NCBI GenBank assembly: GCA_016178595.1
Contig: JACOSY010000030.1
Coordinates: 1-34,715 of the forward strand
Origin: Ignavibacteria bacterium
GTDB lineage: Bacteria; Bacteroidota; Ignavibacteria; UBA10030; SZUA-254
Length of the DNA: 34,715 nucleotides
Direction: 5' to 3'
The position numbers and the translations under genes were made by a program. Below the pieces are notes generated by a model that was given only the letters and a program-made list of their open reading frames with translations, was not told where the DNA came from and did not search any database. Positions 1-34,715 of the stretch are shown piece after piece (positions within the stretch are counted from its first letter, which is position 1; every line of letters starts with the position of its first letter).

Positions 1-83
1 ATCGACAACCCCTGAGCCCGATAGACGGCAATATGATCTCTTTCATCAAGAGACAGTTGATGATACTGTGGTATAGGTGCCAT
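1..83 (-). CDS. IS30-family transposase, N-terminal fragment (cut by window edge)
   Basis: Only the first 27 codons lie in the window; the gene continues beyond base 1. The ATG is at 81-83 on the minus strand, with GGAG a few bases upstream. The peptide begins MAPIPQYHQLSLDERDHIAV and then reads YRAQGLS. This matches the N-terminal helix-turn-helix region of IS30-family transposases, in which 'LT..ER..I..L...G.S...IA..LGR..STISRE' is the usual pattern. The DDE catalytic core would lie outside the window. It sits just beyond the abruptly ended T9SS-type gene at 135-1724 and points the same way. I infer that the element inserted into that gene. The family call rests on a short stretch, so confidence is moderate. 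Confidence 0.6.
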   Translation of the reverse strand, partial: MAPIPQYHQLSLDERDHIAVYRAQGLS

Positions 84-140
84 ACTCCAAGAATAACAAA
101 TTCTCTCCTGGAGTGTTGCACTTCCTTGTAGAACTCATGC
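1..140 (-). mobile_element. Right-hand end of an IS30-like insertion sequence (left part outside window)
   Basis: The transposase start at 83, followed outward by about 55 non-coding bases, is the normal layout of an IS30-type element end. The junction with the host gene is placed at about 134-142. There the reading frame of the T9SS-type protein stops a few residues after its NPFNP motif. The exact terminal repeat and target duplication cannot be fixed without the other end. Confidence 0.45.
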
Positions 141-1724
141 AATTGAAAATTGAAAATGTGTAACCGGGTTGAAGGGGTTGGGATAATTTTGGTAAAGAGC
201 AAAACCATGCGGGAGATCGTTGTCCTGTTGCTTCACGGCATCGACCAGCGGCATCTTCGTGCCGTACTTGAAGATCTTCAGCGTGAGAGCCGGGGCGGCA
301 GGATTCCAACCGCCGAAATGGTACGGTGTTTTGATGGTAATGAGATTGGTGGATGTCATATTCACATGGCTGCCGGGAATTCCGCTCCCCGTACCGCCGG
401 TGGGATCAGTGAACTGAAGAATCATGCTGTCGCATCTGGCTATGATGTAAGAAGAGTCGGGCCAAGAAAGGATGACGTCGGCACTATCAGCCGCAGCGTC
501 ATCATTTTTTACCTTCAAGTAGAACGAATCTTTCTTTGCAGGATTGATTGGCACATCACGCAAATCTTTATAGAGGAGGCCCGTTGAGGAATATGTGCTG
601 ATATCACGGCTCGGAATATTGATCCACTTCGCATAAAATCCGGGAGGAACTGGTGGAAAAGGGTTTTCACCGAGCATATAATCGATACCGTAGGTCGCAT
701 ATATATGGTTACCGAAAACCATGTGGGTTGAATCAACGCCGAATTGAGAATTATCGCTAATCCTCATTTGGAAAATCGACGACGGCGGATCGGTGGTGAA
801 GGTTTGATCTGCTCCATAATCGTTACCTGGTTCACCAGAACAATTTGACCGCAAGTGAGCAGCGATTCTATAATGGTAAGTTGTATTTGGAATCAGGTTT
901 GTTAGAGTGGCAGTATACGAAATGCCAAAAGACGAAAAGTTCGAGGTGTCAGCATGGATTTCCATCCCATACGAAGTAGTAGTTCCATATTGGAATGTAG
1001 CAGAGTCAATAGGGTCGCAACCGAAATGAATATATCCATTCAATGTCGCCAAGGTCGAAGTGATAGTGCTTGCAGAATCAGTATACGGTATCGTTGAGTC
1101 CCAACATTCACAAATATAGTATTTGAATCCATACTTGAAAATCTTAATTGTCAGGTACGGTGCCGCCGGGTTCCATCCGCTTTGATCGAATGGATTCTTG
1201 ATAGTGACCGAACTCGTCGTCGACATGTTCACGCGAGCCCCGGGGATACCGCTCCCGATTCCTCCTGTGGTGTCGGTAAATTCAAGAATCATGCTGTCGC
1301 AATTAGCGAGTATATATGCCGGGTCTGGCCATTTAATTGCCAGGTTGGCATTTGTTGCGGACGCGTAATCGTTCTTCACCCTAATGTAGAACGAGTCTTT
1401 CCTTGTCGAGGGAAGCGGACTCGGAGTATCACGTAAATCCTTGTACAGTAAACCAGTCGCTGAGTTAATCGGACGACCAGGAATGCTGATCCATTTTGCA
1501 TAGAATCCAGGCGGATCAGGAGGAGACGCGTTCTCACCGAGTGCGGCATCGATGCCGTATGTTGCGTTAGGATGATTGCCGAAGACCATCAACCCGCTAT
1601 CCCCCGGAGCGCCATCGTCGCTGACGCGGATCCGAAACGTAACGCCGGAAGATTGACTCAATGCCGGTTGAAGTATGCCGAAGAACAGAATTCCTGATGC
1701 GATCGACAGATAGAGCTTCTTCAT
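135..1724 (-). CDS. Secreted protein with duplicated domain, FN3-like middle and truncated T9SS sorting domain
   Basis: The 529-residue protein starts at ATG 1722-1724 with a strong GGAGG upstream. Residues 1-24 form a signal peptide (hydrophobic core, then ALSQ). Residues about 28-199 and 317-489 are two copies of one domain; both contain MVFGNH, ATYGID, LGEN, PPGFYAKW, LLYKDLRD, CDSMIL and GGWNPAAP or close variants. Residues about 213-313 look like a fibronectin-III-type domain (ATLTNLIPNTTYHYRI). Residues about 507-529 begin the T9SS type A C-terminal domain (YQNYPNPFNPVTHF). That domain is normally about 70-80 residues, but here it ends after roughly 20. The rest appears to have been removed by the IS30-like insertion. 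T9SS substrates need the C-terminal domain for export across the outer membrane, so the product is probably no longer sorted to the surface. The function of the duplicated domain is unknown to me. Confidence 0.85.
   Translation of the reverse strand: MKKLYLSIASGILFFGILQPALSQSSGVTFRIRVSDDGAPGDSGLMVFGNHPNATYGIDAALGENASPPDPPGFYAKWISIPGRPINSATGLLYKDLRDTPSPLPSTRKDSFYIRVKNDYASATNANLAIKWPDPAYILANCDSMILEFTDTTGGIGSGIPGARVNMSTTSSVTIKNPFDQSGWNPAAPYLTIKIFKYGFKYYICECWDSTIPYTDSASTITSTLATLNGYIHFGCDPIDSATFQYGTTTSYGMEIHADTSNFSSFGISYTATLTNLIPNTTYHYRIAAHLRSNCSGEPGNDYGADQTFTTDPPSSIFQMRISDNSQFGVDSTHMVFGNHIYATYGIDYMLGENPFPPVPPGFYAKWINIPSRDISTYSSTGLLYKDLRDVPINPAKKDSFYLKVKNDDAAADSADVILSWPDSSYIIARCDSMILQFTDPTGGTGSGIPGSHVNMTSTNLITIKTPYHFGGWNPAAPALTLKIFKYGTKMPLVDAVKQQDNDLPHGFALYQNYPNPFNPVTHFQFSIA
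258..776 (-). repeat. Second copy of an intragenic duplicated domain
   Basis: This region encodes residues about 317-489 of the secreted protein. It is homologous to the copy at 1128-1643, with shared blocks such as PPGFYAKW, GLLYKDLRD and GWNPAAP. The identity is high but not perfect at the protein level, so the duplication is not very recent. Confidence 0.75.
1128..1643 (-). repeat. First copy of an intragenic duplicated domain
   Basis: This region encodes residues about 28-199, directly after the signal peptide, and pairs with the copy at 258-776. The FN3-like segment lies between the two copies. Confidence 0.75.
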
Positions 1725-1747
1725 AACAACCTCCGCAAGCTTGGATC

Positions 1748-1838
1748 GTTATTCGTCATTGGTTATCCGTTATCTGGATCAAGCAACAGATGACCTTTCT
1801 CACATCTCGTATCTCATATCCAATATCATATCTCCTAC
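1748..1838. repeat. AT-rich word-repeat segments in an intergenic gap
   Basis: Bases 1748-1774 consist of repeated ATTCGTCATTGG / TTATCCGTTATC-type words. Bases 1801-1838 consist of ATCTCGTATCTCATATC-type words. Such degenerate word strings are common between genes in this group of bacteria. The second block runs into the stop codon (1835-1837) of the adjacent membrane-protein gene. No coding potential is evident here. Confidence 0.5.
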
Positions 1839-2449
1839 TCCACCATTTTCTCTGCCCTCACCTCGAACAACCTGCTCACGTCCTTCTTTCGCACGCTCAC
1901 CAATATCCAGATGATGATCGGGATGAATCCGACGCCGATCGCATTATAAAAATCATACAGGAAACTGACGATGGAATTACGAAACGCCGAATCCTTGAAC
2001 GGCGAAAACGTATGCTGATCCGGAAGAAATGTGTACGACCACGTCATGACGACGACGGAAGCGAGGCTATCGATGACGATGAGAAACGACACTCCCATGA
2101 GAACCGCCTTTATTTTTCGCTTCAAGGCAATCGGCATGGCAAGCACAAGCGCCAGCAGCATCGGCATGTGTGAGCGGAGCGACTCCAGCTTGAAGTCGAA
2201 GAGCGAGTCCTGCATATCGGCTGCGTCGCGGTGGTAGACGGCGATCTCGTAGGCGGGATCGAGTGATGGGCCGAGCTTCGTGACGTTTTCAAGTCCGACG
2301 ATGTGCAGCTCTTCGTTCGCAATTGCCGTGACGATGCCGGTATACGGCGGGACGAGGTACGACCATCCCCACAGCGCAAACGCGTAGACAACAATTGCCG
2401 TTAGGATGAACCGGACAATTGTGTTAGCGGCGGATGGACGCTTTGGCAC
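1835..2449 (-). CDS. Exosortase-associated membrane protein (XrtH-associated type)
   Basis: This integral membrane protein of about 204 residues lies directly downstream of, and overlaps, the exosortase gene. An N-terminal transmembrane helix (around VRFILTAIVVYAFALWGW) is followed by an extracytoplasmic segment. Three more helices follow (MPMLLALVLAMPIAL, AVLMGVSFLIVIDSLASVVVM and a C-terminal one near GVGFIPIIIWILVSV). The frame is open back to ATG 2518, but that extension is Ser/Arg-rich and lies inside the exosortase transmembrane coding region. GTG at 2449 gives a 26-base overlap and is the more likely start. Small membrane proteins in this position accompany exosortase H in other genomes; their exact role is unknown. 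Identification rests on context and topology more than on motifs. Confidence 0.7.
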   Translation of the reverse strand: MPKRPSAANTIVRFILTAIVVYAFALWGWSYLVPPYTGIVTAIANEELHIVGLENVTKLGPSLDPAYEIAVYHRDAADMQDSLFDFKLESLRSHMPMLLALVLAMPIALKRKIKAVLMGVSFLIVIDSLASVVVMTWSYTFLPDQHTFSPFKDSAFRNSIVSFLYDFYNAIGVGFIPIIIWILVSVRKKDVSRLFEVRAEKMVE

Positions 2450-2996
2450 CGGCGAACTTTGCCGCCCAGAAGAGCCAGACCGCCAGCGTGAGAAGTATGA
2501 AGAGAGCCTGCCAGGCATAGATATGGAACATGTCGAACAGCGATGGAAAATACACGCCGATGTAAAACATCGTTACGACGCGAACGATGTTCATGAGAAA
2601 CAGCACGATGGCGCCGCCGATCACGCCAATGGTCTTGGATTTCCACGTTGCAGGATAGGCAAGGAGCGCCGCCCACAGCATCGCCGTTGGATAAAGGGAA
2701 TCGCAGCCGCGAACGATATTCACGCTGAAGCGGGACGACGTGATCGACGATCCGGCAACATCGCACTGCGTTCCGAGGGCAGACAAGACCTTCCCGCACG
2801 CAGACGCAATTTGGTGAAGGTGCGGTTCCACAAAATTTGTCTGCGCTGCATTGATCTGCAGCAGAATCGTGAACACGCCGAGGATAAGAGCGAAGAGGAA
2901 ACAGAACTTGAGAATCTCTCTATTCTCTCGAAGCGAAATCCGTAGTCGGCCTTTTGCATCAGAGGATGTGGTATGATCTTTTTGTTTGCTTGTCAT
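2424..2996 (-). CDS. xrtH: Exosortase/archaeosortase family transpeptidase, XrtH-like
   Basis: Exosortases are polytopic membrane cysteine proteases/transpeptidases that cut C-terminal 'CTERM' sorting signals of exported proteins. Counting from ATG 2996 the protein has 190 residues. The expected catalytic triad is visible: Cys98 in NIVRGCDSLYP, Arg139 in LMNIVRVVTMFYIGVY and His158 in FDMFHIYAWQALF. The hydrophobic helices between them fit the family. The spacing and the pattern around Arg and His resemble exosortase H. A TTG start at 3026 is possible but less likely. The downstream gene overlaps and encodes the usual XrtH-type partner. No CTERM substrate is visible in the window. The subfamily is inferred; the family is well supported. 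Confidence 0.85.
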   Translation of the reverse strand: MTSKQKDHTTSSDAKGRLRISLRENREILKFCFLFALILGVFTILLQINAAQTNFVEPHLHQIASACGKVLSALGTQCDVAGSSITSSRFSVNIVRGCDSLYPTAMLWAALLAYPATWKSKTIGVIGGAIVLFLMNIVRVVTMFYIGVYFPSLFDMFHIYAWQALFILLTLAVWLFWAAKFAGAKASIRR

Positions 2997-3026
2997 TGTA
3001 TTCACGAGGAACTGAGGCGATGTCAA

Positions 3027-3372
3027 TCTGCGCTCCCGACTTCACCGATGGTATGGCGCGGGCATAGAGATCGCTTGTATTGAGTAATGAATGATAGAGA
3101 TAAATCGCCTCAAAATCAAAAATCGAATAGGTTTTCCAACAGCCGAAGAAAATTTTGAAATTTGGTGACGGTTTGCTATCTTTCAACAGATTTATGCTGA
3201 TTCCTTTCCACAACAATATCCTGCAAACGAAGGAGTACGGTCAACTATAGGATACTTGCTACAACCGGTACCTCTATAAATCGTATACTGAGCAGGCTAT
3301 TCACGTCGAGTCGACACCCGAACGGTTTTACTAGACACTAATTCGTGTATTAACCATCATTTTAGAGTGCTT
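3027..3372. other. Divergent intergenic region between exosortase and moxR operons
   Basis: About 350 bases without a convincing gene. It should hold the promoters of both divergent operons. An AT-rich word segment (AAAATCAAAAATCGAAT near 3111-3127) lies in the middle. Nearer moxR there are the -10-like hexamers TATAAA (3275-3280) and TATACT (3284-3289), but no well-spaced -35. A near-perfect 14-base palindrome, ACACTAATTCGTGT (3335-3348), lies about 25 bases before the moxR start and could be an operator. None of these sites is certain. Confidence 0.4.
3335..3348. promoter_or_regulatory. Candidate operator palindrome upstream of moxR
   Basis: ACAC and GTGT arms flank a central T-AATT-C, with one mismatched pair. 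The position just before the moxR start suggests a possible repressor site. There is only one copy and no known regulator match, so this is a weak call. Confidence 0.2.
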
Positions 3373-4359
3373 ATGACGGACATTAAAGAACTCAACGAAC
3401 GGATCCAGCGCGAAAGTGCATTCATCGACATACTCCAGATGGAAGTGGGAAAGGTGATCGTCGGCCAGAAATATATGGTCGAGCGATTATTGATCGGGCT
3501 TCTCTCCAACGGTCATATTTTGTTGGAAGGTGTTCCGGGCCTTGCCAAGACGCTGTCCATCAAGACACTTGCCGCGGCGATTAAGGCGAAGTTCCAACGT
3601 ATTCAATTCACACCCGACTTATTGCCGGCAGATGTGATCGGAACGATGATCTACAATCAGAAGAACGGAGAGTTCTCTGTGCGCAAGGGCCCCATCTTTT
3701 CCAACTTTATTCTTGCGGACGAGATCAACCGTGCACCGGCAAAGGTACAAAGTGCGCTCCTCGAAGCGATGCAAGAGCGGCAGGTGACGATCGGCGAGCA
3801 GACGTTCAAGCTGGACGAGCCATTCCTCGTGCTTGCGACGCAGAATCCGATCGAACAGGAAGGAACGTACCCGCTCCCTGAAGCGCAAGTCGATCGTTTC
3901 ATGCTGAAGATCAAGATCGATTATCCGAACCGCGAGGAAGAGCGGCTCATCATGCGGCAGAACGTCGCGAACTTGGCACCAAAAATTTCCGCCGTCATCA
4001 GTCCGACGGATATCCTGAAGGCACGGGCAGTCGTGCAAGAAGTGTATATGGATGAGAAAATCGAGCGCTACATTCTCGACATTGTCTTCGCGACGCGTAC
4101 ACCGAAGGACTTCAAGCTCGACAAGCTAACCTCGCTCATTAATTACGGCGCTTCGCCGCGTGCGACGATCAATCTTGCGCTGGCGTCGAAGGCATACGCT
4201 TTTGTGAAGCGGCGCGGTTACGTGATTCCTGAAGATGTGCGCGCTATTTGCCACGACGTGCTGCGCCACCGCATCGCCGTTACGTACGAGGCAGAAGCGG
4301 AGAACGTGACATCGGAAAATTTGGTGGATGAGATTCTCAACGCCGTCGAAGTGCCATAA
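3373..4359 (+). CDS. moxR: MoxR-family AAA+ ATPase
   Basis: This 328-residue cytoplasmic ATPase is thought to act as a chaperone that helps assemble or activate von Willebrand factor A (vWA) proteins. The Walker A motif is GVPGLAKT (residues 53-60). Walker B is FILADE with Asp116-Glu117, followed by NRAPAKVQSALLEAMQERQV, typical of MoxR. Sensor 1 is in LATQNPIEQEGTYPLPEAQ, and sensor 2 / C-terminal helical residues are in GASPRAT. ATG 3373 is chosen over GTG 3367 because it matches the family start. It is the first gene of an eight-gene operon; the DUF58 gene follows after 17 bases. The moxR-DUF58-Bat order is the classical one and strongly supports the assignment. Confidence 0.95.
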   Translation: MTDIKELNERIQRESAFIDILQMEVGKVIVGQKYMVERLLIGLLSNGHILLEGVPGLAKTLSIKTLAAAIKAKFQRIQFTPDLLPADVIGTMIYNQKNGEFSVRKGPIFSNFILADEINRAPAKVQSALLEAMQERQVTIGEQTFKLDEPFLVLATQNPIEQEGTYPLPEAQVDRFMLKIKIDYPNREEERLIMRQNVANLAPKISAVISPTDILKARAVVQEVYMDEKIERYILDIVFATRTPKDFKLDKLTSLINYGASPRATINLALASKAYAFVKRRGYVIPEDVRAICHDVLRHRIAVTYEAEAENVTSENLVDEILNAVEVP

Positions 4360-4376
4360 ATCGGTCTGAGCGATCA

Positions 4377-5252
4377 GTGGAAACGTCCGAACTCTTCAAG
4401 AAAGTCCGCAAGATTGAGATCCGCACCAAAGGTCTGGTGAACCAGATCTTCTCAGGTGAGTACCATAGTGTCTTTAAAGGACGCGGCATGGCGTTCAGCG
4501 AAGTGCGCGAGTACCAGTTTGGCGACGATATCCGTACAATCGACTGGAACGTCTCGGCGCGCTTCAACCATCCATTCGTGAAAGTCTTTGAAGAGGAGCG
4601 AGAGCTGACAGTCATGCTGGTGGTGGATGTGAGCGGTTCAGGTGAATTCGGCACAGTGCAGCAGATGAAAAAAGATGTCGCGGCTGAATTGTGTGCCGTT
4701 CTTGCATTCTCGGCGCTTCAGAACAACGATAAAGTCGGCGTCATCTTCTTCAGCGATATCGTAGAGAAATTCATTCCACCCAAGAAGGGGCGAACACATA
4801 TCCTGCGTATCGTTCGTGAAATCCTTGACTTCAAGCCGGCACATCGCCAGACACGGGTTGCCGAAGGTCTGCGATACCTGACGAGTGCGATCAAAAAGCG
4901 AAGCATTGCCTTTCTCGTTTCGGATTTTCTTGATGAAGGGTATGATGATGCCTTGAAGATTGCAGCGCGGAAGCATGACCTGATCGGCATTCGCCTCTAT
5001 GATCTGCGAGAGGAAGCGCTGCCGTCCGTTGGGCTGATGCGCGTCATGGATGCGGAATCCGGAGAAGCGATGTGGGTGGATACGAGCGACCGGCTGGTGC
5101 GCGAGCGCTATGCAGCCTGGTGGAAAGAACGCGCAGATACGCGCACCAAACTCTTCCGCCGAAGCGGCGTCGATGCTATCGACATCCGGATCGATCAATC
5201 GTACATTTCTCCGCTCATGCAGTTCTTCAGGGCGAGGGAGAAGAGATGGTGA
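4377..5252 (+). CDS. DUF58 domain protein (vWA-like, MoxR partner)
   Basis: This 291-residue protein has a GTG start at 4377, 17 bases after moxR. The DUF58 signature is clear: residues about 38-66 contain AFSEVREYQFGDDIRTIDWN followed by VSARFNHPFVKVFEEERE. A vWA-like fold follows, with a DVSGSGEFG metal-binding (MIDAS-type) motif. DUF58 proteins regularly sit between moxR and vWA genes and are assumed to be client or partner proteins of the ATPase. The biochemical function is unknown. The 3' end overlaps the next gene by seven bases (ATGGTGA), which suggests translational coupling. Confidence 0.92.
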   Translation: METSELFKKVRKIEIRTKGLVNQIFSGEYHSVFKGRGMAFSEVREYQFGDDIRTIDWNVSARFNHPFVKVFEEERELTVMLVVDVSGSGEFGTVQQMKKDVAAELCAVLAFSALQNNDKVGVIFFSDIVEKFIPPKKGRTHILRIVREILDFKPAHRQTRVAEGLRYLTSAIKKRSIAFLVSDFLDEGYDDALKIAARKHDLIGIRLYDLREEALPSVGLMRVMDAESGEAMWVDTSDRLVRERYAAWWKERADTRTKLFRRSGVDAIDIRIDQSYISPLMQFFRAREKRW

Positions 5253-6253
5253 GAGTGAAATTCCGAAATTCAAAGCACGAAATTCGAAACCGTACGAGTG
5301 CAGGGGTGCTGAGTATTCTGCTTCTGCTCGTGTCCTTTGCAACACTCGTGCGTGCGCAGGACGTGCATGCGACGGCTCGGGTAGATTCCAACAAGGTTAC
5401 GATCGGCGATTGGCTCCAGCTTCGTATTGAGATCGAGCATCCGTCCAACGTCACTGTAACAATACCATCGCTGGCCGATTCTCTCGAAGGGATGGAGATC
5501 GTCAAGCGGGATTCGGAGATTGTGAAACAGAACGGCTCCACTATTCTCAGGGCGATGACCTTTACGATCACTTCCTTCGATTCCGGAACACACGTCATAC
5601 CGCCGTTGACTATTCACTACAGCTCGGTTGGAGATACGACGAAGCGCGTGGTGGAAACCTCGCCGGTCCCAATTTTCGTCCGGGGTATTGCGGTCGATAC
5701 ATCAAAAGAGATTCGGGACATCAAAGCGCCGCAATCCGTTCCGATGACGTTCGCTGATGTGTTACCATACATCGTTGGCGTTGTTCTGCTTGCCGGACTT
5801 GTGTGGCTCTTCTTCTACATCCGGAAGAAGCGAAAACTCGGCGAGCGCATCATCCCCGAAACGCCGCCGCGGCCTCCCCATGAGGTTGCGCTTGAGGCGT
5901 TGCGGTCGCTCGAATCGGAAAAGCTCTGGCAGCGCGGGAAAGTCAAAGAATATCATTCGTCGCTCACCGATATTATTCGTACATACATCGAGCGGCGGTT
6001 CAAAGTAATGGCGATGGAATCGACGTCGGACGAAATACTTCACTCGCTTCGTCTTTCAATCCGTTCCAATGATGTCTATGAGAAGCTGAAAGAGATGCTT
6101 CTATGTGCGGACTTAGTGAAGTTTGCGAAGTATCAGCCGGATGCGAACGATCATGAAGCAAGTCTTGCCGATGCATTCGCGTTCGTTGAAGCCACATGGA
6201 AAGAATATGCAGAACCGGCGAAGCAGATGGAAGGTGCCGAGGTGAAGCCATGA
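5246..6253 (+). CDS. Small BatD-like membrane protein of the Bat operon
   Basis: This is a 335-residue protein. The frame is open upstream to 5072, but that part only shadows the DUF58 gene. ATG 5246 has a GAGGGAG ribosome site and overlaps the preceding stop. Residues 1-38 are a basic leader plus signal peptide ending VRAQ. Residues about 40-160 form a beta-rich, BatD-like extracytoplasmic domain (KVTIGDWLQLRIEIEH). One transmembrane helix lies around YIVGVVLLAGLVWLFFYI. A cytoplasmic tail follows (LWQRGKVKEYHSSLTDIIR), as in proteins preceding BatA. The leader residues FRNSKHEIRN are encoded by a fragment of a genome-type repeat (see findings). The role is inferred from operon context. Confidence 0.85.
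   Translation: MVRVKFRNSKHEIRNRTSAGVLSILLLLVSFATLVRAQDVHATARVDSNKVTIGDWLQLRIEIEHPSNVTVTIPSLADSLEGMEIVKRDSEIVKQNGSTILRAMTFTITSFDSGTHVIPPLTIHYSSVGDTTKRVVETSPVPIFVRGIAVDTSKEIRDIKAPQSVPMTFADVLPYIVGVVLLAGLVWLFFYIRKKRKLGERIIPETPPRPPHEVALEALRSLESEKLWQRGKVKEYHSSLTDIIRTYIERRFKVMAMESTSDEILHSLRLSIRSNDVYEKLKEMLLCADLVKFAKYQPDANDHEASLADAFAFVEATWKEYAEPAKQMEGAEVKP
5258..5290. repeat. Intergenic-type repeat fragment inside the leader of the BatD-like gene
   Basis: Bases 5273-5290 match the reverse complement of 32700-32717, part of the inverted-repeat element downstream of nadC, at 17 of 18 positions. Here the sequence is translated as FRNSKHEIRN. Confidence 0.6.
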
Positions 6254-7242
6254 CGGGTATGACCTTCGCGAATCCGGAATACCTTGTTCTCCTTGCACTC
6301 GTCCCGATTTCTCTCGCCTGGTATTGGAAGAGGCAGAGGCAGCAGCTGGCGGAGCTTCAAGTATCGACGATCAAAGTATTTCATGCAATGCCACGCACAT
6401 GGCGGCAGCGCCTTCGACATGTGCTCTTTGCGCTCAGGATGCTTGCGCTCATCTTGCTTGTCATCGCGCTTGCTCGTCCGCAATCGACATCGCGCGGTGA
6501 AAACGTGACAACCGAAGGTATCGACATCATTCTTGCAACCGATATCTCCGGCAGCATGCTGGCTGAGGATTTCCGGCCAAACCGTATCGAGGCAGCGAAG
6601 AAAGTCGCGATGGATTTTATTGATGGACGGCCAAACGATAGAATTGGTCTCGTTATTTTTGCCGGCGAGAGCTTCACACAGTGTCCGCTCACGATCGATC
6701 ACCCCGTCGTTGTAACTCTTATCAAGCAGATCAAGAGCGGTATGGTCGAGGATGGAACCGCGATCGGGTCGGGGCTTGCAACCGCCGTGAGCCGGCTGAA
6801 GGACAGCAAGGCAAAGAGTCGCGTCATCATTCTCCTGACCGACGGTGTCAACAATCGCGGCTCGATCGATCCGATGACAGCGGCACAGATTGCACAAACG
6901 TTCGGTGTCCGCGTCTATACGATCGGCGTCGGGACGATCGGTACGGCGCCGTATCCGGTGCAGACGCCGTTCGGGACGCAATACCAAAATATGCCGGTTG
7001 AAATTGATGAAGCGTTGCTTCAAAAAATTGCCGACCTTACCGGCGGCAAGTACTTCCGCGCAACGGACAACCGAACCCTGAAGGACATTTATCAGGAGAT
7101 CGATCGACTGGAAAAGACAAAGATCGAGGTATTGCAATTCCGTCGGCATACAGAGGAGTATTATAGTGTCGCAATGTTTGCAGGAGTTTTTCTTTTGCTG
7201 GAACTGCTGCTGAGTCAAACTGTATTTCGGAAGATACCATGA
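6250..7242 (+). CDS. batA: BatA-type von Willebrand factor A membrane protein
   Basis: This is a 330-residue inner-membrane protein. Two N-terminal helices (about residues 9-25 and 58-76) precede a vWA domain that begins at about residue 90 with a perfect MIDAS motif, Asp98-x-Ser100-x-Ser102 (TDISGSM). Further vWA motifs are TAIGSGLATA and the LLTDG loop. A C-terminal helix lies around FAGVFLLLELLL. The ATG overlaps the preceding stop (ATGA), with GAGGTGA upstream. Bat proteins were first described as aerotolerance factors in Bacteroides; they are thought to act as a periplasm-facing complex activated by MoxR. A 100-base gap with an inverted repeat separates it from batB. Confidence 0.92.
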   Translation: MTGMTFANPEYLVLLALVPISLAWYWKRQRQQLAELQVSTIKVFHAMPRTWRQRLRHVLFALRMLALILLVIALARPQSTSRGENVTTEGIDIILATDISGSMLAEDFRPNRIEAAKKVAMDFIDGRPNDRIGLVIFAGESFTQCPLTIDHPVVVTLIKQIKSGMVEDGTAIGSGLATAVSRLKDSKAKSRVIILLTDGVNNRGSIDPMTAAQIAQTFGVRVYTIGVGTIGTAPYPVQTPFGTQYQNMPVEIDEALLQKIADLTGGKYFRATDNRTLKDIYQEIDRLEKTKIEVLQFRRHTEEYYSVAMFAGVFLLLELLLSQTVFRKIP

Positions 7243-7255
7243 CGAAGAACCTGTT

Positions 7256-7327
7256 ATTGCGGGGGAGCGGAGCGACCGAAGCAATCGGCGTTTCTTACAA
7301 AGGAGATTGCTTCACTTTGCCGGCAAT
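7256..7327. repeat. Inverted repeat between batA and batB
   Basis: The left arm begins ATTGC and ends GAAGCAATC (to about 7286). The right arm runs from GGAGATTGCTTC (about 7302) to GGCAAT at 7327. The arms are imperfectly complementary and share the GAAGCAATC/GATTGCTTC core. This resembles the widespread ATTGCGAGCGAAGCGAAGCAATC-type intergenic element. It lies within a co-directional operon. Confidence 0.6.
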
Positions 7328-7342
7328 GGCGCTGATAGAGAT

Positions 7343-8380
7343 ATGATCCGCTTTGCACATATTGAATACCTCTATGCGCTGGCACTGTTGCCGGTGCTGG
7401 TCGTGCTCTTCCTATGGGTCCTGCGTCTACGGAAGCGTGCATTGCAGTCGTTCGGTAATCCGTCAATGCTTCATCGGCTGATGCCGATGGAAAGCGGCTC
7501 CAAGCGAACAATCAAGTTTCTCCTGCTCGTTAGTGCGATCGCATTTCTGACACTCGGTATTGCCAATCCGCAGATCGGGACAAAGATGGAGGAAGTGAAA
7601 CGAGCAGGCGTCGACATCATGATCGCTCTCGATGTTTCCAACAGCATGAAGGCGGAGGATATCAAGCCCAATAGACTTGAAAATGCGAAACAGGAAATCT
7701 CTCACATGCTCGACAAGCTTCAGAGTGACCGTATCGGCATCATCGTGTTCGGAGGAGACAGCTATCTTCAGCTTCCACTCACTGCGGATTATTCTGCCGC
7801 GTGGCTGATTCTGAGCACGGTCGATGTTGATGTCGTTCCAGTCCCGGGCACTGCAATCGGCTCGGCGATCCGGTTAGCAATGAAATCGTTCGTGGCGGGC
7901 GAGCAGAAGCACAAGGTCATCATCCTTATCACCGATGGCGAAAACCATGAAGATGACGCCATTGCCGCAGCGAAAGAAGCACATGAAGATGGGACGATCA
8001 TCCACACCATCGGCATGGGCTCGCCGGACGGTGCGCCTATTCCGATCTACCAAAACAATATCCAGGTTGGATATAGGAAAGATGCCGATGGAAATGTCGT
8101 CGTTACCAAGCTCGACGAGCAGTCATTACTCCAGATTGCCGAAGCAGGCGGCGGTAAATTCATCCGCGCGACCAATCAGCAAAGCGAACTTGATGCCGTA
8201 TTGAAGGAAATCGAATCGATGGAGAAGAAGGAGTTTGGCGCAAAGGTCTTTACCGAATACGAAGACCGCTTCCAGTATTTTCTTGCCGCAGCGCTCCTCC
8301 TGATCGTTGCCGAGTTTTACATCTCCGAACGAAAGAACCGGTTCTTGATGAAGTGGACTATTTTCAAGGAGTCGCCATGA
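7343..8380 (+). CDS. batB: BatB-type von Willebrand factor A membrane protein
   Basis: This 345-residue protein is homologous to the preceding BatA. There are N-terminal helices at about residues 10-28 and 57-74. The MIDAS motif is Asp97-x-Ser99-x-Ser101 (LDVSNSM), followed by DRIGIIVFGGDSY, TAIGSAIRLA and LITDGENHEDD. A C-terminal helix lies around FLAAALLLIVAEF. ATG 7343 is preferred over an upstream start at 7307, which would read through the intergenic repeat. The 3' end overlaps batC by four bases (ATGA). BatA/BatB pairs are standard in this operon type and probably form a heteromeric membrane complex. Confidence 0.92.
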   Translation: MIRFAHIEYLYALALLPVLVVLFLWVLRLRKRALQSFGNPSMLHRLMPMESGSKRTIKFLLLVSAIAFLTLGIANPQIGTKMEEVKRAGVDIMIALDVSNSMKAEDIKPNRLENAKQEISHMLDKLQSDRIGIIVFGGDSYLQLPLTADYSAAWLILSTVDVDVVPVPGTAIGSAIRLAMKSFVAGEQKHKVIILITDGENHEDDAIAAAKEAHEDGTIIHTIGMGSPDGAPIPIYQNNIQVGYRKDADGNVVVTKLDEQSLLQIAEAGGGKFIRATNQQSELDAVLKEIESMEKKEFGAKVFTEYEDRFQYFLAAALLLIVAEFYISERKNRFLMKWTIFKESP

Positions 8381-9147
8381 GATATATTCTGCTTGTCATC
8401 ATTGCTCTGGCAGGAAGCTCAATTGCCTGGACGCAGTCCGAGCGTTCCCTCATTCGCGAAGGCAACAGGCTGTATAAGGACAACAAGTACGCCGATGCGG
8501 AAGTCGATTACCGAAAGGCACTCGAGAAAAACAAAAATCTCCAGCAGGGCACATTCAACCTTGGCGATGCACTCTACAAGCAAGGACGCTTTGCAGAAGC
8601 AGCCGAGCAGTATCATGCCGCCGTGTCAGGTGCATCCGATCCAGCTCTGAAGGCACAGGCATACCATAATCTTGGGAACGCACTGCTCAAAGCACAGAAG
8701 CTTCCCGAGAGTATCTCTGCCTATAAAGAAGCACTCAAAGCGAATCCTCATGACGTTGATACGAAATACAATCTCGAGTACGCGAAAGCCCTCTTGAAGC
8801 AGCAGCAGAGCCGGAAAGACAAAAACCAGAAGAATGACGACAAACAACAGCAGGACAAGCAACAGCAACAGAACCAAGATAAGAAGAACGAGCAGAAACA
8901 AAATCAGGAACAGCAGAATCAGGATCAAAACAAACAGAGCCAGGAACAGCAATCCCGGCAGCAACAAGCCCAGAATGACGACAAGAAACAACAGGACAAA
9001 CAGAAGGGCACTCAGATGAAAAAGATCCAGATATCGAAAGAGGACGCAGAACGAATCTTAGAAGCATTGAAGAATGAAGAGAAGGCAGTTCAGAAGAAAC
9101 TCCATAAAAAAGCTCCTGCGCGTGTGAAAGTCGAAAAAGATTGGTAA
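8377..9147 (+). CDS. batC: BatC: TPR protein with Gln/Lys/Asn-rich tail
   Basis: This is a 256-residue protein with an AAGGAG ribosome site. Residues 1-22 are a signal peptide (IIALAGSSIAWTQ). Residues about 28-145 hold three tetratricopeptide repeats (NRLYKDNKYADAEVDYRKAL, FNLGDALYKQGRFAEAAEQY, YHNLGNALLKAQKLPESISAY). Residues about 150-220 are extremely rich in Gln, Lys, Asn and Asp. A short charged helix (ISKEDAERILEALKNEEKAV) closes the protein. Such TPR-plus-low-complexity proteins are the usual BatC, predicted to be a periplasmic scaffold for the vWA proteins. The opposite strand over the low-complexity part reads as poly-Leu and is not a gene. Confidence 0.9.
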   Translation: MRYILLVIIALAGSSIAWTQSERSLIREGNRLYKDNKYADAEVDYRKALEKNKNLQQGTFNLGDALYKQGRFAEAAEQYHAAVSGASDPALKAQAYHNLGNALLKAQKLPESISAYKEALKANPHDVDTKYNLEYAKALLKQQQSRKDKNQKNDDKQQQDKQQQQNQDKKNEQKQNQEQQNQDQNKQSQEQQSRQQQAQNDDKKQQDKQKGTQMKKIQISKEDAERILEALKNEEKAVQKKLHKKAPARVKVEKDW

Positions 9148-9173
9148 GAAGAGAAGAGGAAGCGTATCTTCCC

Positions 9174-11030
9174 ATGGTGAAAGCTATGAGACAAATAATC
9201 AGAATGCATGTCATCCTCTGTGTTCTCCTGTTGCCACTCAGGGCATCCTCGCAGGACGGTTCATTCGTCGCTTCGGTTGACCGGACAGCGGTAGCTATAG
9301 GTGAGCAATTCGAGCTGACCTTCACGTTGAACGGCACGGGGAGTGGGAATAATTTCCGTCCTCCAACGATGAACGACTTCGTTGTTCTCTCCGGTCCGAT
9401 TCAATCGACAAGCATGCAGTTTGTGAATGGTGCGGTCTCCTCGTCGGTTTCTTACAGCTATAGCCTGCGGCCACGCGCGGAAGGAAAATTCGTGATTGCT
9501 GCGGCAACGATTACGTATGGCGGCAAGCAATTGCAGACGCAGATCATTACGATTACTGTCACGAAGGGAACACCGCAACAGAAGCAGCAGAATCAACAAT
9601 CGCAAGACGCGGATGTCGGTCGACAGATTGGTGACAATATTTTCCTCAAAGTATCTGTCGACAAGTCGCGCGTGTATCAGGGCGAACAGATTACAGCGAC
9701 GTATAAATTGTACACACGTTTGAATGTTGCGAATTACAACGTGACCAAGATGCCTGCGCTCACCGGTTTCTGGAGTGAAGACTTGACGGAGAGTAAGCAG
9801 GTACAGTTAACAACGGAGGTTGTGAACGGAAAACAATATCGCGTCGGTGTCTTGAAGAAAGTGGCGCTCTTTCCACAACGAGCCGGCGCACTCGAGATCG
9901 ATCCGATGGAGGTCACCCTCGTCGTACAGATGCAAACACGCCGCCGTTCCAACGACATCTTCGACCAGTTCTTCAACGATCCTTTCTTTGGCGGACTCAC
10001 GAACGTCAGTCACGCCATTGCGAGTGAGCCGGTGAAGATTACCGTTTCCCCGCTGCCTTCGAATGCCCCGAATGGGTTTGCCGGGGCAGTCGGCAAATTC
10101 TCAATGGAAACGTGGCTCGATAAGCGGCAGACAAAAACCAACGAACCGGTAACGCTGAAAGTGAAGATCACGGGTCGCGGAAACCTGAAGCTGCTCGGAG
10201 CCCCGGCGATTACGATTCCTCCCGATCTCGAGAAGTATGACCCAAAAATCTCCGATAACGTTGCGAACCAGGGCACACAGATCGCAGGCAGCAGAACGTT
10301 TGAATATTTACTCATCCCACGGCATGCCGGTGAGCAAAAGATCCCGGCGTTTCCATTTGCCTATTTTGATGTCGACAAGAAGTCGTATGCGACATTGGCC
10401 AGTCCGGAATTCGTTCTTGCCGTCGAAAAGGGATTGGACGTCGCATCGTCTTCGTCGGTTGCCGGTATCAGTAAGGAAGACGTAAAGCTTCTGGGTGAAG
10501 ATATTCGATTTATCAAGAGCGGCAACATTACTCTCAATCGTAAAGGAGAATCGTTCGTAGGCACGACGACGTTCTTCGCACTCTCATTCACTCCGATTCT
10601 GGGATTTGTTGGCTTCATTTTCTATGCACGGAAGCGGGAGAAAGTGCTGCGCGATGTTGCGGGCTTGCGAAATAAGAAAGCGCGAAAGATGGCACAGCGG
10701 CGACTGGTTCAAGCAAAACACTTCCTCGACCAGAAGAAGAAAGTCGATGACTCGACTCGTCGAGAGGAGTTTTACGCGGAGATATCGCGGGCACTCTGGG
10801 GCTACGTCGGTGACAAGCTCGGCATTCCACCTGCGGATCTCTCGCTTGATGGTGTCAAGGACTCCCTTGCCGTTCGACAGGTGCCTCCGGATGCCGTCTC
10901 GAAGCTTTCCTCGACAATCGAACAATGTGAGTTTGCACGATTCGCTCCATCGACTGATTCGCTGCAGATGGAATCCATCTATAACGAGTCCATCGAGCTG
11001 ATCTCCACCATCGAGGACCATATACGATGA
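9174..11030 (+). CDS. batD: BatD protein
   Basis: This is a 618-residue protein. The start may be ATG 9174 or ATG 9186, which has GGTGA closely upstream; either gives a good signal peptide ending RASSQ. The bulk is a series of beta-rich extracytoplasmic domains typical of BatD (AIGEQFELTFTLNG, SRVYQGEQITATYKLYTR, QTKTNEPVTLKVKITGRGN). A helix near TTFFALSFTPILGFVGFIFY anchors it. A cytoplasmic helical tail of about 140 residues follows (EEFYAEISRALWGYVGDKLG). Length and layout match the family. It overlaps batE by four bases. The molecular function of BatD is not known. Confidence 0.92.
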   Translation: MVKAMRQIIRMHVILCVLLLPLRASSQDGSFVASVDRTAVAIGEQFELTFTLNGTGSGNNFRPPTMNDFVVLSGPIQSTSMQFVNGAVSSSVSYSYSLRPRAEGKFVIAAATITYGGKQLQTQIITITVTKGTPQQKQQNQQSQDADVGRQIGDNIFLKVSVDKSRVYQGEQITATYKLYTRLNVANYNVTKMPALTGFWSEDLTESKQVQLTTEVVNGKQYRVGVLKKVALFPQRAGALEIDPMEVTLVVQMQTRRRSNDIFDQFFNDPFFGGLTNVSHAIASEPVKITVSPLPSNAPNGFAGAVGKFSMETWLDKRQTKTNEPVTLKVKITGRGNLKLLGAPAITIPPDLEKYDPKISDNVANQGTQIAGSRTFEYLLIPRHAGEQKIPAFPFAYFDVDKKSYATLASPEFVLAVEKGLDVASSSSVAGISKEDVKLLGEDIRFIKSGNITLNRKGESFVGTTTFFALSFTPILGFVGFIFYARKREKVLRDVAGLRNKKARKMAQRRLVQAKHFLDQKKKVDDSTRREEFYAEISRALWGYVGDKLGIPPADLSLDGVKDSLAVRQVPPDAVSKLSSTIEQCEFARFAPSTDSLQMESIYNESIELISTIEDHIR

Positions 11031-11779
11031 AGCGACTTCTCTTCGTCGTCCTCATTGTATTTTCCCAACATGCCTTCGCGCAGGAAGCGGCATTGCAGTT
11101 TGAGCAGGCCAATCAATTCTATCGCGGCGGTGACTACCAAAAGGCCGCACAACTGTACGAGCAGGTGCTCAAGAATGGTTACGAGCATTTTGCGCTCTAT
11201 TATAATCTCGGCAATGCGTACTTCAAGCTGCAAAAAATTCCAGGAGCAATCCTCGCTTACGAGCGCGCGAAACGCCTCGTCCCAAACGATGAAGACATTC
11301 AATACAACCTGCGGCTTGCCAACCTCCGAGTGATCGATAAGATCGAACCGCTGCCGCAGCTCTTCTTCATCCAATGGTGGAATGCATTCCTCGGGCTTTT
11401 CTCATCGAGTGGGTGGGCACTGATCGGTATCGGCGCTCTGTGGCTTGCCGTTGGTGCCGGCATGCTCTTTTTCCTCTTGCGGTCCGTTTTCGTTCAGCGG
11501 CTCGCTGTGTTCGGAGGGCTGCTGCTCGTTATCGCGGCAGCACTGAGTTTTATCAGTATGTATCAACAGCATCGGCATGAGCAGTCGGATCGTACTGCGA
11601 TTGTCTTTGCTCCTTCGGTTTCCGTCAAGAGTGCGCCCGATGGGCAAAGCACAGACCTTTTTGTCGTTCATGAAGGAGTGAAAATAGAATTGCTCGACAG
11701 CGTTGGCGAGTGGAAGAAGATTCGCCTTGCTGATGGAAAGGTCGGATGGATGATGACTGAGAGCATTCAGGTCATCTGA
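11027..11779 (+). CDS. batE: BatE: TPR and SH3-like membrane protein
   Basis: This is a 250-residue protein. Residues 1-19 are a signal peptide (HAFAQ). Residues about 22-110 hold TPR repeats (YRGGDYQKAAQLYEQVL, YYNLGNAYFKLQKIPGAI). Two transmembrane helices follow (about residues 128-150 and 158-177). A C-terminal bacterial SH3-like domain (about residues 190-250) contains VKSAPDGQST, VVHEGVKIELLDSVGEWKKI and GKVGWM. This architecture is standard BatE. It is the last gene of the operon; no strong hairpin terminator follows. Confidence 0.92.
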   Translation: MKRLLFVVLIVFSQHAFAQEAALQFEQANQFYRGGDYQKAAQLYEQVLKNGYEHFALYYNLGNAYFKLQKIPGAILAYERAKRLVPNDEDIQYNLRLANLRVIDKIEPLPQLFFIQWWNAFLGLFSSSGWALIGIGALWLAVGAGMLFFLLRSVFVQRLAVFGGLLLVIAAALSFISMYQQHRHEQSDRTAIVFAPSVSVKSAPDGQSTDLFVVHEGVKIELLDSVGEWKKIRLADGKVGWMMTESIQVI

Positions 11780-12062
11780 AGATTGATTTTTACGGCATTT
11801 CTTCCTACATTATTACACAAATTTTCTTAACGTTTGCCACATCAGAGGAAGTACCTTTCCTGCCAACTTGCTACAATTCATTATAGCTTCAGCACACCGT
11901 TACCCTACGTTTCGATTTAGCCAGACACAGTATTCGACAGGCGAGCCAGTTCGTTGATTGACTTTAGAGGCTCATTTTTGTAGATTTGTTTCGAGGTTTT
12001 ACAAAACATCGCTCGGAATGTATACTGAGCGTGTTGCGCCAATGACTAAGAACAAGAGACCA
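11780..12062. other. Intergenic region between Bat operon and polysaccharide locus
   Basis: This gap of 283 bases holds no gene. It contains a TGCTACAAT extended -10-like site (11869-11877) and the better promoter described separately. A short AGGAA/TTCCT hairpin at about 11846-11861 lacks a following T-run, so it is not a convincing terminator. Confidence 0.4.
11998..12026 (+). promoter_or_regulatory. Candidate sigma-70-type promoter of the polysaccharide locus
   Basis: TTTACA (11998-12003) and TATACT (12021-12026) are each one base from the bacterial consensus and are separated by exactly 17 bases. Transcription would start near 12033, which favours ATG 12063 over ATG 12042 as the rmlB start. 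A Bacteroidota-style alternative overlaps upstream: TTG at 11958 and TAGATTTG at 11981-11988, fitting TTG-N20-TAnnTTTG. Confidence 0.45.
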
Positions 12063-13073
12063 ATGACCATTCTCGTAACAGGTGGATGTGGATTTATTGG
12101 AAGCAATTTTGTCCGCTTCATGCTCGAAGCGTACCCGCAATACTCCATTGTGAATCTCGATAAGCTCACCTACGCCGGTAACCTGGAAAACCTTGAAGAC
12201 ATCGAGGGCAATCCCTCCTACCAATTTGTGAAGGGCGATATCTGCGATCGTTCGCTGGTCGGATCGATTGTCCGAGAACGGAAGGTGAATGCGATCGTGA
12301 ATGTTGCCGCAGAGTCTCATGTCGATCGCAGCATCCTCGGGCCGGATATTTTTGTCGAGACGAATGTTGGCGGAACGAACGTTCTGTTGGATGTCGCGCG
12401 TGAATGCATGATCGAACGGTTCGTCCAGATTTCCACCGATGAAGTCTACGGCTCCCTCGGTTCCACCGGAGCATTTGCGGAGACAACGCCGCTTCATCCG
12501 AACAGTCCGTACGCCGCATCCAAAGCGTCCGCAGATCTCCTCGCGCTTGCGTATCACCATACCTTCGGGCTTCCGGTCGTCATCACGCGGTGTTCCAACA
12601 ACTACGGTCCGCACCAGTTCCCCGAAAAGCTTATTCCGTTGATGATCGCACGTGCGCTGGAGAATAAAGAGGTACCGGTCTACGGCGACGGACAGAATGT
12701 CCGCGACTGGCTCTATGTTGGTGACCACTGCCGCGCGATTGATCTCGTCCTTCACAAGGGAAAGGCGGGGAATGTTTACAACATCGGCGGAAACAATGAA
12801 TGGAAGAATATCGATATCGTGCGATTGGTGTTGAAGAAGCTTGACAAGCCGGAGTCGCTCATCACGTTTGTGAAAGATCGGCCCGGACACGACCGGCGAT
12901 ACGCGATTGACGCATCAAAGATTTCTCGCGAGCTTGGCTGGCAGCCAAGCATTTCCTTCGACGATGGAATCGCGCAAACACTCAGCTGGTATCTTGCGCA
13001 CGAATCGTGGTGGCGGCGGATTATCAGCGGCGAGTACCAGCACTATTATCGCAACATGTACGAGGAGCGGTGA
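12063..13073 (+). CDS. rmlB: dTDP-glucose 4,6-dehydratase
   Basis: This 336-residue short-chain dehydrogenase converts dTDP-glucose to dTDP-4-keto-6-deoxyglucose, the precursor of rhamnose and other deoxysugars. The NAD-binding motif TGGCGFIGS is at residues 6-14. The catalytic Thr-Asp-Glu is at 125-127 (ISTDEVYG) and YxxxK at Tyr150/Lys154 (PYAASK). The family hallmarks NLDKLTYAGN and RDWLYVGDHCRAIDLVL are present, as is RPGHDRRYAID. An in-frame ATG at 12042 would add seven residues, but the promoter position favours 12063. It opens the polysaccharide locus; the exporter gene starts four bases after its stop. The rmlA, rmlC and rmlD genes are absent from the window. Confidence 0.95.
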   Translation: MTILVTGGCGFIGSNFVRFMLEAYPQYSIVNLDKLTYAGNLENLEDIEGNPSYQFVKGDICDRSLVGSIVRERKVNAIVNVAAESHVDRSILGPDIFVETNVGGTNVLLDVARECMIERFVQISTDEVYGSLGSTGAFAETTPLHPNSPYAASKASADLLALAYHHTFGLPVVITRCSNNYGPHQFPEKLIPLMIARALENKEVPVYGDGQNVRDWLYVGDHCRAIDLVLHKGKAGNVYNIGGNNEWKNIDIVRLVLKKLDKPESLITFVKDRPGHDRRYAIDASKISRELGWQPSISFDDGIAQTLSWYLAHESWWRRIISGEYQHYYRNMYEER

Positions 13074-13077
13074 TCTG

Positions 13078-14772
13078 ATGGCGTTCCACATTTGCTGTAG
13101 AAGCGTCCTTCAGTTCATCCGTGTTACTATTGTTGTGTGCATTCCGCTTCTTGCAACACTCTCTGCCGCGATTGGACAGGAGCAACGGCTTTCGAAAAAG
13201 CCGGAGAAGTTGGAGAACGTGGAACCAACGCTCGACGAGAGAATCGGGATAGGCGCCGCGCAACCATCGGGAATCGCGCTCGAGTCGATCGTGAATCCTG
13301 AAAAATATATCGTGGGGCCGTCGGATGTCTTCGCAGTAAATATCTGGATGAGTCCGCCGTTCAGTTTCTCTCTTCCGGTTACGCCGGAGGGAACGCTTAT
13401 TATCCCAACCGTTGGTGAGGTGATCGTCTCCGATCTGACGCTCGCAAAGGCGAAGGAGAAAATTCTCGGTGAAGCACGAAAGAAATATTTACGAGTGGAA
13501 ATAACGGCGACGCTCATCAAACCGCGGCCGGTCATCGTGAATATCGTTGGGAACGTCTTGAATCCCGGCACGTACACCCTCAATGCGGTGGACCGTGTCC
13601 ACAAAGCGATCGAGCTTGCGAACACACTGAAACGCACCCAGCCTGAGGCAGACTTGCAGACAGTGAAGGAAGATATGTCCACGCGCAACATCGTGCTCAG
13701 GCATCGCGATGGAACGCAGGAGCGAGTCGATCTCCCAAAATATTTTGCAGTACACGATGACTCGTGGAATCCGTATTTGCGGGAAGGGGATGTTATCGTC
13801 GTGCCGCGAAAGCCGCGAATGAAGTTTGTCTTTGCAATCTACGGCCAGGTGAATGCGCCGGGGCGCTACGAGCTTGTGCGTGGTGACAGCGTGACCGATG
13901 CGATCAAGATTGCACATGGTATGACGGACCTCGCAATGCCGGAACGCGCCATCTTCTCGCGTCTGGGAGAAGATGGCGAGACGATATCCAATCAAACTAT
14001 TAATCTCTTTGACATCATGGCGGGTAAGGCGCCGGATATTGCGCTCGAGCCGGGCGACCGGATTATCGTTCAGCGAAAAAACGATCTTCGCGAAGATTTC
14101 AACGTGGATGTCAAAGGTGAAGTTCTTTATCCGGGAACCTATCCCATTACAAATGACAAGACGCATCTTTCCGATATCATCAAACAAGCAGGCGGCTTCA
14201 CCGATCATGCATCGCTTGGCGCTGCTTACGTTACACGGCAATCGGTCCCGTTTGAGAATCAGGAGACCGAAAGACTTCTCAGTTTACGCGGCGAGCCTGC
14301 CAGCGACGACAGCCTCGGGTATATGCTGGCAACCGATCTACGGCTTCAGCATGAAGAAATCAGCGTCGATTTTGCGAAACTCTTTCTTCAGAAAGATTCA
14401 ACACAGGATATTATTCTTCATGCTGAGGATCAAATTATCATTCCCTCGACACAGAAGACGGTGTACGTCTTCGGTCAAGTTGCATCGCCAGGACATATTC
14501 CGTTTCTTGGCGGACGTGATGCACAGTATTATGTGTCGAAAGCCGGCGGCTTCACCGATCGTGCCAACAGGGGAAGTTTGAAAATCATCAAGGCGAAGGG
14601 AAAGCAGTGGCTCTCCCCCGGCGAGACGAAGATCGAAGAAGGCGATTATGTGTGGGTTCCTTCGGCACCCGACCGTCCCTTCTCGTACTACATGACCATC
14701 ACCAGCCAGGCAGCGAGCGTGATAAGCGTGATTATCGGTGTGGCAGTGGTGGTGATACAGGTGACGAAGTAG
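13078..14772 (+). CDS. Polysaccharide export protein with multiple SLBB domains (Wza-like)
   Basis: This 564-residue protein starts at ATG 13078 with GAGGAGCGG upstream. Residues about 12-34 form a signal peptide without a lipobox Cys. The polysaccharide biosynthesis/export domain starts at about residue 75 (EKYIVGPSDVFAVNIW) and covers PEGTLIIPTVGEV. At least four SLBB-type beta-grasp units follow, recognised by VGNVLNPGTY, YGQVNAPGRYEL, KGEVLYPGTYPI and FGQVASPGHIPF. A transmembrane helix closes the protein (SVISVIIGVAVVVIQV). It is larger than E. coli Wza (about 380 residues), resembling the longer SLBB exporters common in this phylum. It should provide the periplasmic/outer-membrane export channel and work with the chain-length protein encoded next. 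Confidence 0.9.
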   Translation: MAFHICCRSVLQFIRVTIVVCIPLLATLSAAIGQEQRLSKKPEKLENVEPTLDERIGIGAAQPSGIALESIVNPEKYIVGPSDVFAVNIWMSPPFSFSLPVTPEGTLIIPTVGEVIVSDLTLAKAKEKILGEARKKYLRVEITATLIKPRPVIVNIVGNVLNPGTYTLNAVDRVHKAIELANTLKRTQPEADLQTVKEDMSTRNIVLRHRDGTQERVDLPKYFAVHDDSWNPYLREGDVIVVPRKPRMKFVFAIYGQVNAPGRYELVRGDSVTDAIKIAHGMTDLAMPERAIFSRLGEDGETISNQTINLFDIMAGKAPDIALEPGDRIIVQRKNDLREDFNVDVKGEVLYPGTYPITNDKTHLSDIIKQAGGFTDHASLGAAYVTRQSVPFENQETERLLSLRGEPASDDSLGYMLATDLRLQHEEISVDFAKLFLQKDSTQDIILHAEDQIIIPSTQKTVYVFGQVASPGHIPFLGGRDAQYYVSKAGGFTDRANRGSLKIIKAKGKQWLSPGETKIEEGDYVWVPSAPDRPFSYYMTITSQAASVISVIIGVAVVVIQVTK

Positions 14773-14785
14773 CAGGAAAAAGAAG

Positions 14786-15973
14786 ATGGATAGAGAGTTT
14801 GCCACAGTTGAGAATCAAATGAATGGAACCAGCAATGGCGGATTTCTAAAGTACGCGTCTGTACTTGTGCGGTGGTGGCGCTTCGTCGTTGTGAATGTGG
14901 TCGTCGTGACGGTCGTAGCTGCGATAGTGAGTTTCGTGCTTCCGAAGTGGTACCGGGCGACCGCCTCAATACTTCCTCCAAAAGATCAGGGATCGTTCAA
15001 TCTCTTTGGAGGGTCCGGCTCTGTGTTGAAAGGATTGTCTTCACTCTCGAAGCTCGGCGGCGTTGGTCAGAACTCGGGAGCCTACAATTATCTTGCGATT
15101 CTCAAAAGTCGATCTGCCATGGAAGCCGTTGTGAGTCGCTTTGATCTCCGTTCTGTCTATGGTATCGATGATAGCTCGATAGAAAAAGCGGTCAAGCAAT
15201 TGAAAGAAAACGTTGAGTTCGAATTTCAGGACGATGACTATCTCACGATTGTGGTAAACGATAAGGATCCGCTACGAGCCGCCGATGTGGCAAATTATTT
15301 TGTAGAACTCTTGAATACAATGAGCATCAAGCTTGCGACACAGGAAGCGCGGAACAACAGGGAGTTCATTGAAAATCGTGTTGCTCAGGTCCGAGACAGT
15401 CTTCGAATGGTAGAGGACGCGCTCGCGAAGTATCAGGAACGTAGCGGAATGATGCTCACTCCTGAACAGACATCAACGATTTCTGCGCTTGCGGAGTTGT
15501 ATGCGATGAAAGCCAAGAAAGAAATTGAAGCCGCAATCCTCGAACGGACTGTTACGAGCGACAATGCAGCACTCCAGCAAGTTCACCTGGAACTGCATGA
15601 GTTGGACAAAAAGCTGGGAACAATACCAAAAGCAGGTCTTGAATCATTCCGCATGTATCGTGATGTAGTAACAGAACAAAAGATACTTGAGGTGCTCGTT
15701 CCTTTGTATGAGCAGGCAAAGATCAATGAACAGAAAGATGTTCCCGTTCTCCTAGTTCTCGATAAGGCGGTTCCCCCGGAGCGCAAAGTAAAGCCGCAGC
15801 GAACATTGATTGTTGTGTTAGCTGCAGGGCTTAGTTTGTTTCTGTCGATTGTCGGATCGTTCGTCTTGCATGGTTTTGCAACGCGGTCAATCGATGGGAA
15901 TGCATTCGAGCTTCGGATTCAAACTTGGTCGAGGAGAATTGCGGCGAAATATCGAGTCCGGTTCGGTTTCTGA
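14786..15973 (+). CDS. Wzz/GumC-type chain-length determinant protein without kinase domain
   Basis: This 395-residue inner-membrane protein has helices at about residues 27-52 and 340-363. Between them lies a periplasmic domain with the Wzz start (PKWYRATASILPPKDQG), a glycine-rich segment (LFGGSGSVLKGLSSLSKLGG) and a long coiled-coil part at about 180-300. The proline-rich segment AVPPERKVKPQR just before the second helix is typical of polysaccharide co-polymerases. The protein ends about 30 residues after that helix, so it has no BY-kinase Walker motifs and no tyrosine-rich tail. It should set polymer length together with the Wzy-like and SLBB proteins. The ribosome site is AGGAAAAAGAAG. 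Confidence 0.9.
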   Translation: MDREFATVENQMNGTSNGGFLKYASVLVRWWRFVVVNVVVVTVVAAIVSFVLPKWYRATASILPPKDQGSFNLFGGSGSVLKGLSSLSKLGGVGQNSGAYNYLAILKSRSAMEAVVSRFDLRSVYGIDDSSIEKAVKQLKENVEFEFQDDDYLTIVVNDKDPLRAADVANYFVELLNTMSIKLATQEARNNREFIENRVAQVRDSLRMVEDALAKYQERSGMMLTPEQTSTISALAELYAMKAKKEIEAAILERTVTSDNAALQQVHLELHELDKKLGTIPKAGLESFRMYRDVVTEQKILEVLVPLYEQAKINEQKDVPVLLVLDKAVPPERKVKPQRTLIVVLAAGLSLFLSIVGSFVLHGFATRSIDGNAFELRIQTWSRRIAAKYRVRFGF

Positions 15974-15993
15974 ATATCGGGTGAACACCGCTT

Positions 15994-17343
15994 ATGAGTG
16001 TTATCATTATTGCAGTGGCTGCGTGCCTTTCCATTCTTTTGGGTCGCTGGTTATTCCAAGCGTGGTTCAATCATATCGCGCTCTACGCTGTCGTCTGGGC
16101 TACATCTCTTATTCTCTTTGAAATTCGTCTGATCCTCTACTACCCTCTTGAACCAGAAACATGGTTCATCATCGGAGGTGCGTGGATAGCCTTTGTGCTT
16201 GGGTCGGCAACAATCCCTGCGGGGAGGTTTGCACTTGGTTTCAAGGATCAGAAGCATTTCAGAACTTTATCCCCGGAGAATCCCCACAACAAGGAACGGG
16301 AACTACACATTCTCAACATGACGCTATGGGTCGTGAATGTAGTGATAGTGTTGGACGTTCTTCATCAACTTTATCTTGTGACAAAGCTCGTCGGAGGGCT
16401 TCTGAATGTGCTCATCCTTGGGAATGCCCTCTATTCATTCAGAGTCAGTGAGGCAATACCCGGATCAATTCCGTACCTCGGTTCACTCTCATTGACGGCT
16501 ACACTACTTGCGGGGGCGTATACGGGGTTGATTGAGAGGATAAGGATTGTTGCTGTCATTCCGTTGATTGTTGTGATTCTGAGTGCGATTGCGAACATGG
16601 GGCGGGCATCATTACTTATTGCAGCACTCCTCTTTATGACGGGGTATGTATTAAATCGCCAACGACTAACAAGCCATCATGCACTAAGTAAATCGATCAG
16701 ATGGAAACGGGTCATGTCACTTGTCTGCGCTGTTCTCCTCTTGGTTGTTGGGGCCGAGATTATTCGGAGTAATCGTGGCACAACGGAGGGGTTTAGTGGA
16801 GCGACTACTTCTTTGCGGAAACTTAGCGGTGGAAGCTTTGTCACCCCGTCAGTTTATTTGTATGCGACCGTGCATCCTGGTGTCCTGAATCAGTATCTAA
16901 AGGTTCAAGATGAACGACTCTTTTTTGGGGGGAATACGTTTGCGCCCTTTTGGCGACTCCTATCAAAATTCGGTTTTGATACATACGTTCCCGAGTATCT
17001 TCCCTTTTATAAAACACCTGTGGGGAGCAATACCGGAACCTATCTCCGAGAACTCCATGCTGATTTTGGTGTGACGGGAGTGCTGCTTTATCCGTTTATC
17101 TTGGGGCTGGTGTCTTCGGCAATCTGGTTCAGACTTCGACGTTCCAGCCCTTACCTTCATCTTGGAATCTTAGCACATATGTATGTGTTAGTTGGGATGA
17201 GTATCATTGTTCAAGCAACAAGACTGGGGTATTGGCTTACGAGTCTGCTGGGTGCATTCGTAATGGGTATGCTCATCGATCATTTCATAAACAGCAAACA
17301 GCTGTCGAGAGGATTTCAATCAGAGACGAATAAGCGTGAGTGA
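15994..17343 (+). CDS. O-antigen/oligosaccharide repeat-unit polymerase (Wzy-like)
   Basis: This 449-residue protein has about ten or more hydrophobic helices spread along the chain. A large extracytoplasmic loop at about residues 258-365 contains Arg, Pro and aromatic residues and ends SNTGTYLRELHADFGVTGV. The 'NTGTYL...DFG..G' pattern is usual in Wzy-like polymerases, which join lipid-linked repeat units in the periplasm. Sequence conservation in this family is low, so the call depends on topology, this loop and position between the chain-length protein and Wzx. Its 3' end overlaps the methyltransferase gene by eight bases. The coding sequence looks AT-richer than the upstream genes. Confidence 0.8.
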   Translation: MSVIIIAVAACLSILLGRWLFQAWFNHIALYAVVWATSLILFEIRLILYYPLEPETWFIIGGAWIAFVLGSATIPAGRFALGFKDQKHFRTLSPENPHNKERELHILNMTLWVVNVVIVLDVLHQLYLVTKLVGGLLNVLILGNALYSFRVSEAIPGSIPYLGSLSLTATLLAGAYTGLIERIRIVAVIPLIVVILSAIANMGRASLLIAALLFMTGYVLNRQRLTSHHALSKSIRWKRVMSLVCAVLLLVVGAEIIRSNRGTTEGFSGATTSLRKLSGGSFVTPSVYLYATVHPGVLNQYLKVQDERLFFGGNTFAPFWRLLSKFGFDTYVPEYLPFYKTPVGSNTGTYLRELHADFGVTGVLLYPFILGLVSSAIWFRLRRSSPYLHLGILAHMYVLVGMSIIVQATRLGYWLTSLLGAFVMGMLIDHFINSKQLSRGFQSETNKRE

Positions 17344-17998
17344 TAGAGGATTTATCAAAAACTTTTCGGGGAAGAATTATTATGGACACGTTCGCCCCGA
17401 GATCATTACACTTGTTCCCGATGGTACGCAGCGCGTTCTGGATGTCGGTTGTGGAGAAGGAGGATCTGCAGCAGCCATAAAAACTCTCCCCGGCGTACAA
17501 GAAGTCATGGGAATTGAATTCGTTGAGCAAGCCGCACAAGTTGCGTCTTCCCGACTTGATCGTGTCATCGTAGGCGACATCGAAACCTTGGAGCTTGATT
17601 TCCCGGTCGGATATTTTGACTGTATCATCTGTGCGGATGTCTTGGAACACTGCAAGGATCCATGGGCTGTGCTCCGAAAGCTCCACGTTTATCTTGCATC
17701 TGATGGAGTGATGATCGCGAGTATTCCAAATCTTCGTAATCTGGTTCCCCTCATAAAGATAGTGTGCAATCGGTGGGAGTATGAAGACGAAGGCATTCTC
17801 GATCGTACACACCTCCGTTTTTTTACATCGCGGACAATGCTTGACATGTTTCGCACGACCGGCTATCTTCCGAAAATTGCCGGCTCCCAAGTTTTCGGGG
17901 ATTTAAAATTCCGGCTCCTACGTCTTCTTTCTTTGGGTCTTTTGAAACCGTTTTCGGTATTCCGATATATCATTGTTGCGAAGAAAAAATTGTGGTAG
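17336..17998 (+). CDS. SAM-dependent class I methyltransferase
   Basis: This 220-residue cytoplasmic protein has a GTG start overlapping the polymerase stop. Motif I is VLDVGCGEGGSA (residues about 34-45). The acidic motif II lies near GIEFVEQA, and DCIICADVLEHCKDPW is the usual post-I segment of Methyltransf_11/23-type enzymes. FFTSRTMLDMF is typical of methyltransferases in polysaccharide clusters. It may methylate a sugar or a polysaccharide end, but the acceptor cannot be read from sequence. Confidence 0.85.
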   Translation: MSDRGFIKNFSGKNYYGHVRPEIITLVPDGTQRVLDVGCGEGGSAAAIKTLPGVQEVMGIEFVEQAAQVASSRLDRVIVGDIETLELDFPVGYFDCIICADVLEHCKDPWAVLRKLHVYLASDGVMIASIPNLRNLVPLIKIVCNRWEYEDEGILDRTHLRFFTSRTMLDMFRTTGYLPKIAGSQVFGDLKFRLLRLLSLGLLKPFSVFRYIIVAKKKLW

Positions 17999-18038
17999 CT
18001 GCGAAGATGGATTACGTCTTAGTCTGGATGTTTTGTAG

Positions 18039-19565
18039 GTGACACCGATAGTAAAAAGTACCGGCCTAGTTCTTGCACGCAATACTCTTTTCAATTTCCT
18101 GACTCAAGTTGGTGTCAGCGTAGTTGCATTTGTGAGTATTCCCATCATCATCAAACACATTGGTGAGGATGCTTTTGGGTTACTCACGATGGCATGGCTG
18201 GTTGTAGGATATTTCAGCATACTTGATCTTGGTGTTGGTCAAGCGAGTGTTAAGTTTCTAGCGGAGCTGTTCGCCCGTGGTGAATCGGATGAAGCTAATA
18301 CAACCATTTGGGCCTCAGTTGGCGTGAGTGTCATACTCGGGCTTATCACTTCGTTACTCATGTCTCTGCTGATTCCACCTATCCTAAATCATCTCGTTCA
18401 TGTTCCTGCCGAACTTCAGGCGGAAGCGCGAACATCGTTTTATATTGTAACTATCGCAGTTCCATTCGTCATGCTGCAGGGAGCTCTCCGTGCAATTCCT
18501 GCCGCAATGCAGCGCTTTGATCTCCTTAATATCGTTCAAGGGTTGAGCGGATTTCTTCAGTGGGGTGGGTCGTTGATTTTAATTCTTCTTGGACAGGGTT
18601 TGCTTGGGGTGGTAATTCTCACGGTCAGTATCCGTGTCGCTGGTGCATTGAGTGTCTATTGGATCGCAGTGAAGATATTCCCCGGGCTAGCACTGCAAAA
18701 GGTGAAGAATGTTCGGCCAGCAATTTCGCGGCTGCTCAAGTTTGGGGGATGGCTGACCGTCGCTGGGATTGTGGGTCCTGTTATCCGCTATCTGGACCGT
18801 GGGTTTGTCGCTTCATATTATTCCTTGAAGATATTCACGTTTTATTCTGTTCCCTGTGAAGCAATTAGCCGAATGCAAGTGATACCGGTCAGTGTTTCAA
18901 GCACGCTCTACCCTGCTCTTGCTGAGCGTGGTGGTTCAGAAGGTTCTGCCCAATCCCTCCACGTGCTTTATTACCGTGCCATCAAGGTTATGCTCCTAAT
19001 AATCTTGCCGGTCTGTATTGTGCTTGCAGTGCTTAGCCGGAAAATCCTTCAAGCCTGGCTTGGTAGTGAATTCGCGGCGATGAGTAGTATGGTCTTCTCA
19101 CTGCTTGCCGTTGCGGCATCAATGCAGGCGATTGCTTACGTTCCAATCACTACACTGCAGGCCATAGGAAAACCTGATGTGGCAGCTAAGTTTTATATGG
19201 CCGAGCTTCCAATCTATCTCCTATTGTGTTTCCTCCTGATTCCTTCATATGGAATCGAGGGCGCTGCTTTGGCATGGCTTGTTCGGAGTGCGATCATAAC
19301 TGCTGGTCTTCTCTGGATCACCCATGGATTTGTTCGATCCGAAGAAGAGGCGGCACGGCTCCATGGCCTGTGGTCCGGCATTGCCTTAAATGGGTGCGTC
19401 CTTTTGGCTGTCTTCACCGCAGCATATCTTTTTGATCAAACATTGCTTCAAGCAGGCATTCTCGTAATGATCGCGATAGGGTATGCGATGGGAATATGGT
19501 GTTACTGCTTTGATATTACTGAACGACGGGTTTTGATGAAGTTAGTCTCTCGAAGCACCGGATGA
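18039..19565 (+). CDS. wzx: Oligosaccharide flippase (Wzx, MATE/MVF superfamily)
   Basis: This 508-residue protein has 12-14 hydrophobic helices. The N-terminus (NTLFNFLTQVGVSVVAFVSI followed by PIIIKHIGEDAFGLL) matches the polysaccharide biosynthesis protein family. It should flip undecaprenyl-linked repeat units across the inner membrane. The start is GTG 18039, with the weak ribosome-site candidate GATG/TAGG upstream. It follows the methyltransferase after 40 bases. The second flippase-like gene at 32772 is only distantly similar. Confidence 0.88.
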   Translation: MTPIVKSTGLVLARNTLFNFLTQVGVSVVAFVSIPIIIKHIGEDAFGLLTMAWLVVGYFSILDLGVGQASVKFLAELFARGESDEANTTIWASVGVSVILGLITSLLMSLLIPPILNHLVHVPAELQAEARTSFYIVTIAVPFVMLQGALRAIPAAMQRFDLLNIVQGLSGFLQWGGSLILILLGQGLLGVVILTVSIRVAGALSVYWIAVKIFPGLALQKVKNVRPAISRLLKFGGWLTVAGIVGPVIRYLDRGFVASYYSLKIFTFYSVPCEAISRMQVIPVSVSSTLYPALAERGGSEGSAQSLHVLYYRAIKVMLLIILPVCIVLAVLSRKILQAWLGSEFAAMSSMVFSLLAVAASMQAIAYVPITTLQAIGKPDVAAKFYMAELPIYLLLCFLLIPSYGIEGAALAWLVRSAIITAGLLWITHGFVRSEEEAARLHGLWSGIALNGCVLLAVFTAAYLFDQTLLQAGILVMIAIGYAMGIWCYCFDITERRVLMKLVSRSTG

Positions 19566-19613
19566 TTGCCTTTAGAGCATGTATTGCACAGTCGATAAAG
19601 TGGTTATATTCAT

Positions 19614-20585
19614 ATGGATGTTTCCATTATCATAGTCGGATATAATTCCAGGGAATTGCTGAAGCGTTGTTTGGCCTCAATTATTCGCGAGACCAATGGA
19701 ATATCATATGAAATCGTCTTGGTCGATAACGCATCAACGGATGAAACCCGGGAAACCATAGAACAAGAGTTTCCAACGGTACGAACAATATGGAATAATC
19801 AGAACAGAGGGTATGCAGCGGCGAATAACCAAGGTATAGCAATAGCTCACGGTAAATATGTTGTGCTTCTCAACCCTGACACCGAAGTTCTTGATGGAGC
19901 GATTCAAAAGATTGTTGAATTCGCGGATTGCCATCCTCGGGCAGGGATTGTCGGATGTAAACTCCTATTCCCTGATCGAACACTGCAGAGATCGGTTAAA
20001 TCATTTCCCACATTTACAAACGTCCTCTGGGAATCTACGTTCCTCTATCGAGTATTCCCCCGGTCTCCAATTTTCGGGAGATACTATCTCTCGTACTTTG
20101 ATTGTGCCTCCGAACTTCAGGTCGATTGGGTGAGTGGCGCATGTATGATGATACGAAGACAAGTTCTCGAAAAGATTGGCAACCTCGATGAGCAATTTTA
20201 CATGTATGCCGAAGAGATGGATTTTTGCTATCGTGCAAAGAGAGCTGGATTTGAGGTCTGGTATTGCCCATCAGCAGAAGTTGTCCACTTTTGGGGAGGC
20301 TATAGTGCGATCAATCGGCGCGTAGTTACATGGAGTCTCGGCAGTCAGATGCTTTACTTCCAAAAACATTATACTGGTGCAATGTTATATCTTCTCATTT
20401 TTGTGAAATACCTCGGAGTTGCTGTAAGAGTGTTTGCATATGCGATTGGAGGGGTCGTTTTGATTAACAAGAAGCTCTTGGCGAAAGCGTACTATTTTCT
20501 CTATGCCCTCTATCGACTTCACACATTACGGTGGAAGTACCACCACAACTTCACGGGAAGGGTTACTCCGTGGCAACCCGTTTGA
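19614..20585 (+). CDS. Glycosyltransferase family 2 (rhamnosyltransferase-like)
   Basis: This 323-residue protein opens with the GT-A nucleotide-sugar fold (SIIIVGYNSRELLKRCL, EIVLVDNASTD). The metal-binding motif lies in VVLLNPDTEVL, and the acceptor-side signature WVSGACMMIRR...GNLDEQFYMYAEEMDFCYR is typical of the rhamnosyl/galactosyl GT2 subgroup. A C-terminal hydrophobic stretch (YLLIFVKYLGVAVRVFAYAI) may attach it to the membrane. It is a paralogue of the N-terminal part of the fusion protein at 28063. The donor sugar cannot be determined. It probably adds one sugar to the lipid-linked repeat unit. Confidence 0.88.
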   Translation: MDVSIIIVGYNSRELLKRCLASIIRETNGISYEIVLVDNASTDETRETIEQEFPTVRTIWNNQNRGYAAANNQGIAIAHGKYVVLLNPDTEVLDGAIQKIVEFADCHPRAGIVGCKLLFPDRTLQRSVKSFPTFTNVLWESTFLYRVFPRSPIFGRYYLSYFDCASELQVDWVSGACMMIRRQVLEKIGNLDEQFYMYAEEMDFCYRAKRAGFEVWYCPSAEVVHFWGGYSAINRRVVTWSLGSQMLYFQKHYTGAMLYLLIFVKYLGVAVRVFAYAIGGVVLINKKLLAKAYYFLYALYRLHTLRWKYHHNFTGRVTPWQPV

Positions 20586-20602
20586 GGTGCTAACTTATTG
20601 AT

Positions 20603-21841
20603 ATGAATATTCTCTACTTACTCACGGATTTACCCTTTCCCCCCATCGGGGGCGGTCGATCTCGATCGTTCTATCTTCTCAAAGCACTTGCCAGTAAAGA
20701 TGAAGTGACCGTTGTTTCCTTCGTTTCGCCGGAGACCTCGTTGAGCGACATTGATGCAGTCCGACAATACTGTGTCAAAATAATTACCGTCCCAATGAAT
20801 ACGCGGCATTACCCATTGAGGTTCCTTGAGAGCCTGTTGGCCCGGACTCCGTACAAGGTACTTCAATATTCTTCCGAAGAATTTGCGATGCAGGTACGCA
20901 TATTACTGAACACCGGAACGTTTGATATCGTGCTCTCCGAACATCCCTACCTCGCACCATACCTGCCAGATCCAGCAAAAGCATGTGTAATCCCACAGAA
21001 TATCGAGATGATGTTCTCGATCTACAAGCGGTTTGCTTTGCATGGAAATCTCTTGATGCGTTTCTACGCGGCAACTCAGTGGCGGAAACTGATGCGATAT
21101 GAACTTACTGTGTACCGGAAGTATGGAACTTTCATTGCGCTTAATCAGTGTGAATTTGCAACAATTAAAAGTCTTGTTCCAAATATTCGAACATGTCTTG
21201 TGCCGAACGGTGTTGACGTGGAGTACTTTTCTCCTTCACAACAACGCTCAGCACATGTTCACACGAACATCGTATTCACCGGAGTATTTTCGTATTATCC
21301 AAATGAACAGGCTGCCCTCACGTTTTCGCGAGAGATCCTTCCCATCATCCGAAAACGTATTCCCCAAATTCGTTTCACGATCGTCGGCAAAGACCCGAGT
21401 AAACGAATCCGAAGACTTGTGGAAGACCCTCATATAACGGTAACAGGCTTTGTTAATGATGTGAGACCATATATGGAGAAAGCATCAGTCATTGTAGTAC
21501 CACTGCGCATTGGAGGAGGCACGCGGCTAAAGATACTGGAAGCCCTTGCCATGGGTAAACCTGTTATTTCTACGACGATCGGATGCGAGGGATTAAATGT
21601 TGAACATCGCAAGAACGTTCTTATTGCCGATACTGCAGAAGAGTTTGCCCAAGCGGTCATAAATGTATTGGAGGACAGTGTGTTGGCAAACTCTCTAGGG
21701 CGAGAAGGGAGACAACTGGTCGAGAGAGAGTATCGGTGGGAGGTTATTGGCGATCGCTTGCATGAGTTCCTTAAGCAGCGTGCGTCTGAGAATCATCCTG
21801 TGTCACTTCAACGAGAGGTTCTAAAACGTCCAACGGTATAA
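20603..21841 (+). CDS. Glycosyltransferase family 4 (Stp1-like group)
   Basis: This 412-residue GT-B enzyme has an N-terminal domain that starts NILYLLTDLPFPPIGGGRSR. The C-terminal donor domain shows IVFTGVFSYYPNEQA, FTIVGKDPSKRI, VTGFVNDVRPYMEKASVIVVP and the GT4 loop GGGTRLKILEALAMGKPVIS with the catalytic Glu. It resembles the third GT4 of the cluster (22977-24179), and the two are probably paralogues. The gene shares one base with the next (TAATG), suggesting coupled translation. Confidence 0.88.
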   Translation: MNILYLLTDLPFPPIGGGRSRSFYLLKALASKDEVTVVSFVSPETSLSDIDAVRQYCVKIITVPMNTRHYPLRFLESLLARTPYKVLQYSSEEFAMQVRILLNTGTFDIVLSEHPYLAPYLPDPAKACVIPQNIEMMFSIYKRFALHGNLLMRFYAATQWRKLMRYELTVYRKYGTFIALNQCEFATIKSLVPNIRTCLVPNGVDVEYFSPSQQRSAHVHTNIVFTGVFSYYPNEQAALTFSREILPIIRKRIPQIRFTIVGKDPSKRIRRLVEDPHITVTGFVNDVRPYMEKASVIVVPLRIGGGTRLKILEALAMGKPVISTTIGCEGLNVEHRKNVLIADTAEEFAQAVINVLEDSVLANSLGREGRQLVEREYRWEVIGDRLHEFLKQRASENHPVSLQREVLKRPTV

Positions 21842-22980
21842 TGATTGGAATCGATGCCAGGCTCGCATTATATGAACCTCATGGTATGGGGCGGTATATT
21901 CTCCACCTCGTTCATGAACTGGCTGCGCGTGATACGGAGAATGTGTACATATTGTATGTTGATGTGGAAGATTCGAAGCACATCTTGCCGGATCGTTTTA
22001 AGGTAAGGGCGCTCCCATCGAAAAATTATTTGTTCTGGGAACAAGTTCTTCTTCCTCGTGCTGTTCTGGAAGATGGTGTTCGCCTTCTCCACTGCCCGGC
22101 AAACACAGCCCCGGTCATTCTTGATAGGAATATCATATTGGTGATGACGATCCATGATGTCATGTATATGCATACGAACAACGAAGTGCTGGAGCCCGGT
22201 AACCTCTACCAGTGGTTTGGAAAGATGTACCGACGTTTCATTGTACCAAGGGCTGCACGACGCGCGCAACTCGTTATGACTGATTCACACTTCTCAAAAA
22301 AGGAAATTGGAAAGTTTCTCAAGCTCCAGAACACTCCGGTTGAAGTTGTCCATCTTGGGTGTGAGTTCGGCACAGGGAGTGGTGGTGAAGGCATTGATCA
22401 TTTGCGCGTGAAATATGGTATTGCAGAATCATTCATACTGGCATTCGGAGGTGTTGCGCCGAGAAAAAACACTCGGAGAATCCTTGAGGTGTTTTCCCGT
22501 ATTGGAAAAAAGCATGCTCTTCAACTCGTTGTTACGGCAATTCCAAAACACGTCCGGGAATCATTCACGCAAATTGCTCATCAACTGAAGATTGAATCTT
22601 CTGTGATTTTTCTTGAGTTCCTCCCGGAAGAAGAATTACAAGTGCTGTTAACGCACTCCCAGCTCTTTCTTTTCTTATCAAAGTATGAGGGATTCGGACT
22701 TCCGGTCATCGAGGCGATGCATTGCCGAACACCTGTCATCGCATCGAACCTCACATCAATTCCTGAAGTTGCCGGTGGGGCATCGTATCTCGTAAACCCG
22801 GATCATGATGATGAAGTAATCCGGGCGATCGAGGTTCTCCTTACGAATCCGGGAGCGAGAACAAAGTTAATCGAAGACGGGGTGAAACGTAGCCAAGAGT
22901 TTTCCTGGGGCCGGACTGCAGAACAAGTGCTGGAGCATTATGAGAAGTTGTTGTCGAACATCCCGATGAGTACAAAGTGA
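21841..22980 (+). CDS. Glycosyltransferase family 4 (mannosyltransferase-like)
   Basis: This 379-residue GT-B protein starts MIGIDARLALYEPHGMGRYI, the common opening of mannosyltransferase-type GT4 enzymes. Other landmarks are ILVMTIHDVMY, a FILAFGGVAPRKNTRRILE donor-domain start, and the GT4 signature YEGFGLPVIEAMHCRTPVIA followed by SIPEVAGGA. It overlaps both neighbours (TAATG in front, GTGA behind). The substrate is not identifiable from sequence alone. Confidence 0.9.
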   Translation: MIGIDARLALYEPHGMGRYILHLVHELAARDTENVYILYVDVEDSKHILPDRFKVRALPSKNYLFWEQVLLPRAVLEDGVRLLHCPANTAPVILDRNIILVMTIHDVMYMHTNNEVLEPGNLYQWFGKMYRRFIVPRAARRAQLVMTDSHFSKKEIGKFLKLQNTPVEVVHLGCEFGTGSGGEGIDHLRVKYGIAESFILAFGGVAPRKNTRRILEVFSRIGKKHALQLVVTAIPKHVRESFTQIAHQLKIESSVIFLEFLPEEELQVLLTHSQLFLFLSKYEGFGLPVIEAMHCRTPVIASNLTSIPEVAGGASYLVNPDHDDEVIRAIEVLLTNPGARTKLIEDGVKRSQEFSWGRTAEQVLEHYEKLLSNIPMSTK

Positions 22981-24179
22981 GAATTCTCTTCTTGACATCT
23001 CGTCTTCCCTATCCTCCGTACCGCGGCGATAAGCTGAGGACATGGAATCTGATTAAGCAAATCTCGAAAAAACACGAAATAACGCTTCTCTCTTTCATTC
23101 AAGATAAGTCTGAACGCAAATGGATTGACGAATTAAAAGTCTATTGCAAAGAAATTCAAGTTGTTCACCTGCCATTGAGAAAATCTTTGATGAACTGTCT
23201 TATGGCAATTGCAAAAGCCACTCCTTTTCAAGTTGCCTATTTTCTTTCAGGGAAGATGAAATGGGAAATCGAAAAAACAATCAAGTGTATTCAACCGGAT
23301 GTCATTCATACGCACTTGATTCGAATGGCACCGTACGCCGCGGAGTATTCACACATTCCACAAGTGATCGATCAAACCGATTCGATTTCGCTGTACCTTA
23401 ACCGGTTTAAAACGTTCCAGCGAAATCCTCTTGGGCGATTTCTTATTGGCATCGAATATAAAAGAATGCTCGACTATGAAACAATTCTGTCGCGATTCAA
23501 TCGGGTACTTGTTTGTTCCGATCTCGACCGTCGCGCTATAATAGAAGTGACCCCGGAGGCTTTGGTTGAGATAATCGAGAATGGGGTCGACATAGCGACA
23601 TTGCCAACGGGTCGGCAGATCCGCCCGGAACCTTTTCGGATTATCTTTACCGGAAACATGTCGTATTTTCCTAATGCACATGGTGCAAGATTTTTTGTAA
23701 ACGAAATATTTCCGATAATTAAGAAACAACAACCTGCGACAACGCTGTATATTGTCGGTCAAAACCCACCAGCGAGTGTTCGTTCTCTGGCTGGCGAAGA
23801 TGTAATTGTAACGGGATTCGTGAAAGACATATACCTGGAATATCAAAAAAGTTCGGTTGCGATTGCGCCAATACGATTTGGCGCCGGAACACAATACAAG
23901 ATTCTTGAATCCCTTGCTCTCGGTATTCCAACGGTATCGACCTCAATTGGTGTGAACGGAATCGGCCTTCACGCAGGGAAAGAAATTCTTCTCGCCGATG
24001 ATCCCGAGCAATTTGCGGCTGCAGTGTTGCGATTGTTTAAAGATCCATCGCTTCGTGAAATGCTTTCTCGGAATTCCTCGCAATTGATTCGGGAACATTT
24101 TAATTGGGAGGGAATTGGAAAAAAACTTGATAATGTTTATCATTCAGTAAGTGCTCCAATTCAGGGTGCACGAGCATAA
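22977..24179 (+). CDS. Glycosyltransferase family 4, Stp1/PEP-CTERM-EPS-associated type
   Basis: This 400-residue protein has a GTG start overlapping the preceding stop (GTGA). The beginning ILFLTSRLPYPPYRGDKLRT, with the following HEITLLSF, matches the sugar transferases described as associated with PEP-CTERM/EpsH exosortase systems (Stp1 type). Donor-domain landmarks are IIFTGNMSYFPNAHGARFF, LYIVGQNPPASV, IVTGFVKDIYLEYQKSSV and FGAGTQYKILESLALGIPTV. The sequence is clearly AT-rich compared with rmlB and the phosphotransferase that flank the cassette. The Stp1 assignment suggests a link with the exosortase gene at 2424-2996, but this is only an association. Confidence 0.85.
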   Translation: MRILFLTSRLPYPPYRGDKLRTWNLIKQISKKHEITLLSFIQDKSERKWIDELKVYCKEIQVVHLPLRKSLMNCLMAIAKATPFQVAYFLSGKMKWEIEKTIKCIQPDVIHTHLIRMAPYAAEYSHIPQVIDQTDSISLYLNRFKTFQRNPLGRFLIGIEYKRMLDYETILSRFNRVLVCSDLDRRAIIEVTPEALVEIIENGVDIATLPTGRQIRPEPFRIIFTGNMSYFPNAHGARFFVNEIFPIIKKQQPATTLYIVGQNPPASVRSLAGEDVIVTGFVKDIYLEYQKSSVAIAPIRFGAGTQYKILESLALGIPTVSTSIGVNGIGLHAGKEILLADDPEQFAAAVLRLFKDPSLREMLSRNSSQLIREHFNWEGIGKKLDNVYHSVSAPIQGARA

Positions 24180-24195
24180 TTATCCACTGTGTCAC

Positions 24196-25587
24196 ATGTA
24201 CAAAGAAAAATCGTTATTGATTTTCCTCGATCTTCTCACCCTCAACCTCGCCTGGACCGGGTTTTACTGGTTGCGGGTGCGGAGCGGCTGGCTGTCGTTC
24301 GCGACGATGCCGGATTTCTGGATGCCGATGCTTGTCATCTGTGTCTACTGGCTCATCGTGTTCTTCCTGTTCGGACTCTACCGCTCGTGGTATGCACAGT
24401 CGCGCTTCGATGAGTTTGTCACAATCTCCAAGGCGACGATCTTCGGCGTGCTCGTCCTTTTCTTTGCAATCTTCATCGATGACGAGGGAACCGGTTCGCC
24501 GGTGCAATCACGGTTTTTCATTGTCGGATACTGGGGACTCGTCACGGGCTTCGTTGGGACCGGACGATTTCTTCAGCACACCTTTCAGCGCCGGCTGCTT
24601 GAAGCAGGCATAGGCCTCCATAACACGCTCATTGTCGGCTGGTCGTCGAAAGCAATGCAATTGTTCGACACTGTCCAACTCTACCCGGCGCTTGGCTACA
24701 ACATTGTAGGCTTTGTGTCGGTAGCGAAAGGATCGAGTGAAAAATCCTACAAGGGTGTTCCGATATTTCCATCTGTCGAAGAGCTTACAACGCTCATCGA
24801 CAGGCACGATGTGAAGGACGTTCTTATCGCGCTCGATTCGACGGAGCACGACCGCCTCTTGTCGATCATCGGATCGTGTAATTCGCACGAGGTGAGTCTG
24901 AAGATCATCCCCGACCTCTACGATATCATCAGTGGCCAGGCGCGGACGAACCAGATCTATGGCTTCCCGCTGATTGAGATCATGCCGGAGATTATGCAGC
25001 CGTGGGAACGTGCAGTCAAGCGCGCGATCGATATCAGCGTCGCGATGATCGTGCTGCTCGTGGGATTGCCGGTCTGGCTTGTCGTCGCATTAGCAATCCG
25101 CCTCAATTCACAAGGTCCGATCTTCTACATGCAGGAACGAGTCGGCAAGGATGAGGAGATATTCCATATCGTCAAGTTTCGCTCCATGTACCATAATGCG
25201 GAGCAGGGATCAGGACCGGTGTGGGCGAATAAAGAAGACCCGCGGGTAACGCGGATAGGCAAAATTCTTCGGAAACTTCGAATCGATGAGGTCCCGCAGC
25301 TCATCAACGTCCTCGATGGCGATATGAGCTTGGTTGGACCGCGACCAGAGCGGCCCTACTTTGTCGAACAGCTTGCAGAAGAGATTCCATTGTACAAACG
25401 CCGGCTGAAGGTTCGTCCCGGTATTACGGGTTGGGCGCAGGTGAAGCACAAGTACGACGAGAGCATCGAAGATGTTCGCAGGAAAGTCGAATACGATCTC
25501 TATTATATTGAGAACATGTCGCTCCGAATGGATTTCAAAATTCTACTGAACACCGTTGCAGTTGTGCTCTTGGGGAAAGGACATTAA
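24196..25587 (+). CDS. Polyprenyl-phosphate glycosyl-1-phosphate transferase (WbaP/EpsE-like)
   Basis: This 463-residue enzyme should start repeat-unit synthesis by transferring sugar-1-phosphate to undecaprenyl phosphate. Four N-terminal helices lie at about residues 5-125. A CoA-binding-like Rossmann domain follows at about 142-260 ([13 protein letters not shown]). The catalytic domain covers 273-463 with [34 protein letters not shown], the catalytic Asp364-Glu365 in [22 protein letters not shown] and [12 protein letters not shown] 24196 is preferred over GTG 24151, which lies inside the previous gene. The composition is more GC-rich again, marking the right edge of the variable cassette. 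Confidence 0.93.
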
Positions 25588-25599
25588 CCGGGCCGCGAA

Positions 25600-27297
25600 A
25601 TGCATACAATGCGATTTCAGATTTTGGATGTTAGATTTTGGATTCGGGTTGTTGCGTGTCTCGCTGGGCCGTTCATCCTATTCCTGTCGCCTCATGCGGT
25701 CGGTCAAGTGGAAAATGTTCCGATCGGCAATCAAGTATATGACTTCCTGGATCGTATGGGCGTGAAAGGAATACTGCCGTTGTACAGCAACACCGCGATA
25801 CCGTTATCGCGGAAGGAAGTTGCAGATTTCATTCTGCGTGTTCAAGAGGAGCGAGAGAGATTGACTGCTGCAGACCGGGAATTCCTCCGGAAGTTCGAAC
25901 AGGAATTCGCTCACGAAATACATCCACAAGTCGAAACCGCATCTATCCTCTTTCGTGATGGATTAGATCTGTTCTCCGACAAAGAAAAATACCTGTATGC
26001 TTATTCGGATAGCTCCTTGACGACATATATTGAATTCCTCGGGTCGTTTGATTATCGCCGGTCAAGCGGGGATTCCTACGGATCGGTACATGCAACGCTC
26101 GAAAATCATGGCGGGCGCATTCGTGGAACCATCAAACAGCGACTTGGCTACTTCTTGCAGGCGACGAACGGAACGCTCTTCGGTGATAGGGCCTTCGCTC
26201 TTTCCGATCCGCGTCTTCGAAGCAATGTGAAGTTCAACGATCTTGATTCGCCGTACTTCGATTTCACTGAAGCATATCTCCGGGCAGACTTGAGCTGGTT
26301 CAATCTGCAATTTGGCCGGGAGTATTCCCGTTTCGGCACTGGATATTCAGACCGGCTTTTGCTGTCGGACAACGCGCCTGTGTTCGATTTTCTGAAACTT
26401 GATGCGCACTACAAGTCGCTGCGTTTTTCGTTCATCCACGGTTCATTGTTGCCCGATTCGACTGTCTTCGCGGGAATTCCCGTAACGGAACCGATCGGCA
26501 GCAACAAATATCTCGCAATGCACCGGATACAGCTCTCATTGTTCGACATGCTGAATGTGAGTGCGTCGGAGATGATCATCTACCAGCGCTACAGTCCGGA
26601 GTTCGCGTACCTGAATCCCATTAACTTCTATAAGTCGAGCGAGCACTCGTTGCGCGACCGTGACAACGCTTTGCTTGATTTTGACGTTGAGCTTTTTCCT
26701 GTAGCCGGATACAAGGTTTATGGCTCCTGGCTCATCGACGATATCGACTTTTCAAAGATGGGCACGGGTTGGTGGGGGAATGAGTTTGGCTGGCAGGGCG
26801 GCGCGTGCATCACGGATGCTGCCGGACTTGCGAATGTCGATGCCGTGATCGAGTACACACGGCTCGAACCATACCTCTACACGAACCGTCTCAATGGAAA
26901 CGACTACACACACAATAATACCGGTTTGGGTCATCACCTCCCGCCGAACTCCGATGAATGGTTCCTGCAGTTTCGATACCGTCCAATGAAATCTCTCCGC
27001 ACCCTGATCACCTACATACACGAACGTCATGGAGAGAATATTATTTCCACGGGCCAGGTGATAAAAAACGTCGGCGGGGATGTTATGCAAGGGCACCGTA
27101 ATACCGATTCCGAGACGGCAGCGTTTTTGGACGGAAACCTCGTTCGAAAAGATCATGTCCGACTGCAGGCGATCTACGAGCCGGCAACGAATTTTTTTGT
27201 GACAGGCTCGTACGAATTCCAACAAACATACAACAGCTCTTTCGCTCAGACGACGAACGATCACCTTGCTTCCATCAAAGTATCCGTTGAATATTAA
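25600..27297 (+). CDS. Wzi-like capsule assembly outer-membrane protein
   Basis: This 565-residue protein has a signal peptide ending LFLSPHAVGQ (about residue 36). An S-layer-like alpha segment (YDFLDRMGVKGIL, PLSRKEVADFI) is followed by many alternating aromatic/hydrophobic beta strands typical of an outer-membrane barrel. Wzi-like landmarks are LQFGREYSRFGTGYSDRLLL, SASEMIIYQRYSPEFAYLNP and WGNEFGWQGGACI. Wzi-type proteins hold capsule at the cell surface. The start may be ATG 25600 or 25609. The leader residues FQILDVRFWI are encoded by an AT-rich word repeat (see findings). Confidence 0.82.
   Translation: MHTMRFQILDVRFWIRVVACLAGPFILFLSPHAVGQVENVPIGNQVYDFLDRMGVKGILPLYSNTAIPLSRKEVADFILRVQEERERLTAADREFLRKFEQEFAHEIHPQVETASILFRDGLDLFSDKEKYLYAYSDSSLTTYIEFLGSFDYRRSSGDSYGSVHATLENHGGRIRGTIKQRLGYFLQATNGTLFGDRAFALSDPRLRSNVKFNDLDSPYFDFTEAYLRADLSWFNLQFGREYSRFGTGYSDRLLLSDNAPVFDFLKLDAHYKSLRFSFIHGSLLPDSTVFAGIPVTEPIGSNKYLAMHRIQLSLFDMLNVSASEMIIYQRYSPEFAYLNPINFYKSSEHSLRDRDNALLDFDVELFPVAGYKVYGSWLIDDIDFSKMGTGWWGNEFGWQGGACITDAAGLANVDAVIEYTRLEPYLYTNRLNGNDYTHNNTGLGHHLPPNSDEWFLQFRYRPMKSLRTLITYIHERHGENIISTGQVIKNVGGDVMQGHRNTDSETAAFLDGNLVRKDHVRLQAIYEPATNFFVTGSYEFQQTYNSSFAQTTNDHLASIKVSVEY
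25613..25645. repeat. AT-rich word repeat inside the Wzi-like gene leader
   Basis: The sequence is built from GATTTCAG, GATTTTGGATG and TTAGATTTTGGATT words. The same words occur in the accA-thioesterase gap (31027-31105). It is translated as FQILDVRFWI just before the signal-peptide core. Confidence 0.5.
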
Positions 27298-27336
27298 CCC
27301 CGACTTTTTCCATAGCATACAGAGGACACATCGTTC

Positions 27337-28056
27337 ATGCCAAAGACTCTCGTTGTAACACCGACGTACAATGAAGCCGATAACATCGAGCAGTTTATCA
27401 CCGATGTCCTCAAGCAAAGCCCCGACATCCAGATTCTTATTGTCGACGACAACTCACCCGACAAAACCGGCGATATCGTTGCACGGATGATGGAGACGAA
27501 TTCCCGCGTCCATCTGATTCGTCGGCCGTACAAAATGGGTCTTGGAACAGCCTATGTCGAAGGATTCAGGTACGCAATCGCACGACACTTCGACTATGTC
27601 TTTGAGATGGACGCAGATTTTTCTCATAATCCTGATGAGATTCCTCATTTCCTCAAACGGATGAACGAATGCGATTTGGTTCTCGGTTCTCGGTATACCA
27701 ATGGCGTTCGCGTGGTGAACTGGCCGATCCGCAGGTTGCTGCTGAGTTACTCCGCCAATGTCTATACGCGTATCGTCACGGGCATGCCGGTGAAAGATGC
27801 CACGGGGGGCTTCAAGTGCTTCAAGCGAAAAGTGCTGGAATCGATTAACCTCGATAACGTTCGCTCCAACGGGTATGCGTTTCAAATTGAAATGAACTTC
27901 AAAACGTGGAGTAAGGGTTTCAAAGTGTGCGAGCACCCGATTATCTTCTTCGATCGCCGCTCCGGTGTTTCGAAGATGTCGAAGAAGATCGTCTATGAAG
28001 CGGTCTTCATGGTGTGGAAATTGAAGCTGCAGAAAATTTTCAGAAAGCTCTCCTAA
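27337..28056 (+). CDS. Polyprenol monophosphomannose synthase-like GT2
   Basis: This 239-residue soluble GT-A enzyme is of the dolichol-phosphate-mannose synthase (DPM1) type. It would transfer a sugar from a nucleotide donor to polyprenyl phosphate. Landmarks are VVTPTYNEADNIEQF, LIVDDNSPDKTGD, the DxD-type motif MDADFSHNPDEIP, DLVLGSRYTNG and KDATGGFKCFKRKVLE. The C-terminal helices of GtrB-like enzymes are absent, as expected for the single-domain type. The ribosome site is GAGGA. It is followed after six bases by the fusion gene, so it is probably cotranscribed. Confidence 0.92.
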   Translation: MPKTLVVTPTYNEADNIEQFITDVLKQSPDIQILIVDDNSPDKTGDIVARMMETNSRVHLIRRPYKMGLGTAYVEGFRYAIARHFDYVFEMDADFSHNPDEIPHFLKRMNECDLVLGSRYTNGVRVVNWPIRRLLLSYSANVYTRIVTGMPVKDATGGFKCFKRKVLESINLDNVRSNGYAFQIEMNFKTWSKGFKVCEHPIIFFDRRSGVSKMSKKIVYEAVFMVWKLKLQKIFRKLS

Positions 28057-28062
28057 TTACCG

Positions 28063-30069
28063 ATGCAACTCTCTGTCATTATCATAAACTACAATGTGCG
28101 GGCATTTCTCGAAAGCGCGCTCGTTGCAGTCCGTAAGGCGATGAGCGGCCTCGAAGGAGAAATCTTCGTCGTTGACAACAACTCCGACGATGGGAGTGTC
28201 GAGATGGTGCGGCATAAATTCCCCGATGTTCACCTCATTGTGAATGAGCGGAACCTTGGCTTTGCCGCTGCAAACAACATTGCACTCCGGCGTTGCACAG
28301 GCAAGTACATCCTGCTTCTCAACCCTGACACGCTCGTGCAGGAAGATACGTTCCGCGTCGTGGCGGATTTTATGGATAAACATCCGGAGGTCGGCCTCGC
28401 CGGATGTAAGATTCTCAATCCCGATGGGACGCTGCAGCTCCCGTGCCGGAGAAGCTTCCCGACCCCGTGGGTTGCCTTTACAAAAATTATCGGGCTGAGC
28501 GCACTCTTTCCCCGCTCATCTCTGTTTGGGAAATACAATCTCACATATTGTTCGCCGGATCAGTCGTACGAAGTCGATGCAGTGAGCGGCTCGTTCATGT
28601 TCTTGCGGCACGAAACATACCAGGCGGTCGGTGGACTTGACGAGCAGTTCTTCATGTACGGAGAGGACCTTGATTGGTGCTACCGCATCAAGAGCGCGGG
28701 GAGGAAAGTGTATTACGTTCACTCAACGCAGATCATTCATTATAAAGGACAAAGCGCACGGCGGAGTGATATTGACGAAATCAAACTCTTCTACCAAGCC
28801 ATGCGAGTTTTTGTGGAGAAGCACTTCCAATATGGTTTCGTCTTCGATGTTATCATCCGATTTGGGATTGCACTTCGCCAACTCGTTGCCTTTATCGCGA
28901 AGATCGCCAAACCGCTTCGTGCAACCGCGCTGGATTTTCTTCTCATCAATCTTTCCTGGATACTTGGTGAATGGATTTGGTTCGGCAAAATCTTTCGCTT
29001 CCCTGCTTATGCGTATCCAGCTTTAATAACTGTGCCGTGGCTCGTCCTGGCGAGTGTCATGTATTGGTCCGGCGTCTACTCGACGCGGAAGCTTTCCATT
29101 TCCCGCGCAGCGACATCTGTCATTATCGGCTACGTCGTCCTCTCGGCGCTGACGTTTTTCTTCAAGCAGTACGGCTTCAGCCGCATGGTGGTTCTCATCT
29201 CCGGTAGTGTCAATTTTGTGCTCTTGCCGGGATGGAGACTTGTCGCGCGCGCCGTCTTACGCTCGCCGGAGCACCGGCGCAAGAGTCTCTTTGGTCGTCG
29301 TACGATTATTGTCGGCACGAACATATCGGGACAGGAGGTCTTGCGGAAACTCCGTGCCCGGATCGACGATGGTTACGAAGTTGTCGGATTCATCGACAAT
29401 GATCGGAAGCGTGTCGGTGAGAAGATGGCGGGAGTTGAAATTCTCGGTTCGATTGACAATATTGGAAAGGTTATCGAAGAACAACGAGCGTCGGAAGTGA
29501 TCTTTTCAACCGATACGCTTTCGTATACCGACATCCTCTCGGTCATCAGCAGGAGCCGCAACCGATCGGTCAATTACCGGCTTGTGCCGAGCAGCCTTGA
29601 AGTCATTATCGGCAAAACACATATCGACGAGCTGGAAGATATGCCGCTCGTCGAGATCGAGTACAATATCAATCGTTTCACGAATCGCTTCGCGAAGCGT
29701 GTGGTTGATATTGCCGGCTCGCTCGTTCTGATGACGTTTGCGTATCCTATCATTGCACTCGAAAAACGGACCGGAAGTACGATTGGTTCATTGGGGCAAA
29801 AAATCTTGCTGGTGCCAAAAGTGTTGAAAGGCGAGACAAGCCTCGTCGGTCCGCCGATGTATTCGCATGATGCGACAAAGAACGGTTCCGTGGAGTCATC
29901 GCTCTATCTTGGCAAACAAGGATTAACCGGGCTTGTTCAGGTGAACTACCGTGACGATCTACAACCGGAAGAGATTGAAAAATATAACTTGTACTACGCG
30001 AAGAACCAGTCGCTTCTCTTGGATCTCGAGATTCTCATAAAATCTAGTATCGTCTTGATGAAACGCTGA
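28063..30069 (+). CDS. GT2 glycosyltransferase fused to a degenerate polyprenyl sugar-phosphotransferase-like module
   Basis: This is a 668-residue, two-part protein. Residues about 3-230 form a complete GT2 domain (SVIIINYNVRAFLESAL, LLLNPDTLVQED, AVSGSFMF, GLDEQFFMYGEDLDWCYR). About four transmembrane helices lie between 288 and 390. Residues about 411-530 form a Rossmann/CoA-binding-like domain (RTIIVGTNISGQEVL). Residues 543-668 match the two ends of a bacterial sugar transferase domain (KRVVDIAGSLVL; GETSLVGPPMY; GLTGLVQVNYR). About 50 residues normally between these ends, including KFRSM and the catalytic Asp-Glu, are missing. The PGT half therefore looks inactive as a transferase. It may be a membrane anchor or a regulatory or partner module. 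The reading frame is intact. Confidence 0.88.
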   Translation: MQLSVIIINYNVRAFLESALVAVRKAMSGLEGEIFVVDNNSDDGSVEMVRHKFPDVHLIVNERNLGFAAANNIALRRCTGKYILLLNPDTLVQEDTFRVVADFMDKHPEVGLAGCKILNPDGTLQLPCRRSFPTPWVAFTKIIGLSALFPRSSLFGKYNLTYCSPDQSYEVDAVSGSFMFLRHETYQAVGGLDEQFFMYGEDLDWCYRIKSAGRKVYYVHSTQIIHYKGQSARRSDIDEIKLFYQAMRVFVEKHFQYGFVFDVIIRFGIALRQLVAFIAKIAKPLRATALDFLLINLSWILGEWIWFGKIFRFPAYAYPALITVPWLVLASVMYWSGVYSTRKLSISRAATSVIIGYVVLSALTFFFKQYGFSRMVVLISGSVNFVLLPGWRLVARAVLRSPEHRRKSLFGRRTIIVGTNISGQEVLRKLRARIDDGYEVVGFIDNDRKRVGEKMAGVEILGSIDNIGKVIEEQRASEVIFSTDTLSYTDILSVISRSRNRSVNYRLVPSSLEVIIGKTHIDELEDMPLVEIEYNINRFTNRFAKRVVDIAGSLVLMTFAYPIIALEKRTGSTIGSLGQKILLVPKVLKGETSLVGPPMYSHDATKNGSVESSLYLGKQGLTGLVQVNYRDDLQPEEIEKYNLYYAKNQSLLLDLEILIKSSIVLMKR

Positions 30070-30075
30070 CCGGCA

Positions 30076-31026
30076 ATGGCGAAAACAATTCTGGAATTCG
30101 AAAAACCGATTATCGAGCTCGAGCAAAAGATCGAGGAACTGCGCAAGTATTCCGACTCGCTCGATGTCGAAGAAGAAATACACGATCTGGAGGAGAATGT
30201 CCGGCAACTTCAAAAGAGCATCTACACCGGACTAACGCGTTGGCAGAAAGTTCAGCTCGCTCGCCATCCCGACCGGCCATACACGCTTGACTACATCTCC
30301 ATGATGATGACAGACTTCATGGAGCTGCATGGTGACCGCAGCTTCGGCGACGACAAAGCTATCGTCGGCGGTTTCGCCCGGTTGGATGGAGTGCCCGTGA
30401 TGGTGATTGGTCACCAGAAGGGCCGTGACACGAAGTCGAACGTCTTTCGCAATTTCGGCATGCCGAACCCGGAAGGTTATCGGAAAGCCTTGCGGTTGAT
30501 GAAGCTGGCGACGAAGTTCACCCGGCCCATCATTACAATGCTCGATACGCCCGGCGCCTATCCCGGACTTGAGGCTGAAGAACGCGGCCAGGCCGAGGCA
30601 ATTGCACGGAACCTCTTTGAGATGTCTCACCTGCCCGTCCCGATCATCGTCGTAATCGTCGGTGAAGGTGCATCCGGCGGTGCATTAGGTATCGGCATTG
30701 GCGATCGCATACTCATGATGGAAAATACCTGGTATTCGGTGATCTCGCCGGAATCATGCTCGAGTATACTCTGGCGCAGTTGGGATTTCAAAGAACAGGC
30801 TGCAGAAGCTCTGAAGCTCACTGCGCCCGATCTCCTTGCACAGGGCATTGTCGACCGCATTGTGCCGGAGCCGTTGGGCGGCGCCCATCGTAACCCGGAG
30901 GAAGCAGCGAAACTGCTCAAAAGCATTTTGATCGATGAGCTGAAGAAACTTACAAAGGTCAAGCCCGATAAGCTCGTCGAGAAACGGATCGAGAAGTTCG
31001 GCAAGATGGGAGAGTGGGAAGAATAA
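30076..31026 (+). CDS. accA: Acetyl-CoA carboxylase carboxyltransferase subunit alpha
   Basis: This 316-residue cytoplasmic subunit works with AccD to transfer CO2 from biotin carboxyl carrier protein to acetyl-CoA, giving malonyl-CoA for fatty-acid synthesis. The N-terminus has the usual coiled-coil helix ([19 protein letters not shown]). The crotonase-like core shows [52 protein letters not shown] and [15 protein letters not shown]. The length is normal. It starts seven bases after the fusion gene stop, so it may be transcribed with the polysaccharide locus, although its role is housekeeping. Confidence 0.97.
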
Positions 31027-31086
31027 TGTTAGAATTCTGATGTATGATTTTGGATTTGATGAAGCAAGACAATCCGAATTCTAACA
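31027..31086. repeat. Hairpin with perfect 11-base arms between accA and thioesterase genes
   Basis: TGTTAGAATTC at 31027-31037 is exactly complementary to GAATTCTAACA at 31076-31086, with a 38-base AT-rich loop. The left arm begins directly after the accA stop. The right arm continues into more GATTTCAGAT-type words. There is no T-run, so it is more likely a repeat than an intrinsic terminator. Confidence 0.65.
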
Positions 31087-31105
31087 TCTGAAATCAAAAA
31101 TATCT

Positions 31106-31546
31106 ATGAGTATTTCTGCTGAGACAAAAATTCGTGTTCGCTACGCCGATACCGATCAGATGAAAATGGTTTACTACGGAAAGTTCTTCGAGTACTTCGA
31201 GCAGGGCCGGTCGGATCTTCTCCGGGATATCGGTATGCCGTACCCGGAGATCGAGCGAATGGGGTATTATCTTCCGGTGATTGAGGCGCATGCACGTTAC
31301 CTGAAAGCAGCCCGGTACGACGATCTCCTTATTGTCAAGACGATCGTGAACGACGCGCCGCAAGCACGCATCCGGATCGAGTACAAAGTCCATCATGATG
31401 AAACCAACGAGCTTCTGGCCGAAGGACACACCGTTCATAGCTTTGTAAACGCAGCGACCGGAAGGCCGACGCGCGCGCCGGAACAATTCCTCGAGACGCT
31501 CTCTGAGGCGGTGTCGCGAGCCGCCGCCGCGAAATCCCAGCCATAA
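31106..31546 (+). CDS. Acyl-CoA thioesterase, YbgC/4HBT hot-dog family
   Basis: This 146-residue single hot-dog domain has the family start IRVRYADTDQMKMVYYGKFF followed by EYFEQGRSDLLRDIG. The active-site Asp of 4HBT-type thioesterases is present in TDQM. The His of the E. coli YbgC pattern (VYH) is replaced by Tyr (VYY), as in many homologues from this phylum. It hydrolyses acyl-CoA thioesters; the true substrate is unknown. It follows accA after a repeat-containing 79-base gap. Confidence 0.9.
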   Translation: MSISAETKIRVRYADTDQMKMVYYGKFFEYFEQGRSDLLRDIGMPYPEIERMGYYLPVIEAHARYLKAARYDDLLIVKTIVNDAPQARIRIEYKVHHDETNELLAEGHTVHSFVNAATGRPTRAPEQFLETLSEAVSRAAAAKSQP

Positions 31547-31551
31547 TCGTT

Positions 31552-31716
31552 ATGCTGTCGAGAGAACTCCTGAAGATCCTTCGTTGTCCCGTTTGTCGTC
31601 GTGAGCTTGCTTCCGACGACGAGAAGAAAATCGTAACCTGCGTGTACTGCAAGAAAACGTATTCAGTCCGAGAGAACATTCCCATAATGATCGATGAGCA
31701 ATCACGACCAGCATAA
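31552..31716 (+). CDS. Trm112-like small zinc-binding protein
   Basis: This is a 54-residue protein, easily missed because of its size. It begins MLSRELLKILRCPVCRRELA. Four cysteines at 12, 15, 30 and 33 form two CxxC pairs (CPVC and CVYC) suited to one zinc ion. KTYSVRENIPIMI near the end is the conserved Trm112/YcaR closing motif (Y.V..GIP.ML). Bacterial Trm112-like proteins are often near cell-envelope or lipid genes, and some may activate methyltransferases. It starts five bases after the thioesterase stop and overlaps nadC by 23 bases in another frame. Confidence 0.85.
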   Translation: MLSRELLKILRCPVCRRELASDDEKKIVTCVYCKKTYSVRENIPIMIDEQSRPA

Positions 31717-32605
31717 TGCGTTGCACGATATTGCACACGATAGCCGCGTCAGCCGGATTGTCGTGGAGGCGCTCATGGAAGATCTTGGGATGGGAGATGT
31801 TACGACGGACGCTGCCATCCCCCGCGATCTCACCGGTTATGCAGGGCTGCTTGCGAAAGAATCCGGCATCATTGCGGGGCTTGATGTCGCCGCACTGGTA
31901 TTCTCTGCCGTCGATGTTGACGTTCGGATGACGCACTTGCTGCAGGATGGCGCAATGGTCGACGCGCAGACAACGATAGCCCGCCTTGACGGTCCCGTTG
32001 CCAGTATTCTGAAAGCCGAAAGGACTGCCCTCAATATCCTGCAACGCATGAGCGGTATTGCCACACTTACGCGGATGTTTGTCGATGCTATCGCGGGAAC
32101 TCGTGCAACGATCACCGACACGCGAAAGACGGCTCCCGGTCTTCGTCTTTTGGATAAGCGCGCCGTTCAGATCGGCGGGGGAGTCAATCATCGCTTCGGG
32201 CTGGACGACATGGTGCTCATCAAGGATAACCACATTGCTGCGGCCGGCGGAATCACAGCGGCAGTCGAGCGTTGTCGTGCATTCATGGCCGAAAGAAACT
32301 ACCATCTCAAGATCGAAGTCGAGACCAAGACATTCGAAGAGGTGAAAGAGGCCCTTGCAGTGAAAGGAATTCACCGCATCATGCTCGACAATTTCCCTCT
32401 CGACATGATGCGCGACGCCGTTCAACTCATCAACCATGCTGTCGAGGTCGAAGCCTCCGGCAATGTTTCGCTTGCAACGGTTCGTGCAACCGCCGAAACG
32501 GGCGTCGACTTCATCTCCGTCGGAGCGCTGACCCATTCGCCCAAGGCGCTCGACATCTCGTTGAATGTGAAGGCGACGAAGAGCAGCGGTAGGGGGAAAT
32601 CCTAA
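31694..32605 (+). CDS. nadC: Quinolinate phosphoribosyltransferase (nicotinate-nucleotide pyrophosphorylase, carboxylating)
   Basis: This 303-residue enzyme makes nicotinate mononucleotide from quinolinate and PRPP in NAD synthesis. Landmarks are LMEDLGMGDVTTDAAIP, AERTALNILQRMSGIAT, TDTRKTAPGLRLLDK with AVQIGGGVNHRFGLDD, MVLIKDNHI, KIEVETKTFEEV and MLDNFP. VEASGNVSLATVR and DFISVGALTHSPKALDIS close the TIM-barrel-like fold. ATG 31694 lies inside the Trm112-like gene. The last two codons and the stop coincide with the beginning of an inverted-repeat element. Confidence 0.96.
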   Translation: MSNHDQHNALHDIAHDSRVSRIVVEALMEDLGMGDVTTDAAIPRDLTGYAGLLAKESGIIAGLDVAALVFSAVDVDVRMTHLLQDGAMVDAQTTIARLDGPVASILKAERTALNILQRMSGIATLTRMFVDAIAGTRATITDTRKTAPGLRLLDKRAVQIGGGVNHRFGLDDMVLIKDNHIAAAGGITAAVERCRAFMAERNYHLKIEVETKTFEEVKEALAVKGIHRIMLDNFPLDMMRDAVQLINHAVEVEASGNVSLATVRATAETGVDFISVGALTHSPKALDISLNVKATKSSGRGKS

Positions 32606-32732
32606 ATTCGAAGCACCAAATCATAAACAGATTCTAAATCCAAAGTTCTAATGACCGAAACATCGGCCCCTGACGTTTTTGATTTCGAAATTAGCGCTTG
32701 TTTGGAATTTCGTGCTTCGTGCTTAGGATTTT
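32597..32732. repeat. MITE-like imperfect inverted repeat after nadC
   Basis: The left arm starts AAATCCTAAATTCGAAGCAC (32597-32616). The right arm ends CGTGCTTAGGATTT (about 32719-32732). The arms stay partly complementary for about 60 bases on each side and meet near ATCGGCCCCTGACG. No ORF lies inside. The left arm supplies the last Lys-Ser codons and stop of nadC. It may act as a transcript end or be a non-autonomous mobile repeat. Confidence 0.7.
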
Positions 32733-32771
32733 CTATCCATCTTATCACTACTCAGCACAATCCGCACCTGC

Positions 32772-34289
32772 ATGTTCGATAAGATAAAGCGCCTCGGCAG
32801 CGAAACGGCGATCTACGGCGCCAGCACCATCCTCAGTCGTTTCCTCAACTTCCTTCTTGTCCCGTTCTACACTAACGTCCTTGTGCCGGGTGAATTCGGC
32901 ATCGTCAGCTACATCTACTCCATGATTGCATTCGTGAACGTGATCTATTCCTACGGGATGGAGTCGGCGTATTTCAAGTATGCATCGACGATGGAATTAG
33001 GGACGGAGAAGCAAAACTTCAGCACGCCATTTCTCTCACTCTTTATGACGTCGGTGCTCTTCTCGTTTGCAATCGTCGCTGCCGCATCGCCGATTGTGGG
33101 CGCACTGAAGATCCCGCCGGAGTACAAGAGCATCGTTCTCTATGCAGCAGGAATCCTTGCCCTTGATGCGATCGCCATTATTCCGTTTGCATCCTTGAGG
33201 ATGGAACATCGCGCGAAGCTCTTCGCAACGGTGAAGTTTCTCAACATTCTCACCAATGTCGTCATGAATGTTCTCTTGCTCGCTGTGTTTCATAAAGGTG
33301 TGACGGGAATCTTCATCAGCGGATTCGTTGCTTCGGCTCTTACGGTAGTTCTGCTGCTGCCGACGATCCTACGCCACCTTATCGTTGACATGAAGAACGA
33401 TTTACTTGGCGCACTCGTGCGGTTCGGGTTGCCGTCGATTCCGGCAGGACTGGCGGCGATGGCAGTGCAGGTGATCGACCGGCCGATTCTCCGCAGTTTG
33501 ACCGACGATGCCACCGTCGGCATCTACCAGGCCAATTACCGTCTCGGGATCTTCATGATGCTGATCGTGCAGATGTACGACTATGCATGGCGGCCGTTTT
33601 ATTTTTCGATGGCAAAGGAGGAAAACGCCAAAGAAGTCTTTGCCCGTGTGCTGACATATATCGTGCTGTTGATGTCGGTCGTGTTTCTCGTTCTGACGTT
33701 TTTCATCGGCGACATCGTGAAGATCAGCATCTTCGGCAGGCATCTCATCCATCAAAATTATTGGGGCGGGTTGAATATTGTTCCGATCGTTCTCCTCGGC
33801 TATCTGTTCCTCGGCATGTATACAAACATCTCAGCCGGTTTGTACATTGAGAAGAAAACGAACTATCTACCGATCATTACGCTCATTGCGGCTGCAGTCA
33901 ACATCGCTGCCAACTACACGCTCATCCCGTCGATGGGAATGCTCGGCGCGGCATGGGCGACGTTCTGGGCGTATCTCGCAATGGCAATTGCCGGTTACTT
34001 CTTTGCGCAGCGTGTGTATCCGGTGAGATACGAGTGGGGAAGGATGGCGAAGCTTCTGATAGCGTTAGGTGTTTCAGTGGGAGTCTCTATGATTTTTCCG
34101 TTTGATGAGCTTTCTCAAGGAATGGAAGTCGCTCTAAAGGTTGGATTGCTTGGAGTGTTTGCATTAATGCTGTTTGCGATGAGGTTCTTCAGGGGAGGGG
34201 AGACGGTGTACATGAAGCGAATGTTTCTGCGACTGAGAGGGCTTGCAGATACAACCATCGTGAATGAGCAAACACCATCGTCACCCTGA
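32772..34289 (+). CDS. Second polysaccharide flippase/lipopolysaccharide biosynthesis protein
   Basis: This 505-residue polytopic protein of the MATE/MVF superfamily has about 14 helices. The N-terminus (GSETAIYGASTILSRFLNFL, VPFYTNVLVPGEFGIV) is the common Wzx/RfbX-like start. ATWATFWAYLAMA-type helices lie toward the end. It may move another lipid-linked glycan or peptidoglycan-type precursor, and its substrate is unknown. It is only remotely similar to the flippase at 18039. No strong ribosome site is visible before ATG 32772. Its stop codon is part of the palindrome at 34280-34307. Confidence 0.9.
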   Translation: MFDKIKRLGSETAIYGASTILSRFLNFLLVPFYTNVLVPGEFGIVSYIYSMIAFVNVIYSYGMESAYFKYASTMELGTEKQNFSTPFLSLFMTSVLFSFAIVAAASPIVGALKIPPEYKSIVLYAAGILALDAIAIIPFASLRMEHRAKLFATVKFLNILTNVVMNVLLLAVFHKGVTGIFISGFVASALTVVLLLPTILRHLIVDMKNDLLGALVRFGLPSIPAGLAAMAVQVIDRPILRSLTDDATVGIYQANYRLGIFMMLIVQMYDYAWRPFYFSMAKEENAKEVFARVLTYIVLLMSVVFLVLTFFIGDIVKISIFGRHLIHQNYWGGLNIVPIVLLGYLFLGMYTNISAGLYIEKKTNYLPIITLIAAAVNIAANYTLIPSMGMLGAAWATFWAYLAMAIAGYFFAQRVYPVRYEWGRMAKLLIALGVSVGVSMIFPFDELSQGMEVALKVGLLGVFALMLFAMRFFRGGETVYMKRMFLRLRGLADTTIVNEQTPSSP

Positions 34290-34307
34290 GCGAAGTCGAA
34301 GGGTGAC
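34280..34307. repeat. Palindromic repeat overlapping the flippase stop codon
   Basis: GTCACCCT (34280-34287) pairs exactly with AGGGTGAC (34300-34307) around GAGCGAAGTCGA. The TGAGCGAAGTCGAAGGGTGA unit is a widespread intergenic repeat sequence in several bacterial groups. It lies between convergent genes and provides the TGA stop of the flippase at 34287-34289. It could help end transcription from both sides, although no T-run follows. Confidence 0.7.
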
Positions 34308-34328
34308 AAAACAAATGTTGTCAAGGAA

Positions 34329-34575
34329 TTATCTCTTGGATGGCTTGTTCTTCGAGTGAGTCAAATTCCGGCATTCAGACAATTGATGCAGTAGCTTGAA
34401 ATCTCCCGCCATTAAAGCCTCCTTCTTTCTCCTCGACCAATTCTTGATCTGGCGCTCGGCACGGATAGCATCGATAATCTCGGAAAACTGTTGAGAGAAT
34501 ACTAACTGTATAGGCGGACGGAGGAGGAGATTGGGATTGTGGAGGGGAAGGTCTGAACTCAACCCTCTGTCCCGA
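34329..34575 (-). pseudogene. GIY-YIG nuclease family protein, C-terminal remnant
   Basis: Reading leftwards, the frame gives PPIQLVFSQQFSEIIDAIRA followed by ERQIKNWSRRKKEALMAGDF and KLLHQLSECRN. This is the C-terminal part of small single-domain GIY-YIG proteins (usual pattern 'ELV..E.F....A...E.Q.K.W.R.KK.ALI.GD...L..L..'). The GIY-YIG motif and catalytic Arg, expected about 40-60 residues earlier, are absent because the IS3-type element begins at about 34576. The open frame continues into the element end, so it may give a chimeric peptide, but nuclease activity is not expected. Confidence 0.75.
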
Positions 34576-34715
34576 TGGAGTTCACCCCAAAAATGAGACA
34601 TCAAGTTAAGCCAGAATCATATGTTGATATTCAAATGCCACAGGTGATTTGTAACCGAGTGACGAGTGGCGTCGCACCCGGTTGTAAAATACTTCCAGAT
34701 ATTCAAAAAGCTTTC
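34576..34715 (-). mobile_element. End of an IS3-family insertion sequence (rest outside window)
   Basis: The outer end reads TGGAGTTCACCCCAAAAATG followed by AGACA, beginning with the TG dinucleotide and the CCCCAAAAATG-type terminal repeat of IS3-family elements. The OrfB stop follows about 30 bases inside. The direct target duplication cannot be seen because the other end is missing. Confidence 0.7.
34606..34715 (-). CDS. IS3-family transposase OrfB, C-terminal fragment (cut by window edge)
   Basis: The last 36 codons are present; the stop TAA is at 34606-34608 on the minus strand. The peptide reads [20 protein letters not shown] followed by [15 protein letters not shown]. This is the classical C-terminus of IS3-group integrase-type transposases ('F.YIE.FYNR.R.HS.LGY.SP..FE'), after the last catalytic Glu of the DDE motif. 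The rest lies outside the window. Confidence 0.88.

What the first reader, a model, noticed from the sequence alone, without database searches (positions are those of the whole stretch)
28063..30069. GT2 glycosyltransferase fused to a sugar-phosphotransferase that has lost its catalytic segment
The protein joins an apparently intact GT2 domain to four membrane helices, a Rossmann-like domain and a shortened bacterial sugar transferase domain. The ends of that last domain are recognisable (KRVVDI at about 545, GETSLVGPPMY at about 590, GLTGLVQV at about 620). The segment that should hold KFRSM and the catalytic Asp-Glu is missing, about 50 residues shorter than in the active paralogue at 24196. 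An intact frame suggests the module was kept for another job, such as anchoring the GT2 at the membrane or binding the active phosphotransferase or its lipid product.
Basis: partly seen in the sequence, partly recalled or inferred. Interest (0 to 1): 0.65.

Follow-up and report, generated by a model that had tools for sequence, protein, structure and literature searches.

The report
Sugar enzyme carrying a dead twin
A bacterial sugar-adding enzyme is permanently joined to a broken copy of the enzyme that normally starts the sugar chain; the broken part lost its active site long ago, apparently once, has been kept under selection in whole groups of bacteria, and has been dismantled piece by piece in others.

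Summary
ORF 28063-30069 (668 aa) joins an intact GT2 domain to a four-helix bundle, a PF13727 Rossmann domain and a shortened monotopic phosphoglycosyl transferase (PGT) domain. It is neither local decay nor an assembly artefact: 58 of 59 relatives from its order carry the family (50 near full length), and it reaches other Bacteroidota, Balneolota, Calditrichota and KSB1. All 98 aligned members lack the KFRSM segment and the catalytic Asp-Glu; all 55 neighbouring separate PGTs keep both. The dead half forms one clade apart from the active PGTs sampled, so it was probably inactivated once, early. Where kept it is under purifying selection. Elsewhere it was lost at least four times, down to GT2 plus a compact Rossmann remnant. 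Best reading: the GT2 is the working enzyme, adding an early sugar to a lipid-linked acceptor; the pseudo-PGT is a membrane docking and dimerisation scaffold. Scaffold role, partner and substrate are inferred. New variant of a known kind.

The parts
28063..30069 (+). GT2-pseudoPGT fusion, 668 aa
28063..28827 (+). GT2 (GT-A) domain, residues 1-255, motifs NPD (87-89), EDxD (201-204), HYKGxS (226-231) kept
   Evidence: Pfam; invariant columns; NPD in 134/134, EDxD and HYKGxS in 130/134 members; fold matches to GT-A enzymes
28834..29256 (+). four-helix membrane bundle, residues 258-398
   Evidence: predicted helices; profile alignment to WbaP 8t53 from residue 283 on
29284..29652 (+). Rossmann-like domain (PF13727 CoA_binding_3), residues 408-530
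   Evidence: fold match to 3nkl_B and Rex proteins
29611..29661 (+). beta-hairpin region, residues 517-533, aligned with the domain-swap hairpin of WbaP (Asn251-Gln268)
   Evidence: alignment with a chain offset of 52 inferred here; PMC10942596; low pLDDT in both monomer models
29677..29769 (+). reentrant membrane helix of the pseudo-PGT, residues 539-569, broken at conserved Pro562
   Evidence: secondary structure H539-559/H561-569; K545, D549, P562 conserved
29770..29796 (+). junction of the deletion: 55 residues fewer than active PGTs, 68 fewer than WbaP, incl. KFRSM and the mobile loop
   Evidence: PMC10942596 for the mobile loop 337-369
29797..29802 (+). position of the catalytic Asp-Glu, here Gln579-Lys580
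29818..30060 (+). retained C-terminal part of Bac_transf (profile 96-178)
   Evidence: PglC 8g1n_A Z 11.0, rmsd 3.0, 127 residues over model 252-383 (= 537-668)
24151..25587 (+). active large PGT in the same cluster (ATG at 24196 possible)
   Evidence: full Bac_transf 1-178; TIGR03025 447 bits
25600..27297 (+). Wzi-like capsule assembly protein
   Evidence: PF14052
27337..28056 (+). DPM1-like GT2 (polyprenyl-phosphate sugar synthase-like), 6 bases upstream of the fusion
   Evidence: conserved neighbour
30076..31026 (+). accA, acetyl-CoA carboxylase carboxyltransferase alpha, 6 bases downstream
   Evidence: NF004344 above cut-off; conserved neighbour
31106..31546 (+). 4HBT thioesterase, conserved neighbour
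31694..32605 (+). nadC-like gene, conserved neighbour
   Evidence: synteny; name from the encoded sequence, not tested
32772..34289 (+). polysaccharide flippase-like gene, conserved neighbour

Best explanation
The protein belongs to an old family, found mostly as one copy per genome, in which a working GT2 glycosyltransferase is fused to a large PGT (Lg-PGT, WbaP-like) that lost its active site, probably once, early in the lineage of Bacteroidota, Ignavibacteria, Calditrichota and KSB1. The GT2 half is the enzyme: it most likely adds an early sugar to a polyprenyl-linked acceptor at the inner membrane, in a pathway started by the separate active PGT of the same cluster. The dead half works as a scaffold: membrane bundle and reentrant helix hold the GT2 at the lipid-water interface, and the Rossmann domain with its hairpin gives dimerisation and possibly nucleotide sensing as in WbaP. 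Shown by computation: the architecture, the loss of catalytic residues, a single clade among the sequences sampled, purifying selection, synteny with an active PGT, and repeated later loss of the dead half. Inferred: that GT2 is active, its acceptor and donor, dimerisation, and the scaffold role.
For: GT2 motifs conserved (NPD 134/134). KFRSM and Asp-Glu absent in 98/98, present in 55/55 neighbouring PGTs. The family profile aligns end to end with WbaP 8t53 (E 7.5e-33) with one 68-residue gap; AlphaFold models keep the PglC fold minus that block. Pseudo-PGT sequences form one clade apart from active PGTs (SH-aLRT 99). Structural residues stay (K545, D549, P562, G590, S593, G596, G620, Y645, N648, D654). 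dN/dS medians: GT2 0.045, Rossmann 0.049, hairpin 0.018, PGT C-term 0.10, reentrant helix 0.23. Cluster active PGT - DPM1-like - fusion - accA conserved in Ignavibacteria. All 11 PGT-less genomes in a 118-genome sample also lack the family. An independent fusion of a GT2 to an intact PGT exists (L194), so a bifunctional ancestor is plausible. Lg-PGT dimerisation through the hairpin and UMP regulation of WbaP: PMC10942596.
Against: The dead half has been lost in several lineages while GT2 persists, so it is not generally required. The reentrant helix is the least constrained part. Short forms end at the start of the hairpin, so hairpin-swap dimerisation cannot be universal. In KSB1/Calditrichota and Bacteroidia no active PGT was found in the flanks held. 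Co-occurrence of PGT and family rests mostly on one lineage (f22) that lacks both, hence weak. No complex was modelled and no activity measured.
Confidence: 0.55

Rival explanations
1. Heterodimer or regulator: the pseudo-PGT pairs through its Rossmann domain and hairpin with the active PGT of the same cluster, recruiting GT2 to the fresh lipid-PP-sugar or tuning the PGT.
For: Active PGT in the same cluster in nearly all Ignavibacteria loci with enough flank; the hairpin region, which carries the WbaP dimer contact, is the most constrained part of the C-terminal half (median dN/dS 0.018).
Against: Synteny with the PGT is not kept in Bacteroidia, KSB1 and Calditrichota; the same constraint would follow from homodimers; no complex was modelled.
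Confidence: 0.2
2. Passive leftover: after the PGT activity became redundant, the module stayed only as a generic tether and is slowly being lost, without a specific partner.
For: Repeated erosion: no-PGT forms (f17, f37) and short forms (f21, f24, f26, f28) nested among full forms; an AU test rejects a single short clade, p 5e-14.
Against: Retention in every full-length member of an order, dN/dS about 0.1 and invariant residues argue for selection where it is kept.
Confidence: 0.15
3. O-glycan core enzyme: with the DPM1-like neighbour it makes the conserved mannose-rhamnose core of Bacteroidota protein O-glycosylation, whose genes are unknown.
For: Phylum-wide spread, mostly single copy, DPM1-like neighbour; core genes unidentified (PMC12871550); weak similarity to rhamnosyltransferases (TIGR01556, 57 bits, below cut-off).
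Against: Many f22 genomes lack the family; in the window the gene sits in a Wzx/Wzy-type polysaccharide cluster; the DPM1-like protein matches no mannose-specific model above cut-off.
Confidence: 0.07
4. Hidden activity: the shortened domain still transfers or binds sugar-phosphate with other residues.
For: Fold and lipid-facing helix retained.
Against: The Asp-Glu positions vary freely (K, N, R, Q / F, R, K) and the KFRSM block is gone in 98/98.
Confidence: 0.03

Closest known systems
Large monotopic PGTs (Lg-PGT: S. enterica WbaP, PDB 8t53; TIGR03025; PF13727+PF02397)
   Same: Four-helix bundle, PF13727 Rossmann domain, hairpin, reentrant helix and C-terminal PGT part align end to end
   Different: 68-residue active-site block deleted, Asp-Glu and PRP Arg lost, GT2 domain added at the N-terminus
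Small PGT PglC (PDB 8e37, 8g1n)
   Same: C-terminal domain superposes over 127 residues, Z 11.0, rmsd 3.0
   Different: Lacks the mobile loop, KFRSM and catalytic dyad
Bifunctional PGTs (Bi-PGTs, as named in PMC10942596)
   Same: PGT module fused to another enzyme; L194 is a GT2 with an intact Lg-PGT
   Different: Here the PGT part lacks its catalytic residues, so the fusion is not bifunctional in that sense
GT2 glycosyltransferases of the WbbL / rhamnosyltransferase type
   Same: GT-A fold, NPD and EDxD motifs
   Different: No subfamily model reaches its cut-off; donor and acceptor unknown

Membership tests
GT2 glycosyltransferase | Pfam GT2 match above gathering score | tested here: met
   PF00535 83.3 bits, cut-off 23.3
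GT2 glycosyltransferase | metal-binding and catalytic acidic motifs | tested here: met
   D89, D193, E201, D202, D204 invariant in 70 rows; NPD 134/134
GT2 glycosyltransferase | sugar transfer activity | not testable with these tools
   needs an assay
Large monotopic PGT (Lg-PGT) | four-helix bundle plus PF13727 domain before the PGT core | tested here: met
   PF13727 72.1 bits; alignment to WbaP; model
Large monotopic PGT (Lg-PGT) | complete Bac_transf core | tested here: not met
   profile positions 96-178 of 179 only
Large monotopic PGT (Lg-PGT) | catalytic Asp-Glu dyad | tested here: not met
   Gln579-Lys580; absent in 98/98 members
Large monotopic PGT (Lg-PGT) | reentrant membrane helix with break at Pro | tested here: met
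   H539-559/H561-569, P562 at least 90% conserved; membrane insertion itself not tested
Large monotopic PGT (Lg-PGT) | dimer through the hairpin of the PF13727 domain | tested here: inconclusive
   hairpin aligned and constrained; no complex modelled
TIGR03025 EPS_sugtrans | score above curated cut-off | tested here: not met
   177.8 bits, cut-off 295.55
Bifunctional PGT (Bi-PGT) | PGT core with catalytic residues plus a second enzyme domain | tested here: not met
   PGT core lacks catalytic residues

The most novel reading that the evidence does not exclude
A phylum-wide pseudoenzyme: a catalytically dead PGT that, as the membrane scaffold and dimer partner of the active PGT, hands the first lipid-PP-sugar directly to the GT2 fused to it, so that the first two steps of glycan assembly run in one membrane complex.
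Probability: 0.2. Interest if true: 0.75.

Novelty: new variant of a known kind. Interest (0 to 1): 0.5.

Why it matters
PGTs start many bacterial surface glycans. No pseudo-PGT turned up in the papers searched, though that library lacks most subscription journals. This family supplies one that is old, conserved and in a cluster with an active relative, plus a natural deletion series (full, no PGT, GT2 with compact Rossmann remnant). That makes the unresolved role of the PF13727 domain and of membrane scaffolding in glycan assembly directly testable by swaps between long and short homologues.

Tried and rejected
Assembly artefact or single-strain decay: rejected. Missing half encoded elsewhere in the genome: rejected. 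Recent duplication of the paralogue at 24151: rejected, the pseudo-PGTs form their own clade (a first run had no PGT rows because of a bad pattern, and one search failed). In-frame fusion with accA in L108 (seen): rejected, an ambiguous stretch joins the two. Very long ORFs in L167 and L168 are runs of N. Foldseek/VIA matches of the whole model are filled by GT-A enzymes, so the C-terminal half was modelled alone. WbaP is matched with a high rmsd (16 A), so domain orientation differs or is poorly predicted; the claim rests on the sequence alignment and on the PglC match. GT2-only proteins of f22 fall with the outgroup and are not counted as losses. The GT2 tree is a quick one with many open forks: starred branches force 4 changes for the short label, 2 for no-PGT and 5 for full; parsimony gives 7-8. 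A survey centred on another phylum failed. Literature searches for a pseudo-PGT found nothing.

Full report
Check of the observation. ORF 28063-30069 encodes 668 aa. Pfam finds GT2 at 4-123 (PF00535), CoA_binding_3 at 334-509 (PF13727) and Bac_transf only from profile position 96 to 178 at 586-666; the paralogue at 24151 matches Bac_transf 1-178. The genome has two complete Bac_transf domains and this partial one. The gene lies 6 bases behind a DPM1-like GT2 and 6 bases before accA.

What exactly is missing. A profile of 70 family members aligns with WbaP (PDB 8t53) from the membrane bundle to the C-terminus, E 7.5e-33, with one gap of 68 WbaP residues, from just after the reentrant helix to just before SLDELPQL. 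The gap takes KFRSM and the mobile loop (WbaP 337-369, PMC10942596). The following helix is present; Asp-Glu is Gln579-Lys580 here. Over 98 aligned members the span from K545 to residue 588 is 34-70 residues (44 in the window protein), KFRSM occurs in none and the Asp-Glu pair in none; the Arg of PRP is lost in 97. All 55 neighbouring PGTs have KFRSM, Asp-Glu-x-Pro and GPRP, and a K-to-G span of 100 against 45 here.

Structure. AlphaFold2 on the family alignment gives mean pLDDT 83.6 and 83.9 for residues 286-668 alone. Helices 539-559 and 561-569 break at Pro562, as in a reentrant membrane helix. The C-terminal domain superposes on PglC (8g1n_A) over 127 residues, Z 11.0, rmsd 3.0. WbaP is the top Foldseek hit of both models. 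The hairpin region around 512-531 has low confidence in the monomer models; the corresponding hairpin of WbaP (Asn251-Gln268) was misplaced in its monomer model and turned out to be the domain-swap dimer contact (PMC10942596). The position match rests on a chain offset of 52, inferred from the N...Q residues.

Distribution and age. Of 59 relatives searched, 58 carry the family: 50 as one near full-length match, 8 in pieces or partial; one (G012, 79% complete) has only a remote GT2 match. A genome scan brought members from Ignavibacteriota, Bacteroidota, Calditrichota, KSB1 and Balneolota. In a sample of the phylum 146 of 198 genomes have a match at E 1e-70, though this count includes genomes whose only match is a GT2 of the outgroup type. 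A tree of the Rossmann-plus-PGT part puts 22 pseudo-PGTs in one clade apart from 26 active PGTs (SH-aLRT 99). The inactivation is therefore old and, in this sample, single.

Neighbourhood. In Ignavibacteria the order is active PGT, (Wzi-like), DPM1-like, fusion, accA, thioesterase, nadC, flippase, with some members missing; in Balneolales the fusion precedes PGT, DPM1-like and accA; in KSB1 and Calditrichota the accA side is kept; in Bacteroidia the gene stands among other genes.

Later dismantling. Some lineages have lost more. In f17 the PGT part is no longer recognised (L153-L156) though PGT, DPM1-like and accA still flank it. In f21, f24, f26 and f28 the protein is about 390-430 aa: GT2 followed by a compact domain whose C-terminal part matches the Rossmann profile (L152 E 7e-9, L151 2e-8, L164-L166 about 5e-6; weaker or visible only by eye in others). 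L146 and L147 are followed by accA; L164-L166 sit in the same place as the full-length gene of congeners such as L172. On the GT2 tree the short and no-PGT forms lie among full-length ones; well-supported branches force at least 4 changes for the short form and 2 for no-PGT. Holding the short forms together is rejected (AU p 5e-14).

Selection. For pairs of close relatives, median dN/dS is 0.045 for GT2, 0.09 for the bundle, 0.05 for the Rossmann domain, 0.018 for the hairpin region, 0.23 for the reentrant helix and 0.10 for the PGT C-terminal part; dS is near saturation in several pairs, so these are rough. D549, G596, G620, Y645 and D654 are invariant in 70 rows. The module is constrained where kept, least in the reentrant helix.

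Mechanism. GT2 motifs are intact, so the GT2 is the likely catalyst. An independent fusion of a GT2 to an intact Lg-PGT exists (L194), which makes a bifunctional ancestor plausible: PGT makes lipid-PP-sugar, GT2 adds the next. With a separate active PGT in the same cluster, the fused PGT could lose its active site while its membrane and dimer contacts stayed useful. Shown: architecture, loss, one clade in this sample, selection, synteny, later losses. Inferred: GT2 activity, acceptor and donor, dimerisation, scaffold function.

Comparison. It works like no single described enzyme known to me: part GT2, part dead Lg-PGT. It fails the Lg-PGT membership test on the complete core and on the Asp-Glu dyad, and the TIGR03025 cut-off. 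Novelty: new variant of a known kind. The similarity-network study of PGT fusions by O'Toole et al. 2021 could not be read here; it is known only through PMC10942596, so an earlier mention of such fusions is not excluded.

Noticed in passing
L192:2623-5106 (-), L195:1194-3695 (+): At the place of the active PGT in two relatives, a WecA/MraY-like polytopic PGT domain (PF00953 in L192; L195 by sequence likeness) is fused in frame to the large monotopic PGT, 828 and 834 aa: two kinds of initiating transferase in one chain.
   Followed up: partly
L194:2075-4444 (-): A different GT2 fused to an intact Lg-PGT (790 aa) in a genome of the same class.
   Followed up: partly
window 1835-3026 (-): Exosortase H (TIGR04177, above cut-off) with an XrtH-associated-like membrane protein just below its cut-off, upstream of the polysaccharide cluster.
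   Followed up: no
L162:3857-6067 (+), L163:3959-6394 (-): Family members with an insert of about 30 residues inside the GT2 domain near residue 186.
   Followed up: no
L153:3995-5827 (+), L156:3980-5839 (+): The C-terminal 100 residues show a possible faint echo of the PGT end (LFYNRFH...LD) though no profile matches.
   Followed up: no
window 30076-31026: accA is the most persistent neighbour of the fusion across Ignavibacteria, KSB1 and Calditrichota, setting a fatty-acid gene beside envelope glycan genes for no evident reason.
   Followed up: no
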